A stretch of DNA of 64,000 nt from Streptomyces globisporus. GTDB lineage: Bacteria > Actinomycetota > Actinomycetes > Streptomycetales > Streptomycetaceae. The DNA lies in the NCBI GenBank assembly GCA_014649555.1, contig BMTG01000007.1, positions 186,001 through 250,000 of the forward strand, given 5' to 3'. The position numbers and the translations under genes were made by a program. A model generated the notes under the pieces. It was not told where the DNA came from and ran no database searches. It saw only the letters and a program-made list of their open reading frames with translations. Positions 1 to 64,000 of the stretch are shown here, one piece after another (the first letter of the stretch is position 1; every line of letters begins with the position of its first letter).

Positions 1-126
1 CCGGCCGTGGGAGCGCCCTCCGGAAGGCCGGTTCGGGGGCTGCGGCGGCTGCCCCGGATCCCCGTACACTCCCGGCCGTGGCTCGTACGGAGCACCGAAG
101 CCCTGCTGCGGTGGCGGCTGCGACAT
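1..126 (-). CDS. N-terminus of an unidentified Pro/Gln/Gly-rich protein (cut by window edge)
   Basis: An ATG at 126 on the minus strand opens a frame that stays open for 42 codons to the window edge. It begins MSQPPPQQGFGAPYEPRPG and remains rich in Pro, Gln, Gly and Tyr. A GGGGGA ribosome-binding site lies about 8 bases upstream of the ATG. Such low-complexity N-termini are common ahead of a membrane segment or beta-propeller in Streptomyces proteins, but the functional part lies outside the window, so no product is assigned. Confidence 0.5.
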   Translation of the reverse strand, partial: MSQPPPQQGFGAPYEPRPGVYGDPGQPPQPPNRPSGGRSHGR

Positions 127-201
127 CGGTGTGGTCCCCCTCGAACGTACGGTCACTGCCGTCCCGTTCTACCACCCGCCCCACCGGCCCCACGGGTCCG
201 G

Positions 202-2019
<1,818 letters not shown>

Positions 2020-2265
2020 TTCACTCCTGTCCCGGGGGTCCCTGCGGCGAGGACCGCTCGACGTACCAGAGTAGTCGCCGCGCGAGGTGCGCCGGCGTGC
2101 CGCGATCGATCATGGGGAGAAGCCCCAGGTCGGAGCGGTGCGGACGACATCCGACGACATTCGGGGTGGGGACTTCACAACGATGACGCGTGGGACGGGG
2201 CGGAGACGGCCGGGACGAGCCGGCGAAGAAGAGCCTCAAGCTCGGCTGACCGGCCCCGCCGCCCT

Positions 2266-3585
2266 CTACGGCGTTCCCCGCCCCGCCCGCTCCACCAGCA
2301 GCCACCCGCCCAGCGTCATCGCGACGGCGGCCGGGGCGCTGACCGGGATCGCGATCAGCAGGGCCGTGCGGCCGTCCAGCAGGCCGTTGAAGCCGACCAT
2401 GGACAGGCCGAGGACGCCGAGCAGGCAGAGCGTCGCGCCGAGGGCCGCGAGCGGGCCGTGGCCCTGAACGGGGGCTGAGGCGGCCGGGCGTTCGAAGGTG
2501 CGGAAGGCGGTGACCAGAGCCGCGGTCAGGGCCGCCGCGAGGGCGAGGCGCAGCGGGACCTGGGTCCACCAGGCGGCCGACGCGGGCTCGGGCAGGTCGA
2601 CGTCCAGGGCGAGCAGCGCCCCGTACACCCCGAACATCGCCGTGAGGTGCCAGAGGAACGCGGTCATGGCCACCCCGTTGGCCGCCACCACCGTGCGCCA
2701 GACGCGGGGGCGCTCCAGCAGGCGGGCGGCCGGGGCGCGGAGCAGTTCGACAGCGCCGACGAGCCAGAGGCCGTGGGCCAGCAGGGCGAGGGTGGGCGGG
2801 GCCATGTTGCTGACCTTCTCGCCGGGCATTCCGACCATCGAGAGCGGGTACGGGCCCAGCGCCACCAGTGCGGTCGCGGCGATCAGGCCGCCACCGGCGA
2901 GCAGGGCGGCGCGGCGCAGGCGGATGCGGCCGTCGGCGCGCAGGAAGCCGAGCTGGTGGACCGCCAGCCAGACGAACGCGAAGTTGAGGAACTCGACGTA
3001 CGGGACTCCGGCGGCGAACCGCAGGACGTCCACCGCGACCGCCGCGCCCGCCAGACCCGCGAACGCCCCCCAGCCGTACCGCTCGTGCAGCCTCAGCAGC
3101 GGCGGGGTGAAGGCGACCATCGCCAGGTAGATCCCGATGAACCACAGCGGCTGGGTCACCATGCGCAGCGTCACGCCGGTCAGCCCGCCGCCCTCGCCGA
3201 GGAGTTGGACCAGCAGCGCCGCCGCGCCCCAGACCAGGACGAAGACCATGGTGGGGCGCAGCAGCCGCTGGAGGCGGGCGCGCAGGAAGGCGGAGTAGAC
3301 GGAGTCCTCGGACCCCTCGGGGCGCTTGCGGAGCAGGGAACGGTAGGACAGCGCGTGCGAGAAGCCGCCGACGAAGAAGAACACCGGCATGACCTGGAGC
3401 AGCCAGGTCAGCGGCTGGAGCGCCGGGACGACGGCGAGGAGGTTGCCCACCCCGTCCGGCGTGACGGCGGCCATCAGCCAGTGGCCGAGGACGACCGCGC
3501 CGAGCGAGCCGACCCGGAGGAGGTCGACGTAACGGTCCCGGGTGGCGGGCGTCGCCCCGGCCAGTTCACGAACACTTGATCCCAT
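2266..3585 (-). CDS. Acyltransferase-3 family membrane protein
   Basis: 439-aa integral membrane protein. The N-terminus RDRYVDLLRVGSLGAVVLGHW carries the His at the end of the first membrane segment that is typical of the acyltransferase-3 family (O-acetylation of surface glycans or secondary metabolites). The rest alternates hydrophobic helices with short Arg-rich loops, around ten segments, including a FFFVGGFSH motif near residue 70 common in this family. The substrate cannot be inferred. The gene lies between the ABC-F gene and the ispE-rsmA-rpf operon on the same strand but is separated from ispE by a strong terminator-like hairpin, so it probably has its own promoter. No convincing Shine-Dalgarno precedes the ATG at 3585; a GTG four codons in is an alternative. 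Confidence 0.85.
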   Translation of the reverse strand: MGSSVRELAGATPATRDRYVDLLRVGSLGAVVLGHWLMAAVTPDGVGNLLAVVPALQPLTWLLQVMPVFFFVGGFSHALSYRSLLRKRPEGSEDSVYSAFLRARLQRLLRPTMVFVLVWGAAALLVQLLGEGGGLTGVTLRMVTQPLWFIGIYLAMVAFTPPLLRLHERYGWGAFAGLAGAAVAVDVLRFAAGVPYVEFLNFAFVWLAVHQLGFLRADGRIRLRRAALLAGGGLIAATALVALGPYPLSMVGMPGEKVSNMAPPTLALLAHGLWLVGAVELLRAPAARLLERPRVWRTVVAANGVAMTAFLWHLTAMFGVYGALLALDVDLPEPASAAWWTQVPLRLALAAALTAALVTAFRTFERPAASAPVQGHGPLAALGATLCLLGVLGLSMVGFNGLLDGRTALLIAIPVSAPAAVAMTLGGWLLVERAGRGTP

Positions 3586-3621
3586 GCCCGTACGGTCGCG
3601 CGAGCCGGGTGGGGTGCGGCA

Positions 3622-3660
3622 GCGTCCTCGTACTCACGTGGGCGGTGAGTACGAGGACGC
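3622..3660 (-). terminator. Terminator-like hairpin after ispE
   Basis: Perfect inverted repeat: 16-base arms at 3622-3637 and 3645-3660 around a 7-base loop. It lies immediately 3' of the ispE stop codon on the minus strand and closes the rpf-rsmA-ispE operon. There is no strong U-tract, as is usual in Streptomyces. Confidence 0.75.
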
Positions 3661-3670
3661 CGTGTACGGG

Positions 3671-4570
3671 TCAGATCACGTGCGCGCCCGGCGCGGGCGA
3701 GGCCGCCACCCGCGTGTTGCGGCAGGTCCCGGACGTCAGCAGCGCGGCCGCCACCTTCTCGGCCGTCTCCGCGTCCGGCACGAGGAACGCGGTCGTCGGC
3801 CCGGAGCCGGAGACGAGCGCTGCGAGCGCCCCCGCTTCCGTGCCCGCCGCCAGCGTGTCCGCGAGGGACGGGCGCAGGGAGAGCGCGGCCGGCTGGAGGT
3901 CGTTGCTCAGGGCTCCCGCGAGTGCGCCGGAGTCGCCGGAGCGCAGGGCGGCCAGGAGGGCGGGGGACGCGGTCGGTCCGGGGACCTCGGTGTCGGCGGT
4001 GAGGCGGTCGAACTCGCCGTAGACGGCGGGCGTGGAGAGGCCCCCGTCCGCCACCGCGAAGACCCAGTGGAACGTGCCGCCGACCTCGATCGGGGTCAGC
4101 TTCTCACCGCGTCCCGTACCGAGCGCGGCCCCGCCCACCAGGCTGAACGGCACGTCGCTGCCCAGTTCGGCGCAGATGGCCAACAGCTCGTCGCGGCTCG
4201 CGCCCGTTCCCCACAGGGCGTCGCAGGCGACCAGGGCGGCCGCCCCGTCGGCGCTGCCGCCGGCCATGCCGCCCGCGACCGGGATGTCCTTGGCGATGTG
4301 CAGGTGGACGGCGGGGTCGATGCCGTACCGCTCGGCGAGCGCGAGGGCGGCCCGGGCGGCGAGGTTGGTGGTGTCCAGCGGGACCTGGGCGGCGTCCGGG
4401 CCCGAGCAGGTGATGCGCAGCTCGTCGGCGGGGGTCGCGGTGACCTCGTCGTACAGGCCGACGGCGAGGAAGACGTTGGCCAGGTCGTGGAAGCCGTCGG
4501 GGCGGGCGGCGCCCACCGCGAGCTGGACGTTGACCTTGGCGGGGACGCGGACGGTGACGGCGGCGGTCAT
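3671..4570 (-). CDS. ispE: 4-(cytidine 5'-diphospho)-2-C-methyl-D-erythritol kinase
   Basis: 299-aa GHMP-family kinase of the non-mevalonate (MEP) isoprenoid pathway. It phosphorylates CDP-methylerythritol on the 2-hydroxyl using ATP. The N-terminal AKVN places the catalytic Lys at residue 12. The glycine-rich GHMP loop [16 protein letters not shown] lies at about 97-112, and GSDVPF carries the probable catalytic Asp at 139. Length is normal for actinobacterial IspE. Its start codon overlaps the rsmA stop by four bases (ATGA), so the two are translationally coupled, the usual Streptomyces arrangement. MEP-pathway isoprenoids feed undecaprenyl and polyprenyl phosphates, the latter used by the mannosyltransferase encoded 10 kb away. 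Confidence 0.95.
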
Positions 4571-5439
4571 CCGGACACCTCCGGCTTGTGCTCCGCGATC
4601 GCCGCGAACTCCTCCACCGTCAGCGCCTCCCCGCGCGCCTGCGGCGAGATCCCGGCGGCGACGAGCGCGGCCTCGGCAGCGGGTGCGGAACCGGCCCAGC
4701 CGGACAGGGCGGCGCGCAGCGTCTTGCGGCGCTGGGCGAACGCCGCGTCCACCACCGCGAAGACCTCGGCGCGGGAGGCCTTCGTGGCGAGCGGCTCGGT
4801 GCGGCGGACGAGCGAGACGAGCCCGGAGTCGACGTTCGGGGCGGGCCAGAACACGTTGCGGCCGATCGCCCCGGCGCGCTTCACGTCCGCGTACCAGTTG
4901 GCCTTCACCGACGGCACGCCGTAGACCTTGTTGCCCGGGCGGGCGGCGAGGCGGTCGGCGACCTCGGCCTGGACCATGACGAGGGTCCGCTCGATGCTGG
5001 GGAAGCGCTCCAGCATGGTGAGCAGGACGGGCACGGCCACGTTGTACGGGAGGTTCGCGACGAGCGCGGTCGGCGCGGGGCCCGGCAGCTCGGTGACCAG
5101 CATCGCGTCGGAGTGGACGAGGGCGAAGCGGTCGGCGCGCTCCGGCATCCGGGCCTGGACCGTGGCGGGCAGCGCGGCCGCGAGCACGTCGTCGATCTCG
5201 ACGGCGATCACCCGGTCCGCCGCCTCCAGCAGCGCCAGGGTCAGCGAGCCGAGCCCGGGCCCCACCTCGACGACCACGTCGTCCGGGCGGACCTCGGCCG
5301 TGCGCACGATGCGGCGGACGGTGTTGGCGTCGATGACGAAGTTCTGACCGCGCTGCTTCGTGGGGCGTACGCCCAGCGTCGCGGCCAGGTCGCGGATGTC
5401 TGCGGGCCCCAGGAGGGCGTCGGGCTCTGTGCTGCTCAC
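4567..5439 (-). CDS. rsmA: 16S rRNA (adenine1518-N6/adenine1519-N6)-dimethyltransferase RsmA (KsgA)
   Basis: 290-aa SAM-dependent methyltransferase that dimethylates two adjacent adenosines in the 3' hairpin of 16S rRNA during small-subunit maturation. Its absence gives kasugamycin resistance in other bacteria. Family motifs are clear: KQRGQNFV near residue 28, the SAM loop [11 protein letters not shown] at about 58-68, acidic VEIDD about 20 residues later, and the target-base motif NLPYNVA at about 128-134. The gene overlaps the upstream rpf by four bases and ispE by four bases, giving an rpf-rsmA-ispE operon. Start ATG at 5439. Confidence 0.96.
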
Positions 5440-6785
5440 CCGGTAAGCCTACGGCCGCAGTGGGGCCACGGACTCGCCCCCCGCTGCACGTACAGCTTCT
5501 TCGCCCGGAACGTCTGCTCGGCGGCGGGCGCGTCCTGGGGGCGTCCGCCGCCGCCGAGGGACTGCCAGGTCTGCGTGTCGAACTGGTACAGCCCGCCGTA
5601 CGTGCCGCTCGGGTCGACCGCGTCGGCGCGCCCGCCCGACTCGCAGGCGGCGAGCGCGGACCAGTTCAGCCCGTCCGCCCCGGCGACGGAGTCGGGCCGC
5701 TGCCGGGTGCCGGTGCGCACGACGCGGCTCTCCGGCAGGTGGACCAGCTCCTCGGCCGTCCGGCGCGGCTTCTGCCGGACGCCGTTGACGGTCCGGACCG
5801 CGTACGTGACCCGGCGTACGCCGTTGCGGCCCGCGCGCTCGATGACCTCGGTCCCCCGGAACAGCTCGGGATCCTCGCTGCGCTCGACGGCGTACGGGAC
5901 CGTCTCCTCGCGCACCTCGCGGGTGTCGGTGATGCGCATGACGGAGATCGTCTGGCCGTCGCGCGGGAAGCTCGCCGGGGCGACGGAGGTGGTGTCCTGG
6001 CCGTGCAGGGTGATGCCCGCCTCGGCGAGGGCCTCGTGGACGGTGGCGGCGTTGGTGCGCAGGGTGCGTTCCTGGCCGTCGGCCATGAAGGTCACGGCGC
6101 GTTCGGTGCGGACGGTGAGCGTCAGGCCGGTGCGGGCGATCCGGGTGGAGCGGGCGGCGGAGAGGTGCGCCCCCTCGGCCCGGATCCCGAACTCGCGCAG
6201 CGCCCCGGCCACCGTGTCGGCGGTGGTCCAGATCCGGTGGCGGACGCCGTCGAGGGTGAGGGTGACGGGCCGCCCGTACCGGACGACGACCTCGTCGCCG
6301 TGGTCGAGGCCGGCGCCGGGGTCCGGGGAGACGCGGTCGTGCGCGCCGACGGTGACGCCTTCCTCCTCCAGCAGCTCGGTGACGTCGTCGGCGAAGGTGT
6401 GCAGGGTCCGGGGTGAGCCGTCGACCTCCAGCCGGACGGCCTTGTCGTGGGCGACGAACGCGGTGGTGCCGCCGGCCAGGAACGCGACGACCAGGGCCCG
6501 GGGGACGAGCCGGCTCAGCTTCAGGTTCTCGGGGTCGACGATTACGCGTCTCCGGCGGCGCTTGGCGGCCCGCCGGGCGTCGGCGCGAGTGGAGCCCTGC
6601 CGGGGCACCGCGGTGGGCTGCGGCGGGCCGTCGGGCGCGGTGTCGACGAGCGGGGCGTCGACGAGCGGGACGTCGACCATGGTCGGGGCGTGCGCGGCGG
6701 GGCGCGTCCACATCCCGTCGGCCAGCGTCAGCTGCTCATGGAACGCGTCGAGACGCCTGTCCTGCGAAGTGTTCACGCCGTTCAC
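5436..6785 (-). CDS. Resuscitation-promoting factor (DUF348-G5-transglycosylase)
   Basis: 449-aa cell-wall-active protein. After an Arg/Lys-rich cytoplasmic N-terminus there is one signal-anchor segment at about 95-115. Three DUF348 (ubiquitin-like) repeats, a G5 domain and a C-terminal Rpf lysozyme-like domain follow. The Rpf domain contains ACESGG with the catalytic Glu, then YGGLYQFD, and ends with a Cys that probably pairs with the first. This is the RpfB-type architecture. It cleaves peptidoglycan glycan strands to help germination or regrowth; from memory, the S. coelicolor gene next to rsmA is called RpfE, which I have not checked. Starts are GTG: the one used here (6785) or GTG 9 bases downstream. 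First gene of the rpf-rsmA-ispE operon; the 107 bases upstream should carry the promoter. Confidence 0.92.
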
Positions 6786-6892
6786 GCCGCTCCTGAAGAT
6801 CCGCCCGCTGCCGCCCCGTCGTGGCCGGGGACGATAGCGGAGCAGCGGTGACTCTCCAAAGCCACACAGCTACAGAGCGTGTCCGACTGCGG

Positions 6893-7759
6893 TCAGAAGT
6901 CGAACGCCCGCGCCGTGTTGTCGTAGATCGCGGCGGCCAGCACGTCCTCCTCCAGCCCCTTCACCTCGGCCATCGCGCGGAGCGTGACGGGGATGAGGTA
7001 GGGCGCGTTGGGCCGTCCGCGATACGGCGCGGGAGTGAGGAAGGGGGCGTCCGTCTCGACGAGGACCAGTTCGGCCGGGGCGACGGCGAGGGCGTCTCGC
7101 AGCGGCTGGGCGTTCTTGAAGGTCACGTTGCCCGCGAAGGACATGAAGTACCCGGCCCGCGCGCAGATCCGGGCCATGTCCGCGTCGCCGGAGTAGCAGT
7201 GGAACACCGTCCGCTCGGGCGCGCCCGCGTCCGCCAGCACCCGCAGGACGTCCGCGTGCGCGTCGCGGTCGTGGATGACAAGTGCCTTGCCGTGCCGCTT
7301 GGCGATCTCGATGTGGGCCCGGAAGGACTCCTCCTGGGCGGCGACGCCCTCGGGGCCCGTACGGAAGAAGTCCAGGCCCGTCTCGCCGACCCCGCGTACG
7401 TGGTCGAGGGCGGCCAGCGCGTCGATCTCCGCGAGCGCCTCGTCCAGCGCCGCCTTGCCGCCGGGCTCCCGTGCCCCCTGCCGCGCGGTGCCGTCCGGAT
7501 CGCCGTGGACGATGCGCGGGGCCTCGTTGGGGTGCAGGGCGACCGAGGCGTGGACGGCGGGGTGGGCCGCCGCGGTCTCGGCGGCCCAGCGGGAGCCGGC
7601 CACGTCGCAGCCCACCTGGACGACGGTGGTCACGTTCACCGCGGCGGCCCGGGCGAGGGCCTCCTCGACGGTGGCGTCCTGCATGTCCAGGTGGGTGTGG
7701 GAGTCGGCGACCGGAACCCGCAGGGGCTCGGGCAGCGGCGGGGCTTCGGTACGGCTCAT
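6893..7759 (-). CDS. TatD family metal-dependent hydrolase (DNase)
   Basis: 288-aa TIM-barrel hydrolase. Metal-binding motifs are DSHTHLD (HxH at 21 and 23), a Glu in VRGVGETGLD, FHCYSG, and the ETDAPFLTP motif near the C-terminus, matching TatD 3'-5' DNases and amidohydrolase-like deoxyribonucleases. A longer frame runs upstream to 8014, but it crosses the neighbouring gene. The ATG at 7759 begins right before the conserved domain, so that start is used. Unusually, the start codon is the last element of a perfect 19-bp hairpin (7758-7803) and no Shine-Dalgarno is visible outside it, so initiation may be structure-controlled or leaderless. Confidence 0.92.
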   Translation of the reverse strand: MSRTEAPPLPEPLRVPVADSHTHLDMQDATVEEALARAAAVNVTTVVQVGCDVAGSRWAAETAAAHPAVHASVALHPNEAPRIVHGDPDGTARQGAREPGGKAALDEALAEIDALAALDHVRGVGETGLDFFRTGPEGVAAQEESFRAHIEIAKRHGKALVIHDRDAHADVLRVLADAGAPERTVFHCYSGDADMARICARAGYFMSFAGNVTFKNAQPLRDALAVAPAELVLVETDAPFLTPAPYRGRPNAPYLIPVTLRAMAEVKGLEEDVLAAAIYDNTARAFDF

Positions 7760-7803
7760 GCCGACGATCGTACGAGGGCCCGGCCTCGTACGATCGTCGG
7801 CAT
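7758..7803 (-). promoter_or_regulatory. Perfect 19-bp hairpin abutting the tatD start codon
   Basis: Inverted repeat with 19-base identical arms at 7758-7776 and 7785-7803 and an 8-base G/C loop. In the minus-strand transcript it lies between the zinc-ribbon gene (stop at 7821) and tatD, and its 3' arm ends inside the tatD ATG. It could terminate the upstream transcript, occlude tatD translation, or act as an operator. The outer arms (ATGCCGACGATCGTACGAG) are richer in A/T than the surroundings. Confidence 0.7.
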
Positions 7804-7820
7804 CCGGCCCGCCGGCACCG

Positions 7821-8192
7821 TCACCTGCGGTGGAACGGGTGCAGCAGGTCGGACAGCCGCCAGTGCCGGTCCGGCGTGGCGGCGGTCGAGACCGTACGGT
7901 CCTTCGCGCCGCTCTCCGAGGCCTGCGGCGTCTGCTGCTTCCGCAGCAGCTCCTGGACGCCCGCGACCCGCCCCGCCCGCATGATGCGCACCACATGTCC
8001 GCCGCAGTTGCCACAGGTGGGCGTGGAGAGCGGCGACGGCACCCGCTCCCCGTCCGCCGTGTAGACGACGAACGCGTGGCCGTCCACGTCGACGTGGTGC
8101 TCTATCTCGTAGGACTGCTCCCAGCCGTACCCGCACTTCATGCAGGCGAAGGCGTACGCCTCATGGACAGTGGTCGCTGCGATCTCGCTCAT
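7821..8192 (-). CDS. Small zinc-ribbon protein of unknown function
   Basis: 123-aa soluble protein with two CxxC pairs: CMKC near residue 17 and CGNC near residue 71. The pairs flank a beta-rich stretch (YEIEHHVDVDGHAFVVY) and so form a likely treble-clef or zinc-ribbon. The C-terminal half is polar and ends LLHPFHRR. I do not recognise a named family; conserved hypothetical zinc-ribbon proteins of this size are common in Streptomyces. The ATG at 8192 is chosen because the conserved-looking sequence starts there; the frame stays open upstream to 8534 but in low-complexity Arg/Gly text. It lies upstream of tatD on the same strand, separated by the 19-bp hairpin. Confidence 0.7.
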   Translation of the reverse strand: MSEIAATTVHEAYAFACMKCGYGWEQSYEIEHHVDVDGHAFVVYTADGERVPSPLSTPTCGNCGGHVVRIMRAGRVAGVQELLRKQQTPQASESGAKDRTVSTAATPDRHWRLSDLLHPFHRR

Positions 8193-8643
8193 GCCTGCTC
8201 CTCTTGTCCGCCGGACACGCGCTCCGGGGACGGCCGGCCCGCACGAGGGGTTCGAACGGGTGGCCCGTCCCTTCCAGTGGACACCTGCACCCGGATGGAC
8301 GCACCAGCTCAGAGGCATTGTTGATGCGTTCTTGGCCTCCTTTGGCCGCCCTTTGCCAACGCATGGCGAGGGTGAGGACCGCGGCTGGACAGCCCGTGAC
8401 CGCAGCCGCATTGAGCGCCCCCGAGCGCGCCCGCCGCCGGGTGCGAACGCGCCCGCGTACCACCCCCGCCCGCCCCCTCCTTGTCCCTTGAATTCTCGGG
8501 CTTTCGCCCCACCCGGCCCACATGAATTCAGCATTCAATTGAATACGCGATTTACCCTTCCGGCGCTCCCGATTTGCGACGCCCCCATTCCTCCTTTTCA
8601 CTCATTACGTCCACCCCATTTCCCACAGGACGGGGAACAACCC
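8193..8643. other. 451-bp divergent intergenic region ahead of the peptide cassette
   Basis: No credible gene. It separates the minus-strand zinc-ribbon gene from the plus-strand peptide cassette and must hold both promoters. Base composition drops sharply after about 8485, where a set of AT-rich palindromes lies. An imperfect repeat with ATGCGTT (8324-8330) and AACGCAT (8358-8364) ends could form a hairpin in the 5' leader of the minus-strand gene. A GGACGGGG ribosome-binding site lies 8-15 bases before the peptide start at 8644. Confidence 0.6.
8489..8544. promoter_or_regulatory. Cluster of AT-rich palindromes upstream of the peptide cassette
   Basis: Two TGAATTC elements (8489-8495 and 8523-8529, the second extended to the 8-bp palindrome TGAATTCA at 8523-8530) and a perfect 12-bp palindrome ATTCAATTGAAT at 8533-8544. 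Such A/T sequence is rare in this genome. The position, 100-155 bases before the peptide start, suits a regulator operator or promoter. The identity of the binding protein is unknown. Confidence 0.5.
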
Positions 8644-8820
8644 ATGTTCACCACGGACACCACTGCCACCGACATCGAGCTCGACCTCGACGCCGCTCTC
8701 AACCCCGGTGAGGTCGAAGGTCTGTACCGCGACTCCCGCGAGTGCGCCTACCTGGCGCTCCTCGCAGGCGGCGGAGCCCTGCTGCTCTCGCCTCCGACCC
8801 CGCGCCCGAAGAAGGGCTAG
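8644..8820 (+). CDS. 58-aa putative precursor or signalling peptide
   Basis: A GGACGGGG ribosome-binding site precedes the ATG. The peptide has an acidic N-terminal half (DTTATDIELDLDAALNP, five Asp and one Glu by residue 16), a single Cys at 34, a short hydrophobic run YLALLAGGGALLLS at 36-49 and a basic Pro-rich tail PPTPRPKKG. This polarity, acidic leader then compact hydrophobic core, is typical of RiPP precursors, and the GGG could be a processing site. It is the first gene of a tight operon with three proteins of unknown function and a serine hydrolase, which supports it being the substrate of the system. I do not recognise the family. Alternatives are a small membrane-active peptide or a quorum signal. 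Confidence 0.6.
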   Translation: MFTTDTTATDIELDLDAALNPGEVEGLYRDSRECAYLALLAGGGALLLSPPTPRPKKG

Positions 8821-8830
8821 TCGCCGGCAC

Positions 8831-9538
8831 ATGGACCAGAAACATGCTTCGTCGCCCCTGGCGGGTGCCGTGCATGACCTGGCAACAGAGGTGGTCCTCG
8901 CTCTTCGGAGCGGGGACCACCTCGCCACGGTGTGCGGCGCTGCGGGAATCGACGAGGAGAATCGGACCGGAATCGCGGCGGTACGGGTCATCGGGGCCGA
9001 CCTGCTGCTGCCGAGTGTTCTGTACGGACGCCATCCGCATCCGGGTGATGTCGCCGTACTCGACCGGGCGGTGCGGGAATTCCCGCCCAAGCCCGATGCT
9101 CCGGCCGCCACGGCCTGGAGCCACTGGCACATGATCTCCACGCTCCAGCGCATGGCGCCGCCCGCACCGGGAGCCACCGCGCCCGGCACGTATGCGGAGC
9201 CGGACGCCGCCTGGCTGGAGGAGGCCCCCTGGCAGGCGTTCACCCACCAGCTCTCGGTCCTCGCGCCGCTCGCCGTCCCGGCCGCCCCCTCGGCGGTGCA
9301 GCGGGCCGCGGCGAACCGGGCCGTCGACCTGTCGCGCGGCTTCGTCCGCGCGGTGCGGCGGCGCGACTGGCTCCAGGCGGCGGGCGCCGGCCGCTGGCTC
9401 GCGGCGACCGGCGGCGAACCGGCCACCCTGGGCCTGGACCGCGGCCTGGACTTCGTCGAGCTGATGGGCGGGCACGACCCCCGGGTGACCCTCCATGTGC
9501 GGGCCGCCCGGCTGATGGCCGAGGCGAGGGCCCGGTGA
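8831..9538 (+). CDS. Unrecognised 235-aa protein of the peptide cassette
   Basis: Begins ATG ten bases after the peptide gene and overlaps the next gene by four bases (GTGA), so it is translationally coupled. No membrane segment, signal peptide or cofactor-binding motif is visible. It is Ala/Arg/Leu/Trp-rich and helical. Notable spots are TAWSHWHMIS near residue 95, QAFTHQLSVLAP near 135, a VDLSRGFVRAVRRRDW stretch near 175 and VELMGGHDPRVTLHVRAAR close to the end. It is not obviously homologous to the next two proteins, although its size and placement suggest a partner subunit or adaptor. No function assigned. Confidence 0.75.
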   Translation: MDQKHASSPLAGAVHDLATEVVLALRSGDHLATVCGAAGIDEENRTGIAAVRVIGADLLLPSVLYGRHPHPGDVAVLDRAVREFPPKPDAPAATAWSHWHMISTLQRMAPPAPGATAPGTYAEPDAAWLEEAPWQAFTHQLSVLAPLAVPAAPSAVQRAAANRAVDLSRGFVRAVRRRDWLQAAGAGRWLAATGGEPATLGLDRGLDFVELMGGHDPRVTLHVRAARLMAEARAR

Positions 9539-10593
9539 CGACGACCGCGACCCAGGACCCGCAGGGCCGCCCCGGGGCCGGGGCGGACCCTGAGGGCCGC
9601 CGGAGCTGGGAACGCGCGCCCGGGGCCGCACTCGCCGTCCTCCCCGGCGTCCTGAGCTCCGCCCTCGCCTGGACCGACGCGCACCGCACCCGCTTCGCGC
9701 TCCCTGACGACGTCCTGGAACCCCACACCCAGGTCAACGCCACGCTGAAGCCGCTGGGCGAGCTGGCCCAGCTCGGCTCGACGATCCGCCGCACGACCGC
9801 CCCCGGCACCCCCGAGCACGAACGGGCCGGGGACCTCGTCGCGTACGCCTGGGAGCAGGTGCACGAGGGCGCCCTGCTCCTGGAGCTGCTGCGCGCGGAG
9901 CCGTTCGCCGCGTACCCGTACGAGATCTACGCCGCCTTCGCCGGGTACGGGCTGCGCCACGAGGGCTTCGAGGCGCTGGCCCGCCCGCTCACCGCGACCC
10001 GCGCCTGGGCCCACACCGAGCAGCACGCCAACCGCCAGCTGGGGCTGATCAACTCCGAGCGGCGGGTGGGGGTGGTGACCCATACGGACGCGGGCGGGGT
10101 GCTGTCCCGGACCTGGCTGGGCGGTCTGTCCGAGCCGTGGATGTTCGAGGGCCCCTCCGGCTACGCGCTGACCCACACCGTCTTCCACCTCACGGACTGG
10201 GGCCGGATGCCCGACCGGGTGCCGGAGAAGATCGACGGCTATCTGCGGACCTGGCTGCCCGCGTGGGCGGACGGCTGTCTGGAGAGCGGCCAGTGGGACC
10301 TGACCGGCGAGCTGCTGGCGGTGGCCGCGTCGCTGCCGGGCCCGGCTCCCGCGGAGCTGCTGGACGCGGTCTGGCCGGTGCTGGCCGACGTCCAGCACCC
10401 GACCGGCTGCGTCCCGGAGACCGGTGTGCCGGTCCAGGACCCCGCGCCGGACCCGTACCCCTTCATCGACTGCTACCACTCCACGCTCGTGACGGCCTTC
10501 GCCGCGGCCCTGTCCCTGAGGTCGCTGCGCGGCAACGGCGAGCGGGGCGAGACCGGCGGGGCCGCGCCCGGCCGGGAAAGGCACACCCCATGA
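9535..10593 (+). CDS. Cassette protein of unknown function, paralogue 1 (352 aa)
   Basis: GTG start overlapping the previous stop. It is clearly related to the next gene: shared blocks are LKPLGELAQLGSTI versus FKPLGELALIGKVI, LGLINSERRVGV versus LGLSAIERRFGV, EPWMFEGPSGYALTHTVFHL versus the matching block, WDLTGELLAVAASLPGP versus WDLLGELLVVDACLPEP, and a C-terminal CYHSTLVTAFAAAL. The shared THTVFHLTDWG (His-x3-His-x3-Asp) and the Tyr-His near the end could form a metal or catalytic site. I recall a Streptomyces family of this type under a DUF number (DUF6895) but could not check. No lanthipeptide, YcaO, radical-SAM or RRE motif is visible. Soluble. Confidence 0.78.
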   Translation: MTTTATQDPQGRPGAGADPEGRRSWERAPGAALAVLPGVLSSALAWTDAHRTRFALPDDVLEPHTQVNATLKPLGELAQLGSTIRRTTAPGTPEHERAGDLVAYAWEQVHEGALLLELLRAEPFAAYPYEIYAAFAGYGLRHEGFEALARPLTATRAWAHTEQHANRQLGLINSERRVGVVTHTDAGGVLSRTWLGGLSEPWMFEGPSGYALTHTVFHLTDWGRMPDRVPEKIDGYLRTWLPAWADGCLESGQWDLTGELLAVAASLPGPAPAELLDAVWPVLADVQHPTGCVPETGVPVQDPAPDPYPFIDCYHSTLVTAFAAALSLRSLRGNGERGETGGAAPGRERHTP

Positions 10594-11519
10594 GCAGCGG
10601 CATCCAGCAGATCCACGACGTCGGGGCGAAGGCCCTGGGCTGGCTGTACGAACACCGCGAGGGCTTCCGGCTGGAGGCGGACCCGTCCCCGGACGCGGGG
10701 ATGCTGGACCGGTTCAAGCCGCTGGGCGAGCTGGCGCTGATCGGGAAGGTCATCTTCCGCGAGGGGGTGGCCGGCTCGCAGCAGTCCTCCCTCGCCCACA
10801 AGCTGCTGGACCACGCCTGGCACGAGCTGCTGGACTCGGGGGCGCGGCTGCTGGAGGGCCAGCGGCGCGAACCGCTGTCGCCGGTGCCGCTTGAGGTCTA
10901 CGTACCGTTCCGGGAGCTGGGCTACCGGCAGCCGGACCTGGAGTCCGCGATCCGGCTCAACCACCGCCTGGCCAGCTGGGCGGCGCTGGAGGTGCTGCCG
11001 GTGCGGCGGCTCGGCCTCAGCGCCATCGAGCGGCGGTTCGGGGTGGAGCCGAGCGTTCCGGAGACGGCGGCGCTGGCCCACACCTGGCTGGCACGGCGGC
11101 CCGAGCCGTGGACGGTCGAGGGCCATATCGGTTACGACATCACGCACACGGTCTTCCACCTCACCGACTGGGGCGAGAAACCGGCCGGGCTGCCCGCCGA
11201 CATCGCGGAGTACCTGGCCCTCTGGCTGCCGGTCTGGCTGGACGACTGGCTGGACCTGAAGCGCTGGGACCTGCTGGGCGAGCTGCTGGTGGTCGACGCC
11301 TGTCTGCCGGAACCGACCCTGGACCCGGCGGCCTGGGCCGGGTTCGCCCAGGCCCAGGAGCCGGACGGGGCGATGCCGGTGGTCGGCGGGATGCCGGAGG
11401 GGAACGAGGAGTCGGTGTTCGATCTCGTCTACCACCCGACGCTGGTCGCCGCGTTCGCCTCGGCGCTGGCGATGTCCCGCGCCCTGTCCGACCTGTCCGC
11501 TTCCCCGGCCCCGGCATGA
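10590..11519 (+). CDS. Cassette protein of unknown function, paralogue 2 (309 aa)
   Basis: ATG at 10590 overlaps the preceding stop by four bases (ATGA). It lacks the extra N-terminal 35-40 residues of its neighbour but is otherwise collinear with it. It has the same core: PEPWTVEGHIGYDITHTVFH, LTDWG, a WLPVWLDDWLDLKRWDLLGE block and a final VYHPTLVAAFASALAMS. Two diverged copies in tandem suggest a heterodimer or two consecutive steps on the same substrate. The stop codon overlaps the serine hydrolase start. Function unknown; family link as for the preceding gene. Confidence 0.78.
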   Translation: MSSGIQQIHDVGAKALGWLYEHREGFRLEADPSPDAGMLDRFKPLGELALIGKVIFREGVAGSQQSSLAHKLLDHAWHELLDSGARLLEGQRREPLSPVPLEVYVPFRELGYRQPDLESAIRLNHRLASWAALEVLPVRRLGLSAIERRFGVEPSVPETAALAHTWLARRPEPWTVEGHIGYDITHTVFHLTDWGEKPAGLPADIAEYLALWLPVWLDDWLDLKRWDLLGELLVVDACLPEPTLDPAAWAGFAQAQEPDGAMPVVGGMPEGNEESVFDLVYHPTLVAAFASALAMSRALSDLSASPAPA

Positions 11520-12571
11520 CCGAGATGACGGCGGCCCCCGTGACCGTCCCTGGAACTCCGGCCACCGCCCGCCTCCTGGCCGAGGCCGCGCGGGCCGTCG
11601 ACGCGCCCGACCTGGTGCTCGCGGTCAGCCGGAACGGGGTGCGCACGGTCCACACCGGCGGGAGCGCGGAGCCGGGCCCGGTGCCCCGCGAGCTGATGGC
11701 GTACGAGCTGGGCTCGGCGTCGAAGCCGTACGCGGGGCTGCTGCTGGCCCGGCTGGTGGCCCAGGGCCGGGTGCGGTACGAGGACCGGGCGGCGGACCTG
11801 CTGGCCCCGGGCTTCCCGGTGCACCCGGCGGTACGCCGGATCACCCTGCGCCATCTGCTCACCCACACCTCGGGGCTGCCGGGCCTGCCCGCCGACTTCT
11901 ACCCGCAGGCGGTGCCCCGCTGGTCGACCGACCCGTACGGCGGCTACCCGGCCGACCGGGTGGTCCGCGCCTTCCTGCGGGCCCGCCCGCGCCACCGGCC
12001 CGGTACCCGCTGGCACTACTCGAACTTCGCCGTCTCGGTGCTCGGCCACACCCTGGCGGCGGCCACCGGGACCCCGTGGGAGGTCCTGCTGCACCAGCAG
12101 GTGCTGGCCCCGCTGGGCCTGGACGCGACCCGGGTGCGCCCGGGCCCCGACGGCACGGACGCGGTGGGCCACCGCCGCGACGGCGCGCCGGTGCCCGCGC
12201 TGGACACCGGGGGCTTCACGGCGGCGGGCGCGGTCCGGGCGACCCCGCTGGACCTGCTGACGTTCCTGGAGGCGCATGTGGACGGGCCGGATCCCCTGGA
12301 CCCGACGCTGAACGCCGCGTTCACCGACGTGTGCCGCCCCCTGCTGCGGCGGGGCCTGCGCCACACGCACACCCACACGCTGACGTGGTTCCAGCACCCG
12401 ACCCCGTACGGCCCGGTCCTCTTCCACGCGGGAGCGACCCTCGGGCAGCAAGCGTTCCTCGGGTTCCGCCCCGGGACGGGTCTGGCGGTGGCGGCGACGG
12501 CGACGCGGCGGGTGCACCGGGCGGACACGTTCGTGGCGACGGCGTACGGCTTGCTGACGGAAACGCCGTAG
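11516..12571 (+). CDS. Serine hydrolase, class C beta-lactamase/DD-peptidase fold
   Basis: 351 aa. The SxxK motif is SASK at 67-70, the tyrosine motif YSN at 168-170, and the third motif is HAG at 304-306 in place of KTG, as in many EstB-like esterases and D-aminopeptidases. The LRHLLTHTSGLP signature of the family lies at about 111-122. There is no signal peptide, so it acts in the cytoplasm, unlike true beta-lactamases. A run of alternating His and Thr (HTHTHT) occurs near 283-288. It is the last gene of the five-gene cassette, with an ATGA overlap with paralogue 2. In that setting a peptidase, esterase or transpeptidase acting on the 58-aa peptide is plausible but is inference. Confidence 0.85.
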   Translation: MTEMTAAPVTVPGTPATARLLAEAARAVDAPDLVLAVSRNGVRTVHTGGSAEPGPVPRELMAYELGSASKPYAGLLLARLVAQGRVRYEDRAADLLAPGFPVHPAVRRITLRHLLTHTSGLPGLPADFYPQAVPRWSTDPYGGYPADRVVRAFLRARPRHRPGTRWHYSNFAVSVLGHTLAAATGTPWEVLLHQQVLAPLGLDATRVRPGPDGTDAVGHRRDGAPVPALDTGGFTAAGAVRATPLDLLTFLEAHVDGPDPLDPTLNAAFTDVCRPLLRRGLRHTHTHTLTWFQHPTPYGPVLFHAGATLGQQAFLGFRPGTGLAVAATATRRVHRADTFVATAYGLLTETP

Positions 12572-12580
12572 GTGCCGTAG

Positions 12581-13465
12581 TTACTGGGGCTTCCCCGCGC
12601 TCTTCTCCGCGTTCTTGGCGGCGACGACCGCGTCGAACACCTCGCGCTTCGGCAGCCCGGCATCGGCGGCGACGGCGGCGATGGCCTCCTTGCGCCGCTC
12701 CCCCGCCTCCTCGCGCACCCGTACGCGCCGCACCAGCTCGTCGGCGTCCAGGTCCCCGGGGCCGGAATCCGCCGCCCCCTCCACCACGACGGTGATCTCG
12801 CCGCGCACCCCGTCGGCGGCCCAGACGGCCAGCTCGCCGAGGGGACCGCGCTTGACCTCCTCGTACGTCTTGGTCAGCTCGCGGCAGACGGCGGCGCGGC
12901 GCTCGGCGCCGAAGACCTCGGCCATGGCGGCGAGGGTGTCGTCGAGCCGGTGGGGGGCCTCGAAGAAGACCATGGTGCGCCGCTCGTCGGCGTTCTCGCG
13001 GAGCCGGGAGAGCCGTTCACCGGCCTTGCGCGGCAGAAACCCCTCGAAACAGAACCGGTCGACGGGCAGCCCGGAGAGAGCGAGGGCGGTCAGCACCGCA
13101 CTGGGCCCCGGCACGGCGGTGACACGGATGTCCTTCTCCACAGCGGCGGCGACGAGCCGATACCCCGGGTCGGAGACGGACGGCATCCCGGCATCCGTGA
13201 CCAGAAGCACCCGGGCCCCGCCGCTCAGCGCCTCGACCAGTTCGGGCGTCCGGGCGGACTCGTTCCCCTCGAAGTAGGAGACGACACGCCCCGAGGTGTG
13301 GATGCCGAGCGCCTGGGTGAGCCGGCGCAACCGCCGGGTGTCCTCGGCGGCGACGACGTCGGCCCGTTCCAGTTCGGCGGCGAGGCGGGGCGGGGCGTCC
13401 GCCACATCGCCGATGGGGGTCCCTGCGAGCACGAGCGTTCCAGTCGTTCCAGTCACATCAGCCAT
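12581..13465 (-). CDS. rsmI: 16S rRNA (cytidine1402-2'-O)-methyltransferase
   Basis: 294-aa tetrapyrrole-methylase-fold enzyme that 2'-O-methylates C1402 of 16S rRNA. Motifs are LVLAGTPIGDVADAPPR at the N-terminus, AEDTRRLRRL, SYFEGNE, LVTDAGMPSVSDPGYRLV, the VPGPSAVLTALALSGLP block, FEGFLPRKAGER and FFEAPHRL. The frame stays open upstream to 13534 but the conserved N-terminus begins at the ATG at 13465, and using it leaves room for a divergent promoter with pmt. Convergent with the serine hydrolase, only nine bases between the stops. Confidence 0.95.
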   Translation of the reverse strand: MADVTGTTGTLVLAGTPIGDVADAPPRLAAELERADVVAAEDTRRLRRLTQALGIHTSGRVVSYFEGNESARTPELVEALSGGARVLLVTDAGMPSVSDPGYRLVAAAVEKDIRVTAVPGPSAVLTALALSGLPVDRFCFEGFLPRKAGERLSRLRENADERRTMVFFEAPHRLDDTLAAMAEVFGAERRAAVCRELTKTYEEVKRGPLGELAVWAADGVRGEITVVVEGAADSGPGDLDADELVRRVRVREEAGERRKEAIAAVAADAGLPKREVFDAVVAAKNAEKSAGKPQ

Positions 13466-13518
13466 CCTCGCAGCACGGGCAGCACCCTTCGCACAGATGC
13501 GTTCCCTACGATGGCGCG

Positions 13519-15288
13519 GTGACGAGTACCGCACCCGAGACCCAGCGGGGCCACGACGCCGGGGACCCGCTCGGCGAACAGCCGACCTCCTGGCAACGGC
13601 GGCTGCGCCGCTTCGGCCATGTCCCCCGCCCGGAGACCTCGCTCCGCGACCGGCTGGACCCGCCGTACACGCGGCCCGGCCGGCAGGTGTGGTCGGTGCT
13701 CGCGATCCCGCCGCACGTGGCGGACCGCCTGGTGCGCTGGTCCGGCTGGGGCGGCCCGCTGCTCGTGACGCTCGTCGCGGGCCTGCTGCGCTTCTGGAAG
13801 CTGGACCAGCCGCACGCGGTGATATTCGACGAGACGTACTACGCGAAGGACGCGTGGGCGCTGGTCAACCAGGGGTACGAGGGATCGTGGCCGAAGGACG
13901 TCGACAAGCAGATCCTCAACGACCCCTCGTCCGTCCCGATCCCGACCGACCCGGGTTATGTGGTGCACCCGCCGGTCGGCAAGTGGATCATCGGCTTCGG
14001 CGAGCAGCTGTTCGGCTTCACGCCGTTCGGCTGGCGGTTCATGGTGGCGGTGCTGGGCACGATCTCCGTCCTCCTCCTGTGCCGGATCGGCCGGCGCCTC
14101 TTCCGCTCGACGTTCCTGGGCTGCCTGGCGGGCCTGCTGCTCGCGGTGGACGGCCTGCACTTCGTGATGAGCCGGACCGCGCTGCTGGACCTGATCGTCA
14201 TGTTCTTCGTGCTGGCGGCATTCGGCTGCCTGGTGGTGGACCGGGACCACGCCCGCCGCAGACTGGCGGCCGCGCTACCGGTGGACGAGGAGGGCGTACT
14301 GCGCCCGAACGCCCGAGTGGCAGAGACTCTGCGCCTCGGCTGGCGGCCGTGGCGTCTCGCGGCGGGCGTGATGCTGGGCCTGGCGTTCGCGACGAAGTGG
14401 AACGGCCTGTACGTGCTGGCCGCGTTCGGCCTGATGACGGTGTTGTGGGACGTCGGGGCGCGGCGCACGGCAGGCGCGGTGCACCCGTACCAGGCGGTGC
14501 TGCGCCGCGACCTGATCCCCGCGTTCGTCTCCACGGTGCCGGTGGCGATCGTCACGTACATCGTGTCCTGGACCGGCTGGATCGTCACGGACAAGGGCTA
14601 CTACCGCAACTGGGCGGCCACCGAGGGCAAGGACTCCTCCTGGAGCTGGCTGTTCCCGGACTGGCTGCGCAGCCTGTGGCACTACGAGAACCAGGTGTAC
14701 GACTTCCATGTCGGCCTCACCTCGGGCCACACGTACGAGTCCAACCCCTGGAGCTGGCTGGTGCTCGGCCGCCCCGTCTCGTACTTCTACGAGGAGCAGA
14801 CGGGCTGCACGCAGTCGTCCACGGGCAAGTGCGCCGCCGAGGTCCTGGCCATCGGCACCCCGCTCCTGTGGTGGCTGGCGTGCTTCGCCCTCGCGTACGT
14901 GGTGTGGCGCTGGTTCTTCCGCCGCGACTGGCGGGCCGGCGCGATCGCCTGCGGCGTGGTGGCGGGCTGGCTCCCCTGGTTCTTCTACCAGGAGCGGACG
15001 ATCTTCCTCTTCTACGCGGTGGTGTTCGTCCCGTTCCTCTGCCTGGCGGTCACGATGATGCTGGGCGCGATCGCCGGCCCAGCGGCAGGCACGGGCGCCC
15101 GAGCCGAGCTGGGCCTCACCACGGACGACCCCACCGGCGAACGCCGCCGCACCCTGGGGGCGATCGCGGTGGGCGTGCTGGTGCTCCTGATCATCTGGAA
15201 CTTCATCTACTTCTGGCCGCTGTACACCGGGACGCAGATCCCGGAGGACCTGTGGCGGGACCGGATGTGGCTGGACACGTGGGTGTAG
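13519..15288 (+). CDS. pmt: Protein O-mannosyltransferase (GT39)
   Basis: 589-aa polytopic membrane enzyme that transfers mannose from polyprenyl-phosphate-mannose to Ser/Thr of secreted proteins at the outer face of the membrane. The first extracytoplasmic loop carries FDETYYAKDAW with the catalytic Asp-Glu pair. About eleven membrane segments follow, and a C-terminal NFIYFWPLYTGTQIPEDLW block lies just before the stop. Streptomyces Pmt glycosylates lipoproteins and PstS and is required for phiC31-type phage adsorption and for beta-lactam tolerance. Start is GTG at 13519; the nearby ATG at 13511 is out of frame. Divergent from rsmI, 53 bases apart. A diverged copy of its last 27 codons occurs 2.7 kb downstream. 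Confidence 0.93.
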   Translation: MTSTAPETQRGHDAGDPLGEQPTSWQRRLRRFGHVPRPETSLRDRLDPPYTRPGRQVWSVLAIPPHVADRLVRWSGWGGPLLVTLVAGLLRFWKLDQPHAVIFDETYYAKDAWALVNQGYEGSWPKDVDKQILNDPSSVPIPTDPGYVVHPPVGKWIIGFGEQLFGFTPFGWRFMVAVLGTISVLLLCRIGRRLFRSTFLGCLAGLLLAVDGLHFVMSRTALLDLIVMFFVLAAFGCLVVDRDHARRRLAAALPVDEEGVLRPNARVAETLRLGWRPWRLAAGVMLGLAFATKWNGLYVLAAFGLMTVLWDVGARRTAGAVHPYQAVLRRDLIPAFVSTVPVAIVTYIVSWTGWIVTDKGYYRNWAATEGKDSSWSWLFPDWLRSLWHYENQVYDFHVGLTSGHTYESNPWSWLVLGRPVSYFYEEQTGCTQSSTGKCAAEVLAIGTPLLWWLACFALAYVVWRWFFRRDWRAGAIACGVVAGWLPWFFYQERTIFLFYAVVFVPFLCLAVTMMLGAIAGPAAGTGARAELGLTTDDPTGERRRTLGAIAVGVLVLLIIWNFIYFWPLYTGTQIPEDLWRDRMWLDTWV

Positions 15289-15317
15289 GCGCCACGGTGT
15301 GACGCAAGCGAAAAGAA

Positions 15318-15367
15318 GAAATGCGGGCGGGCCGCGACGACAAGTCGTCGCGGCCCGCCCGCATTTC
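15318..15367 (+). terminator. Strong terminator hairpin after pmt
   Basis: Perfect 24-base arms (15318-15341 and 15344-15367) separated by two bases, 30 bases after the pmt stop. One of the strongest hairpins in the window. It also faces the small membrane protein transcribed toward it, so it may serve both strands. Confidence 0.85.
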
Positions 15368-15423
15368 ACGGGATCCCGCCTCATCGGCAGAATTCCCGAA
15401 TCTCCAGAAGTCGGATCTGGAGC

Positions 15424-15579
15424 TTAGAAGAAGTGCTTTCGCCCACCGACGGCACGGCCGGTCGCGCCCAGGATCCACAGGATGGCACCGACCAGGATGA
15501 GGATGCCGCCGATCGTGGTCAGCAGGCCCATGCCAACAAGCAGGCCGATAATCAGCAGAATAAGCCCAAGGATGATCAT
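15424..15579 (-). CDS. 51-aa hydrophobic membrane protein
   Basis: ATG at 15579 with a GGGAG site 10 bases upstream; stop TAA at 15424. The sequence MIILGLILLIIGLLVGMGLL begins immediately with a membrane segment, followed by a second one (GGILILVGAILWILG) and a basic tail ending GGRKHFF. Small hydrophobic proteins of this type, often annotated DUF6131, are common in Streptomyces and of unknown role. Codon usage is less GC-biased than in the neighbours (several CTT, ATT and ATA codons). Convergent with pmt across the shared terminator. Confidence 0.75.
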   Translation of the reverse strand: MIILGLILLIIGLLVGMGLLTTIGGILILVGAILWILGATGRAVGGRKHFF

Positions 15580-15965
15580 TTTTTTGCTCCCATCGTCAAG
15601 TCTGGTTCAGACACTCGCGTGCCTGCGCTTCACAACGGCCTCGTTGCACCCCACCGGAATGTCCCGGCTCCGAATGTCGCCAGGACCTCGTTGCGAAAGT
15701 CCGTGTGCCCTTCGATCCGGCTCTCACACACATCACTCACACAGATCTTCGAAATATTTTGAGCCGCCGCCTCCGGGACCGCGTCCGCCGCTCCGACGGG
15801 TTGCCGATGGTGCGGTGGGTGCGGTGGGTGCGGTGGGTGCGGTGCGGCCGGTGACGAGCGCGACAGGACACGACGCGCCCCCGCAGTGGCCCCGGGACGG
15901 CTTCTTCCGGTGTACCGGCCCGAGTCGCCGGCGCAGGTCACCCCCTCACCCCGGGAGAAACGCGC
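15580..15965. other. 386-bp intergenic region with a 9-bp minisatellite
   Basis: It lies between two divergently transcribed tiny membrane-protein genes and should contain both promoters. AT-rich around 15720-15765. Four tandem copies of a 9-base unit occur at 15809-15844. No credible gene; the open frames crossing it are antisense or low-complexity. Confidence 0.6.
15809..15844. repeat. Tandem repeat, 9-bp unit x 4 (GGTGCGGTG)
   Basis: Four perfect head-to-tail copies of GGTGCGGTG occupy 36 bases, with a partial CGG remnant after. Non-coding and probably variable between strains. Confidence 0.9.
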
Positions 15966-16115
15966 ATGGACTCCGTGCAGAACCTCTACCGCGCTCTGCT
16001 GATCCTGATCATCGCCGGGCTGGTCACCTACGTGGCCTTCCTCAACCCGCTCCTCGGAGTCGCTCTCCTGGTGGGCGTCGGGGTGGCACTGTTCCTCCAC
16101 CAGATCCTCGGCTGA
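15966..16115 (+). CDS. 49-aa two-segment membrane protein
   Basis: ATG at 15966 preceded by GGGAG about 9-13 bases upstream. The product begins MDSVQNLYRALLILIIAGLV, followed by a second hydrophobic segment (LLGVALLVGVGVALFLHQIL) and stop TGA. It has two predicted transmembrane helices with a very short turn and almost no soluble part. No family recognised. It lies 137 bases before a sigma-like gene. A proteolipid-like or stress-induced small membrane protein is possible, but no function is assigned. Confidence 0.6.
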   Translation: MDSVQNLYRALLILIIAGLVTYVAFLNPLLGVALLVGVGVALFLHQILG

Positions 16116-16252
16116 CACACCCACCGGAGTCGCCGAAGTCCCCTTCCCCGAAACGCACCACCCTGTCCGCCCGGAGCGGCATAGCTACATGAGAGGCACG
16201 AACCAATGCCTCCCCATGATGAGTTGTCCGATGTACGGGAAGGACTGGTCCC

Positions 16253-16903
16253 ATGGAGAATGCCCCCGACGTTCGAGGGCCGACGGACCCGCGCCGCCTT
16301 TCGCCGAGCACGCCGCAAGGCTTCGTACCCCAGGCCCGGAGCTCACCGGAGGCCAAGCCGCGCCGCCGCCTGACGGCCCGGCAAGTCGACGAGCTGACAC
16401 GCCTCAAGCCGTTCCTGGAGAACATGACGCGTCAGGCGCGCATGGAATACCTCATGGACGACCTGGTCCAGAGCGCGGCACTCCAGTTGATCCGCGCCTG
16501 GACGAACCCCGACTTCGTGCTGGACCGGCAGGACGGTGGCCGGGCCTTCGCGCGCAAGGTGATGCGGAACGTGATCGCCGATGCCGCGCGGGCCAACGAC
16601 CGCAACCTCTCCTCACCGGTGCGCGACCTGCCGGACGAAGTCTGGGTGGAGCCCGACGAGAGCGAACACGTCCGCGACGAGCAGCTGAAGTCGATCGACA
16701 CGTTCCTCCGGGGCAACCTGCCCGAGAAGCTCTACCCGGTCGCCAGGCTGGCGATCATCGAGGGCCTCACCCAGAGCGAGATCGCCCGGACCCTCGGCAT
16801 CGACCGCCACACCGTGGCCCGTCGGCTCACGAAAGTGCGCGAGGCGCTTCAGCCCCACAAGGGCACCGTCCACGACGAGGTGCTGGGGGACGTGACGAGC
16901 TAG
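16253..16903 (+). CDS. Sigma-70-like (ECF-type) factor or sigma-related regulator
   Basis: 216 aa; ATG at 16253 with GGAAGGA about 10 bases upstream. The central part (about 55-115, with YLMDDLVQSAALQLIRAW and FARKVMRNVIADAAR) resembles sigma region 2. The C-terminal LTQSEIARTLGIDRHTVARR is a clear region-4 helix-turn-helix. The Pro-rich first 40 residues are not conserved-looking. No anti-sigma gene is adjacent; the next gene encodes a two-TM protein that could play that part, but it has no zinc anti-sigma motif. It probably recruits RNA polymerase to specific promoters; an alternative is a phage-type sigma-like regulator. It sits inside the stretch bounded by pmt and its decayed copy. Confidence 0.72.
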   Translation: MENAPDVRGPTDPRRLSPSTPQGFVPQARSSPEAKPRRRLTARQVDELTRLKPFLENMTRQARMEYLMDDLVQSAALQLIRAWTNPDFVLDRQDGGRAFARKVMRNVIADAARANDRNLSSPVRDLPDEVWVEPDESEHVRDEQLKSIDTFLRGNLPEKLYPVARLAIIEGLTQSEIARTLGIDRHTVARRLTKVREALQPHKGTVHDEVLGDVTS

Positions 16904-16914
16904 TGCCATTACTC

Positions 16915-16956
16915 GGACCCACGGGAGGGTGCCGACGCGCGGCCTCCCGTGGGTCC
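16915..16956 (+). terminator. Terminator after the sigma-like gene
   Basis: Perfect 14-base arms at 16915-16928 and 16943-16956 with a 14-base loop, 12 bases after the sigma-like stop codon. Confidence 0.8.
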
Positions 16957-17059
16957 AGGTTGGGTCCTAGCGACCCGCAGGTCTCTCAAGGAACAGCGCC
17001 GACCGAGGGCTGCAACCCTCAACAGCGTTGATTAGGCACCCATTTGGAGGGGCACACGA

Positions 17060-17452
17060 ATGCACGAAACTTTCGAACTGCTCCGCTCCGCAGCGGAGAA
17101 CAATCGAGCGGCGGCTCGCCGAAGGCATGGCGGAATCGATCCCGTCGGCTGGGAAGCGCTCCTTGACCGTGTTGAAGACCAACTCGACGAGGACGATCAG
17201 AGCGACGATCACGGCTCCACGGAACAGAGTCCCTCTTCCGTGGCGCGCTCTTTCGCACACCCTGCACTCACTCCCTCACTTGTTGCGGGCAGCGCTCTGG
17301 GGGCTGCTCTCATCCCTGCAGCATTCGGCGGTGAGCTCGCCTCGCATTTCCTTGTCGCCGGGGCGGCTCTGGCGGGACTGGGAGTTCCCGCGGCTCTTTC
17401 CCGTAGCAGGAGTGAGGTCTTTCGAGGAGGAAGGAGCATCACGGCGCTCTAG
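17060..17452 (+). CDS. Hypothetical 130-aa protein with C-terminal membrane hairpin
   Basis: ATG at 17060 with an excellent GGAGGGG site 8 bases upstream. The first 65 residues are charged (RAAARRRHGG, DRVEDQLDEDDQSDD). Two hydrophobic stretches follow (SLVAGSALGAALIPAAF and HFLVAGAALAGLGVPAALS) and a short polar end. Codon bias is weaker than in core genes, with more A and T at third positions, which fits acquired DNA. No family recognised. It follows the sigma-like gene but is separated from it by a terminator. Confidence 0.55.
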   Translation: MHETFELLRSAAENNRAAARRRHGGIDPVGWEALLDRVEDQLDEDDQSDDHGSTEQSPSSVARSFAHPALTPSLVAGSALGAALIPAAFGGELASHFLVAGAALAGLGVPAALSRSRSEVFRGGRSITAL

Positions 17453-17688
17453 CGCAGCGCGAACTCGGCGCAGCATACGGGGGCAGGGGAAACCCGCGTT
17501 CGCGCGGCAGAATTCGAGGGGTCGGCTGCGATTGAGCCGACAGAGTCTTCGCTCGCTGCCTGATCTCCACGGGGGGAAGATCGGACAGCGGAACTAGGGG
17601 GCGGATCCAGAGACAGAACACGGGAGATGTCTCTGGCCGGAGACGTGCTGTTCGTCCGAACCGGGGGTCGGGGGAACGGCTGGCAAAA

Positions 17689-17726
17689 CGGCGGGCCCGG
17701 CACACCTGGTGGTGCCGGGCCCGCCG
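17689..17726. terminator. Perfect 15-bp hairpin in the non-coding island tail
   Basis: Arms 17689-17703 and 17712-17726 with an 8-base loop. It is well removed from any gene end (about 240 bases after the two-TM protein) and may be the terminator of a gene since lost. Confidence 0.55.
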
Positions 17727-17948
17727 TGGTCGTTGCCGGCATGTGCGCCGCCTGCCACAACACGCTCCAGGACCGGCGCGCTGCCTACATGGAATCTCGG
17801 CCCACATCCGCCCCGCCCACTGCCGCCGCCCTGCCATGGCGGCGGCCGGAATCATTCCGGAGCCTGAAACGGACCAGGGACACCCCTCCACGTGACACCC
17901 ACGCTCCATGGCCGTTTTAGCTGCTCAGAGCCCCCTATGCCGCAGATC

Positions 17949-18029
17949 TTCATCCACTTCTGGCCGCTGCGCGCGGGAAGGTCGATCCCGGAGGACCTGC
18001 GGCGGGAAGGGATGCGGCTGGACACGTGA
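17949..18029 (+). pseudogene. Decayed duplicate of the pmt 3' end
   Basis: Eighty-one bases align without gaps to pmt 15202-15282, with about 14 mismatches by hand count (roughly 83% identity). Translated, it reads FIHFWPLRAGRSIPEDLR followed by REGMRLDT and a TGA, against FIYFWPLYTGTQIPEDLW and RDRMWLDTWV in Pmt. The frame is retained but there is no gene in front of it. It is either what is left of a second mannosyltransferase gene or a target-site duplication from insertion of the 15.3-17.9 kb segment. Confidence 0.8.
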
Positions 18030-18125
18030 GCGTGAGGAGAGAAGGCGCCTTACGCCTTGGAGTCAGGCAGGAGCGTAACTTATTTGCTACGCCTACTGTC
18101 GGCGGTACGAGAGAGGAGAACCACC

Positions 18126-18545
18126 ATGACGGCCGAGCACAGCGCGTTCTGGGACGACCTCGCCGAGGACCTGCATGACCCGGAGTTCCTCCGCCACTAC
18201 GTGGTGGAATCCATCCGCATCGCCACCATCGACCGCATCGTGAATGAGCTGGATGAAGCACGCGACGCCGCAGATCTCTCGAAGGCCGCGCTGGCTCGGG
18301 CGATCAGCGCGGATCCGGCTGTGGTGCGACGGCTCTTTTCAGCGAAGCACGTCAATCCGACGCTCGGCACACTGGCCGAGGTCGCAGCTGCGCTGGGCAT
18401 GCGCATCACCCTGGAACCGCTGCCACCGGCCGAGCGGAAGTCGGTGACCGAGCCGTTGCTCGACGGGCGCGCGGCGGACACTCAAGCACTCGCACAACAC
18501 CTCAGCGAGCTACGGAACGGCACGTCCCCGTCAGCCGCGGCCTGA
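18126..18545 (+). CDS. XRE/HigA-like helix-turn-helix protein (probable antitoxin)
   Basis: 139 aa; ATG at 18126 preceded by AGAGAGGAGA. After an acidic N-terminal helix (HSAFWDDLAEDLHDPEFLRH), a helix-turn-helix of the Cro/C1 type spans about 55-95 (LSKAALARAISADPAVVRR and NPTLGTLAEVAAALGMR). The form is like HigA/NadS-type antitoxins that repress their own promoter. The adjacent gene, five bases past the stop on the opposite strand, encodes a RelE/HigB-like protein, so the pair is probably a toxin-antitoxin system in a rare tail-to-tail arrangement. The AT-rich element just upstream may be its operator. Confidence 0.72.
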   Translation: MTAEHSAFWDDLAEDLHDPEFLRHYVVESIRIATIDRIVNELDEARDAADLSKAALARAISADPAVVRRLFSAKHVNPTLGTLAEVAAALGMRITLEPLPPAERKSVTEPLLDGRAADTQALAQHLSELRNGTSPSAAA

Positions 18546-18550
18546 GCGCC

Positions 18551-19063
18551 TCATCGCGTCGAGCGAGGATTGCGGTTCCGGTACTCCTGCCCCAGGCTCC
18601 GAACCCCCTGGTAGTCCGCGTCGGAGAGAACCGTCCGAAACGGCTTGTCCAAACCTGCCACGACGACCAGCAACGGCTTCTCGCTCCCTTCCGCCTCATA
18701 GTCCAGCAGGCAGAGCAGGCGATAGTGGCGGCGGCCGGGGCCATCTACACGCACCTCGAACCAGCCGGCCATCTCCCCCTTCATCGCCTCCCAGTACCCA
18801 CCCCCGGCGAAGCGCTTGGGTGGAGCAGCGGCAACGGCGGCGGGGGCGGCGGTCATGGTCGAGCGCACTTTGACTGGGCACACCTCACGCAGGAACGTCC
18901 TGCTCGGGCACGACCGCCCGGGATCCTCATCCACGCGCCGTTGGAAGTAGACCACCTCATGCGCGTCATCGCTGGAGGGTTGCGTTCTCACAGGCGACGT
19001 CTTCGACGGCCGCACTGGGCGCCGACGGCGGTCGCGTGGGTCTGGCGTCACAGCGTTGGTCAT
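18551..19063 (-). CDS. RelE/HigB-like toxin-family protein
   Basis: The reading frame is 170 aa, but the recognisable part is the last 130. EVVYFQRRVDEDPG leads to CPVKVRSTM and AAAPPKRFAGGGYWEAMKG, then MAGWFEVRVDGPGRRHYRLL, CLLDYEAEG, PLLVVVAGLDKPFRTVLSD and a C-terminal SLGQEYRNRNPRS. The order (RFxGGGYWEAMKG, then WFEVRV, RxHYRLxCLLD, GxxKPxR) is that of phage Gp49/HigB-type mRNA interferases of the RelE/ParE superfamily. The start is uncertain: ATG at 19063 lacks a good ribosome-binding site, and an internal GTG just before VYFQRR would give the usual family N-terminus. Convergent with the XRE gene, whereas canonical higBA loci are co-directional. Confidence 0.65.
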   Translation of the reverse strand: MTNAVTPDPRDRRRRPVRPSKTSPVRTQPSSDDAHEVVYFQRRVDEDPGRSCPSRTFLREVCPVKVRSTMTAAPAAVAAAPPKRFAGGGYWEAMKGEMAGWFEVRVDGPGRRHYRLLCLLDYEAEGSEKPLLVVVAGLDKPFRTVLSDADYQGVRSLGQEYRNRNPRSTR

Positions 19064-19196
19064 GGATCAACAGCCATGCCCTTGGCAGGACTTTCGGCTA
19101 CTTCACCCCCTTAAGTGGCTATGAATAGAGGCGGGTTCGTCCTGATCCTCCTTGAACACCCTCAAGCTGTCCGTCGATACGCCTAACGTCTGGTCC

Positions 19197-19817
19197 ATGG
19201 ACGGACAGTGGGCAGTGGTCGTCGGTGCCGCTCTGGGCGCCAGCGGTGCGGTCGTCGGCGCCTTCACCACGTGGGTGAGTGCCCGGCTCCAGACCCGGGT
19301 GCAGCTGAAAGTGGCCGAGCTCCAGCACACGGCGGCGCAGACCGCCGAGACGATCGGCCGTAAGCGCGCGGCCTGTTCGGAGCTCGTCCTGTCGGTCGAC
19401 TCCGTGCGCCGCCAGATGCGGAAGGTCCGGCGGCACCTGCAAGAGGCCTCGGACGACGACCCTGTCCTTCGCACCGAACAAGCGGCTGTGCACGAGCGGA
19501 TACGGGAGGCCCAGGCGGCCGAGTGGGTCCTGCGCCTCATGCTGTCCGACGAGGAACAGCTGACCGTCACCGAACTGACCGACGCGATGTACGCCAGCCA
19601 TGAGGCACTCATGGCCGACGTCGACGCCTGGCTCGCGGCCGCTCGGCCGGGCGAACGTCGCGAGCCCTCGGACGCGCCCCGCTTCGGCGGGACGACAGCC
19701 GAACTGCAAGCCAGAATGATGAGTTTCGCGAGCAGCGCCCACAAGCGCCTGTACAGCGACAGCCTGCCCGGCACCGCACCACCCGCCGCCCGGATCGAGC
19801 CCCGCACGGAGACCTGA
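19197..19817 (+). CDS. Hypothetical membrane-anchored coiled-coil protein
   Basis: 206 aa from ATG 19197 (a TTG at 19152 extends the frame but is unlikely). One N-terminal transmembrane segment (WAVVVGAALGASGAVVGAFT) is followed by a long charged helical region, with ARLQTRVQLKVAELQHTAAQ predicted as coiled coil, and a flexible Pro/Ala/Arg tail. This is the form of many small Streptomyces proteins of unknown role that look like membrane-tethered helical bundles. No partner gene is coupled to it. Confidence 0.65.
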   Translation: MDGQWAVVVGAALGASGAVVGAFTTWVSARLQTRVQLKVAELQHTAAQTAETIGRKRAACSELVLSVDSVRRQMRKVRRHLQEASDDDPVLRTEQAAVHERIREAQAAEWVLRLMLSDEEQLTVTELTDAMYASHEALMADVDAWLAAARPGERREPSDAPRFGGTTAELQARMMSFASSAHKRLYSDSLPGTAPPAARIEPRTET

Positions 19818-19857
19818 GCGCAGCCAGGCACCCGTCCGGCCTCGGCTCAGCCCCTGG

Positions 19858-20355
19858 TCACCCCGCAACTCCCGCCCCGGCCGCCGCCTTTCGCCGCTGC
19901 CACACCAGGAAGACCGCCGCCACGGCCGACAGCATCAGGAAGAGCAGAGCGGCGCCCGCCGACATCCAGGCGAACAGGGCCGCGCCGCCGCCCCCGACAT
20001 CCTCCTCGCGAGCGACCACCTGGGGATCGTCGGCCTGGTAGCGGACGGTCACGGCGGCGCCCACGGACTGCTTGCCGCCGCCGCTGCCCGTCGGCAGATC
20101 CGCCACCACGGTCCGCCCGTCGGCCTCGAACTCGACCCGGCACTGGCCGATCATGCACGACCCGCTCGTGTGCAGCGTGGCGTCGGCCCGCTCGCCGCCC
20201 TTGAGGGAACGCAGATGCTCGGCCGCCGGGAACATCACCAGCAGCGACAGCATCCCCAGCAGCAGCGTGAGCGTCAGCGACATCACCAGGGACCCACGGG
20301 GTCCCAGCCCGCTCTGCCCGCTCCCCGCTGGTCTCTCGTTCACTTTGCCTTCCAC
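19858..20355 (-). CDS. DUF3592-like membrane protein
   Basis: 165 aa. Two transmembrane segments (SLTLTLLLGMLSLLVMF near 28-44 and SAGAALLFLMLSAVAAVFLV near 132-151) flank an extracytoplasmic beta domain of about 75 residues. That domain has two Cys (SCMIGQCRVEF) and the sequence VTVRYQADDPQVV, typical of DUF3592 ("VxVxYxPxxPxxA"). Function unknown. Start taken as ATG at 20355; a second ATG at codon 25 would drop the charged head. Divergent from the penicillin-binding protein gene. Confidence 0.65.
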   Translation of the reverse strand: MEGKVNERPAGSGQSGLGPRGSLVMSLTLTLLLGMLSLLVMFPAAEHLRSLKGGERADATLHTSGSCMIGQCRVEFEADGRTVVADLPTGSGGGKQSVGAAVTVRYQADDPQVVAREEDVGGGGAALFAWMSAGAALLFLMLSAVAAVFLVWQRRKAAAGAGVAG

Positions 20356-20699
20356 CTGTCCCGCCCTCCCCGTCCGTCGGCGCCCGGCCGACGTTCCCCG
20401 TTCTGGTGTACAAGCAGACTAGTTCCGGTGTCCGGGTCGGACCGGGGCCGGGAGACACCGTCGGGGCCCCTGCTCAGCGCCACCGTTCGGCGTCGGCCAC
20501 GGACCAGGCCGCAATGGAACCTCCGGTCACGGATTGGGTGCTGCCGTCCCAGCCCACACAGACCGCACCGGAGAGCGCTTTCCAGCCAAGCATTCCGGTC
20601 CGGTAACAACCCCCTCACCGTCCGCCACAGCCCCTTAGGGTTCCTCACAGTTGCCCCTTGAACATGTTCAGGGGGGCTCCTGGGGAGGGGGACTGCGAG
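20356..20699. other. 344-bp divergent promoter region
   Basis: It lies between the DUF3592-like gene and the penicillin-binding protein gene. Nothing coding. The last 60 bases carry a strong GGGGAGGGGG ribosome-binding site for the latter. AT content is slightly raised at 20575-20660, where the promoter probably lies. Confidence 0.5.
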
Positions 20700-22340
20700 A
20701 TGCGCAGTGGAGCTAAGGTCGCCGTCATCGGCGGAGCGTTCGTGCTGGTGGCCGGCGGGATCGGTTACGGGGCGTACAGCCTGCTCGGGGACACGGGCGG
20801 CGGGGGCGGCGGCGGTACGCAGAGCGCGTCCGAGTCGTCGAAGGTGAAGACGGGGCCGCCGAGCGCGGAGGAGATAGCGGAGACGTCGAAGAGCTTCTTC
20901 GACGCGTGGGCGACCGGGGACGCGTCGGCGGCGGCCGTCCTGACCAACAACGAGGCGGGCGCGGAGCCGGTGCTCGCCTCGTACGGCGAGGACGCCCACA
21001 TCGGCAAGGTCAAGATCACCCCGGGCCCGCCCGTCGGCACGAAGGTCCCGTACACGGTCAAGGCCACCGTCGCGTACGAGGGGAAGTCGAAGCCCATCTC
21101 CTACGCCTCGGAGTTGACCGTCGTCCGCGGTCTGACGACGGGCAAAGCCCTCGTCGACTGGGAACCGACCGTCGTGCACCCGCAGTTGACGGAGGGCGCG
21201 ACGCTGAAGACGGGCGAGTCCTCGACGCCCGCGATCGAGGCCGTTGACCGCAACGGCACGGTGCTGACGAAGGAGAAGTACCCCTCGCTGGGGCCGATCC
21301 TGGACACCCTGCGCCAGAAGTACGGGGAGACCTCAGGCGGTTCGGCCGGCATCGAGACCTGGATCGAGCCCGCCGACGCGTCCCAGCCGGACGTCAACCT
21401 GCTGACCCTGTCCAAGGGCAAGCCGGGCAAGGTGCAGACGACGCTGGACGCGAACGCGCAGGCGGCGGCCGAGCGGGCGGTGAAGAAGTTCGCGCAGGCG
21501 TCGGTGGTCGCGGTGAAACCGTCGACGGGGGCGATCCGCGCGGTGGCCAACAACCCGGTGACCGAGTTCAACGTGGCGCTGCAGGGCAAGCAGGCGCCCG
21601 GCTCGACGCTGAAGATCATGACGGCGGCGATGCTGCTGGAGAAGGGGCTCGTCACGGCGAACGGGGCGGTGGAGTGCCCCAAGGACGCGATGTGGCAAGG
21701 CCGTTCGTTCCACAACCTGGACAACTTCGATCTGCCGGACGGCTCCACCTTCACCCAGAGCTTCGCCAAGTCCTGCAACACCGCCTTCATCAAGCTCATC
21801 GACGACACGAAGGACGACGCCGCCCTCCCCAAGATCGCCAAGGACGTCTTCGGGATCGGCCTGGACTGGCAGACGGGCGTCGTCACGGCCGACGGCAGCG
21901 TGCCGGAGGAGGTGGGCGGCGAGGCGGCTGCCCAGTACATCGGGCAGGGCACGGTCCAGATGAACGTCCTCAACATGGCGTCCATCACCGCGACGGCCCG
22001 CACCGGCACCTTCCGCCAGCCCGTCATCGTTCCGCAGTCCCTGGACAAGCGGGAGTTGGCGACGGCCTCGCGTTCGCTGTCGCCGTCCGTCACGCAGCAG
22101 CTCACAACGATGATGCGCGCCACGGCCGCCTGGGGCACGGGCGCGAAGGCCATGTCGGGCGTCGGCGGCGACAAGGGCGCGAAAACGGGTTCGGCGGAGG
22201 TCGGCGGGCAGGACACCTCGAACAGCTGGTTCACCGGCTTCAGCAACGACCTCGCGGCCGCGGCGGTCGTCCAGTCCGGCGGCCACGGCGGCGACGCGGC
22301 GGGCCCGGTCGTGGCGGAGGTGCTGAAGGCGGGTGGCTGA
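20700..22340 (+). CDS. Penicillin-binding protein (NTF2-like domain plus transpeptidase)
   Basis: 546 aa; ATG at 20700 with GGAGGGGG 8-15 bases upstream (the frame extends to a TTG at 20658). An N-terminal signal anchor (VAVIGGAFVLVAGGIGYGAY) is followed by a Gly-rich linker, a MecA_N/NTF2-like domain at about 55-165 and a C-terminal transpeptidase. Catalytic motifs are STLK at 302-305, SCN at 358-360 and KTG at 495-497. It crosslinks peptidoglycan outside the membrane. The architecture is the class-B-like, PBP2a-type found in several actinobacterial copies that may have low beta-lactam affinity; that is inference. Its location near pmt matches the S. coelicolor gene order as I recall it. Confidence 0.9.
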   Translation: MRSGAKVAVIGGAFVLVAGGIGYGAYSLLGDTGGGGGGGTQSASESSKVKTGPPSAEEIAETSKSFFDAWATGDASAAAVLTNNEAGAEPVLASYGEDAHIGKVKITPGPPVGTKVPYTVKATVAYEGKSKPISYASELTVVRGLTTGKALVDWEPTVVHPQLTEGATLKTGESSTPAIEAVDRNGTVLTKEKYPSLGPILDTLRQKYGETSGGSAGIETWIEPADASQPDVNLLTLSKGKPGKVQTTLDANAQAAAERAVKKFAQASVVAVKPSTGAIRAVANNPVTEFNVALQGKQAPGSTLKIMTAAMLLEKGLVTANGAVECPKDAMWQGRSFHNLDNFDLPDGSTFTQSFAKSCNTAFIKLIDDTKDDAALPKIAKDVFGIGLDWQTGVVTADGSVPEEVGGEAAAQYIGQGTVQMNVLNMASITATARTGTFRQPVIVPQSLDKRELATASRSLSPSVTQQLTTMMRATAAWGTGAKAMSGVGGDKGAKTGSAEVGGQDTSNSWFTGFSNDLAAAAVVQSGGHGGDAAGPVVAEVLKAGG

Positions 22341-22368
22341 CACAGCAGTTGGCCCGGTCGGTCGGGTG

Positions 22369-22404
22369 GCTGCCCGGGGCGCGGCCTGCAACGCCCCGGG
22401 CAGC
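22369..22404. terminator. Bidirectional terminator between PBP and exonuclease genes
   Basis: Perfect 13-base arms 22369-22381 and 22392-22404 with a 10-base loop, placed between two convergent genes. Confidence 0.75.
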
Positions 22405-22453
22405 GAAAGCCCCAGCTTCTGCGCATGATCGGCTGAGGCTCGGCCCGGAGTCC

Positions 22454-23026
22454 CTACCCCGCCGCCCAGTCCCCCCGCCCCGCCAGATCCAGCACCAGGG
22501 CGGCGATGTTCCACGCGTCGTCGTCGCCCCGGTGGTGGCGGCCCTCCAGCAGGAGGCCGGCCGTCTCCAGGGCCTGGGCCATGCCGGGGCGGCGGCGCAG
22601 GCCGTACGCAGCGGTGAAGGCGATCTTGGCGTTCGTGTGGCGCTGCCCGAAGGGGTATTTCGTGCCCGTCGCCCGGCACTGACGGGTGAACTGGTTACGG
22701 TCGTAGTCGCCCCAACTCGCCCACGGCAGCACCCCCGTACGGTGCTCAGCGGCCAGCACCCGGCAGGCCTCGGCGAACGACAGGCCGCCATCCACCTCCG
22801 TCTGCGTCAAGCCGGTCAGCTCCGTGCAGAACGGGCTGACCTTCGAGCGCGCGGGCCGGACCAACAACCGGTGCTTGGCGAGCCGTTGGCCCACTCGCAA
22901 GTCGACAACCGTGAGGCCGATCTCGATGATCTCGCTCACCTGACCGGGCGGCGGCTGCCCCTCCCAGCAGGTCGCCTCCACGTCGACCACGTTCAGCAGG
23001 TACGCGTCCCGCTCCCCCATGTCCAT
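22454..23026 (-). CDS. DnaQ-like (DEDDh) 3'-5' exonuclease
   Basis: 190 aa. Exo I VVDVEATCWEG supplies the Asp-x-Glu pair. IIEIGLTVVDL is the usual strand after it. Exo II is represented by WASWGDYDRNQF with an Asp, and Exo III by GDDDAWNIAALVL in place of the usual H-x4-D, with RHHRGDDD giving the His. It resembles the ERI-1/KapD-like stand-alone exonucleases acting on RNA or short DNA. Two starts three bases apart from each other's frame (ATG 23026 or 23020) both fit. Convergent with the PBP gene. Confidence 0.82.
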   Translation of the reverse strand: MDMGERDAYLLNVVDVEATCWEGQPPPGQVSEIIEIGLTVVDLRVGQRLAKHRLLVRPARSKVSPFCTELTGLTQTEVDGGLSFAEACRVLAAEHRTGVLPWASWGDYDRNQFTRQCRATGTKYPFGQRHTNAKIAFTAAYGLRRRPGMAQALETAGLLLEGRHHRGDDDAWNIAALVLDLAGRGDWAAG

Positions 23027-23182
23027 GGGTCGAGCGTAGAAGCCGCTGCCCCGGGTCATCCGGGTTTCGCGGCCCCCCTGCCAGAGCCGGTCGCGGCACG
23101 CTGCGGGCGCGCAAACGGCCCGGTGAGCCCACGCTCCGGAACCCCCTCGCATGTATCCTGCACGGACCGCTAGCGTGCAGCC

Positions 23183-23710
23183 ATGAGCACACCCGAACCC
23201 GCAGAAACCACTCCCACCGCACCGGCCGCCCCCGTCTCCCACGCCCACCCCCGGTTCGCGGAGGCGCTGGCCGAGCTGGGCCTCCAGGTCGAGGTGCGCC
23301 GCTTCCCGGACGCGACCAGGACCGCCGTCGAGGCCGCGGCAGCGGTCGGCTGCGAGCTGAGCGAGATCGTCAAGTCGCTGGTCTTCACGGCGGACGGCGT
23401 GCCGGTCCTGGTCCTGATGGACGGGTCGTCCCGGGTGGACGTCGAGCTGGTACGCCGCGAACTCGGCGCGCAGAAGGTCAAGCGGGCCGACGCGGACCTG
23501 GTCCGCGAGACGACGGGCTACGCGATCGGGGGCGTACCCCCCTTCGGGCACGCCACCAGGACCCGCGTCCTGGCCGACCGGCGCCTCCTCGACCACGCGG
23601 TGGTGTGGGCGGCGGCGGGCACCCCGCACACGGTGTTCCCGCTCGATCCGAAAACGCTGATCGCCCACGCGGGCGCGACGGTCGCGGATGTGCGCGAGCC
23701 CGCCAAGTGA
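23183..23710 (+). CDS. YbaK/EbsC-family aminoacyl-tRNA deacylase
   Basis: 175-aa single-domain protein of the YbaK/ProX editing family, which hydrolyses mischarged aminoacyl-tRNA in trans. Family signatures are VRRFPDATRTAVEAAAAVGC, the conserved Lys in EIVKSLVFTADG, the LVLMDGSSRVD loop, and GYAIGGVPPFGH, whose GGVPPFG is diagnostic. Stop overlaps the start of the following transporter (GTGA), so the two are translationally coupled. Start ATG at 23183. Confidence 0.92.
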   Translation: MSTPEPAETTPTAPAAPVSHAHPRFAEALAELGLQVEVRRFPDATRTAVEAAAAVGCELSEIVKSLVFTADGVPVLVLMDGSSRVDVELVRRELGAQKVKRADADLVRETTGYAIGGVPPFGHATRTRVLADRRLLDHAVVWAAAGTPHTVFPLDPKTLIAHAGATVADVREPAK

Positions 23711-24558
23711 CCCCGCTGGTCGCCCTCGCGGTCCTCATAGCCGCGGTCACGCACGCCAGTTGGAACGCCATCGCCCACGCGATCAAGGACCAGCTGCTCT
23801 CCTTCACGCTGATCTCGGGCGGCGGCCTGCTGATCGGTGCGGCGATGGCGCTGTTCGCCCCGTTCCCGGCGGCGGGCGCCTGGCCGTACCTCCTGGTCTC
23901 GGCCGCGCTGCACGTCGCGTACATGCTCCTGCTGATGCGCTCGTTCACGCTGGGCGACTTCGGCCAGATGTATCCGATCGCCCGGGGCACGGCCCCGCTG
24001 GTGGTGACGGTCCTGGCGGCGGTGTTCGTGGGCGAGCGCCCGGACGTCTGGGCCACGGCGGGCGTGGCGGTGGCCTCGGCCGGACTGGTCGGCCTGGCCT
24101 TCTGGGGCATCCGGGGCTCCGGGAAGCGCCCGCACTGGCCGGCGATCGTGGCGGCTCTCGGCACGGGCCTGGCGATCGCCGGGTACACGACGGTGGACGG
24201 CGTGGGTGTACGGGCCTCCGGCACACCGCTGGGTTACGTCGCGTGGCTGATGATCCTGGAGGGCCTGGCGATCCCGGCGTACGCGTACTACCGCCGCCGA
24301 TCCGAACTGCTCCCGCAGCTACGGCCGTACGCGGTACGCGGCCTGCTCGGCGCGGCCCTTTCGGTGGTCGCGTACGGGCTGGTGCTCTGGGCCCAGACGA
24401 GGGCCCCGCTCGCACCGATCGCGGCGCTGCGCGAGTCGTCGATCATCGTGGGCGCGGCGATCGGCACGCTGTTCTTCAAGGAGCGCTTCGGGGCTCCGAG
24501 GATCGCGGCGGCGGGGCTGATGGTGGTGGGCATCGGCTTGATGCTGCATACGAGTTGA
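23707..24558 (+). CDS. EamA/DMT-family transporter
   Basis: 283 aa with ten hydrophobic segments in two EamA halves: TPLVALAVLIAAVTHASWNA opens the first, and MYPIARGTAPLVVTVLAA is the typical end-of-helix-4 motif. Drug/metabolite exporters of this family move amino acids or small metabolites out of the cell; substrate unknown. The GTG at 23707 overlapping the deacylase stop is taken as the start; the frame continues upstream but inside the deacylase gene. The C-terminal half includes PIAALRESSIIVGAAIGTLF, also typical. Confidence 0.9.
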   Translation: MTPLVALAVLIAAVTHASWNAIAHAIKDQLLSFTLISGGGLLIGAAMALFAPFPAAGAWPYLLVSAALHVAYMLLLMRSFTLGDFGQMYPIARGTAPLVVTVLAAVFVGERPDVWATAGVAVASAGLVGLAFWGIRGSGKRPHWPAIVAALGTGLAIAGYTTVDGVGVRASGTPLGYVAWLMILEGLAIPAYAYYRRRSELLPQLRPYAVRGLLGAALSVVAYGLVLWAQTRAPLAPIAALRESSIIVGAAIGTLFFKERFGAPRIAAAGLMVVGIGLMLHTS

Positions 24559-24598
24559 TGCCCCCCACCCCTCCGTACGAGCAGGGGCGAGGGGCATC
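24557..24598. terminator. Bidirectional terminator between EamA and AGCS genes
   Basis: GATGCCCC (24557-24564) pairs with GGGGCATC (24591-24598), with a further CCCCT/AGGGG pair inside. It sits between convergent stop codons. Confidence 0.65.
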
Positions 24599-24612
24599 CG
24601 GAGCTGTTCGGC

Positions 24613-26154
24613 TCAGACGGTCGCCTTCGTCATCTCGTCGTCCGTGTCTCCGCCGGTTCCGGTGGAGCCGCCCGCCTTCCGGGCCCGCACGTAGTCGAGG
24701 AAGCTGTTCAGCTCGCGCTTGACCACGGGGGCGAGGAGGTACAGGCCGATGATGTTGATGACGGCCAGGGAGAAGAGCACCGCGTCGGCCAGGTCGATGA
24801 GGGTCTGCAGGGTGAGCAGGGACCCGGCGACGGCGAACAGGGTGTAGAGGGCCTTGTAGATCGTCTCGCTGGTGCGGCTGCGGCCGAAGAGGTACGTCCA
24901 GGACTTGAGGCCGTAGTAGCCCCAGGTCAGGACCGTCGAGACCGCGAAGAGCAGCACGGCGACGGTCAGGACGTACGGGAACCAGGGCAGCACGGTCTCG
25001 AACGCGTCCGAGGTGATCGTCACGCCGCCGATGGACTCGCCGTCGCGGGCCTCGCCCCAGCTGGCCGGGTTCGCGATGACGATGGTCAGCGCGGTCATGG
25101 TGCAGATGATGACGGTGTCGATGAACGGCTCAAGCAGGGCGACCAGGCCCTCGCTGGCGGGGTGCTTGGTCTTGACCGCGGAGTGGGCGATCGGAGCGGA
25201 GCCGATGCCGGCCTCGTTGGAGAACGCGGCCCGCTGGAAGCCGATGATCAGTGCGCCGAGGATGCCGCCCGCGACGCCTTCGGGGTTGAAGGCGCCCTCG
25301 ATGATCGTTCCGATCGCGGCGGGCACGGCGGTGACGTTGACGAGGATGACGACGAGGCAGGCGGCGATGTAGATGCCCGCCATCGCGGGGATGAGCCGGC
25401 TGGTGACCTGGGCGATGGAGCGGATGCCGCCGAGCAGGACGATGCCGACGAGCGCGGCGATCAGGATGCCGAAGAAGAGCGCCCCGCCGGAGGAGCCCAT
25501 CACGCCGTCCTCACCGCCGGTGACGGAGACGACCTGGGCGTAGGACTGGTTGACCTGGAACAGGTTGCCGCCGAAGAGCCCGAAGAACAGGATCATGATC
25601 GAGGCGAGGACGGCGAGAACCTTGCCGAGGGTCTTGCCGTTCTTGCCGAAGCGTTCGGCGAGCCCCTTGGGCAGGTAGTGCATCGGCCCGCCGGAGACGG
25701 TGCCGTCGGCGTGGACCTCGCGGTACTTCACACCGAGGGTGACCTCGACGAACTTGGTGGCCATGCCGAGAAGGCCGCAGAGAATCATCCAGAAGGTGGC
25801 TCCGGCGCCGCCGATGGAGACGGCGACGGCCACACCGGCGATGTTGCCGAGGCCGACCGTGCCGGAGACGGCGGCGGTCAGGGCCTGGAAGTGGTTGACC
25901 TCGCCGGCGGAGTCCTTGTCGTCGTACTTCCCGCGCACCACGTCCACGGCGAGACGGAACTTGCGCACCTGGACGAGGCCGAACCAACTGGTGAAGATCA
26001 GGCCGGCCAGCACCAGCCAGGTGACGATGAGCGGCACGTCGGCGCCGCCGATGCTGACGGAGTAGAAGACGATGTCGCCCAGCCAGCCGGCTATGGGCTC
26101 GAAGAACCCGCTGACGGCTTCGTCGATGTTCTCGGTGATGGAGTCCAGTGACAC
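24613..26154 (-). CDS. Alanine/glycine:sodium (AGCS) symporter
   Basis: 513-aa integral membrane protein with about eleven segments. GLVQVRKFRLAVDVVRGKYD, FQALTAAVSGTVGLGNIAGV and the substrate region ISIGGAGATFWMILCGLLGM-type sequence are AGCS signatures, as is SNEAGIGSAPIAHSA near residue 295. It imports alanine or glycine with sodium. GTG at 26154 is chosen because it has a GAGG site 8-12 bases upstream and begins just before the first segment; the frame runs on to 26646 without coding character. The C-terminus is charged (Asp/Glu/Thr). Confidence 0.9.
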   Translation of the reverse strand: MSLDSITENIDEAVSGFFEPIAGWLGDIVFYSVSIGGADVPLIVTWLVLAGLIFTSWFGLVQVRKFRLAVDVVRGKYDDKDSAGEVNHFQALTAAVSGTVGLGNIAGVAVAVSIGGAGATFWMILCGLLGMATKFVEVTLGVKYREVHADGTVSGGPMHYLPKGLAERFGKNGKTLGKVLAVLASIMILFFGLFGGNLFQVNQSYAQVVSVTGGEDGVMGSSGGALFFGILIAALVGIVLLGGIRSIAQVTSRLIPAMAGIYIAACLVVILVNVTAVPAAIGTIIEGAFNPEGVAGGILGALIIGFQRAAFSNEAGIGSAPIAHSAVKTKHPASEGLVALLEPFIDTVIICTMTALTIVIANPASWGEARDGESIGGVTITSDAFETVLPWFPYVLTVAVLLFAVSTVLTWGYYGLKSWTYLFGRSRTSETIYKALYTLFAVAGSLLTLQTLIDLADAVLFSLAVINIIGLYLLAPVVKRELNSFLDYVRARKAGGSTGTGGDTDDEMTKATV

Positions 26155-26563
26155 GTTGGCTACCTCGATGACGCGGGAGCGGCGGACTTGGGGGGGGCCT
26201 TCGCCGGTCGGTGTGCGATGGGGGGATGGGCGAACGACGCTGTCCGGATGGCGACTCGGCGTTACCGCGCGGGCGGACGACGTCGGTGATCGCTCTGATC
26301 TGCTGCCGGTTGAGCCCCGGCACTCCGCTGCGGCGGTGATTCCGCCCGCGAAGTTGGGCATTTGTACCACGCCCTTTACCGATCCTTTAGTGGCGCAGAT
26401 CACATTTGCGGATATTGCGAGTGAAGATGCTGGGCAGGTGACGTCATCGTTATGCGGACTCGCAGATACGTTTATCGGACATCTATCTGGAGGGCCGAGC
26501 GTCTCGGCCCGGGGGGATGGCGACGTCCCGTCCGTCGCGGGTGGCATGTCCGGCGGTACGCCC
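26155..26563. other. 409-bp region upstream of the AGCS symporter
   Basis: No gene. The stretch 26350-26500 is unusually A/T-rich (for example TTTGTACCACGCCCTTTACC and AACGATGACGTC complements) and should hold the symporter promoter. No clear riboswitch fold (glycine riboswitches would be expected upstream of such a symporter in some actinobacteria) could be drawn by eye. Confidence 0.5.
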
Positions 26564-27439
26564 TCAGCCGCCCACCCCCACGCAGAACTCCTCCACCAGT
26601 GCGGAGACCTCGACCGGCGCCTCGTCCAGCAGTAGGTGCCCCGCACCCTCGATGACGCGGAACTCCGCCCCGAGCCGCCGCCGCGCTGCCGGGCCCAGGG
26701 TTCGCGGGGGCAGAAAGGGGTCGGACCGGCCCGCGACCACCAGCGTCGGCACGGTCCGCCGCTGGTTCAGCAGGCTCGACGGCAGGGGGAGGGGGGCGAG
26801 GCTGGTGCGGCAGTGGCGCGCGACCAGGTGCATCCAGGCGCTCAGATCACCGGGCGGGTCGCCCCGTCCCGGAGCAGCCATCCGGCGCAGCAACCGCGCC
26901 GACCGGGCGGCGGAGGGCAGCAGGAGCCAGGGAACGGTGGCGGCCAGCAGCCGCACGGGAACCCGCAGACGGGTGAGGCCGGCACCGGCGAGCACCACCC
27001 TGCCGACGATCCGCGGAGCATTCGAGGCGAGCGCGACCGCGCCCCCCAGGGAATGGCCCACCGCCACGACCGGCCCCGGAACGGTTTGCGTCAGTGCCTC
27101 GGTCAGCCAGTTCCCGTACCAGGCCATGCGCCGGACGTCAGGGCGTCGGCCCGTGCTGAGCCCCGGCTGGCCGGGCAGGTCCAGGATGACCACGCGCCGG
27201 TTCCGGGCCATCACCTCCACCAGGGGCAGGCACAGGGCGGCGTTCATGTTCGTTCCCGGCAGCAGCACGACGCTCGGCTCCCCCTCGCGCGGCTCCGGAC
27301 CTGTGGTCACGACACCGGTGACTCCCGTCGGCGTCACCACCTCACGGCGGACATGGGCGATGCCCCAGTCCGCGATCTGCCCCACACACCAGGCCCGGAC
27401 CTCCCGTTGCGCGTTGTCGTTCTTGTAGACCGAGGCCAT
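26564..27439 (-). CDS. Alpha/beta hydrolase
   Basis: 291 aa; ATG at 27439 with a near-perfect AGGAGGGTCAG ribosome-binding site. Oxyanion-side GTNMNAA, nucleophile elbow GHSLGG (Ser about residue 131), VAGRSDPF and GAGHLLLDEAP, which supplies the catalytic His, are in the right order and spacing. The substrate is unknown; the enzyme resembles esterases and lactonases of the Hydrolase_6 type. It lies 51 bases after a PucR-type regulator on the same strand, so it is likely controlled with or by it. Confidence 0.88.
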   Translation of the reverse strand: MASVYKNDNAQREVRAWCVGQIADWGIAHVRREVVTPTGVTGVVTTGPEPREGEPSVVLLPGTNMNAALCLPLVEVMARNRRVVILDLPGQPGLSTGRRPDVRRMAWYGNWLTEALTQTVPGPVVAVGHSLGGAVALASNAPRIVGRVVLAGAGLTRLRVPVRLLAATVPWLLLPSAARSARLLRRMAAPGRGDPPGDLSAWMHLVARHCRTSLAPLPLPSSLLNQRRTVPTLVVAGRSDPFLPPRTLGPAARRRLGAEFRVIEGAGHLLLDEAPVEVSALVEEFCVGVGG

Positions 27440-27490
27440 CTGACCCTCCTTGTCGTCGCCGCCGATGCCGCGGGCGCTGCTCACCGTCGT

Positions 27491-28597
27491 CTACGTCCTG
27501 GGTGCGGGCCAGCCGAGAATCCGGGCCCCGATGACAGCCGTCTGCAAGGCGTAGCGGTGCCGGGGGTCGGCAGGGTCGGACCCGGTGAGCTGGTGGATAC
27601 GTTCCAGGCGGTACGTCAGGGCCCGAACGCTCAAGGAGAGACGCCGGGCGGCCTGGGTGGTGACACAACCGGAGTCGAAGTAGGCGGCGAGGGTCTCCAG
27701 ATGCGGTTCCGGACCGCCCCGGGCTCTCAGAAGCGGCCCGAGGGTGGTCCGGACCAGGTCCTCCATGGCCTGCCGGTCCCTGGTCAGCACCGGATAGACG
27801 AGAAGGTCCGCGGCGTGGACCACCGGGTCCTCCAGATCGAGACGGCCCGCCAGGTCCAGCGCCCGAAGCGCTTCCTCGTACGAGGGGGCGATGCCATCCG
27901 CTCCGGGGTGCGGCCGTCCGATCGCGGCCCGTCCGCCGCCGGTCGCGGCGTGCGCCTGTTTGGCGAAGTGGGTCAGAACCTGACGTCGGTCCCCGGGCGC
28001 GATGCAGATCAGCCGTCCGTCCTTCGTGGTGAGGAGGATGCTGCGCTCCCCGAAGCGCCCCGTCACGGCGCGTTCGACAAGTCGGGGTACAGCGTCGCCC
28101 TCCGTGTACGGCACGGGACCTTCGGCCACAGCGACGACATGGGCGTGGGAGAACCGCAGCCCGAGCCGCTCGGCGCGTTCGGCCAGACGCCCCGGTTCGC
28201 CGCTCCCGTACAGAAGGTCGTCGATGAACTCCCGGCGTGCCGCCTCCTGATGACGGACAGCGAGCAGCTCGGCACGTTCGTGGCCCTCGCAGAGTGCTTC
28301 GACGGCTCGTTGCACGGCGGCGAGCACGCTGTCGGAACCCGTCGTCCCGGCCGGCCAGGCGGCCCGGGTCCGGGACAGATGGTGCACGACCAGGGCCCGC
28401 ACAGTGGCGCCGCTGACCGCGGCTCCTTCCCCGAAGGACCGGAGTTCTTCCAACTCGGCCTCGGTGGGGCCCCTGCCCGTTGCCGCGACCGCGTCCAGCA
28501 GAGCTTCGAATCCGGGGCAGATCTGTGCGCGGGTGGGTGCGGAACCGTTGGGTCCGCTCGCCACGGAGGTGACCTGCCGTCCCCTCTCGGTCGGCAT
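27491..28597 (-). CDS. PucR/CdaR-family transcriptional regulator
   Basis: 368 aa from ATG 28597 (the frame extends to 28753, and no clear Shine-Dalgarno fixes the start). The C-terminal PucR helix-turn-helix is unmistakable: LAAYFDSGCVTTQAARRLSL followed by RALTYRLERIHQLTGSDP. A GGDEF-like middle region is present (RFSHAHVVAVAEGPVPY and similar). The N-terminal ligand-binding part is short compared with PucR and CdaR, so it may be an orphan regulator acting with an unknown ligand. Adjacent to the hydrolase gene, its probable target. Confidence 0.82.
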   Translation of the reverse strand: MPTERGRQVTSVASGPNGSAPTRAQICPGFEALLDAVAATGRGPTEAELEELRSFGEGAAVSGATVRALVVHHLSRTRAAWPAGTTGSDSVLAAVQRAVEALCEGHERAELLAVRHQEAARREFIDDLLYGSGEPGRLAERAERLGLRFSHAHVVAVAEGPVPYTEGDAVPRLVERAVTGRFGERSILLTTKDGRLICIAPGDRRQVLTHFAKQAHAATGGGRAAIGRPHPGADGIAPSYEEALRALDLAGRLDLEDPVVHAADLLVYPVLTRDRQAMEDLVRTTLGPLLRARGGPEPHLETLAAYFDSGCVTTQAARRLSLSVRALTYRLERIHQLTGSDPADPRHRYALQTAVIGARILGWPAPRT

Positions 28598-28801
28598 CAC
28601 CGGTGACCGAGGGGCCACGTACCTCTGGAGAACGGCGGACTTGAACGTCTCGCTCGTCGGCGCAGGTCTTCTTCCACGAGGGCCGGCCTTCCGAAGTCTC
28701 GGCAAGCAGAGGGACGGTTGCCCCTCCGACGCCGACCAGACTTCCCGGCACACCAGCGCGCATGGTGACGCGTTGCCCGCATCATAGTGGCGGGCGGGCG
28801 T

Positions 28802-29011
28802 TCAGCGCCTTGCTGCGTACGCGACGAAGCCCGCCCAGGCGGCGGGGGCGAGGGCGAGGTGGGGGCCCTGGAGGTTCTTGGAGTCGCGTACGTGGACGGT
28901 TTCGGGGGTGGCTGCGACCTCGACGCAGTCGTTGGGGTTGCTGCTGTCGCTGTAACTGCTCTTGAGCCAGAGCGACTCGGGCACTTCCTCGGCAGAGGGC
29001 CTGTAGATCAT
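28802..29011 (-). CDS. DUF397-family small protein
   Basis: 69 aa: WLKSSYSDSSNPNDCVEVA, VHVRDSKNLQGPHLAL and WAGFVAYA are the standard DUF397 blocks. In Streptomyces these small proteins are encoded next to DUF5753-type XRE regulators (the BldB/WhiJ neighbourhood type) and modulate differentiation. Start overlaps the XRE stop by four bases (ATGA). Confidence 0.92.
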   Translation of the reverse strand: MIYRPSAEEVPESLWLKSSYSDSSNPNDCVEVAATPETVHVRDSKNLQGPHLALAPAAWAGFVAYAARR

Positions 29012-29886
29012 GTCTCTCCCAGAACTTGCACGATGAAGGCCTGGGACTCCTCCGGCGTGAGAGCCCGAGCCCGGATGCTTCCAAACCCTAGCTCAAGGAT
29101 ACGGAGCTGCTTCGGGTGCGAGATGGGCCTACCGGCGAACTCGTCGTCGGCTCGGCCGACAGCTGACCCGTCGGCGAACTTCAGCACTTGGATCCGCCCT
29201 CCCGTTCCCGGGTGGTCCCACCGGGAAGTCGGCATGACCTGGATGTCGACGAAGGACAACTCCCCGACGCGGAGGAGGTTCTCCATCTGACGCCGCCAGA
29301 TCGCATCCCCTCCGATCGGACGGCGCAGGGACGCCTCTTCTTGGACGAAGCACAGCTCGGGGGCGGGTGACCGGTCGAAAATGGAGTGCCGGGCCATGCG
29401 TCCCGCAACCGCCCGCTCCAGCTCGTCCGGCGTCAGAATCGGGCGTCGCGTGCCGAGCAAAGCCCTCGCGTACTCCTCCGTCTGTAACAGACCGTGCAGG
29501 TTGTGGCTGCCGTACGCGGCCAGCTCGACGGCCTTGGCCTCCAGCTTCGCCAAGTCCCGGATCTTCTTCGGATACCGCACCTCCGCAAGATCCGGCTTCA
29601 TCGCCGCGAGCTTGCCGCCCGCCCCCACCGCCACGTCCACGGCGTCCATGAACTCCGGGCGCGGGATGCGGCTCCCGCCCTCTACCTTGTAGATGAGGTC
29701 CTCGCCGTACCCCATCGCGGAGCCCAGCTCGCCCGCCCGCAGGCCCGCCGCCTCGCGCCAGGTCTTGATCTGGCGGCCCACCGCCGCGACGACCGCCGCG
29801 CCCGACTCGTCGTCCGGGTCGACCTCCCAACCGGTCTCGCCCACCGCGTCGTTGCCGCGCCCCGTACCGTCATCGACCATGTTCAT
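29008..29886 (-). CDS. XRE-family regulator with DUF5753 domain
   Basis: 292 aa from ATG 29886; the open frame continues upstream without coding character. The N-terminal Cro/C1 helix-turn-helix spans about 30-90 (IKTWREAAGLRAGELGSAMG, then DLIYKVEGGSRIPRPEFMDA). The C-terminal DUF5753 domain has VELAAYGSHNLHGLLQTEEY, FVQEEASLRRPIGG, QMENLLRV, VDIQVMPTSRWDHPG and FGSIRARALTPEESQAFI. Coupled to the DUF397 gene. These pairs, often with a divergent HATPase gene as here, form the WhiJ-like regulatory cassettes found in dozens of copies per Streptomyces genome. Confidence 0.92.
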   Translation of the reverse strand: MNMVDDGTGRGNDAVGETGWEVDPDDESGAAVVAAVGRQIKTWREAAGLRAGELGSAMGYGEDLIYKVEGGSRIPRPEFMDAVDVAVGAGGKLAAMKPDLAEVRYPKKIRDLAKLEAKAVELAAYGSHNLHGLLQTEEYARALLGTRRPILTPDELERAVAGRMARHSIFDRSPAPELCFVQEEASLRRPIGGDAIWRRQMENLLRVGELSFVDIQVMPTSRWDHPGTGGRIQVLKFADGSAVGRADDEFAGRPISHPKQLRILELGFGSIRARALTPEESQAFIVQVLGET

Positions 29887-30051
29887 GCGAGCCCCCGCTT
29901 CCGACGTGCGTGCCGTTCCCACATCAACCGCTTCCGTTCCCCGCACGTCACCGCCGACAGCCCGGACAACGCCGGACAAGCCCCGGACAGTGACCGTACG
30001 CAACGGCCGCATCACTGGGAAAGGTATGCCGGGACGGCAACGCTGAGTGAC

Positions 30052-30486
30052 ATGAACCAGGAAGTCGCTCGCGCCCAACACACGCCCACCGAACGCGCGT
30101 TCACCGTGCTGCTCTCCCCCACGCGCCGAGGGGCCCGGCTCGCCCGGCTGCTGACCACGGCCCATCTCGGCGCGTGGGGGCTCCCGTCGGAGACGGCCGC
30201 GCACATCGTCGCCGAGCTGGCGGCCAACGCCACCGTCCACGGCCGCGTGAAAGGCCGGGACTTCCAACTCGGCCTCACCGTCAGGGGCGGCACCCTGCGG
30301 ATCGAGGTCACGGACACACGCGGTGACAGCGTCCCGCCCGGCCCCGGGGCCGTGAAGCCGCCCGAGGACGACGCGGAGACCGGGCGCGGCCTGCTCATCG
30401 TCGAGGCGCTGGCGGACCACTGGGGCATCGTCCCCGGGCCGGTCCCCCGCAAGACGGTGTGGGCGGAGATCGACCTCGTACGGTAG
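30052..30486 (+). CDS. ATP-binding protein, anti-sigma/HATPase_c_2 type
   Basis: 144 aa. The GHKL ATPase fold is shown by the N-box ELAANATVHG at about 54-63, the DTRGDS G1-like motif and ETGRGLLIVEAL. The short length and absence of a kinase phospho-acceptor domain are typical of the RsbW/SpoIIAB-like family that partners DUF397/DUF5753 cassettes. Start ATG at 30052. Divergent from the XRE gene, with the promoters in 29887-30051. Confidence 0.88.
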   Translation: MNQEVARAQHTPTERAFTVLLSPTRRGARLARLLTTAHLGAWGLPSETAAHIVAELAANATVHGRVKGRDFQLGLTVRGGTLRIEVTDTRGDSVPPGPGAVKPPEDDAETGRGLLIVEALADHWGIVPGPVPRKTVWAEIDLVR

Positions 30487-30829
30487 CCGTCCTCCACCGC
30501 ATCGCGCCCCACCGCGATCCGGTACGGCCCTCGCAGGCCCCCACCGGATCGCACGCCACCGCGACCCCCTGCGGCGCGACATCAACTACCTAAAGAACCA
30601 GGAGAAAGAACCCCACCCGACCCCACCCCCGGTGGCCACCTGACGGACCCCGGGGGCCTTCGGGGCTCCGTCACTCACACGGGTGACATTTCCCAACTCA
30701 GCTCGCTTTTGGGCAGGTTGCCCGGCATATGCTCACGCCAGACCACATCCCACACATACGTCGGCCCTCGACCGGGACTGCAATCCCAACCGAGGGCCTG
30801 GCCACCAAGGAAGCAGCAGACCTTCCCCG
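30487..30829. other. 343-bp intergenic region with hairpins
   Basis: No gene. A hairpin at 30642-30672 could terminate the ATPase transcript. A GGCCCTCG/CGAGGGCC pair (30763-30770 and 30791-30798) lies in the 5' leader of the next gene, 32 bases before its ATG. Confidence 0.55.
30642..30672 (+). terminator. Hairpin after the ATPase gene
   Basis: Arms GACGGACCCCG-type (30642-30652) and CGGGGCTCCGTC (30661-30672), with one bulged base and a short loop. Confidence 0.55.
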
Positions 30830-31858
30830 ATGGATACCCAGCACAATACCGCCCTCACCCGCGCCCTGGCCGAGGTTCCCGGACCTCTCCCCACCTCCGG
30901 CGTCATCCACATCACCTTCCCGCACACCGACCGCTTCACGGTCGTCGGCAACCACCTCGCCCAGCACCCCGACCTCAGCTGCACCGCCGTCGGGATCGCC
31001 GTACGCATCCAGTCCCTGCCCCAGGGCGCGAAGGTGGGCATCAAGGCGTTGGCCGCCCGCTGCAAGGAAGGCGAGAAGCGCATCGCCGCCGCCCTGCGCG
31101 AACTCGAAGCCCACGGCTACCTGCGACGCGTCCGCGAGCGGCTGTCCAGTGGCCGCGTCATCACCCGCACCGTCTTCTGCAACCAGCCCGCCGCGCTGCT
31201 GCACCCCCGCCGCCCGGCAGCGGAGGCACCCGCGCCTGCACCCATGCAAGTGCCTGCGCCTGTACCCGAGCCCACGCCCGTACCCATGCAGGAGCCCGCA
31301 CCCGTGCCCGTACGCATTCCGACGGCCGCGCCGCCCGCTCCGGAGGTACCCATGGCCCCGCCCGCTCCGTCAGCCCCGCTCTTCGTGCCCCGCGTACCGC
31401 CCCCGACCGCACCCAAAGCACCTCGCCGGCCTCTCCCCCAGCCCAGCGACCTCACCCCGGAGCTCGACCGCGCGGCCACCGCGTTGCTCAGCGATCTCCA
31501 CCGCCACGCGTCCCAGTTCTTCCTGTCCGAGGACGACGTCCGCCGACTCGTCCCCGGAGTGGCGGCCTGGCTCGAACGCGCAGCCCGTCCGGACAGCATC
31601 CGCCGTGCGCTCACCGACGACCCGCCTCAGCCGCTCAAGCACCCGGCCAAACTCCTCGCCCACCGGCTCACCGAGCTGCTCCCGCCCGCACCACCCGGAG
31701 TCGACGCCCTCGCGGCGCTGGATCGCCCCCGCCCCCGCTTCACCGTCACGCCCTTCCAGACCTGCGAGGACTGCGACCGCGCCTTCCGCTCACCCGACCC
31801 CGGCCACTGCCGCGACTGCCGCGAGGCCCGCGCCGCATACGCGCAGGCCGTCGCCTGA
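30830..31858 (+). CDS. Helix-turn-helix protein with proline-rich linker and C-terminal zinc knuckle
   Basis: 342 aa; ATG at 30830. The N-terminal about 120 residues form a winged helix-like domain: AVGIAVRIQSLPQGAKVGIK, CKEGEKRIAAALRELEAHGY and LSSGRVITRTVFCNQPAAL, the type found in Streptomyces regulators that also resemble phage replication proteins. A Pro/Ala/Val linker follows (APAPMQVPAPVPEPTPVPMQ, about 130-200). A second helical domain contains LDRAATALLSDLHRHASQFF and SIRRALTDDPPQPLKHPAKL. The end carries CEDCDRAF and CRDCR, a probable zinc knuckle. Role unknown, probably DNA-binding. Confidence 0.75.
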   Translation: MDTQHNTALTRALAEVPGPLPTSGVIHITFPHTDRFTVVGNHLAQHPDLSCTAVGIAVRIQSLPQGAKVGIKALAARCKEGEKRIAAALRELEAHGYLRRVRERLSSGRVITRTVFCNQPAALLHPRRPAAEAPAPAPMQVPAPVPEPTPVPMQEPAPVPVRIPTAAPPAPEVPMAPPAPSAPLFVPRVPPPTAPKAPRRPLPQPSDLTPELDRAATALLSDLHRHASQFFLSEDDVRRLVPGVAAWLERAARPDSIRRALTDDPPQPLKHPAKLLAHRLTELLPPAPPGVDALAALDRPRPRFTVTPFQTCEDCDRAFRSPDPGHCRDCREARAAYAQAVA

Positions 31859-31875
31859 GCGGCCGCGAGCCGAGG

Positions 31876-32808
31876 TCACCGGTGGCGCAGCGCCTCCGCG
31901 AGGACGACGGCCGACGGGGCGAGCCGCCGCTCGCCGTCCTCGATGTCCCACAGGGCGTTCTGCAGCAGCCGCCCCAGCGTCCAGCCGGCCGCCCGTGCGC
32001 GGTCCAGGCCGAGGGTGTCCGTCAGCAGGTCGAACCGGCGGCGCACCACACGCAGGGGCCCGCCCTTCGCGACGACGTCGTCCCACCGGCTGTCCAGGGC
32101 GGGCCACAGGTCGAACCCCGGATCACCGACGAGCGGTTCGGGATCGATGGCGATCCACGGCTCACGCTCGGCGGCGAGGACGTTGTCGTAGTGGAGATCC
32201 CAGTGCAGCAACCGGTCCCCTGGGTCGTCGGCCAGTTCGGCGACGGCCGAGGCCCACCCCCGCAGCAGATCCCGGCCGGCGGGGTCGGTCAACCGGGCGA
32301 CCGCCTGCGGGACCTGCTCCAGCATCGCGGCGGCGACCTCACCGAGGCCGCGCAGCCCCTGCGGCGCGGGGACCGCGACCAGCCGCGCGTGCAGTCCGGC
32401 GAGGATGCCCATCGCCACGTCGTCATCGTCGATCGACGCCAAAGTGCGGGCTCCGTCGAGCCGTTCCAGGAGCATGCTGCTGCTCGCGGGGTCGTGATCG
32501 AGCAGCCGGACCATTCCGTCGCCGTTCCAGGCGCGGAGTCCGGTCAGCGCGGCGGCGGTCTCCTCCCGGGGCAGCTGGAGCTTGAGAACCGCGCGCGTGC
32601 CGTCGGGGCGCAGGACCGGCAGCACCAAGGACGCTTGGCCGGACCGGGCCGCACCGTCCCGCCGCAGCTGCCAGCGTTCCAGTAAGTCAGCCGCGAGAGA
32701 AGGCAGTCCGGCGATCCAGGCGCTGCCCTCCTCGCCGAAGCCCGTGGCGTACGACGCCACCAGGCCTTGCGGGATCTCGTCGGCGGCCAACGCGTCGGGC
32801 ACGGTCAC
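31876..32808 (-). CDS. Aminoglycoside-phosphotransferase-like kinase (streptomycin 6-kinase family)
   Basis: 310 aa. Lys in AVLKLQLP (about 75), the catalytic loop LLHWDLHYDNVL (about 198-209, Asp plus Asn) and the metal-binding DPEPLVGDPGFDL motif are the APH signatures, closest in form to Aph(6) streptomycin kinases. Whether it modifies an antibiotic or a metabolite is unknown. GTG start at 32808 overlaps the upstream GNAT gene stop by four bases, so the two are co-translated. Confidence 0.85.
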   Translation of the reverse strand: MTVPDALAADEIPQGLVASYATGFGEEGSAWIAGLPSLAADLLERWQLRRDGAARSGQASLVLPVLRPDGTRAVLKLQLPREETAAALTGLRAWNGDGMVRLLDHDPASSSMLLERLDGARTLASIDDDDVAMGILAGLHARLVAVPAPQGLRGLGEVAAAMLEQVPQAVARLTDPAGRDLLRGWASAVAELADDPGDRLLHWDLHYDNVLAAEREPWIAIDPEPLVGDPGFDLWPALDSRWDDVVAKGGPLRVVRRRFDLLTDTLGLDRARAAGWTLGRLLQNALWDIEDGERRLAPSAVVLAEALRHR

Positions 32809-33377
32809 CGGCTCTCGGCCGTCGCTTCCCAGTCGCGGCGGAGCAGGCCGAAGACCCAGGAGTCGGAGACGTCGCCGTTGACGACGCAGTCCTCGCGGAG
32901 GGTGCCCTCGCGGACGAAGCCGAGCTTCTCCAGGACCCGGGCGGACCCCACGTTACGGGTGTCGGTCTCGGCCTGGACGCGGTTCAGGTCCAGGGTGTCG
33001 TACCCCCATCGCAGGACCGCCTGCGCGGTCTCCGTGCCGTAGCCGTTGCCCCACGTGGCGGCGTCGAAGACGTAGCACAGGGACGCGCTGCGGAAGTCCG
33101 GGTTCCAGTCGAACAGGCCGCACCAGCCGATGAACGAGCCGTCGGAGACGCGTTCGACGGCCAGCCGCGCCCCCGAGCCCTCCTCCTCGATCCTCCGGCA
33201 GGTCGCGAGGAAGGTCCGGAAGCGGGCCGGATCGGTCCACGGCGGGGAGTCCCAGTACCGCAGCACGTGGGCGTCGCTCTGCAGCGCGTAGAGCGGCGCC
33301 GCGTCGGCGTCGGTGAACGGCCGCAGGCGCAGGCGCTCGGTGCGCAACTCGGGGGTGGGCAAGGTCATGCGGGGCAT
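32805..33377 (-). CDS. GNAT N-acetyltransferase (RimJ/RimL type)
   Basis: 190 aa. ELRTERLRLRPFTDADAAPL opens a typical RimJ/RimL-like domain; LAVERVSDGSFIGWCGLF, the acetyl-CoA loop region around WGNGYGTETAQAVLRWGYDT and VGSARVLEKLGFVREGTL are family signatures. It acetylates an N-terminal or side-chain amine. Translationally coupled to the downstream kinase gene. ATG at 33377, or the ATG three codons later. Confidence 0.88.
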   Translation of the reverse strand: MPRMTLPTPELRTERLRLRPFTDADAAPLYALQSDAHVLRYWDSPPWTDPARFRTFLATCRRIEEEGSGARLAVERVSDGSFIGWCGLFDWNPDFRSASLCYVFDAATWGNGYGTETAQAVLRWGYDTLDLNRVQAETDTRNVGSARVLEKLGFVREGTLREDCVVNGDVSDSWVFGLLRRDWEATAESR

Positions 33378-33492
33378 CCTGCCGCGCGATGCCCGCCCCC
33401 GCCATCCGATTTATCCGCGGTGTCGGGCGTCACGGACGACGACGACCACCCGCCAACGGCTGGGGCTCCGTCCGCGACTACCATCCCGGCCC

Positions 33493-33945
33493 ATGACCAC
33501 CTCCACCGACACCAGCGGCCGGCCCGGCGAGGACGCGTACGAGATCGACACCGATCCGGACCGCATCGACCTCGACCTCGTACACCACTGGCTCTCCACC
33601 GACGCCTTCTGGGCGCTCGGCCGCAGCCGGGACCTGGTCGAGCGGTCCCTGCGCGGGTCGCTCAACTTCGGTGTGTACGACGGCGAGGGGACGCAGGTCG
33701 CCTACGCCCGGGTCGTCACGGACCATGCCACCTTCGCCTGGCTATGTGACGTCTACGTGGACCCCGCGCACCGCGGCCAGGGCCTCGGCGTACGCCTGGC
33801 GACCGCCGTCCGCGACCACCTCGCCCCGTACGAGCTCAAGCGCACCCTGCTCGCCACGCTCGACGCCCACGAGCTGTACGCCAAGGTCGGGTTCACCCCC
33901 GTGCCCGACCCGCAGATGTTGATGATGCTGGGCCCGGCGACGTAG
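33493..33945 (+). CDS. GNAT N-acetyltransferase
   Basis: 150 aa from ATG 33493. LRGSLNFGVYDGEGTQVAYA, CDVYVDPAHRGQGLGVRLAT (acetyl-CoA loop) and HELYAKVGFTPVP are clear GNAT motifs. Similar in outline to small acetyltransferases of unknown substrate. Divergent from the RimJ-type gene. Confidence 0.88.
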   Translation: MTTSTDTSGRPGEDAYEIDTDPDRIDLDLVHHWLSTDAFWALGRSRDLVERSLRGSLNFGVYDGEGTQVAYARVVTDHATFAWLCDVYVDPAHRGQGLGVRLATAVRDHLAPYELKRTLLATLDAHELYAKVGFTPVPDPQMLMMLGPAT

Positions 33946-33969
33946 AACGGCGGGCGCGCGTCGCTCACT

Positions 33970-34506
33970 TCACCCGGTGACACCGCGCCCGGCGGCGGAA
34001 GCCGTCCCGGCCACGGTCCACAGGGCCGTCCCCCACAGGCAGAGAGCGGAGACGAGGCCCACGGTGAAGCGGACGGCACCGTCCGGGCCGTCCGCCAGCC
34101 ACACGGCCGCGCCCGCCAGTCCGGCCCCCACCAGCAGGGCGGCCGGCACCCGCAGCCGGGGCTGGCCGAACACGGCGGCGAGCGGCAGGAAATGCAGCCC
34201 GACGACCAGGGCGACGAGCGGGGGAATGAGTACGGGCACCCCCGCGCGCGAGCACACCACGGCGATGACGATGATCACGAGCCACTGCAGACCGTTGATC
34301 TGGTTGAACCGCCGGCGTCGATCGGCCGGGAAGGGTGCACCTGCCGACGCGGGAAGGAAACGGCGTGCGGCGAGCATCAGTCCCACGGCGACCATGCACC
34401 CACCACCTACCGCGATCGGCCGGGCCGCACCGTCGAGAGCGCTGGTGGCCAGCAGCCACCAGCCGAGACCGAACAAGGCGAGGAACCCCACTCCTGACTT
34501 GAACAT
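33970..34506 (-). CDS. Hypothetical membrane protein (five segments)
   Basis: 178 aa. Hydrophobic stretches GVGFLALFGLGWWLLATSAL, IAVGGGCMVAVGLMLAARRF, LQWLVIIVIAVVCSRAGVPV, PPLVALVVGLHFLPLAAVFG and LLVGAGLAGAAVWLADG alternate with Arg-rich loops, and a final segment (VGLVSALCLWGTALWTVAG) may make six. No family recognised. Convergent with the preceding GNAT gene. Confidence 0.7.
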   Translation of the reverse strand: MFKSGVGFLALFGLGWWLLATSALDGAARPIAVGGGCMVAVGLMLAARRFLPASAGAPFPADRRRRFNQINGLQWLVIIVIAVVCSRAGVPVLIPPLVALVVGLHFLPLAAVFGQPRLRVPAALLVGAGLAGAAVWLADGPDGAVRFTVGLVSALCLWGTALWTVAGTASAAGRGVTG

Positions 34507-34528
34507 GCCCGGGAGTGTAGATGACGCC

Positions 34529-34996
34529 TCACCGCAGCTCCGCCACGATCTCCCCGTCCTCCTCCACCCCGGTCGGCCGGAAGCCGAGCGCGGTGTACAG
34601 GTGCGCGGCCGCCTCGTTCTCCGGGGCGTACGAGAGACGTACGGCGGTGCCGGGCTCGCGGGCCGACAGCCAGTCCGCCAGGGTGTGCACGGCTGCGCGG
34701 CCGATGCCCCTGCCCTGGTGGGCGGCGTCGATCAGCATGCCGCCGATCCAGTGCGAACCGTCCTCGTCCCGGCCCCACATGATGTGGCCGGTCACCTCGT
34801 CGCCCGCGAGGACCGCGAGGGAGTTCCAGGTGTCCTCGCGGCTGCTCAGGACGAGGTAGCGGGCGGCCAGGGCCGGGACCCAGTCGCGCTGGTCGTCGCG
34901 CGGGGCGCAGTCGGCGACCGCCCGCCAGTTGTCCGCGTCCACCTCGTGGAGGGTGACGGGGCGGCCGGTTCTGTCGGTGTGTCCGTGGTCGATCAT
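34529..34996 (-). CDS. GNAT N-acetyltransferase
   Basis: 155 aa: VTLHEVDADNWRAVADCA, HWIGGMLIDAAHQGRGIGRA (acetyl-CoA loop) and LYTALGFRPTGVEEDGE. The order and spacing match spermidine/aminoglycoside-type GNATs, without enough detail to name a substrate. Start ATG at 34996. Confidence 0.87.
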   Translation of the reverse strand: MIDHGHTDRTGRPVTLHEVDADNWRAVADCAPRDDQRDWVPALAARYLVLSSREDTWNSLAVLAGDEVTGHIMWGRDEDGSHWIGGMLIDAAHQGRGIGRAAVHTLADWLSAREPGTAVRLSYAPENEAAAHLYTALGFRPTGVEEDGEIVAELR

Positions 34997-35038
34997 CCGC
35001 GCAGGGTAGGCCGCCTGGACCGAGCGCGACCAGGGGAT

Positions 35039-35836
35039 TTACGGCTGCTGCGCCATCGCCTGCCGGAAGCCCGTGTTCACCGCGAGGATCCCGCCGTCCA
35101 CGCGCAGCGTCGTCCCCGTGATCCACGACGCGTCGGACGAGGCGAGGAAGGCCACGGCCGACGCGATGTCCTCGGGGGTGCCGATGCGGCCCAGGGGGTA
35201 GAGCGCCGCCGCCCGCTCCAACTCCGCGTCGCGGCCCGCCCAGGCGTCGGTGCGGATCGTGCCGGGGGCGACCAGGTTGACCCGTACCCCGCGCGGGCCC
35301 GCGTGGCCCGCCAGCGTACGGGTCAGGCTGGCCAGGCCCGCCTTGGCGGCGCTGTACCCGTGGCCGCCGAAGTCCTGTTCCCCGTTGACCGAGCCGATGG
35401 TGACGATCGCGCCCCGGCCCGAGGCGACCAGGTGCGGCAGGGCGGCGCGGGCGCAGCGGAACGGGCCGGAGAGCGTGATGTCCAGGTCGCGTTCCCACTG
35501 CTCGTCCGGCACGTCCTCGAAGAGCTCGGCGTCCTCGCTCGCCGCGTACGCGTTGTTGACCAGGACGTCGAGCCGGCCGAAGCTCTCGACCGCGTGGGCG
35601 ACGGCGGCCTCCACGGCCGTCCGGTCGGCCACGTCGCAGGCCAGGGAGTCGGCGGTGCCGCCCGCCTCGCGTATCGCCGCCGCCCTGTCGGACGCGCGCT
35701 TCGCGTCCAGGTCCGTGACGAGGACCGAGGCCCCTTCCGCCGCCAGGCGGTGGGCCGTTGCCGCGCCGATTCCCTGGCCTGCGGCGGTGATCAGGATGCT
35801 GTAGCCGTCGAAACGGGCAGGTGTCACAGGTGTCAT
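35039..35836 (-). CDS. Short-chain dehydrogenase/reductase
   Basis: 265 aa from ATG 35836, which overlaps the upstream gene stop by four bases. The Rossmann loop TAAGQGIG near residue 17, CDVADRT, LVNNAY (Ala-Tyr where NNAG is usual), IGSVNG with the catalytic Ser, and YSAAK with Tyr and Lys are all present. The C-terminus has GTTLRVDGG, typical of classical SDRs. The substrate is unknown, and co-translation with a serine hydrolase hints at a two-step conversion. Confidence 0.9.
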   Translation of the reverse strand: MTPVTPARFDGYSILITAAGQGIGAATAHRLAAEGASVLVTDLDAKRASDRAAAIREAGGTADSLACDVADRTAVEAAVAHAVESFGRLDVLVNNAYAASEDAELFEDVPDEQWERDLDITLSGPFRCARAALPHLVASGRGAIVTIGSVNGEQDFGGHGYSAAKAGLASLTRTLAGHAGPRGVRVNLVAPGTIRTDAWAGRDAELERAAALYPLGRIGTPEDIASAVAFLASSDASWITGTTLRVDGGILAVNTGFRQAMAQQP

Positions 35837-37098
35837 AGCGCCGACCGTACTGCCCTGACCAGCGCCTGGGCACGGGGGTCGGCGGTGACTCCCTTCTGGA
35901 GGCCGTTGGTGACATAGCCGAGCGCGATGCCCGATTCCGGGTCGGCGAAGCCGAGGGAGCCGCCGCGGCCCGGGTGGCCGAAGGAGCCGGGGCCCAGCAG
36001 CGGGGAGGCCGGGCCGTGCAGCATGTAGCCCAGGCCGAAACGGGTGTTGACGACCAGCACCCGGTCCGGGCCCGCCGACTCCTCCGTGCGGGCCAGGGTG
36101 AGCGTGGCGGGGGCGAACAGGCGGCGGTGGCCGTCGACCGGGCCGATCATCGCGGCGTAGCAGCGGGCCAGGCCCCTGGCGGTCGCGATGCCGCCCGACG
36201 CGGGGAGTTCGGCCGCGCGGTAGGCGGGGTCGTTCTCGTCCGGGAACGGGTCGATCGCGCCGAACGCCCGCCGGGTCAGCGACTCCGGGTCGTTGTACGC
36301 CTCGACGACGGAGCGTTTGGGGCGTACGCGCAGGGCACCCGACGCGCCGGCCGCGGCCGGGGGCTCCACGGGGCCGATGCGGCCGATGCGGTGGGCCTCG
36401 TCGGCGGGGAGCCCGAACCAGAAGTCGAGGCCGAGCGGGCGGGCGATCTCCTCGGCGATCCAGCGGCCGATGGTGCGGCCCGTGGCGCGGCGGACCAGTT
36501 CGCCGATCAGCCAGCTGTAGGTCTGGGCGTGGTAGCCGTGGTCGGTGCCGGGCTCCCACTGCGGGCGCTGCGCCGCCACGGCCGCCGGGCCGGAGACCCC
36601 GTCGGCGGCCTCGGCGGGGGTGAGGGCGCGGTCCAGGGCCGGGACCCCGGCCCGGTGGGCGAGGAGGTCGCGGACGAGGACGCGTTCCTTGCCGTTCGCC
36701 GTGAACTCCGGCCAGTAGGTGGAGACCGGGGCGTCCAGGTCCACCTGCCCGCGCTGGTGGAGGAGGAGCGGGACGGCGGCGGCGATGCCCTTGCCGGCCG
36801 AGCGGACGATCTGGACGGTGTCGACGGCCCACGGTTCGGTGCCGTCGACGTCTCTCGTACCGGCCCAGAGGTCGACGACCTTGCGCCCGTGGCGGTAGAC
36901 GGCGACAGCCGCGCCGCGCTCACCGCGCTGCTCGAAGTTGCGGACGAAGGCTTCCGCGACCGGTTCGTACCCGGGGGCCACCGTGCCCCGGACGTCAACG
37001 GCCCTGTCCTCGGTCACGGTCACGGCTGCCCCCGTGCCGGATTCCGCTTCCGCTTCCGCGCCCGTACCCGTCGTGCTCACTCCCGCGCTCCCGCTCAT
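35833..37098 (-). CDS. Serine hydrolase (class C beta-lactamase-like / EstB type)
   Basis: 421 aa from ATG 37098 (G-rich site upstream; the frame extends five codons more). SxxK is SAGK near residue 105 (IVRSAGKGIA), the LLAHRAGVPALD motif follows, a YSW variant of YxN occurs in TYSWLIGELVRRATGR, and GHPGRGGSLGFADP stands for the third motif. Esterases of this type cleave short acyl esters. No signal peptide. Coupled to the downstream SDR gene. Confidence 0.88.
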   Translation of the reverse strand: MSGSAGVSTTGTGAEAEAESGTGAAVTVTEDRAVDVRGTVAPGYEPVAEAFVRNFEQRGERGAAVAVYRHGRKVVDLWAGTRDVDGTEPWAVDTVQIVRSAGKGIAAAVPLLLHQRGQVDLDAPVSTYWPEFTANGKERVLVRDLLAHRAGVPALDRALTPAEAADGVSGPAAVAAQRPQWEPGTDHGYHAQTYSWLIGELVRRATGRTIGRWIAEEIARPLGLDFWFGLPADEAHRIGRIGPVEPPAAAGASGALRVRPKRSVVEAYNDPESLTRRAFGAIDPFPDENDPAYRAAELPASGGIATARGLARCYAAMIGPVDGHRRLFAPATLTLARTEESAGPDRVLVVNTRFGLGYMLHGPASPLLGPGSFGHPGRGGSLGFADPESGIALGYVTNGLQKGVTADPRAQALVRAVRSAL

Positions 37099-37171
37099 CC
37101 CCCCATGGTGCACGTCCCGGCGGGGTGTTCGGGGAGCGGGTCTCCGTCACCACCGGGCTGTCACCATCTGT

Positions 37172-37981
37172 TTACGGTGCCGGAATGTCGACGGCTCCCG
37201 GGTCGAAGCCGAACGGCAGCTCCAGCCGGTGGGACCGCATCAGCTCCTCGTCGCGCAGCAGGTCCTGCGTACGGTCGTCGGCGGCGATGACGCCCTCGCT
37301 GAGGATGACCGCGCGGGGGCAGAGCTCCAGGGCGTACGGCAGATCGTGGGTGACCATCAGCACCGTGATGTCCAAGGACCGCAGGATATCGGCCAGTTCA
37401 CGGCGGGAGGCCGGGTCCAGGTTGGACGAGGGTTCGTCCAGGACGAGGATCTCCGGGTCCATCGCGAGGACGGTGGCCACGGCGACGCGGCGGCGCTGCC
37501 CGAAGGAGAGGTGGTGCGGCGGGCGGGCCGCGTACGCCTCCATGCCGACCTGCTTCAACGCCCGCAGGACGCGTTCCTCCAGCTCCGGTCCGCGCAGTCC
37601 GGCGGAGGCGGGCCCGAAGGCGACGTCCTCGCGGACCGTGGGCATGAACAGCTGGTCGTCCGGGTCCTGGAACACGATGCCGACCCGGCGGCGGATCTCG
37701 GCCAAATTCCGCTTCGCCACCGGGAGCCCGGCGACACGGACCGTGCCGGAGCCCGCCTCCAGGATGCCGTTGAGGTGCAGGACGAGCGTGGTCTTGCCCG
37801 CGCCGTTGGGGCCCAGGAGCGCGACGCGTTCACCGCGCCCCACGGTCAGGTTCACTCCGAAGAGGGCCTGGTGTCCGTCGGGGTAGGCGTAGGCGAGGCC
37901 GCTGACTTCGAGCGACGGGGCGGCGGTCTCCGCGTCCTTCGGGGAGTTCGGGGAGTTCGGGGAAACGGTCACAGGGTCCAT
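37172..37981 (-). CDS. cbiO: ECF metal transporter ATPase subunit
   Basis: 269 aa from ATG 37981. ABC ATPase with Walker A GPNGAGKT at 57-64, signature LSFGQRRR and Walker B ILVLDEPSSNLD, of the CbiO/NikO subgroup. The N-terminus carries a PNSPNSP repeat. It energises uptake of Co2+ or Ni2+ with CbiQ and CbiMN encoded upstream. The gene overlaps the cbiQ stop by 13 bases. Confidence 0.92.
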   Translation of the reverse strand: MDPVTVSPNSPNSPKDAETAAPSLEVSGLAYAYPDGHQALFGVNLTVGRGERVALLGPNGAGKTTLVLHLNGILEAGSGTVRVAGLPVAKRNLAEIRRRVGIVFQDPDDQLFMPTVREDVAFGPASAGLRGPELEERVLRALKQVGMEAYAARPPHHLSFGQRRRVAVATVLAMDPEILVLDEPSSNLDPASRRELADILRSLDITVLMVTHDLPYALELCPRAVILSEGVIAADDRTQDLLRDEELMRSHRLELPFGFDPGAVDIPAP

Positions 37982-38730
37982 CCCAGCAGACAGACCGCGA
38001 GCGCGAGCACGGGAAGCGTCGCCGCGTACGCCCATTGCGTCCGGTCCGCCGTCACCTCGTCGATCACCGGCATCGTGCCCGCGTACCCCCGGCTCACCAT
38101 GGCGAGGTGGACCCGCTCGCCACGCTCGTAGGAGCGGATGAACAGGGCCCCCGCCGAGGCGGCGAGCACCCGCCACTGCCGTACGCCGCGCGCCTCGAAG
38201 CCGCGGGAGCGGCGGGCGATCGCCATGCGCCGCATCTCGTCGGTGACGACGTCCCCGTACCGGATCATGAACGAGGCGATCTGCACGAGCAGCGGCGGCA
38301 GCTTCAGGCGCTGGAGGCCGAGCAGGACGGCGCGCAGTTCGGTGGTGGAGGCGAGGAGCACCGAGGCGGCGACGCCGAGGGTGGCCTTGGCCAGCACGTT
38401 CCACGCACCCCAGAGGCCGGGGACGCTGACGGAGATGCCGAGGACGGTCGTCTGCTCGCCCGGCACCACGAACGGCATGAGCAGGGCGAACACGACGAAC
38501 GGCACCTCGACGACGAGCCGTTTCAGCAGGAAGCCGACGGGGATCCGGGCCACGGCGGCGACGGCGGCGAGAAGCGCCGCGTACAGCCCGAAGGCCCACA
38601 TCGCCTCGCGCGGGGTGCAGACGACCACGAGCACGAAGCAGAAGACGGCGACGAGTTTGCAGTGCGGGGGCAGCCCGTGGACCGGCGAGTGTCCGTGCCG
38701 GTAGAGCTTGTGGGCGTGGCCCGCACCCAT
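37969..38730 (-). CDS. cbiQ: ECF metal transporter transmembrane (T) subunit
   Basis: 253 aa with four to five hydrophobic segments. KLVAVFCFVLVVVCTPREAM, the ARR motif region (AIARRSRGFEARG) and a second short Arg-rich helix (RSYERGERVHLAMVSRGYAG) are the coupling-helix signatures of CbiQ/NikQ T components. It joins the ATPases to the substrate-capture protein. Adjacent to cbiMN with one base between the stop and this start. Confidence 0.92.
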   Translation of the reverse strand: MGAGHAHKLYRHGHSPVHGLPPHCKLVAVFCFVLVVVCTPREAMWAFGLYAALLAAVAAVARIPVGFLLKRLVVEVPFVVFALLMPFVVPGEQTTVLGISVSVPGLWGAWNVLAKATLGVAASVLLASTTELRAVLLGLQRLKLPPLLVQIASFMIRYGDVVTDEMRRMAIARRSRGFEARGVRQWRVLAASAGALFIRSYERGERVHLAMVSRGYAGTMPVIDEVTADRTQWAYAATLPVLALAVCLLGWTL

Positions 38731-38731
38731 G

Positions 38732-39811
38732 TCAGGCGTTCTCGCGGTCGCGGTCGCGGGGCGCTTGGCCGGGCTCTTCGCCGGGCTCTTCCTTACGGCG
38801 GCGGACCACCCAGAACACCCCGGTGCCCACGACGACGGTGGCGCTGACGCCGATCACCCCGGCGAGGCCGCCGGAGAGCCGGGCGTTCTCGATGTCGCCG
38901 ACGCCGTAGTCGGCGAGCGGGGAGTCGGCCGCGCCGTGCTCCTCGACCTTCTCGTCGAAGCCCTGGTCGGCGGCGACCCGCTCCAGGCCGTCCGGGTTCG
39001 CGGAGGCGTAGAAGGAGACGAACCCGGCGAGAAGGAAGGCCGAGACCAGTCCGGTGATCCAGAACCCCCGGGTGGACCGGTGCGCGGGAGCCGGCTCGGG
39101 GTCACGGGTGGCGGCGGGCGCGTCGACCAGTTCGCCGTCGACCCGGAGCTTGAGGGGGGCGGCCAGGCTGCCCTGGACACCGTGGACGAGGTCGGGGCGT
39201 ACGGCCAGGACCGCGCCCACCGTCAGGGCCGTGATGACCGCTTCGCCGATGCCGATCAGGACGTGGACGCCGACCATGGCCGTGAAGACCTTGCCGATCG
39301 GGATGTCCGTGGTGCCGCCGATCCAGTAGAGCAGTGTGAACGCGGCGGCCGACGCCGGTACGGAGACGAGCGCGGCGACGAACGCCGAGGCGGTCGCGGA
39401 CCTGCGGGAGCGCGGCAGAAGGCCGGCGAGCAGGCGGAACACCCCGTACGCGACGACGACGGTGACCACGCCCATGACGGTGATGTTCACACCGAGTGCG
39501 GTGAGACCGCCGTCCGCGAAGAAGATGCCCTGGAGCAGCAGCACCACGGACAGGCAGAGCACCGCCGTGTAGGGCCCGACAAGGATCGCGGCCAGTGCCC
39601 CTCCCATCAGGTGGCCGCTGGTACCGGCGGCCACCGGGAAGTTGAGCATCTGCACGGCGAAGATGAAGGCGGCCACCAGACCGGCGAGCGGGGCGGTGCG
39701 CTCGTCCAGTTCGCGGCGCGCGCGACGCAGGCTGACGGCGACCGCACCCACCGCGAACACCCCGGCGGCGACGGAGACAGGTGCGTCGATGAATCCATCG
39801 GGTACATGCAT
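38732..39811 (-). CDS. cbiM: Substrate-capture subunit CbiM fused to a PDGLE (CbiN-like) domain
   Basis: 359 aa. The N-terminus MHVPDGFIDAPVSVAAGVFA supplies the His/Asp metal ligands of CbiM/NikM; ALGVNITVMGVVTVVVAYGV and GVHVLIGIGEAVITALTVGA are also family blocks. After a linker a C-terminal membrane-flanked domain contains NPDGLERVAADQGF, the PDGL motif of the CbiN-like partner. Together with CbiQ and CbiO this is a complete ECF cobalt/nickel importer. No cobalamin riboswitch is visible, and the Nur-box-like site upstream suggests nickel control. Confidence 0.9.
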   Translation of the reverse strand: MHVPDGFIDAPVSVAAGVFAVGAVAVSLRRARRELDERTAPLAGLVAAFIFAVQMLNFPVAAGTSGHLMGGALAAILVGPYTAVLCLSVVLLLQGIFFADGGLTALGVNITVMGVVTVVVAYGVFRLLAGLLPRSRRSATASAFVAALVSVPASAAAFTLLYWIGGTTDIPIGKVFTAMVGVHVLIGIGEAVITALTVGAVLAVRPDLVHGVQGSLAAPLKLRVDGELVDAPAATRDPEPAPAHRSTRGFWITGLVSAFLLAGFVSFYASANPDGLERVAADQGFDEKVEEHGAADSPLADYGVGDIENARLSGGLAGVIGVSATVVVGTGVFWVVRRRKEEPGEEPGQAPRDRDRENA

Positions 39812-39907
39812 GACAGAGGCTCCGCTTTCTGCGGGTTCCGCACGGTGTCCGCGTCCGCGCGGGCACGGACCTGCGGGCGGGGTCATGAACCCATCAATAA
39901 TAGTGCT

Positions 39908-39930
39908 CTCTTGCGAACCATGCGCAAGAG
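39908..39930. promoter_or_regulatory. Nur-box-like palindrome upstream of cbiMN
   Basis: Perfect palindrome, arms CTCTTGCG (39908-39915) and CGCAAGAG (39923-39930) with a 7-base spacer. The core fits TTGC-N9-GCAA, the pattern I recall for the nickel repressor Nur (tTGCaa-N5-ttGCAA). On the minus strand a TATTAT -10-like hexamer lies about 12 bases nearer the gene, so the box covers the -35 region, a repressor position. Confidence 0.5.
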
Positions 39931-40030
39931 CAGAGCGAGGGCAGAACGAGGACATCCGCGCTCACCGTGCCGCTCCCGCGAAATATGGGACATTAGAGGG
40001 CAGAGCTACATATATAGGAGGAGCCGGCCT

Positions 40031-40546
40031 ATGTCCCCTGTGATCGAAGAACACGCACGCGCCCGGCTCATCACCGATGGCCCCCTCACCCGCCCGGTCC
40101 CCGTCGACCTGCGCTACGACCCGGCCGACGAGCGGCGCACCGTCCACATAGGACTGCCCGACGGCACCGACTGGGCGTTCGGCCGCGACCTCCTGGAACG
40201 CGGCCTGCGCACACCGATCGAGCGCGGCGCCGTCCGTATCTGGCCCTGCGGCCGTACGCAGCTGATCGTGGAACTGCATTCGACGGACGGGGTCGAGGTG
40301 TTCCAGTTCGAGATCCGGACGCTGATCCGGTTCCTCGCCCGGACCCGTACGCAGACACCGGCGGCGACACCGGACGCGGGCCGCACACCGCAGCCGCCGT
40401 CCCGCACGACCCGTACGGAGACCTCCCGCACCACCCGTACGGACACCTCCCGTCCGGACACGTCGCGCACCACCCGCCCGGACAAGAGCGCCCAGCAGGA
40501 AGAGGGCGCCACGCAGGAGACGGGCGCCCAGCCGGCCCATGGCTGA
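40031..40546 (+). CDS. SsgA-like sporulation/cell-division protein
   Basis: 171 aa; AGGAGG site 8-13 bases before the ATG, and a TATATA element just upstream. VPVDLRYDPADERRTVHIGL, GTDWAFGRDLLERGLRTP, AVRIWPCGRTQLIVELHS and FEIRTLIRFLART follow the order of SsgA-like proteins, which guide septum placement and spore maturation in Streptomyces. An unusual 55-residue tail of Thr/Arg/Ser repeats (RTTRTETSRTTRTDTSRPD) follows. In S. coelicolor ssgE sits in this neighbourhood as I recall it, but orthology was not tested. Confidence 0.88.
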   Translation: MSPVIEEHARARLITDGPLTRPVPVDLRYDPADERRTVHIGLPDGTDWAFGRDLLERGLRTPIERGAVRIWPCGRTQLIVELHSTDGVEVFQFEIRTLIRFLARTRTQTPAATPDAGRTPQPPSRTTRTETSRTTRTDTSRPDTSRTTRPDKSAQQEEGATQETGAQPAHG

Positions 40547-40556
40547 GCAGCGGCCC

Positions 40557-40601
40557 GGACCGCGGGTAGGCGACCCTGCCGGGGCCGCCTACCCGCGGTC
40601 C
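40557..40601. terminator. Bidirectional terminator after the SsgA-like gene
   Basis: Perfect 16-base arms 40557-40572 and 40586-40601 with a 13-base loop. The stop codon of the truncated minus-strand frame (40589-40591) lies in the second arm, so the terminator served two convergent genes. Confidence 0.8.
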
Positions 40602-40753
40602 GACTTCGGGTCGGCCGCGTCGTCCTGCGGACCCGACGACGTACGGAGAACGTCGCGGGCCTGCTCCGCGGCGCGGGCCATCCCCTCGGAGACGAAGTCG
40701 AGGAAGCGGGCGCCGCCCTCCAGACGGGCGGCGGCCAAAGTGCCGGCACCGAC
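40589..40753 (-). pseudogene. C-terminal stub of a lost minus-strand gene
   Basis: Open frame of 54 residues running from an in-frame TAG (40754-40756) to TAG 40589. The content is helical and coding-like: AAARLEGGARFLDFVSEGMA, then EQARDVLRTSSGPQDDAADP. No start with a ribosome-binding site. It ends inside the terminator shared with the SsgA-like gene, as the end of a real gene would. The 5' part has been lost at a junction near 40740-40755, where permease-like sequence on the other strand begins. Source gene unidentified. Confidence 0.5.
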
Positions 40754-41021
40754 CTACATCGTCCCGGGCATCCTGATGGTGACCATCGGCTCCACCGTCA
40801 TCGGCGCCGCGGTGTCCGTCTCCACCGATATGGCCGAGGGCATCCGGCCGATCGCCGAGTACCAGCCCTTCACCCCGGTCATCGAGACCCTGCGCGGCCT
40901 GCTGCTCGGCACCGAGATCGGCCACAACGGCTGGCTGGCCGTCGGCTGGAGCCTGGCCCTGGCCGTGCTCGGCTACCTGTGGTCGAAGTCGCTCTTCCGC
41001 CGCGACCCGGCGGCGCGCTGA
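40749..41021 (+). pseudogene. Internally deleted ABC-2 permease remnant
   Basis: In-frame residues read PTYIVPGILMVTIGSTVIGA and VSVSTDMAEGI, the start of the first half of a DrrB-type ABC-2 permease, followed at once by EYQPFTPVIETLRGLLLGTE, IGHNGWLAVGWSLALAVLGY and LWSKSLFRRD, its C-terminus. The roughly 120-150 residues between (several membrane segments) are missing, as are the N-terminal segment and start codon. The intact gene was presumably paired with an ATPase gene, also absent. The upstream in-frame sequence is shadow of the stub on the other strand. Confidence 0.75.
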
Positions 41022-41096
41022 TCACGTGCGGCGCCCCGCCCGCGCCTCACCCGTACACAAGGGAAAGCCCGCACCCAGGAAGCCCGCGGGCAAGAG

Positions 41097-41129
41097 GAAA
41101 GCCCCCGTGCCGCTCGCACGGGGGCTTTC
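41097..41129 (+). terminator. Terminator after the permease remnant
   Basis: Perfect 14-base arms 41097-41110 and 41116-41129 with a 5-base loop, followed by a short T-rich tail (GGGGCTTTC). Survives although its gene is broken. Confidence 0.8.
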
Positions 41130-41224
41130 GCTTGCCCCGGTCCCCCGTCCCCACAGGTAACCGGCGCTTCCGGGGCCGCGCTCCGCTCAGACGCGGACCC
41201 CGGAGTCTTCACCGTCGTGACGGG

Positions 41225-43456
41225 TCAGACGCGGACGAGCTCACGCTCACCCTCGCCGCCGCCGTCACCGGACCCTGCGGAACCGGACTCGTCGGTCAGC
41301 CGCTTCTGCAGCTTCTCGCCCTCCACGTCCACGTTGGGCAGCGCCCGGTCCAGCCAGCGCGGCAGCCACCAGGCCTTCTTGCCGAGCAGGGCCAGGACCG
41401 CGGGCACGATCGCCATGCGCACCACGAAGGCGTCGAAGAGGACGGCGATGGCGAGCGAGAAGCCGATCATCTTGATCATCTGCTCGCTGGAGCCGATGAA
41501 GCCGGAGAAGACCGCCATCATGATCACCGCAGCGGCCGTGACCACGCGTGCGCCGTGCTTGAAACCGGTCACGATGGCCTGGCCCGGGGTCTCGCCGTGG
41601 ACGTACGCCTCGCGCATCCGGGTGACGAGGAAGACCTCGTAGTCCATCGCGAGACCGAAGACCACCCCGACCATGAAGATCGGCATCATGCTCATGATCG
41701 GACCGGTCTGCTCGACGCCGAAGAGCGAGCCGAGCCAGCCCCACTGGAAGACCGCGACGACCGCGCCGAGCGCCGCGACCACCGAGAGCAGGAAGCCCAG
41801 GGCCGCCTTCAGCGGGACGAGGATCGAGCGGAAGACCAGCATCAGCAGCAGGAACGCGAGGCCGACGACGAGCGCCAGGTAGGGCAGCAGCGCGTCGTTC
41901 ATCTTCTGCGAGAAGTCGATGTTCATCGCGGTGGCGCCGGTGACCAGGACCTCGGCCCCGGTGTCGGCCTTGATGTCCTTGCCCGCGTCACGGATGTCGT
42001 GGACGACCTCCTCCGTGGCGTGGGAGGACGGGCGGTCCTTCGGGATGACCGTGATCGTCGCGGTGTCGCCGGCCTTGTTGAAGGCGGGCGGGAGGACGGC
42101 GCTGACGCCGAGCGCCTCGATCTCCTCGGCGACCCGGTCGGCAGCGGCCTTGCCGTCGGAACTGTTCTTGGTGTCGGTGACGACCATCAGCGGACCGTTG
42201 AACCCGGGGCCGAAGCCGTCCGAGAGCATGTCGTACGCCTGGCGCTGCGTGGTCGACTTCGGCTGGGCGCCGTCGTCGGGCAGGCCCATCTCCAGCGAGG
42301 CGGCCGGTACGGCGACGATGCCGAGGCCGAGGACGCCGACGAGCATCACCCAGACCGGCTTGCGCAGCACGAACCGCGCCCAGCGGGTGCCCATGTTGGG
42401 CTTGGCCTCGGGGCTCTTCTCCGCCTCAGCGGCCTTACGGGCCTTGCGGCCCATGATCCGCTTGCCCGCGAAGCCGAGGGCGGCCGGGACGAGGGTGAGC
42501 GCGATGAGGACGGCGATGGCGACCGTACCGGCGGCGGCGAGGCCCATCTTCGTCAGCATCGGGATGTTGACGACGGCCAGGCCGGCCAGGGCGATGACCA
42601 CGGTCAGGCCCGCGAAGACGACCGCGGATCCGGCGGTGCCCACGGCCCGGCCGGCGGCTTCCTCGCGCTCCCGGCCCTCCGCCAGTTCGGCGCGGTAGCG
42701 GGAGACGATGAAGAGGGCGTAGTCGATGCCGACCGCGAGGCCGATCATCATGGCGAGGATCGAGGTGGTGGAGCCCAGGTCCATCACGCTGGCCAGCGCG
42801 GTGATCGTGGAGACCCCGATGCCGACCCCGACGAGCGCGGTCACCAGCGGCAGCCCCGCCGCGATCAGCGAGCCGAAGGTGATGACGAGGACGACGGCCG
42901 CGATGGCGACGCCGATGATCTCGGCGGTCCCGGTGTGCGGCATGACCTGGAGGGCGTCACCGCCGATCTCCACCTTCATGCCGCTCTTCTGCGCGTCCTT
43001 GCCCGCGTCCTCCAGGGCGTCCCGGGTCGCGTCGGTCAGCTCCATGGAGTTGACCTTGTAGGAGACCGAGATGTACGCCGTCGAGCCGTTCTGGCTCACC
43101 GCCTTCTGCTGGAAGGGGTCGGCGACCATCGCGATCTGGTCCGAGCCGGACTGCAGCTCCTTGACGATCCCGGTGATCTCGCGCTTGTTCTCGGCGTCGG
43201 TCACCTTCTCGCCCTCGGGCGCCTGGAAGACGACCCGGGCGGTCGCGCCGTCGGCACTGCCGCCGGGGTTGCGCTCTTCCAGGAGGTCGAAGGCGCGCTG
43301 CGCCTCCGTACCGGGGATGGAGAAGGAACTGGAGGTGGCGGTGGACGCGGTGGCCGCACCGATTCCGGCGACCGCCAGCAACGCCACCCAGATCAGGGCG
43401 ACGAAGCCGCGGCGGCGGAAGGTGAGCCGTCCGAGCTTGTAGAGGAAAGTGGCCAC
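41225..43456 (-). CDS. MMPL-family RND-type exporter
   Basis: 743-aa membrane protein with 11-12 segments in two repeats, each preceded by a large extracytoplasmic loop. FLYKLGRLTFRRRGFVALIW opens it; ILAMMIGLAVGIDYALFIVS and MPIFMVGVVFGLAMDYEVFL are the two conserved MMPL helices with Asp residues for proton coupling. MMPL proteins export lipids, siderophores or antibiotics. The C-terminus is Asp/Glu/Gly-rich. Located 160 bases after a TetR-type regulator on the same strand, probably its target. Start ATG at 43456. Confidence 0.93.
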   Translation of the reverse strand: MATFLYKLGRLTFRRRGFVALIWVALLAVAGIGAATASTATSSSFSIPGTEAQRAFDLLEERNPGGSADGATARVVFQAPEGEKVTDAENKREITGIVKELQSGSDQIAMVADPFQQKAVSQNGSTAYISVSYKVNSMELTDATRDALEDAGKDAQKSGMKVEIGGDALQVMPHTGTAEIIGVAIAAVVLVITFGSLIAAGLPLVTALVGVGIGVSTITALASVMDLGSTTSILAMMIGLAVGIDYALFIVSRYRAELAEGREREEAAGRAVGTAGSAVVFAGLTVVIALAGLAVVNIPMLTKMGLAAAGTVAIAVLIALTLVPAALGFAGKRIMGRKARKAAEAEKSPEAKPNMGTRWARFVLRKPVWVMLVGVLGLGIVAVPAASLEMGLPDDGAQPKSTTQRQAYDMLSDGFGPGFNGPLMVVTDTKNSSDGKAAADRVAEEIEALGVSAVLPPAFNKAGDTATITVIPKDRPSSHATEEVVHDIRDAGKDIKADTGAEVLVTGATAMNIDFSQKMNDALLPYLALVVGLAFLLLMLVFRSILVPLKAALGFLLSVVAALGAVVAVFQWGWLGSLFGVEQTGPIMSMMPIFMVGVVFGLAMDYEVFLVTRMREAYVHGETPGQAIVTGFKHGARVVTAAAVIMMAVFSGFIGSSEQMIKMIGFSLAIAVLFDAFVVRMAIVPAVLALLGKKAWWLPRWLDRALPNVDVEGEKLQKRLTDESGSAGSGDGGGEGERELVRV

Positions 43457-43616
43457 GGGGGCGTACTCCCGGTCAGGTCGTATGAGTGGAGATCGGGCAT
43501 GAGGAACCAGCCCGACGACGAGAGCGGCGTGTCAGGTGGAGCTTCGGGGAGAGGGCCGTACAGGTGGGACGGGCCGTACGCGGGGAACGAGCCGTACGGG
43601 CAGGGGTGCGGGGACG

Positions 43617-44189
43617 TCAGACGCCGAGGGCGGGGAGAACCACGGAGTCCACGTAATCGATGAGGAACGCCTGGTCGACAGGACGGTCCTCGATCAGCTG
43701 CCGGGCGGCCAGCGCGCCGACCAGCATGTGCGGGATGTACTTCAGCGCCGGATTGTCCGGGCGCAGCTCACCCCGGTCCACCGCCCGTTGCAGCATCTGG
43801 TCGAACCCGGTCATCTCCGGTTCGATCAGCAGCTCGCGCAGGGCCTGGAGCAGCTCGGGGTACTCATGGACGGCATGGCTCAGACCCCGCATCAGCGCGG
43901 CGTCCTTCTCCATCTGACAGTCGTCGGTCCGGCTCAGCGCGGTATGGAAGTCCCCGCGCAGCGAACCGGTGTCGATGTCCGCGAGGTTCCCCGGCTTGTT
44001 GTGCCGCAGCGCCTTCGCGACCAGCTCGGGCTTGGAGCCCCACTGGCGGTAGAGGGTGGCCTTGCTCGAACGGGTACGGGCGGCGACGGCGTCCATGGTC
44101 AGGGCGTCGTAACCGACCTCGCGGAGCAGGTCGAGGACGGCCTCGTAGAGCTCGCCCTCACGCTCGGGAGTCAGCCTGGTGCGTGCCAT
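43617..44189 (-). CDS. TetR-family regulator
   Basis: 190 aa. The N-terminal helix-turn-helix comprises EGELYEAVLDLLREVGYDAL, TMDAVAARTRSSKATLYRQW and GSKPELVAKAL; the rest is an all-helical ligand domain with TETR_C-like PALKYIPHMLVGALAARQL near the end. The two palindromes at 44244-44258 and 44285-44306 upstream are its most likely operators, so it would control itself with the downstream MMPL gene and perhaps the divergent protease. Start ATG at 44189. Confidence 0.92.
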   Translation of the reverse strand: MARTRLTPEREGELYEAVLDLLREVGYDALTMDAVAARTRSSKATLYRQWGSKPELVAKALRHNKPGNLADIDTGSLRGDFHTALSRTDDCQMEKDAALMRGLSHAVHEYPELLQALRELLIEPEMTGFDQMLQRAVDRGELRPDNPALKYIPHMLVGALAARQLIEDRPVDQAFLIDYVDSVVLPALGV

Positions 44190-44243
44190 GTGCCGACCTC
44201 CTTAGCGCTCGTTTCACCTGCCGACGGCTTCCCTCAGCATCGA

Positions 44244-44258
44244 ACGAAACCGTTTCGT
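44244..44258. promoter_or_regulatory. TetR operator candidate 1
   Basis: Palindrome ACGAAAC-C-GTTTCGT (7-base arms, one central base), 55 bases upstream of the tetR start, containing the GAAAC/GTTTC pattern shared with the second site. Confidence 0.7.
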
Positions 44259-44284
44259 ACACCTGAACCGTACCCCCATCCGCC

Positions 44285-44306
44285 AGCGAAACGAAATCGT
44301 TTCGCT
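44285..44306. promoter_or_regulatory. TetR operator candidate 2
   Basis: Perfect palindrome AGCGAAACGA-AA-TCGTTTCGCT with 10-base arms, 54 bases upstream of the GTG start of the tricorn-like protease. Centre-to-centre distance to site 1 is about 45 bases, four helical turns. Confidence 0.75.
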
Positions 44307-44359
44307 TGTGTCCTGCACCACAAGTTGCCCCGGGCCCCGCGCACCGAAAACATTGGGGG

Positions 44360-47300
44360 GTGAGTGACGACGTGGCGTATCTCCGTTTCCCGCACCTCCA
44401 CCAGGACTTGCTGTGCTTCGCGGCCGAGGACGACCTCTGGGTAGCTCCCCTCGCCGCCGCGGGGCACCGGCCCGGACGCGCCTGGCGGGTGACCGTCGAC
44501 CGGACCCGGGTCAGCCATCCCCGCTTCTCGCCCGACGGCACCTCCATCGCCTACACGACCTGGCGGACCCTGGACCCCGAGATCCACCTCGCGCCCGTGG
44601 ACGGCGGCCCGGCGCGCCGGCTCACCTACTGGGGTTCGACGGACGCCCGGGTCTGCGGCTGGAGCCCCGATCCGGGCGAGGCCTGCCAGATCCTCGCCGT
44701 CTCCTCGCACAACCAGCCGTTCTCGTACTTCTCCTGGGCCTACAGCGTCCCCACCGACGGCAGCCCCGGCGGCAGGCTCCCCTGGGGCCCGGTCTCCGAC
44801 ATCGCGGTCGCCGACATCGACGGCGAGCGCCGCACCCTGCTGCTCACCGGCACGCCCCCGCACGAACCGGCCGCCTGGAAGCGCTACCGGGGCGGGGCCA
44901 TGGGCCGCCTGTGGCTGCACGGCGAGCGGCTGCTCCCGGACATCGACGGGCACCTCGCCAACCCGATGTTCGTCGGCCGCCGCATCGCGTTCCTCTCCGA
45001 CCACCAGGGCGTGGGCAACCTCTACTCCTGCCGGACGGACGGCACCGACCTGCGCCGCCACACCGACCACGACGCCTTCTACGCCCGTAACGCCTCCAGC
45101 GACGGGCACCGGGTGATCTACCAGTGCGCGGGCGAGCTGTGGCTGGTCGAGGAGCTGGAGTCGCCCGACGCCACCCCGCGCAAGCTGGAGGTACGTCTCG
45201 GGGGCCCGCGCACCGGCCGCCGCGTCCACCAGGTGCCCGCCGCCAGCAACGTCGACTCGCTCTCCGTCGACGAGACGGGCCGGGCCAGTGCCGTCACCGT
45301 ACGCGGCAGCCTCTACTGGCTCACCCACCGCGACGGCCCCGCCCGCACCATCGCCGACACCCCGGGCGTGCGGGTGCGGCTGCCGGAGATGCTCGGCAGC
45401 GGCGGGCAGGTCGCGTACGTCACCGACGCGGACGGCCCGGACGCGGTCGAGATCGCCTATCTGCCGCGCGCCAGCGGCGACCGCCCGCCGCGCAGGCTGG
45501 CCTCCGGGCTGCTGGGCCGGGTCCAGGAGATGATCTCCGACCCGGACGGGGAGCGGCTGGCCATCGCCTCGAACGACGGCCGCCTGCTGCTCCTGGACAC
45601 GGGCGAGGAGGAAGCGGAGGCGGCGGAGCCCGCGGAAGCCGTGGAGAAGGGCCCCAGCGGCTCGACCCGCGCCGATCTCCACGCCGCGACCGGCGCGGCG
45701 ACCCCCGACAGCGCCGTGCCGGCCGACGAGCACCCCGGGCTCAGCGAGCTGATCCGCTCGGTCAACGGCCCGGTCCGCGATCTGGCCTTCTCCCCCGACG
45801 GCGACTGGCTGACCTGGTCGCACCCGGGCGTCGGCCGCTCGCTGCGGCAGATCAAGCTGGCCCGGATCTCCGGCCCCGGCGCCCCGGCGATCGTGGACGT
45901 CACCAACGGCCGCTTCGAGGACGAGAACCCGGTCTTCACGGAGGACGGCCGCTATCTGGCGTTCCTGTCCTGGCGCGGCTTCGACCCGGTGTACGACGTC
46001 CACACCGGCGACCTGTCCTTCCCGCTCGGCTGCCGCCCCTATCTGGTCCCGCTCTCCTCGGCGACCCCGTCCCCTTTCGCGCTCTCGCCCGACGGACGCC
46101 CGGCGGCGGGCGGCCTGGACCCGGTGGACGTACCGGACGGGGGTACGTCGGAGGGGTCGACGGTGATGGTGGAGTTCGAGGGGCTGGAGAGCCGGGTGAC
46201 GCCGTTCCCGGTCTCCGCCTCCAAGTACTCGGCGCTCGCTCCCGTGAGCGGCGGCGGCCTGGTCTGGCTGCGCTGGCCGATCTCCGGGGCGCTGGGCGAG
46301 ACGTTCGCGAACCCGGCCGACATGTCGGGGCGGCCCACGCTGGAGCACTTCAACATCGCGAAGACCCGCAGGACCGAACTGGTCGACCACCTCGACTGGT
46401 TCGCGGTCAGCGGCGACTGCTCGCGCCTCGTCGTGATGGACGACGGCGAACTGCGCGCCCTCCCCGCCACCGAGCCCGGCGACGGCGACACCACGGTCTA
46501 CCTCGACCTGCGCCGCATCCTGCACGAGGTCGACCCAGGGGCGGAGTGGCGGCAGGCGTACGGGGAAGCGGGCCGGATCATCCGCGACTACTTCTGGGAA
46601 CCGGACATGTGCGGCATCGACTGGGACGGGGTGCTGGACCAGTACCGCCCGCTGGTCGAACGGGTCGCGTCCCCCGACGAGTTCGCGGATCTGCTGCGCG
46701 AGGTGCTGGGCGAGCTGGGCACCTCGCACGCGTACGTCTCCCCCGCCCGCCGCAACGAGGGCCCGCCGCACTACCAGCGGGCGATCGGCCTGCTGGGCGC
46801 CAACCTGGTCTGCCGGGACGGCGCGTGGACCGTCCAGCGCATCCTGCCCGGCGACTCCTCGGACTCCAAGGCGCGTTCGCCGCTGGCCGGTACGGGGATC
46901 AGGGAGGGCGCGGTCCTCACCCATGTCGACGGCCGGCCGGTGGACCCGGTGGCGGGCCCGTACCCGCTGCTGACGGCGGCGGGCGGCACCACGGTGGAGC
47001 TGACGTTCTCCCCGGCGGGCGGCGGCCCGTCCCGCCGGGTGGCGATCATGCCGCTGGTGGACGAGCGCCCACTGCGCTACCAGGACTGGGTGGCCAAACG
47101 GCGTGAGGTCGTACGGGAGTTGAGCGGCGGCAAGTGCGGCTATCTGCACATCCCGGACCTGGGCGGCTCCGGCTGGGCCCAGTTCAACCGGGACCTGCGC
47201 CTGGAGGTCTCCCGCCCCGCGCTGATCGTGGACGTACGGGGCAACGCGGGCGGCCACATCAGCGAACTGGTGGTGGAGAAGCTCACCCGCAAGATCCTCG

Positions 47301-47755
47301 GCTGGGACCTGACCCGCAACGCCCAGGCGGTGAGCTACGCCTCCAACGCCCCGCGCGGCCCGGTCGTCGCCCTCGCCGACGAGGCGACCTCCTCCGACGG
47401 CGACATGATCACTGCCGCGTTCCGGCTGCTGAAGATGGGGCCCGTGGTGGGCCAGCGCACCTGGGGCGGGGTGGTCGGCATGACCGGCCGCCACCGGCTC
47501 GGCGACGGCACGTCGATCACGGTCCCGATGAACGCCGCCTGGTTCGACACGTACGGCTGGTCGGTGGAGAACCACGGCGTGGAGCCGGACGTGGAGGCCC
47601 TGCGCACCCCGCTGGACTGGGCGGAGGGCCGGTACGCGGTCCTGGACGACGCGGTCCGCCTGGCGCTGGACCTGCTGGCGGCCCACCCGGCGGCGACGCC
47701 CCCGTCGTACGACACGGCACCGAACCTGCGCAGGCCACCGCTCCCGCCGAGGTGA
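44360..47755 (+). CDS. Tricorn-type S41 protease
   Basis: 1,131 aa from GTG 44360 with GGGGGG just upstream; the frame continues to 44306 without sense. Six- and seven-bladed propeller repeats occupy the first 680 residues (YLRFPHLHQDLLCFAAEDD, then repeated RHTDHDAFYARNASSDGHRV-type blades). A helical C1 domain, a PDZ domain (about 800-880, GILREGAVLTHVDGRPV type) and a C-terminal S41 catalytic domain follow. The latter has GTSHAYVSPA with the catalytic His and EATSSDGDMITAA with the Ser. Tricorn degrades the 6-12-residue peptides left by the proteasome. Cytoplasmic; divergent from the tetR gene. Confidence 0.93.
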   Translation: MSDDVAYLRFPHLHQDLLCFAAEDDLWVAPLAAAGHRPGRAWRVTVDRTRVSHPRFSPDGTSIAYTTWRTLDPEIHLAPVDGGPARRLTYWGSTDARVCGWSPDPGEACQILAVSSHNQPFSYFSWAYSVPTDGSPGGRLPWGPVSDIAVADIDGERRTLLLTGTPPHEPAAWKRYRGGAMGRLWLHGERLLPDIDGHLANPMFVGRRIAFLSDHQGVGNLYSCRTDGTDLRRHTDHDAFYARNASSDGHRVIYQCAGELWLVEELESPDATPRKLEVRLGGPRTGRRVHQVPAASNVDSLSVDETGRASAVTVRGSLYWLTHRDGPARTIADTPGVRVRLPEMLGSGGQVAYVTDADGPDAVEIAYLPRASGDRPPRRLASGLLGRVQEMISDPDGERLAIASNDGRLLLLDTGEEEAEAAEPAEAVEKGPSGSTRADLHAATGAATPDSAVPADEHPGLSELIRSVNGPVRDLAFSPDGDWLTWSHPGVGRSLRQIKLARISGPGAPAIVDVTNGRFEDENPVFTEDGRYLAFLSWRGFDPVYDVHTGDLSFPLGCRPYLVPLSSATPSPFALSPDGRPAAGGLDPVDVPDGGTSEGSTVMVEFEGLESRVTPFPVSASKYSALAPVSGGGLVWLRWPISGALGETFANPADMSGRPTLEHFNIAKTRRTELVDHLDWFAVSGDCSRLVVMDDGELRALPATEPGDGDTTVYLDLRRILHEVDPGAEWRQAYGEAGRIIRDYFWEPDMCGIDWDGVLDQYRPLVERVASPDEFADLLREVLGELGTSHAYVSPARRNEGPPHYQRAIGLLGANLVCRDGAWTVQRILPGDSSDSKARSPLAGTGIREGAVLTHVDGRPVDPVAGPYPLLTAAGGTTVELTFSPAGGGPSRRVAIMPLVDERPLRYQDWVAKRREVVRELSGGKCGYLHIPDLGGSGWAQFNRDLRLEVSRPALIVDVRGNAGGHISELVVEKLTRKILGWDLTRNAQAVSYASNAPRGPVVALADEATSSDGDMITAAFRLLKMGPVVGQRTWGGVVGMTGRHRLGDGTSITVPMNAAWFDTYGWSVENHGVEPDVEALRTPLDWAEGRYAVLDDAVRLALDLLAAHPAATPPSYDTAPNLRRPPLPPR

Positions 47756-47883
47756 CGCCCGGTCAGACCTGCCGGCGACCCCCCGTGCGTGGGAGGTGAG
47801 CACCCGTCCGGGCGTTCCGGGCGGGCGCTCGTGCGTGGGCGGCGGACACGATGGAAGGGGCTGCCCACGTACGAGGGAGAAGC

Positions 47884-48975
47884 ATGACCGAGAACCGCTC
47901 GGACCAGATCGCCCGCGGTCGGCCCGGGGAGGACCCCGGCCCGGCCCCCGCCCCGCCCGACCTGCGGCGGATCGGGGCCCACCCGGACTTCTGGTACCCG
48001 GTCGCCCTCTCCCGGAGCGTACGGAAGGAAGGGGTGGCCGCGGCCGTGTTCGCCGGGGAGCGCATCGCGCTCTACCGCGCTCAGAGCGGTGCCGTCCACG
48101 CGCTGGAGGACCGGTGCGCCCACCGGCAGGTGCCGCTGAGCATGGGCGTCGTGGACGGCGAGACGCTCCGCTGCTGCTACCACGCCTGGGCCTACCGGGG
48201 CGACGGCCGCATCTCGCAGATCCCCTACCTCGCCAAGGGCGACGCCCGGCCGCCGCGCGGTGTGCGCGCCTATCCGGTGCGTGAGGCGTACGGCCTGGTG
48301 TTCGTCTTCCCGGGCGACCCGGAGAAGGCGGCGGCCACCCCGCTGCCGGACGTGCCGGCCTTCGCCTCGCCGCGCTACAGGACGATGACCTTCTCCCGGA
48401 CCGTGCGCTGCCACTACTCGTTCCTGCACGAGAACCTGCTCGACATGAACCACCAGTTCCTGCACCGGGGCGTGGTCGGCAAGCTCCAGCCGCAGCTTCT
48501 GGGGTACGAGAGCGGCCCGGCCTCGGTGGAGGCCCGGTATCTGTTCACGCACACCGGGGGCAGACGCAACCGCAGCGCGAGCCTGCTCGCCGCCGAGGGC
48601 CTGGGCGGTCAGCCGTCCAGCGACGTCATGACGATTCGCACCGAGTACCCCTACCAGACGCTGGACCTGGTCCCGGAGAAGGCCGACCACCCGGCGCTGC
48701 GCCTCTGGGCGGTGTACGTCCCCGAGGACGCGGAGCAGCGCGTCTGCCACGCGTACGGGCTGCTCATGATCGAGAAGCCGAGGATTCCCGCCGCGTTGAG
48801 CGTGGCCTGGCCGTTCATCCGGCACTTCACCGAACGGGTCTTCGCGGAGGACCGGATGGCCGTCGAGGCCGAACAGCGGGCGTGGGACGAGCAGGGCGAG
48901 GACCGCAACCACGAGGTCTTCAGCCTGATCCTGGACGTCCGCGACGTCCTGCGCGCGAACGGCGTCCCACTGTAG
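47884..48975 (+). CDS. Rieske [2Fe-2S] oxygenase, terminal-oxygenase type
   Basis: 363 aa from ATG 47884 (frame open to 47851, weaker). Rieske ligands C78-x-H80 and C97-x2-H100 occur in DRCAHRQVPLSMG and TLRCCYHAW. The catalytic-domain motif ENLLDMNHQFLHRGVV supplies the Asp and two His for mononuclear iron. Such proteins oxygenate aromatic, sterol or quaternary-amine substrates and need a separate reductase, which is not encoded next to it. AAGGGGTGGCCGCGG-type codon use is normal for the genome. Substrate unknown. Confidence 0.9.
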   Translation: MTENRSDQIARGRPGEDPGPAPAPPDLRRIGAHPDFWYPVALSRSVRKEGVAAAVFAGERIALYRAQSGAVHALEDRCAHRQVPLSMGVVDGETLRCCYHAWAYRGDGRISQIPYLAKGDARPPRGVRAYPVREAYGLVFVFPGDPEKAAATPLPDVPAFASPRYRTMTFSRTVRCHYSFLHENLLDMNHQFLHRGVVGKLQPQLLGYESGPASVEARYLFTHTGGRRNRSASLLAAEGLGGQPSSDVMTIRTEYPYQTLDLVPEKADHPALRLWAVYVPEDAEQRVCHAYGLLMIEKPRIPAALSVAWPFIRHFTERVFAEDRMAVEAEQRAWDEQGEDRNHEVFSLILDVRDVLRANGVPL

Positions 48976-48984
48976 GAGCCTTTT

Positions 48985-49037
48985 CAGCCCGCCCGGCGAT
49001 TGAGGGCATCCTTTCCAGCCCGTCCGGCGTTTGAGGA
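48985..49037. repeat. Two copies of a Streptomyces intergenic repeat
   Basis: CAGCCCGCCCGGCGATTGAG (from 48985) and CAGCCCGTCCGGCGTTTGAG (from 49016), 31 bases apart, differing at two positions. This CAGCCCGTCCGGCG-(A/T)-TTGAGGAC element is recurrent downstream of genes in many Streptomyces genomes as far as I remember; role unknown. Confidence 0.85.
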
Positions 49038-49078
49038 CGTCTTTCGACCTCACGCCGGCGGGGCGGACCGCGCAAAGA

Positions 49079-49112
49079 AGGAGGCGCACCCGGAACCCCG
49101 GGTGCGCCTCCT
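49079..49112. terminator. Terminator between the Rieske gene and the CsbD-like gene
   Basis: Perfect 15-base arms 49079-49093 and 49098-49112 with a 4-base loop, between convergent genes. Confidence 0.8.
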
Positions 49113-49170
49113 GACGCGACGCGTACGCACGCGCTGACCGCAGCACGCACGCGTCACACCTCAACGACCG

Positions 49171-49365
49171 TCAACGGTCAAAACGCTCGCGCGCCTGGTC
49201 CGCAGCGTCCTGGGCACGGTCCTGCATGCCCGAGGAGGAGTCCGACCGCTGGTCGCGGGCCTGCTGGCCGCGCTCCTTGGCCTGGTCCTTGCCCTGGCCG
49301 GCCTTCTGCTTGGCCTGGTCGGCGAGCTCCTGCGCCTTGTCCTTGAACTGGTCTGCGATACCCAT
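49171..49365 (-). CDS. Small hydrophilic stress-type protein (CsbD-like)
   Basis: 64 aa; AGGAG site 8 bases before the ATG. Almost entirely Gln/Lys/Asp/Ala: MGIADQFKDKAQELADQAKQ, then repeated AKER/QQARD and QDRAQDAADQARERFDR. It has the CsbD-like form (general stress proteins under stress sigma control) without a confirmed Pfam match. Unstructured when isolated. Single gene with its own promoter and terminator. Confidence 0.8.
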   Translation of the reverse strand: MGIADQFKDKAQELADQAKQKAGQGKDQAKERGQQARDQRSDSSSGMQDRAQDAADQARERFDR

Positions 49366-49499
49366 GCTGTTCACTCCTGTGGGATGCGTGGGACGGATGT
49401 GGGGGTGGCCCCCAGCGGGGCCGTGCTCAGCGTTACACGCCCCGACATCCCGCGCATTTCGGACCGTTACCCACCGTGAGGTGGGGCCCGTCCACCCCG

Positions 49500-50393
49500 C
49501 TACGCCCGGTCCGCACGCTCCGCACGCGCGTCCTGGTCCGCCGCTCCCCCGGCCCCCACCAGGCCCTTCGACACGGTGTGGAGGCGCGGTTCGAAGCGCC
49601 GCATCTCGCGCTGTCCGCCGAGCGCGATGACCGAGGGCAGGTAGCCCCGGACCGACTGCATCCCGCGCAGCCACCACTGGGCGTAGACGTGCGGGGAGCG
49701 CCGCGCGATACCGTCCACGATCCGGTCGACGGCCGGGCCGAGCGGGTAGGTGCGGTTCATCGGCCACGGCAGCCGCTGCCGCAGCTCCCGCATCACGTCG
49801 TCCTGGTCCGCACCGCGCACCATGTCGGTGTCGGTCCAGGAGAGGTAGCCGACGCCGACCTTGACGCCCTTGTAGCCGACCTCGGCGCGCAGGCTGTGCG
49901 CGAAGGCCTCGACACCCGACTTGGACGCGCAGTACGCGGTCATCATCGGGGCCGGGGTGATCGCGGCCAGTGACGCTATCTGCAGGAAGTAGCCGCGGCT
50001 CTCCATGAGCACCGGCAGGAAGGCCCGCCCGGTGACCGCGCCGCCGATGAGGTTGACCTCGATGACCCGACGCCAGGCGGCCGGGTCGGAGTCGGCGAAC
50101 GGGCCGCCCGCGGCGACGCCCGCGTTGGCGACGACCACGTCGACCTTGCCGAATCGTTCCTTGACCTCGCGCGCCACCTGGGCCATCGCCTCGTGGTCGG
50201 TGACGTCGGCGAACCAGTGGTCGCTCTCGCCGTGCAGCCGGTCGGAGACCTGCTTCAGCTCGTCCGGCTCCAGGCCGACGAGCGCGAGGGTCGCCCCGCG
50301 TGCGGACAGCTTGCGGGCGAGCAGTTCGCCCACGCCCCGGGCCGCGCCGGTGACGACGACGACCTGGCCCTCCAGATTCCGCTTGCCGCTCAT
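49500..50393 (-). CDS. Short-chain dehydrogenase/reductase
   Basis: 297 aa. Rossmann TGAARGVG near residue 15, NAGVAAGG, the QIASLAAI catalytic Ser and YCASK (Tyr, Lys). The C-terminal 60 residues (MQSVRGYLPSVIALGGQREM) resemble the extension of the SDRs that occur with flavin monooxygenases. It is the third gene of the BVMO operon; the start overlaps the hydrolase stop (ATGA). Confidence 0.9.
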   Translation of the reverse strand: MSGKRNLEGQVVVVTGAARGVGELLARKLSARGATLALVGLEPDELKQVSDRLHGESDHWFADVTDHEAMAQVAREVKERFGKVDVVVANAGVAAGGPFADSDPAAWRRVIEVNLIGGAVTGRAFLPVLMESRGYFLQIASLAAITPAPMMTAYCASKSGVEAFAHSLRAEVGYKGVKVGVGYLSWTDTDMVRGADQDDVMRELRQRLPWPMNRTYPLGPAVDRIVDGIARRSPHVYAQWWLRGMQSVRGYLPSVIALGGQREMRRFEPRLHTVSKGLVGAGGAADQDARAERADRA

Positions 50394-51328
50394 GCGACAT
50401 CCTCCTTCTCCGCCGTGGCGGCCGCGCCCGTGGTGACGTACCGGGTGACCAGCTCCCTGATTTTCGCCGAAACGGCCTCCGGGGCCTCGACCGGCGTCAT
50501 GTGTCCCATGCCCGTCAGTTCGGTCAGGCCGAGGCCGACCGGCAGGGCGTCCGCGATGGCCCGCGCGTGGACCGGCGGGGTCAGCCGGTCGTCCGTGCCG
50601 GCGATCACCGCGGTCGGCACCCGCAACTCCCGTACGCCCGCGGCGAGATCCAGCTCGGCGAGCACATGGCCCCACTCCACCCGGGAGCGGCGCGGGCAGG
50701 CGTGCACGATCCGGGCGCAGGCGTCGACCCGGTCCGGGGCCGAACCCCGGCCCATCGTGGCGTACTTGAGGACCTTCCTGGAGATCGGCGTCACCGGCCC
50801 GAGGGGGGCCTTCGCGCCCAGTACGGCAGCGGTGAGCCGGGTCCGCAGCGCCCCCGCGCGGAGCGGCAGGACCAGGGCCTCGGCGGCCAGCCGCGTGGAT
50901 CCGGTGGAACAGAGCAGCACGGCGGCGGCGTGTTCGCGCACCCCGGGGCGGGCGGCCGCCGCCATCACCGTCATCCCGCCCATGGAGTGCCCGGCGAGCA
51001 CCGCCTTCTGCCCCGGGGCGAGCGTCGCGCCGAGGACCGCTTCGAGGTCGTCGGCCAGCGCGTTCGTGCTGTAGCCGCCGGGGCCCGGCTCGGGGGTGAG
51101 CCCGTGGCCGCGCTGGTCGTAGGCGATGACGCGGTGGTCGGCGGCCAGGTCGCGGATCTGGGCGTCCCAGAAGCGGGTGTTGCAGGTCCAGCCGTGGGCG
51201 AGGACGACGGCGGGCGCGTCCTCGGGGCCGTGCAGTTCGACGTGGATCCGCGCGCCGTCGGCGGATCGTACGGCCAGCTCGGCGGCGGGCACGGGCGGGA
51301 CGGTGTCGCGGTGCAGGAGCCGGCTCAT
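50390..51328 (-). CDS. Alpha/beta hydrolase of the BVMO operon
   Basis: 312 aa. HGWTCNTRFWD oxyanion region, nucleophile elbow GHSMGGM (Ser near 112), TDDRLTPP with Asp, and GHMTPVEAPEAV with the catalytic His. Esterase/lactonase-like. Baeyer-Villiger products are esters or lactones, so hydrolysis is the expected next step. Overlaps the BVMO stop by four bases. Confidence 0.9.
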   Translation of the reverse strand: MSRLLHRDTVPPVPAAELAVRSADGARIHVELHGPEDAPAVVLAHGWTCNTRFWDAQIRDLAADHRVIAYDQRGHGLTPEPGPGGYSTNALADDLEAVLGATLAPGQKAVLAGHSMGGMTVMAAAARPGVREHAAAVLLCSTGSTRLAAEALVLPLRAGALRTRLTAAVLGAKAPLGPVTPISRKVLKYATMGRGSAPDRVDACARIVHACPRRSRVEWGHVLAELDLAAGVRELRVPTAVIAGTDDRLTPPVHARAIADALPVGLGLTELTGMGHMTPVEAPEAVSAKIRELVTRYVTTGAAATAEKEDVA

Positions 51329-52926
51329 CGCGTGGCCTCCTCGGCGACGGACCCCGCGTCCGGTGCGGCGGCGGTCACGGTCTCGCGGTCGGTACGCCCG
51401 GGCTGCTCGGGGACGCGACCGACCCCGACGGCCCGCCGCTCACCCCCCGTGACCCCGGCCCGGACGACGTCGTACTCCGCGAGGTCCACCGACCGGGTCT
51501 GCCGCCGGAACTCACCCGTCGTGCCCGGCCAGACGGTGGTGTTGCGGCCCGCCTCGTCCAGGTACCAGCTGGTGCAGCCGCCGGTGTTCCACACCGTGCG
51601 CTTCATCCGCTGCTGGACCTTGTCGTTCCACGCGGTGACGGAGGCGGACCGGGCGTCGAGCGCGGCGCGTCCGCCGAGCACGTTCAACTGGCGGAGGTAG
51701 TCGGCCATGTAGTTCAGCTGGGACTCGATCATCAGGATCATCGAGGAGTTCCCGAGGCCCGTGTTGGGGCCGATGATCGTCATCCAGTTGGGAAACCCGG
51801 CGGCGGTCGCGCCGCGCAGCGAGTTCATCCCGTCCTTCCAGGTCTCGGCAAGGGTGATGCCCTCCGCCCCGACGACCCGCTCGGCGATCGGCATGTCCGT
51901 CACATGGAAGCCGGTGCCGAAGATGATCGCGTCGACCTCGGCCTCGGTGCCGTCGGCGGCGACGACCGTGGAGCCCCGTATCTCGCTGAGCCCGGAGGCG
52001 ACCACGTCCACATTGGGCTGGGCGAGCGCCGGGTAGTAGGTGCTGGAGAGCAGGATCCGCTTGCAGCCGATGCGGTAGTCGGGCGTCAGCTTGGCCCGCA
52101 GGGCCGGGTCCTTGATGGCCCGCGCCATGTTGGACTTGGCTATCGTCTCCACCAGGCCCAGCTGGTCGGGGTGCTTGGTGAAGGCGCTGACCTGCAACTC
52201 CCGTATGCCCCACAGCAGTCCGCGGCGCGCGGTACCGGTGACGGGGACCGCCCGGTGAAGGGCGCGCTCGGCCTTGCTGATGGTGCGGTCCATCCGCGGC
52301 ATGACCCACGGCGGGGTGCGCTGGAAGAGCGTGAGCTTCGCGGTCTTCGGCTGTATCGCGGGGACGATCTGGATCGCGGAGGCACCGGTGCCGACCATCG
52401 CGACGCGCTTGCCGGCCAGGTCGTAGTCATGGTCCCAGCGCGCGGAGTGGAAGACCTTGCCGGGGAAGGAGTCGAGCCCGGGTATGTCGGGCATCTTGGG
52501 GTCGGAGAGCGGACCGGTGGCGGAGACGACGACATCGGCGTGCAGCGTGGTGCCGTTGGCGGACTCGATCACCCAGTACAGGTTCTCCTTGTCCCAGCTC
52601 ATCAGCTTCACCTCGTGGTTCAGCCGGATGTGCGGGCGGAGCCCGAAGGTGTCGGCGACGCGCTCCAGGTAGGCCCGGATGTGCTCCTGGCCGGAGAAGG
52701 TGCGCGGCCAGTCCGGGTTGGGCGCGAAGGAGAAGGAGTAGAGGTGGGACGGTACGTCGCAGGCGCAGCCGGGATAGCTGTTGTCCCGCCAGGTGCCGCC
52801 CACCGAGCCGGCCCGCTCCAGGACGACGAAATCGGTGATGCCTTCGCGGCGCAGCCGGACGGCGGCCCCCAGGCCCCCGAATCCGGTTCCGATCACCGCC
52901 ACACGTACGTGCTCCTGCTGGGCCAT
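51325..52926 (-). CDS. Flavin-dependent Baeyer-Villiger monooxygenase
   Basis: 533 aa. The first Rossmann motif GTGFGG is at 13-18 (FAD) and the second GTGASA at 179-184 (NADPH). The BVMO fingerprint FxGxxxHxxxW is FPGKVFHSARW at 154-164. The C-terminal extension (about 490-533) is not conserved-looking. It inserts oxygen next to a ketone, giving an ester or lactone, probably steroid-, fatty- or terpenoid-like. With the hydrolase and SDR it forms a three-step catabolic operon. ATG at 52926. Confidence 0.93.
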   Translation of the reverse strand: MAQQEHVRVAVIGTGFGGLGAAVRLRREGITDFVVLERAGSVGGTWRDNSYPGCACDVPSHLYSFSFAPNPDWPRTFSGQEHIRAYLERVADTFGLRPHIRLNHEVKLMSWDKENLYWVIESANGTTLHADVVVSATGPLSDPKMPDIPGLDSFPGKVFHSARWDHDYDLAGKRVAMVGTGASAIQIVPAIQPKTAKLTLFQRTPPWVMPRMDRTISKAERALHRAVPVTGTARRGLLWGIRELQVSAFTKHPDQLGLVETIAKSNMARAIKDPALRAKLTPDYRIGCKRILLSSTYYPALAQPNVDVVASGLSEIRGSTVVAADGTEAEVDAIIFGTGFHVTDMPIAERVVGAEGITLAETWKDGMNSLRGATAAGFPNWMTIIGPNTGLGNSSMILMIESQLNYMADYLRQLNVLGGRAALDARSASVTAWNDKVQQRMKRTVWNTGGCTSWYLDEAGRNTTVWPGTTGEFRRQTRSVDLAEYDVVRAGVTGGERRAVGVGRVPEQPGRTDRETVTAAAPDAGSVAEEATR

Positions 52927-52953
52927 GCTGCCGCCTCCCGCGGTACGCGACTT

Positions 52954-52971
52954 TGCCAGCAATCACTGGCA
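52954..52971. promoter_or_regulatory. Palindrome upstream of the BVMO operon
   Basis: TGCCA-GCAATCAC-TGGCA, 5-base arms, just upstream of the BVMO start. A second small palindrome TACCG-G-CGGTA lies at 53029-53039, nearer the merR gene. Either may be the MerR-family operator. Confidence 0.4.
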
Positions 52972-53056
52972 TGGTTCGGAGAGTAGAGCAGGACCGTACT
53001 GATGGGTAGGGGGCGGACCAAGGAAAGTTACCGGCGGTACAACATAGGGTGCCCCT

Positions 53057-53731
53057 GTGGCTGAAGGACGCGAGCACCGCGAATACCGCATGGAGGAGCT
53101 GGCCAAGGAGGCCGGCATCACCGTGCGGACCCTGCGCTTCTACCGGGAGCGCGGACTGATCCCGCCACCGCGCCGCGAGGGCCGGATCGCCTGGTACGAC
53201 GACCACCACCTGGCCCGACTGCGGACCATTACGGGTCTACTGGAGCGCGGCCACACACTCAACGGGATCGCCGATCTGGCGGCCACCTTCGAGAGCGGCC
53301 GCGATGTCGCCGAGGTGCTGGGCCTGGGCGAACCGACCGAGGAGACCCCGGTCCGGCTCACCCCGGAGCAGCTCGCGGACTACTTCGAGGGCGAGGTCAC
53401 ACCGGAGAACCTCGCCGCCGCGCTGGACCTGGGCTATCTCGCCACCGACGGGGACGAGATCGTGCACATCAGCCGCCGCCTCCTGGAGGTGTCGGCCGAG
53501 CTCGTACGGGAAGGGGTGCCGCTGTCCACGGTGCTCTCCTCGGGCCGCCGCGTCCGCGAGCACGCGGAGGCGCTCGCGGAAATCTTCGTACGCGTACTGC
53601 ATGCCCACGCGAAGGAGACCGAACCCGCCCAACTCCGGCCCCTGGCACGCGCGGTGGTGGACGCGGAGCTGTCGATGGCCCTGGACCGGAGGCTGCGCCG
53701 CGAGGACGGCACACAGCCCCCGAAGGCGTAA
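53057..53731 (+). CDS. MerR-family regulator
   Basis: 224 aa from GTG 53057. The N-terminal MerR helix-turn-helix is YRMEELAKEAGITVRTLRFY with RERGLIPPPRREGR and YDDHHLARLRTI; a dimerisation helix and a long C-terminal effector domain follow (LVREGVPLSTVLSSGRRVRE). Divergent from the BVMO operon and presumably its regulator. The effector-binding part lacks the Cys pattern of metal sensors, so an organic ligand is likely. Confidence 0.9.
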   Translation: MAEGREHREYRMEELAKEAGITVRTLRFYRERGLIPPPRREGRIAWYDDHHLARLRTITGLLERGHTLNGIADLAATFESGRDVAEVLGLGEPTEETPVRLTPEQLADYFEGEVTPENLAAALDLGYLATDGDEIVHISRRLLEVSAELVREGVPLSTVLSSGRRVREHAEALAEIFVRVLHAHAKETEPAQLRPLARAVVDAELSMALDRRLRREDGTQPPKA

Positions 53732-53733
53732 GC

Positions 53734-53768
53734 GCCCCCGGAGACGCGAGCGCTACCGAAGCGGGGGC
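53734..53768. terminator. Weak hairpin between merR and exonuclease III genes
   Basis: Arms GCCCCCG (53734-53740) and CGGGGGC (53762-53768), 7 bases each, between convergent genes. Confidence 0.35.
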
Positions 53769-53795
53769 TACCGCCCGTGGAAGACCGTGACGGGA

Positions 53796-54611
53796 CTAGC
53801 GCTCGTAGACGACGGTCACCGGCGCGTGGTCGCTCCAGCGCTCGCCGTGCGTGGCCGCCCGCTCCACCCAGGCCTTCACCGCGCGCCCGGCCAGCCCCGG
53901 GGTGGCCATCTGGTAGTCGATGCGCCAGCCGCTGTCGTTGTCGAAGGCCCGCCCGCGGTAGGACCACCAGCTGTACGGCCCCTCGACATCCGGGTGCAGC
54001 GACCGGACGACGTCCACGTACGCGGCCTCCTCCAGGACCCGGGTCAGCCAGGCACGCTCCTCGGGGAGGAAGCCGGAGCTCTTGCGGTTGGCCTTCCAGT
54101 TCTTCAGGTCCGCCTCCTGGTGGGCGATGTTCCAGTCACCGCAGACCACGACCTCACGGCCGTCCGCGGCCGCCCGCGTCTTCAGACCCTGGAGGTAGGG
54201 CAGGAAGGCCGCCATGAAGCGCTCCTTCTCGTCCTGCCGCTCGGTGCCGACCTCGCCGGAGGGCAGATACAGGCTCGCGACGGTGACCCCGGGGAGGTCG
54301 ATCTCCACATACCGGCCGCTCGCGTCGAACTCCTCCGCCCCGGGCACCCCGTGACCGCCGAAGCCGATCTGGACCCGCTCGGGGGCCTGCCGCGAGTAGA
54401 GCGAGACGCCCGCGCGGCCCTTGGCGGCGGCGGGCGCGTGGACGGTGTGCCACCCTTCGGGAGCACCCACCCCTTCGGGGAGCTGGGCGAGCTCGGCCCG
54501 CACTTCCTGGAGGCAGACCACATCGGCGTCGGTCCCGGCCAGCCACTCGACGAAGCCCTTCTTGGCGGCGGCCCGGAGCCCATTAACATTCACAGAAGTA
54601 ACGGTCAGCAT
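53796..54611 (-). CDS. xth: Exodeoxyribonuclease III
   Basis: 271-aa AP endonuclease/3'-5' exonuclease of the exonuclease III family in base-excision repair. Motifs are SVNVNGLRAAAKKGF, CLQEV (metal-binding Glu), GDWNIAH (Asp, Asn) and WSDHAPV with the catalytic His near the C-terminus. Length normal. Start ATG at 54611. Divergent from a GNAT gene. Confidence 0.93.
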   Translation of the reverse strand: MLTVTSVNVNGLRAAAKKGFVEWLAGTDADVVCLQEVRAELAQLPEGVGAPEGWHTVHAPAAAKGRAGVSLYSRQAPERVQIGFGGHGVPGAEEFDASGRYVEIDLPGVTVASLYLPSGEVGTERQDEKERFMAAFLPYLQGLKTRAAADGREVVVCGDWNIAHQEADLKNWKANRKSSGFLPEERAWLTRVLEEAAYVDVVRSLHPDVEGPYSWWSYRGRAFDNDSGWRIDYQMATPGLAGRAVKAWVERAATHGERWSDHAPVTVVYER

Positions 54612-54661
54612 CCCCGAACAGTACCTACTCCGCCCCCACGCACAGATATACGATACTTAGC

Positions 54662-55150
54662 ATGGTTATTCACCCTCGGCCCTTCGACCACCCCGACGCC
54701 GTCAAACTCAACGACCAGGTGCAGCTCGAATACGCCGAGCGCTACGGCGACGAGGGCGACATCACACCGCTCGCCCCGTCGATGTTCGTCCCGCCGCACG
54801 GTCTGTATCTGCTCGCCTACGACGAGCAGGAGCGCCCGGTGGCGACCGGCGGCTGGCGGACCCAGGACCTCAACGCCGACGGCTACGAGGACGGCGACGC
54901 CGAGATCAAGCGGATGTTCGTGATCCCCGAGGGCCGGGGCCGGGGTCTGGCCCGCCGGATGCTCGCCGCCCTGGAGGAGGACGCCCGGGCCGCGGGCCGG
55001 ACCAGGATGGTCCTGGAGACCGGCGACCAGCAGCCCGAGGCCGTCGCGCTGTACACCTCGTGCGGTTACACCGTCTGCGACGTGAAGTTCGGCCACTACC
55101 GGACGTACGACAGCAGCATCTGCATGGCGAAGCCGCTGCGGCAGCCGTAA
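54662..55150 (+). CDS. GNAT N-acetyltransferase
   Basis: 162 aa. EIKRMFVIPEGRGRGLARRM is the acetyl-CoA loop, followed by LEEDARAAGRTRMVLETGDQ and ALYTSCGYTVCD. Divergent from the exonuclease III gene, about 50 bases between starts. The ATG at 54662 follows an AT-rich promoter-like stretch (54636-54660). Confidence 0.9.
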   Translation: MVIHPRPFDHPDAVKLNDQVQLEYAERYGDEGDITPLAPSMFVPPHGLYLLAYDEQERPVATGGWRTQDLNADGYEDGDAEIKRMFVIPEGRGRGLARRMLAALEEDARAAGRTRMVLETGDQQPEAVALYTSCGYTVCDVKFGHYRTYDSSICMAKPLRQP

Positions 55151-55202
55151 TCCGTCGGCAGCCTTACCGATCCGCTGCTCCCGAAGGCGGGGGGCCGTCC
55201 GC

Positions 55203-55718
55203 TCACAGCTTGTACAGCTTGCCCCGCCAGGTCCATCCTGCTCCCAGGACCACCTTCTGCAGGGTCCTCTTCATTTCCCTCGAGTCGAAGCGGAACACCT
55301 CGACCTTGTGGCGACGGCCGTCGCTGTCCCGCTCGTACGTCCACTCCCGCGAAACGGTGGTCAGCTGCCCCCGGGAGTAGGCACGCGAGGCCGCCAACCT
55401 GGGCGTGTCCCCGAGCCACGTCACCTCCCATTCCTCGTCCAAGGTCTGCACCTCGTGCTTCTCGGGGACCAGGAGCATGCGGGTCTTCACCAGCCGGTCC
55501 ACCCGTTTCTGCACGAAGTAGGTCCGCCAGGCAGGCTCCAGAACCCGCCACTCGGCCACCACATCCCCCTTCTCCGTCGGCAGGGCATTGCGCACGCGGT
55601 AGGGCACCTCCGCACCGTTGACCGCGAACAACGAGGCCCGGACCTCCTCGGCCGACAGCGGTACGACTCCGCCGTCGGGATACTTGGTTCCGGTCATCCG
55701 GTCCCTGAAGCGGCCCAC
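55203..55718 (-). CDS. Hypothetical protein, third gene of an unknown operon
   Basis: 171 aa from GTG 55718, with GGGGAGG eight bases before it; the previous gene stop lies between the two. Soluble, mixed charge, with beta-strand-rich VEVFRFDSREMKRTLQKVVL and YKL at the end. No membrane segment. I do not recognise a family. It is predicted to act with the two genes upstream (a PsbP/LpqN-like domain and a glycine-rich protein) because of the tight spacing. Confidence 0.65.
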   Translation of the reverse strand: MGRFRDRMTGTKYPDGGVVPLSAEEVRASLFAVNGAEVPYRVRNALPTEKGDVVAEWRVLEPAWRTYFVQKRVDRLVKTRMLLVPEKHEVQTLDEEWEVTWLGDTPRLAASRAYSRGQLTTVSREWTYERDSDGRRHKVEVFRFDSREMKRTLQKVVLGAGWTWRGKLYKL

Positions 55719-55720
55719 GG

Positions 55721-56215
55721 CTAAGCCCTCCCCTCGGTGTCCGGGCGGACAGAGCGTACGAACTCCTGGAAGTCACCCACAACGTCGTCGTGCCGGTCCG
55801 CGTCGGCGGTCAGAGCGAGCCGGACGACCGCCCGCCTGCTCGGGTCGGTCACGTCCACCAAGCCCAGGTAGACCTGGGACTGGACCAGATCGTGGCGCAG
55901 GCCGCCGGCTGATCCCGAGAAAGTCAGCCGCTGCGTCAGCGCAGGCGCCTCTGCCGAGCCGACCTCGCGGCGATCGGCCAGCATCACGGATCCGGCCATC
56001 TCGCGCAGACGCTCCACCGACGCGTCTGCGATATCGGCCAGCGTCGCCCCGTCCGACAGGTACATGCCGTCGACAGTGATGTTGGAAGTGAACCCCTCGG
56101 ACTGAGGCAGCACAGCCGCGAAAGCAACGCCCGGAGCATCGCCTTCCTCAGGGGCGGCGGGTTCCCAGCCCTCCGGCAGATGGAATGCGATGGGCACCGG
56201 CAACGTCGCGGGCAT
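55721..56215 (-). CDS. LpqN/DUF1795-like (PsbP-fold) domain protein
   Basis: 164 aa from ATG 56215 (AAGGA site upstream). PIAFHLPEGWEPAAPEEGD opens a PsbP-like fold, and FTSNITVDGMYLSDGATLAD and FSGSAGGLRHDLVQSQVYLG follow, giving the form of LpqN/LpqT and DUF1795 proteins. Unlike mycobacterial LpqN there is no lipobox or signal peptide, so it is probably cytoplasmic. Second gene of the operon; three bases separate its stop from the next start. Confidence 0.65.
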   Translation of the reverse strand: MPATLPVPIAFHLPEGWEPAAPEEGDAPGVAFAAVLPQSEGFTSNITVDGMYLSDGATLADIADASVERLREMAGSVMLADRREVGSAEAPALTQRLTFSGSAGGLRHDLVQSQVYLGLVDVTDPSRRAVVRLALTADADRHDDVVGDFQEFVRSVRPDTEGRA

Positions 56216-56244
56216 CGAGGGGGTCCTTCCGTGGGAATGGTGCA

Positions 56245-57051
56245 TCAGAACCAGCCAGTGACGATCTTCTTGGCAGAACCGGCGGCATCGCCGACCGCGT
56301 CGACCGTATCGCCGACCGCATGGGCGGCATCGCCTGCGGCATCGGCCAATTTGCCGGGATCGACGGCGATCTCGACTCCCAGTGCACCGCCGAGGCCAGG
56401 GGCCAGACCTGCTTTGCCACCGAGCTTGAACTCACCGGTCTCCTCGTCCTTCTTGAAGCCCCACCATGCCTCCGCGCCTGCGCCCTTCCACCCCTCGGCG
56501 GTGCCGCCGAAGCTGATGCCCGCGACTTCGACTCCCCCGGCCACCGTGCCCTTGGCCCCGGCGAACGCCTTGCCGCCGGCAGTGAGCTCGTTCTTCGTCG
56601 CCTTGAGATTGACCGCCGCCTCGCCCCCGACGAACCCCTCGACCCGGCCGTAAGCACCGGCGTGCCCATACTCGGCCCGGCCCTCCGCCAGGGCTCTGAT
56701 CCCCGCCGACGCCTCGGCCTTGGCGACGAGTCCCTCACCGGTGAACCCGAAGTTCGCGGTCCCCCGGGCTCCTCCGTAGACATCGGCGATCCCGGAAAGC
56801 TTCAGGTCGCCCCGAGTCAGCGTTCCGTCGGCCGTGGCGTGGAACAGATCGGCATACGCCTTGACTGTCCCCTCCTTGCCGTACTTGGGACCGGTGACGG
56901 TGAACCCGACGTCGGGCCCGGTCACCGAGGTCTTGCCGGCGGAGATCCACCCGTCGGGTTTCGTGGCGACTTCCGGCGCACCGGCCTTCGCCAGATCGCC
57001 CACCTCACGCGCGTTGAACCCTCCGAGGCCGCCGCCATCCATTCCGGACAT
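56245..57051 (-). CDS. Glycine-rich repetitive protein, first gene of the operon
   Basis: 268 aa from ATG 57051. After a short head (MSGMDGGGLGGFNAREVGDL) the sequence is a series of alternating Gly/Ala beta motifs: VKAYADLFHATADGTLTRGD, GARGTANFGFTGEGLVAKAE, AYGRVEGFVGGEAAVNLKAT, GGKAFAGAKGTVAGGVEVAG, GFKKDEETGEFKLGGKAGLA. It ends in a helical tail (DAAGDAAHAVGDTVDAVGDA). Such glycine-rich domains are found in the middle of polymorphic-toxin-like proteins, but no toxin or WXG100 partner is seen here. Function unknown. Confidence 0.7.
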   Translation of the reverse strand: MSGMDGGGLGGFNAREVGDLAKAGAPEVATKPDGWISAGKTSVTGPDVGFTVTGPKYGKEGTVKAYADLFHATADGTLTRGDLKLSGIADVYGGARGTANFGFTGEGLVAKAEASAGIRALAEGRAEYGHAGAYGRVEGFVGGEAAVNLKATKNELTAGGKAFAGAKGTVAGGVEVAGISFGGTAEGWKGAGAEAWWGFKKDEETGEFKLGGKAGLAPGLGGALGVEIAVDPGKLADAAGDAAHAVGDTVDAVGDAAGSAKKIVTGWF

Positions 57052-57098
57052 TCTTTCGGAGGCCGGGTTCGTTGAATTGAGCTCGGCGGCCCTGCCGC

Positions 57099-58592
57099 TC
57101 ACCTCGGGGTGGCCAGCACCTGGGTCCAGTAGGGGCCGCGCGGGGAGTCGGCGATGCCCACGCCCACGTGGACGAAGTCGCAGTTGAAGATGTCGTCGTC
57201 GCGGCCGGGGCTGTTGCGCCACTCCTCGACGACCGCGGCCGGATCGCTCATGCCGGTCGCGATGGTCTCCCCGACGGCCGACCACGCGTAGCCGGTGGCG
57301 CCGACCCGGTCGCCCGCGCCCCGGCCCGAGGAGTCGGTGTGGTCGAAGTAGTTCCGCGCGGCCATGTCCTCGGAGTGCCGCTGGGCGACCTCGGTCAGCC
57401 GGGGGTCGGTCTCCAGCTCCGGGCAGCCGTTCGCGGCACGCAGGGTGTTGACCCGGGTGACCACGCGGGCGTCCGGGCCGGGGCGCGGCGCGGGCGCCGG
57501 CGAGGCGGAGGGCGACGGGGGGACGGTGGGCGGCCGGGTGGCGGCGGTCACGCTCGGGGTCGGCGTGGGCGAGACCGTGGAGGGACTGGGGCTGGGCTCG
57601 GCGGGGGCGGTCACCGGCGGGGGCGCGGGGCTGGCGGTGGCGGGGCCGCCCCGGGACTCGGGCTCGGCCGGGGCGGAGGGCCAGATCAGTACGGCGAGGG
57701 CGGTCACGGCGGCCGCCCCGGCTATGAGCCCCGCCGCCTTCCCGGCCGAGAACGCGGCCGGGGCGGCGTGCGCGGCGGCCGAGGGCGCGGCGGCGGTGGC
57801 CGAGGAGGCGACGGCCACCGCCACCTGCTGCCCGCTGTCGTAGAGCGGCACCACGAGGGCGAGCCCGGAGAGCAGGCCCTCCGGCGGGACCAGCCCCGCA
57901 CTGCCGTCGGAGCAGGAGGCGCAGCCCCGTACATGGCGGGCGATCCGCTTGCGCCACAGAGGCGTCGGCGTACCGTCCCAATCGCCCAGCAGGTCCTCCA
58001 GGGCCGGGCAGCGGGGGTCGGAGGCCAGGGCCCGGACGACCGTGCGGCCGACGTCCAGCTGGTTCTTCACCCGCTGGACGCGTACGGCGGCGTGCTGCGG
58101 GGAAAGGCCCAGCGCCTCGGCCAGCTCGGATCGCGTGAGGTCGCCGGTCGTCTCCAGCCACCACAGGGACAGCACATCGCGCTCGGCGTCGTCCAGCCAG
58201 CGGGTCGCCTCGGCCGTCTCGCGCCGCTGCCCGGAGAGTTCCAGGCGCAGGATCGTCAGGTCGACGAAGTCGGCGGCGGGATCGGCGGGTTCGTTGGTCT
58301 CCTCCAGCGGGGCGGGGCGGTGGCCGAGGTTGGACCAGCGGCTGCGGACCTGGTTCATGGCGATGGCGACGAGCCAGGAGCGGAAGCGGGCCGGATCGCG
58401 CAGGGCGGGCAGGCCGGAGAGCGCCCGGAGCATGGTCTCCTGCACCACGTCGTCCACGTCCGGATGGCCGTTGAGGGCGCGCCCGACGACGTTGTAGACG
58501 AGCGGGAGGTACTGGGCGGCCAGCCGTTCCCCGGCGGCCCGGTCGCCATTCCTCGCCGCGATGACCAGAGCGGTGCTGTCCACGCCGTTCAC
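57099..58592 (-). CDS. ECF sigma factor fused to zinc anti-sigma motif, membrane segment and CAP domain
   Basis: 497 aa from GTG 58592 (second GTG at 58583 possible). Residues 10-85 are sigma region 2 (DVDDVVQETMLRAL), and 125-175 are region 4 (LTRSELAEALGLSPQHAAVR). A zinc anti-sigma-like H-x3-C-x2-C (H220, C224, C227) follows, then one membrane segment near 286-305, a Pro/Ser/Thr linker (310-375) and a CAP/SCP domain (about 375-497) with LTEVAQRHSEDMAARNYFDH, VGETIA and HVGVGIA. The sigma part is cytoplasmic and the CAP part outside. The single chain joins an ECF sigma factor, its anti-sigma latch and an extracytoplasmic sensor-like domain. Confidence 0.9.
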   Translation of the reverse strand: MNGVDSTALVIAARNGDRAAGERLAAQYLPLVYNVVGRALNGHPDVDDVVQETMLRALSGLPALRDPARFRSWLVAIAMNQVRSRWSNLGHRPAPLEETNEPADPAADFVDLTILRLELSGQRRETAEATRWLDDAERDVLSLWWLETTGDLTRSELAEALGLSPQHAAVRVQRVKNQLDVGRTVVRALASDPRCPALEDLLGDWDGTPTPLWRKRIARHVRGCASCSDGSAGLVPPEGLLSGLALVVPLYDSGQQVAVAVASSATAAAPSAAAHAAPAAFSAGKAAGLIAGAAAVTALAVLIWPSAPAEPESRGGPATASPAPPPVTAPAEPSPSPSTVSPTPTPSVTAATRPPTVPPSPSASPAPAPRPGPDARVVTRVNTLRAANGCPELETDPRLTEVAQRHSEDMAARNYFDHTDSSGRGAGDRVGATGYAWSAVGETIATGMSDPAAVVEEWRNSPGRDDDIFNCDFVHVGVGIADSPRGPYWTQVLATPR

Positions 58593-58731
58593 GCCCTTCG
58601 TTCGGTTCACCACCGGAATGTGGGCCAGGTCACCCCTGGGGGTTTTGTTATCCGCCCCCGGCCCGGTGGTCAACCAGTATGCGGGGGCCTGCAGGCAGTC
58701 CCGCCGAGAGAGTGCGGGAGCGGGGAGAGAC

Positions 58732-59814
58732 ATGTCGAGCGATACGGACACCGACGAGGCGCACGCCATCGGAGCGCATGCCACGAATCCGCGGGCCACC
58801 GAGGCGCAAGCCGCCCCCGCGCGGGCCACCGAGGCGCATGCCACCGCGGCGCGGACGGGCGAGGCCATCACCACCTCGGCCCTGCACGCGGCGGCGACCG
58901 GCGCCGACACCTTCCCCGGGGTCCTGCGGGAGGCGCTGAACCGCCGCGGCCTCTCCCTGGAGCGGGTGAGCGAACGGCTCAGGGTGCGCGGCATCACCAT
59001 CAGCCAGGCCACCCTGAGCAGCTGGCAGCGCGGCCGCAGCCAGCCCGAACGGGCCCGCTCCCTCCAGGCGGTGGACGTACTGGAGGAGATCCTGGAGCTG
59101 CCCGCCGGAGCCCTGCGTTCGCTGCTCGGCCCGCGCCGCCCGCGCGGCCGGACCACCCCGCCCGACGCGGAAGGAGCGGCGCTGCAGATCCTCGGCGAGG
59201 ACTCGGTGGTGGAGAAGGCGCTCGGCGCCCGCTTCCGCCACTTCAACCAGGAGACGAGCTCGCTGATGGTCCACGACATCGTCAGGGTCGGCGAGAGCGG
59301 AACGCTCAGCGCCATCTCCACCACGAACGTGCTGCGCGCCAAACGGGCCGGGGCCGACCGGGCGATCTTCGTCCTCAGCTTCGACGACGAGGCGGCCGAA
59401 CCCGTCGACATCAAGGTCACCTGCGGCCGCCTGGCGGAGGCCACGTATCTGAAGGGGCTCAAGTCCCTGGTACTGGAGATCCACTTCGGCCGGGAGCTGG
59501 CCAAGCTGGACACCACGGTGGTGAGTTACGCGGTCGAGGTGAGCCCGTCCGAGACCCCGGCCACGCACTACGAACGCTGGTCGCGGACGAACCTCCACGA
59601 ATACCTCCAGCAGGTCTTCTTCCACCCCGGCGCCCTGCCCGCCGACTGCCACCGCTACGTCCGGGACAAGGTCGGCGAGCCGCCCCGCGGCCGCCGCCGT
59701 ATCCCGCTGAGCGAGGCGCACGACGTCCATGTGCTGACCTCCCGGTGCAAGCCGGGCGTGCACGGAGTGGCATGGGAGTACGGAACGGGAACAGCCGGAA
59801 CAGGCGGGCCGTGA
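58732..59814 (+). CDS. XRE-like regulator with a long N-terminal repeat
   Basis: 360 aa. The first 55 residues are Thr/Ala/Glu-rich with imperfect copies of RATEAQAAPARATEAHATAA, then a helix-turn-helix (LREALNRRGLSLERVSERLR, SQATLSSWQRGRSQPERARS). The C-terminal about 200 residues are a beta-rich domain of unknown function (FVLSFDDEAAEPVDIKVTCG and LHEYLQQVFFHPGALPADCH). Start ATG at 58732, with GGGGAGAGA upstream. Divergent from the sigma-CAP gene, about 140 bases apart, so they may share regulation. Confidence 0.82.
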   Translation: MSSDTDTDEAHAIGAHATNPRATEAQAAPARATEAHATAARTGEAITTSALHAAATGADTFPGVLREALNRRGLSLERVSERLRVRGITISQATLSSWQRGRSQPERARSLQAVDVLEEILELPAGALRSLLGPRRPRGRTTPPDAEGAALQILGEDSVVEKALGARFRHFNQETSSLMVHDIVRVGESGTLSAISTTNVLRAKRAGADRAIFVLSFDDEAAEPVDIKVTCGRLAEATYLKGLKSLVLEIHFGRELAKLDTTVVSYAVEVSPSETPATHYERWSRTNLHEYLQQVFFHPGALPADCHRYVRDKVGEPPRGRRRIPLSEAHDVHVLTSRCKPGVHGVAWEYGTGTAGTGGP

Positions 59815-59824
59815 ACAAGTGGAA

Positions 59825-59859
59825 CGGGAGACCGCCCAGGATGAGTGGACGGTCTCCCG
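59825..59859. terminator. Terminator between the XRE and protease genes
   Basis: Perfect 10-base arms 59825-59834 and 59850-59859 with a 15-base loop, between convergent genes. Confidence 0.6.
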
Positions 59860-59901
59860 CGTCTGGGGGGTGGCCTTCGTTCGGTCGGTGTCTGTCGTGG
59901 A

Positions 59902-61122
59902 CTACTTCGTGTTGAGCGTCAGCCCGTAGTACGCGAGGGCATCGTCGAGAGGCTGGAAGTAGGAGGAGCCGGGCGAGTTGACCTGGCCGTTGCAGCGCTG
60001 GTTGCTGGGACCGCCGGACGTCATGCCCTGGGCCTGGTCACCGGAGACGTACGCGCCGCCGCTGTCCCCTCCCTGGGTGCAGACGCTGGAGCTGGCCAGC
60101 CCGGTCACGACGGTGTCGGGGCCGCCGTTCTGGTCGGTGTAGGTGACGCTGACGTTGTACGAACCGACCTTGCCGCAGGTCCAGTTGGTGGTCTGGCCGG
60201 ACTTGCAGAGCGCCGCGCCGGAGGGGGCCCGCTTGCTGCCCTTGACCGGGACGGTGCCGGCCTTGCCGTACGTGGTGATGTCGAGGCCGATGGAGTTGCC
60301 GGCGTCGACGGCCGCGATGCCCATGTCGACGCTGCGGGTGCCGAGCGCGAACCGGGTGTGAGTGCCCTTGGCGAACCGGGTTCCGTTGTACGCCAGTGCG
60401 GGCAGGTCCTCGATGCAGTGCCCGGCGGTCACGAGCACCTGCTTGCCGTTACGGTCCTTGGCGCCGTAACCGACGGAGCAGAGGTAGCCGTTGAAGGTCA
60501 TCCGGCTGCCGGGCGGAACGACGGCCTGGGTCTCCAGCTTCTCCTGCCCCTTGACCACGCGCACGGCGTCGCCGTTGCTCTGCGCGGCCTTGAGGAAGCT
60601 ACGGGTGGCGGCGTCGGTGTCGCCGTTGACCTCGACGGTCACCGTGTCCGACGCGAGGTCGACGGACCAGGCGGAGACCCCGGCCGGGGCGCTCTTGAGC
60701 GCCTTGGCGTCGAGCTGGGCCTTGATGCGGTCGAGCTCGCTCTCGCCACGCTCGGGCACCCGGGCCTTGAGACCCGCGGCCCGGACGTCCTTCGCCGCCT
60801 CGGCGTCGGCGGCGTTGACGACCAGCGAACCGTCCTTGGCGAAGAAGGCCCCGAGCGTGTCGACCCGGTCCTTCCGCAGCTCCGCGAACCGGTCCTGCTG
60901 CTCGGCCTCACGGTCCAGCCGCTCGACGGCGGCCTTCTCGCTGACACCCAGGGTCACGGCGAGCGCCTTGACCATCTCCGGCTGGTACGCCGGCGCCGCC
61001 GCGGGCGCCGAGGGCTCCTCCGTCGTACCGGCGTAGGCCCCTGTGGCGACTCCGGCCGACAGAAGGGCGCCGATCGAGGCGGCCACGATGTATCTGCGCG
61101 CGTTCTTCTTTCCGTGCTTCAC
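59902..61122 (-). CDS. Secreted chymotrypsin-like (streptogrisin/alpha-lytic family) protease
   Basis: 406 aa from GTG 61122 (GGAAGGAA site upstream). Signal peptide (KKNARRYIVAASIGALLSAG), propeptide domain to about residue 198, then the mature protease. Triad: H235 in TAGHC, D266 in VDMGIA and S354 in GDSGG. Cys pairs are spaced as in SGPA/SGPB-type enzymes. Family members cleave after large hydrophobic residues, are exported and self-processed, and contribute to nutrient recycling. Confidence 0.93.
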   Translation of the reverse strand: MKHGKKNARRYIVAASIGALLSAGVATGAYAGTTEEPSAPAAAPAYQPEMVKALAVTLGVSEKAAVERLDREAEQQDRFAELRKDRVDTLGAFFAKDGSLVVNAADAEAAKDVRAAGLKARVPERGESELDRIKAQLDAKALKSAPAGVSAWSVDLASDTVTVEVNGDTDAATRSFLKAAQSNGDAVRVVKGQEKLETQAVVPPGSRMTFNGYLCSVGYGAKDRNGKQVLVTAGHCIEDLPALAYNGTRFAKGTHTRFALGTRSVDMGIAAVDAGNSIGLDITTYGKAGTVPVKGSKRAPSGAALCKSGQTTNWTCGKVGSYNVSVTYTDQNGGPDTVVTGLASSSVCTQGGDSGGAYVSGDQAQGMTSGGPSNQRCNGQVNSPGSSYFQPLDDALAYYGLTLNTK

Positions 61123-61304
61123 GCGATTCCTTCCGCTACGCAGGCGAGCGTCCAGACAATGGGGGGGGGTGGCCACACCGCGCCTGGGGAAGCGCGATGT
61201 GTTCCATGGACACTGCCCGGCGGCGATGACATGTTCCTGTCGCCGCGCCTCGAACTCTGTCGTAGCCGGAACTGCCGCGACAAGAAGTGGCGGTGGGGCT
61301 CTTT

Positions 61305-61331
61305 TCTACAGAACTGGCCGAGAACTGTAGA
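61305..61331. promoter_or_regulatory. 7-bp inverted repeat upstream of the protease gene
   Basis: TCTACAG (61305-61311) and CTGTAGA (61325-61331) separated by 13 bases, about 185 bases upstream of the protease start and 140 upstream of the Nudix start. Possible operator of either gene. Confidence 0.4.
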
Positions 61332-61469
61332 GAAACGACCGGCTGTTCACGGCGCAGCACCCGGCCGGACCTGCGCAACCCCTCTCGACGGCCACCACAG
61401 CGACACGGGCCGCCTTTGACTGCCTGACCCGCTGGCGCCGAGCGGAACGGGTGATGAAGTATCAAGCGC

Positions 61470-61979
61470 ATGAGCGAACTTGTGGACCATGTCGACGAAC
61501 ACGACCGGGTCATCGGCGTGGTGCACCGGCACGAAGCCGTGGCCGACGGATTGCTGTACCGGATGTCCATGGTGCTGTGCCGGGATGAGACCGGCCGCTA
61601 TCTCGTACACCGTCGGCCCGAGAACAACTCGCGCTTTCCCGGCGAGTACAGCTGGCTGGTGGCCGGGGCCGTGGAGGCGGGGGAATCGTACGAGGCGGCC
61701 GCCCGCCGTGAACTCCATGAGGAAATGGGAGTCAGGGCACCGGTCCGCCCGCTGTTCACGTTCCTCTGCCGGGGCGAGCTGAGCCCCTACTGGTTCGCGG
61801 TGTACGAAGCGACCGTGGACCACGAGCAGGTAGCTCCGCGGGCGGCCGAAGTGGCCTGGCACGGCTGGCTGTCCGGCACCGAGTTGCAGCAGGCGATGAC
61901 GGACTGGAATTTCGTCTCGGACAGCCGCGACGCCTACGGCCGCTACCTGCGGCTGCCCACGGACACCAAAGCGCTCTGA
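61470..61979 (+). CDS. Nudix hydrolase
   Basis: 169 aa from ATG 61470. The Nudix box GAVEAGESYEAAARRELHEE followed by MGV fits GX5EX7REUXEEXGU exactly. FPGEYSWLV precedes it and WLSGTELQQAMTDWNF follows, similar to isopentenyl-diphosphate-isomerase-like Nudix proteins and to ADP-sugar hydrolases. Substrate undetermined. Divergent from the protease gene. Confidence 0.92.
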   Translation: MSELVDHVDEHDRVIGVVHRHEAVADGLLYRMSMVLCRDETGRYLVHRRPENNSRFPGEYSWLVAGAVEAGESYEAAARRELHEEMGVRAPVRPLFTFLCRGELSPYWFAVYEATVDHEQVAPRAAEVAWHGWLSGTELQQAMTDWNFVSDSRDAYGRYLRLPTDTKAL

Positions 61980-62026
61980 CCTCTCGGCACCCGCTTCACG
62001 CACCCGCTTCGAGGAAAGCCTGAAAC

Positions 62027-62068
62027 GACGATATCCCGCCCAGTCGAATGACTGGACGGGATATCGTC
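62027..62068. terminator. Terminator between Nudix and tRNA genes
   Basis: 19-base arms 62027-62045 and 62050-62068 with one mismatch and a 4-base loop. Confidence 0.75.
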
Positions 62069-62103
62069 ACCGTTCGCGAGAGCTACTCGCGAACTGTCGT
62101 TTG

Positions 62104-62177
62104 TGGACCTGTGGGGATTTGAACCCCAGACCCCCTCGATGCGAACGAGGTGCGCTACCAGACTGCGCCACAGGCCC
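62104..62177 (-). tRNA. tRNA-Ala (anticodon CGC)
   Basis: Seventy-four bases fold into a complete cloverleaf on the minus strand: acceptor GGGCCTG/CAGGTCC, D-arm GCGC-loop-GCGC, anticodon stem CCTCG/CGAGG with loop TTCGCAT (anticodon CGC, reading GCG), and T-arm TGGGG-TTCAAAT-CCCCA. Discriminator base A; no encoded CCA. Confidence 0.95.
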
Positions 62178-62283
62178 TTGCGACGTGTGAAACTCTAGCA
62201 CCCTCACAGGGGTGCTTGGAAATCCGTTCCTCCGCTGGTCAGCGGTGTCGGGTCTCCCGGTGCCCCCGGGCGTCCCCGGGGGG

Positions 62284-63516
62284 TCACTCATTGGCCGCGC
62301 GCGGCCGGTCCTCGTCGTCGTACTGGTCGAAGAGCGGGGTCCGGCCCCGGTCGCGGTTGCGGCGGGACTGGTTCGTGCGCTGGCGCGGGGCCGGGTCGAC
62401 CTCGGGCGCCGTCGGGTGCGACGTGCCCGTCTGGGTGGGCTCGGCGGTGCTGGAGCGGGCCGCGCTCCAGGTCTCCGGGTCGCCGACCTCGACACCGCCC
62501 GTGGCCCGGGGGGCTACGGGCGCGGTGACATAGGTGGGCAGCGGTACGGGAACGGGCTCCCAGCTGTCCCCCTGGACCCGGCCGCGTTCGCGCTGCTGGT
62601 CCACCCACTCCGCGTGGTCCGTCTGCTCGACGAGGGCGCGGCGGCCGGCCTCCTGCGGGGAGACCGTGGGGGTGGGTTCCGGCTCCGCGTGGTGCGCTTC
62701 GGAGTCGTCGTCCGGCTCGGCGGAATCGGAGGCCGCGGGCTGGTTCCGGCGCGGGCGGTTCTCCCGCAGCCGCTGCGCCGCGTCCTCGGCCCGGCGGCGG
62801 TCCATCGTGAAGGCGAACCGTCGGCGTTCCTGGGCACGCAGATGCACGATGTACGTGCTCAGCAGCACGGCCGGCACCGCGGGGGCCCAGAGGAAGCCGA
62901 GGCCGCCGACCGCCGCGACGATCGCGCCGAGAGTGAAGGCCAGGAAGAGGACGACGGTGGTCCGCCTGCGCCTCGCCAGGACCTGGGAACGCTGGGCGCG
63001 CCGGGCCCGCTCGGCGTCGGCCGCACCGGAGCGCGGGCGTCGCCGGGCGGGGGGAACGTACTCCCCGGGGCGCTCGCCGGACCGGCGTTCGTGCGCCGGG
63101 CGGTCCGGTTGCTGACGGTCCGGGTGCTGGTGCCCCGGAAGCCGGTCGTGCGCCGGGCGGTCGGATGCCTGGCGGCCTGCGGCGCGCTCGGGCGCGCGCG
63201 CCGGGTCGCCGAGCCGGGCTTCCGTGTGCGCCGGAGGCGCGGCAAAGGCCCGGACGTCCACGGACTCCATACGGTCCGTTTCCCGGTCCGGGTCGACCTC
63301 GGGCCCCGCCTCCTCGGCGGTGCGCTCCCGCAGCTCCTTGGCGTAACGGCGCTCCATCGCCGCCCGGCCGGACAGCAGCCGGATGGCGGTGCTGAAGCGT
63401 TCCGTCGGACGGGCTTCGTTGAGCTCGTCCTGCCTGCGGAGCCACATCGGCACCAAGTAGGCGGCCCAGGCCCCGACGATGACTGCGTAGATGAGGCCGC
63501 TGCTGCTCACGCTCAC
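62284..63516 (-). CDS. sepX: SepX/GlpR-like divisome membrane protein
   Basis: 410 aa. N-terminal membrane segment SSGLIYAVIVGAWAAYLVPM, then LRRQDELNEARPTERFSTAI and an Arg/Pro-rich disordered region. A membrane hairpin follows (VVLFLAFTLGAIVAAVGGLG and FLWAPAVPAVLLSTYIVHLR, about 185-235), with a second disordered region ending FDQYDDEDRPRAANE. The topology matches SepX (GlpR) of Streptomyces, required for hyphal septation. The upstream RimJ-like gene matches the glp-moaC-rimJ-sepX neighbourhood as I remember it. Identity not checked by alignment. Confidence 0.65.
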   Translation of the reverse strand: MSVSSSGLIYAVIVGAWAAYLVPMWLRRQDELNEARPTERFSTAIRLLSGRAAMERRYAKELRERTAEEAGPEVDPDRETDRMESVDVRAFAAPPAHTEARLGDPARAPERAAGRQASDRPAHDRLPGHQHPDRQQPDRPAHERRSGERPGEYVPPARRRPRSGAADAERARRAQRSQVLARRRRTTVVLFLAFTLGAIVAAVGGLGFLWAPAVPAVLLSTYIVHLRAQERRRFAFTMDRRRAEDAAQRLRENRPRRNQPAASDSAEPDDDSEAHHAEPEPTPTVSPQEAGRRALVEQTDHAEWVDQQRERGRVQGDSWEPVPVPLPTYVTAPVAPRATGGVEVGDPETWSAARSSTAEPTQTGTSHPTAPEVDPAPRQRTNQSRRNRDRGRTPLFDQYDDEDRPRAANE

Positions 63517-63667
63517 ACCGTAGAGGGGTTTGCACGGAAGGATCCGCCAATTGGCCCGGTGTGTCGCACGATCCGGCTGATATCACGGACTTTTTTTGTG
63601 ATTGTTCGGATCAACAGACGCCGATAGCCCTATCTCACGCGGTCATCCGGCGATCAAATTCGAACAC

Positions 63668-64000
63668 TTATTTTATTTCTTCGGTCGGTCCGGGGCGTCC
63701 CGGCGTCACCGGCCGCGACCGGCGCCAGCGCCGGAGCATCCCCTCGGGCACTTCCTCGACGGTGAGCGCGAAGATCAGGTGATCGCGCCAGGCTCCGTCG
63801 ATGTGGAGATAGCGCGGGCGCACGCCCTCCGAACGGAATCCGAGTTTCTCCACCACCCGGCGGCTGGGCGCGTTCTCCGGGCGAATGCACACCTCGATCC
63901 GGTGCAGGCCCACCGTGCGGAAGCAGTGGTCCACCGCGAGCGCCACCGCCGTCGGCATGACGCCGCGCCCGGCGACGCTCCGGTCGACCCAGTAGCCGAT
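63668..64000 (-). CDS. GNAT N-acetyltransferase (RimJ type), 5' end beyond the window
   Basis: Last 110 residues of a minus-strand gene that continues past 64000 and ends at TAA 63668. The frame reads IGYWVDRSVAGRGVMPTAVA (acetyl-CoA loop), LAVDHCFRTVGLHRIEVCIR, and NAPSRRVVEKLGFRSEGVRP followed by RYLHIDGAWRDHLIFALT. A typical RimJ/RimL-family C-terminus that acetylates a ribosomal-protein or other N-terminus. It sits upstream of the SepX-like gene on the same strand, with about 150 A/T-rich bases between. Confidence 0.85.
   Translation of the reverse strand: MGYWVDRSVAGRGVMPTAVALAVDHCFRTVGLHRIEVCIRPENAPSRRVVEKLGFRSEGVRPRYLHIDGAWRDHLIFALTVEEVPEGMLRRWRRSRPVTPGRPGPTEEIK

Follow-up and report, generated by a model that had tools for sequence, protein, structure and literature searches.

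The five genes at positions 8644-12571 of the window (the whole 64,000-nucleotide stretch of Streptomyces globisporus DNA that was analysed) form a compact unit that relocates as a whole and is carried by many Streptomyces. We read this cassette, with a probability of about 0.5, as an undescribed RiPP class, in which protein B would recruit the leader of a precursor peptide, two DUF6895 proteins would epimerise its core, and the serine hydrolase E would cut, and perhaps cyclise, before a Ser-Pro motif. That the unit is RiPP-like in the wider sense is highly probable, and it appears to follow the logic of a RiPP system while using a set of enzymes unfamiliar in that role. The cassette was not found described in the literature searched, which covered main texts outside subscription journals. 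The genes and their flanks are arranged as follows.

3671-8014: core neighbourhood with ispE-, ksgA-, rpf-, and tatD-like genes; left flank of the cassette
8644-8820, + strand: precursor peptide, 58 aa with one Cys
8831-9538, + strand: B, 235 aa; starts after a 10-base gap downstream of the peptide gene
9535-10593, + strand: C, 352 aa, GTG start; DUF6895 paralogue 1, candidate peptide epimerase
10590-11519, + strand: D, 309 aa; DUF6895 paralogue 2, predicted alpha/alpha barrel, candidate peptide epimerase
11516-12571, + strand: E, 351 aa; S12 (PF00144) serine hydrolase, candidate follower protease or cyclase
12581-15288: core neighbourhood with rsmI- and pmt-like genes; right flank of the cassette

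The sequence-only reading had described five tightly coupled open reading frames, and these were recovered at the same positions, with the single 10-base gap and 4-base overlaps at the B/C, C/D, and D/E junctions. A genome-contig scan with D yielded 158 relatives; the 80 loci retained come from Streptomyces, apart from one Streptantibioticus. None of these 80 lacks B, C, or E. The C/D overlap is retained at 64 of 71 junctions and the D/E overlap at 66 of 78, counting placeable starts only, and the gap between the peptide gene and B is -1 to 37 bases in 75/79. Because the co-occurrence of B, C, E, and the peptide and the junction overlaps are kept across the 80 relative loci, these results indicate that the coupling is more than chance. 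Loss of the peptide from homologous loci had been named in the sequence-only reading as an observation that would speak against it; the peptide is present in 79 of the 80, and the lone locus without it (L034) starts inside B at a contig end.

Of 199 Streptomyces genomes sampled, 92 carry DUF6895; among 198, the B profile matched 76 and the peptide profile matched 61 places in 60, so that the canonical precursor occurs in about 30% of the sample. At each of these 61 places the peptide is followed downstream by B, within 47 bases at 60 of them and at 404 for the remaining one, a second copy; a small precursor gene linked to modifying enzymes, as expected of a RiPP, is thus found in both sets. 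B in turn lies within 206 bases upstream of DUF6895 at 74 of 76 places, the two exceptions being G776, for which no DUF6895 place is listed, and G612, which holds fragments of B and E only. The latter (L226, G612:C1:88500-91500) is a decayed copy of the cassette without DUF6895. In sixteen genomes B occurs but the canonical peptide profile does not match; 12 of these show a divergent precursor and none was seen in G661, while the G612 copy is degenerate and G652 and G776 were left out. A further 19 loci of the genus all contain B, DUF6895, and E, with a precursor recognised by profile or by eye in 18. Of 394 actinomycete genomes, 32 were found to contain DUF6895.

In the window, the cassette lies between tatD and rsmI-pmt, with rpf-, ksgA-, and ispE-like genes nearby, and in the S. 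griseus group it is likewise inserted between tatD and rsmI. These two flanks are common to 20 of the 80 loci, and L006 shows the rsmI side only, at a contig end; in the other 59, none of the six flank genes was found at >50% identity in the stretch examined around the cassette. For 30 tatD loci from 41 Streptomyces genomes, rsmI follows beyond tatD in 27 and B in three, including the window's own. The varied flanks and the adjacency of tatD and rsmI without the cassette therefore indicate that the five genes relocate together.

As judged from its sequence, the precursor would divide into an acidic leader (about residues 1-27), a conserved YRDSREC block (28-34), a core (A35-L48, variable at 41-45), and a follower (S49-G58), the limits of the core and the follower being putative. 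The mean net charge of the leader is -6.3 over 73 distinct canonical precursors. All 73 share P21, E23, R32, L47, L48, P50, P51, P53, R54, P55, K56, and K57, and 72 share C34; position 49 holds Ser in 64 and Ala in 9. Outside the S. griseus-type group (57 rows), pN/pS was 0.39 for residues 15-27, 0.24 for 28-35, 0.41 for 36-40, 0.97 for 41-45, and 0.09 for 46-58, the stretch of the near-invariant follower, LLLSPPTPRPKKG. The S. griseus-type rows (n = 16) showed the same order more weakly, with 0.58 for 41-45 and 0.04 for 46-58. This segment-wise pattern fits a leader, a core, and a follower, and shows the conserved recognition part and more variable core of a RiPP precursor, residues 2-14 also being variable (1.12). 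Two precursor genes stand in tandem before B in five loci (L029, L033, L047, L049, and L077), and their variable segments differ. The peptide had no Pfam or NCBIfam match up to E 1.

For B, which the sequence-only reading had left as an unrecognised 235-aa protein, there was also no Pfam or NCBIfam match up to E 1. Its structure model is all-helical, without strands, and its conserved arginine-rich stretch (about residues 155-195) carries a charge of +6. With this strandless model, and with neither B nor the peptide matching a Pfam family up to E 1, a PqqD-type recognition domain is not apparent, though a divergent RRE is conceivable. The arginine-rich stretch would most likely hold the acidic leader, making B a candidate leader-binding partner.

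C and D both match Pfam DUF6895 (PF21836), with E values of 7.9e-87 and 4.2e-85 and scores of 291.7 and 286 bits against a cut-off of 23.8. The paralogy proposed from the shared THTVFHLTDWG holds, the two proteins being 38% identical in alignment, and the motif is spaced His-x3-His-x2-Asp, not His-x3-His-x3-Asp as first written. Across 53 aligned DUF6895 proteins, including 24 from other contexts, His186 and Asp227 are kept in all 53, Asp193 in 51, and His282 in 47. Position 190 is His in cassette-type members but mostly Tyr or Phe in those from other contexts; position 194 is Trp in the former and mostly Phe in the latter. D is predicted to be an alpha/alpha barrel, with dehydratase-like, lyase, and terpene-cyclase barrels among its fold neighbours; this fold is common to lyases, terpene cyclases, glycosidases, and sugar epimerases alike.

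DUF6895 is called a lasso-peptide epimerase in the title of Shi et al. (ACS Catal 2026, cited in PMC13352647). Going by that title, one member of the family of C and D epimerises a ribosomal peptide. No lasso B protein (PF13471) was found beside DUF6895 in 20 DUF6895-bearing genomes, the window's included: 13 of them carry PF13471 and seven have none, the nearest copy lies 38 kb away (G309), and that of the window's genome is on another contig. The lasso context of the published enzyme is therefore not encountered in these genomes, and by PF13471 the cassette does not class as a lasso-peptide cluster. MslH is metallophosphatase-like and hence probably unrelated to DUF6895 in fold. By its title a metal-dependent lasso-peptide epimerase, MslH acts on a single residue of a RiPP precursor, ahead of maturation (PMC10406935), which, cofactor use aside, resembles the role proposed here for C and D. 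Since epimerisation is the titled activity of DUF6895 and the aliphatic core leaves little else to modify, we consider it probable that C and D epimerise the peptide.

These matches bear on the sequence-only reading in two ways. Its premise that the cassette holds no recognisable modifying enzymes was wrong, C and D belonging to a family with RiPP-like contexts elsewhere, although its list of missing markers agrees with the Pfam scan of the five proteins, which returned no LanB/LanM, YcaO, radical SAM, PqqD-type, or transporter domain. Its proposal of a RiPP-like system, in which the paralogues act on the peptide and the hydrolase trims or cyclises it, gained strong indirect support from the co-occurrence, from the evolution of the leader, variable, and follower segments, and from the link between hydrolase and follower described below. 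An alignment of the paralogues to a family of unrelated function, which it had named as damaging, did not emerge, DUF6895 being tied to RiPPs.

E matches PF00144 (E 6.8e-48) over residues 24-334 of 351, and its catalytic motifs are intact: SxxK as S67xxK70, YxN as Y168-S-N170, and HxG as H304-A-G306. In 103 aligned E proteins, Y168, H304, and G306 are kept in all, S67 and K70 in 102, and N170 in 96. E scores 72.2 bits with the NCBIfam equivalog for class C beta-lactamases, where 415 are required, and 80.2 with that for AmpH, where 266 are required. Both assignments were rejected, as was a SurE-kind PBP-type thioesterase with a second, lipocalin-like domain, for which the PF00144 match leaves no room. 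The solved structures related to E by sequence include class C beta-lactamases, a D-Ala-D-Ala carboxypeptidase, an alkaline D-peptidase, and ClbP. ClbP cuts after a D-residue. Several S12 members act on D-residue peptides, the kind of substrate proposed here for E.

In all 25 compiled E-containing relatives the precursor, by reading, runs past the hydrophobic run, and a Leu-Ser..Pro site is present in 21, its exact form being absent from L134, L155, L163, and L172. In the few cases that lack E, the follower is lost or changed. In L143, where B and DUF6895 remain but E is missing, the precursor terminates in ..CVPLIILP; L173 shows the same pattern (..SPQLIVP), although its contig continues only about 420 bases beyond DUF6895, a stretch that by eye resembles that of L143; the third case, L142 (..PPAPADA), is ambiguous. 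No E was found in L136 or its near-twin L227, where B forms the C-terminal part of a subtilase (PF00082). These two (L136:6902-10641 and L227) appear as a cyanobactin-like variant, with B fused behind the subtilase beside DUF6895, a candidate precursor unlike all others, and, upstream in L136, a 670-aa PatG-type protein matching PF18065, PF18047, and PF00082. Because the E-less precursors of L143 and L173 end at the hydrophobic run and a subtilase, joined in L136 by a PatG-type protein, takes the place of E in L136 and L227, we suggest follower removal as the role of E, perhaps with cyclisation of the product; the balance of evidence tilts towards follower cleavage by E. In cyanobactins, PatG removes the follower and cyclises (PMC10885120). 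Follower removal by a cyclising serine protease would thus be a shared feature, whereas the window cassette uses an S12 hydrolase, and the text of that review contains neither the word S12 nor lactamase.

These results suggest the following scheme. The 58-aa peptide would be the precursor, and C and D would invert at least one residue of its Leu/Ala/Gly-rich core at the alpha-carbon, with acid and base probably supplied by the invariant His of TH-x3-H-x2-D and other conserved Asp/His residues of DUF6895. With a D-residue at the site, E would then attack the Leu-Ser bond ahead of Ser-Pro and expel the follower, leaving either a linear peptide or, by analogy with SurE, a head-to-tail ring. PBP-type thioesterases of the SurE kind couple a D-residue at the C-terminus, which for SurE is natively D-Leu, with an L-residue at the N-terminus (PMC11735501), the reaction proposed here at Leu48. 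SurE is, like E, a serine hydrolase related to penicillin-binding proteins, whereas SurE-type enzymes act on non-ribosomal peptides and have a lipocalin-like second domain, E being about the length of PF00144 alone.

A RiPP cassette in which C and D perform other chemistry, such as dehydration or ring formation via Cys34 or Ser/Thr, and E is a plain protease, is possible though rather unlikely. The dehydratase-like, lyase, and terpene-cyclase neighbours of D and the near-constant Cys34 suit it, but many single-DUF6895 precursors (e.g., L116, L117, and L127) have no Cys34 and nearly all-aliphatic cores, and the sole reported DUF6895 activity is, by title, epimerisation. A peptide that is no substrate, but a small structural or regulatory partner in a metabolic operon whose DUF6895 and E act on small molecules, is highly improbable: sugars or terpenes are frequent substrates of alpha/alpha barrels, as esters are of S12 hydrolases, yet the segment-wise evolution of the peptide, the E-less precursors ending at the core, and the DUF6895 genes beside radical SAM, LanC-like, and PatG proteins all argue for a modified precursor.

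The same chemistry could also serve an internal cofactor or signal, not an exported natural product. No leader protease or exporter was linked to the cassette, the five genes include no transporter, none is conserved among the commonest neighbours of the 80 loci, and the core flanks are strongly conserved; the variable segment, the tandem precursors, and the patchy presence (60/198 genomes) nevertheless suit secondary metabolism better, and we regard an internal role as quite unlikely.

The reading of B, DUF6895, and E as leader recruiter, epimerase, and follower protease admits a bolder form, which we put forward very tentatively: a RiPP class modified in stereochemistry only, in which DUF6895 would make D-residues and a PBP-like S12 transpeptidase would recognise D-Leu, expel the Ser-Pro follower, and close a head-to-tail ring. 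It would be a ribosomal counterpart of SurE, with PatG-type proteins substituting in rare relatives, and poly-Leu relatives could, through several inversions, form a gramicidin-like D/L helix. If the proposed class is real, it is common in the best-mined antibiotic genus and was overlooked because the usual marker enzymes are missing, and it offers a short route from ribosomal L-peptides to D-residue peptides, together with a matching S12 protease or cyclase. DUF6895 could serve as a mining bait, as it also marks radical-SAM, LanC-like, and PatG-type RiPP-like clusters.

In some Streptomyces and in actinomycetes of another family, the peptide, B, and E occur with a single DUF6895. In these precursors, an acidic leader precedes a Leu-rich aliphatic core (e.g., AVGVLLLLLLL), mostly ending Leu-Ser-Pro, with followers such as SPKEPKQK or SANPNDDPIED..QNLACARAF. 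Five Streptomyces loci (L157-L160 and L162) combine two DUF6895 genes with a 38-39 aa acidic peptide. The neighbours scanned in L158 (2175-12708) comprise two radical SAM proteins, a haem-oxygenase-like protein, an MFS transporter, a prolyl oligopeptidase, and a protein whose glycosyltransferase matches are weak and fall below cut-off. The presence of radical SAM was confirmed for L157 and L159 as well, and it also accompanies the related peptides of L135 (42 aa) and L144 (37 aa). The whole group, with its 37-42 aa acidic peptides and a core-like ..GCIINNSS.., would represent another RiPP-like cluster type. L145 (410-10919) is lanthipeptide-like, with DUF6895, a LanC-like/kinase protein, Cys-rich small open reading frames, and a SPASM radical SAM, and L147 has a LanC protein like that of L145. 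In L174 (3846-8921) and L175 (3057-8225), DUF6895 lies between ABC transporter ATPase and O-methyltransferase genes, with proteins of no known family nearby, the neighbour families having been scanned in L174 only.
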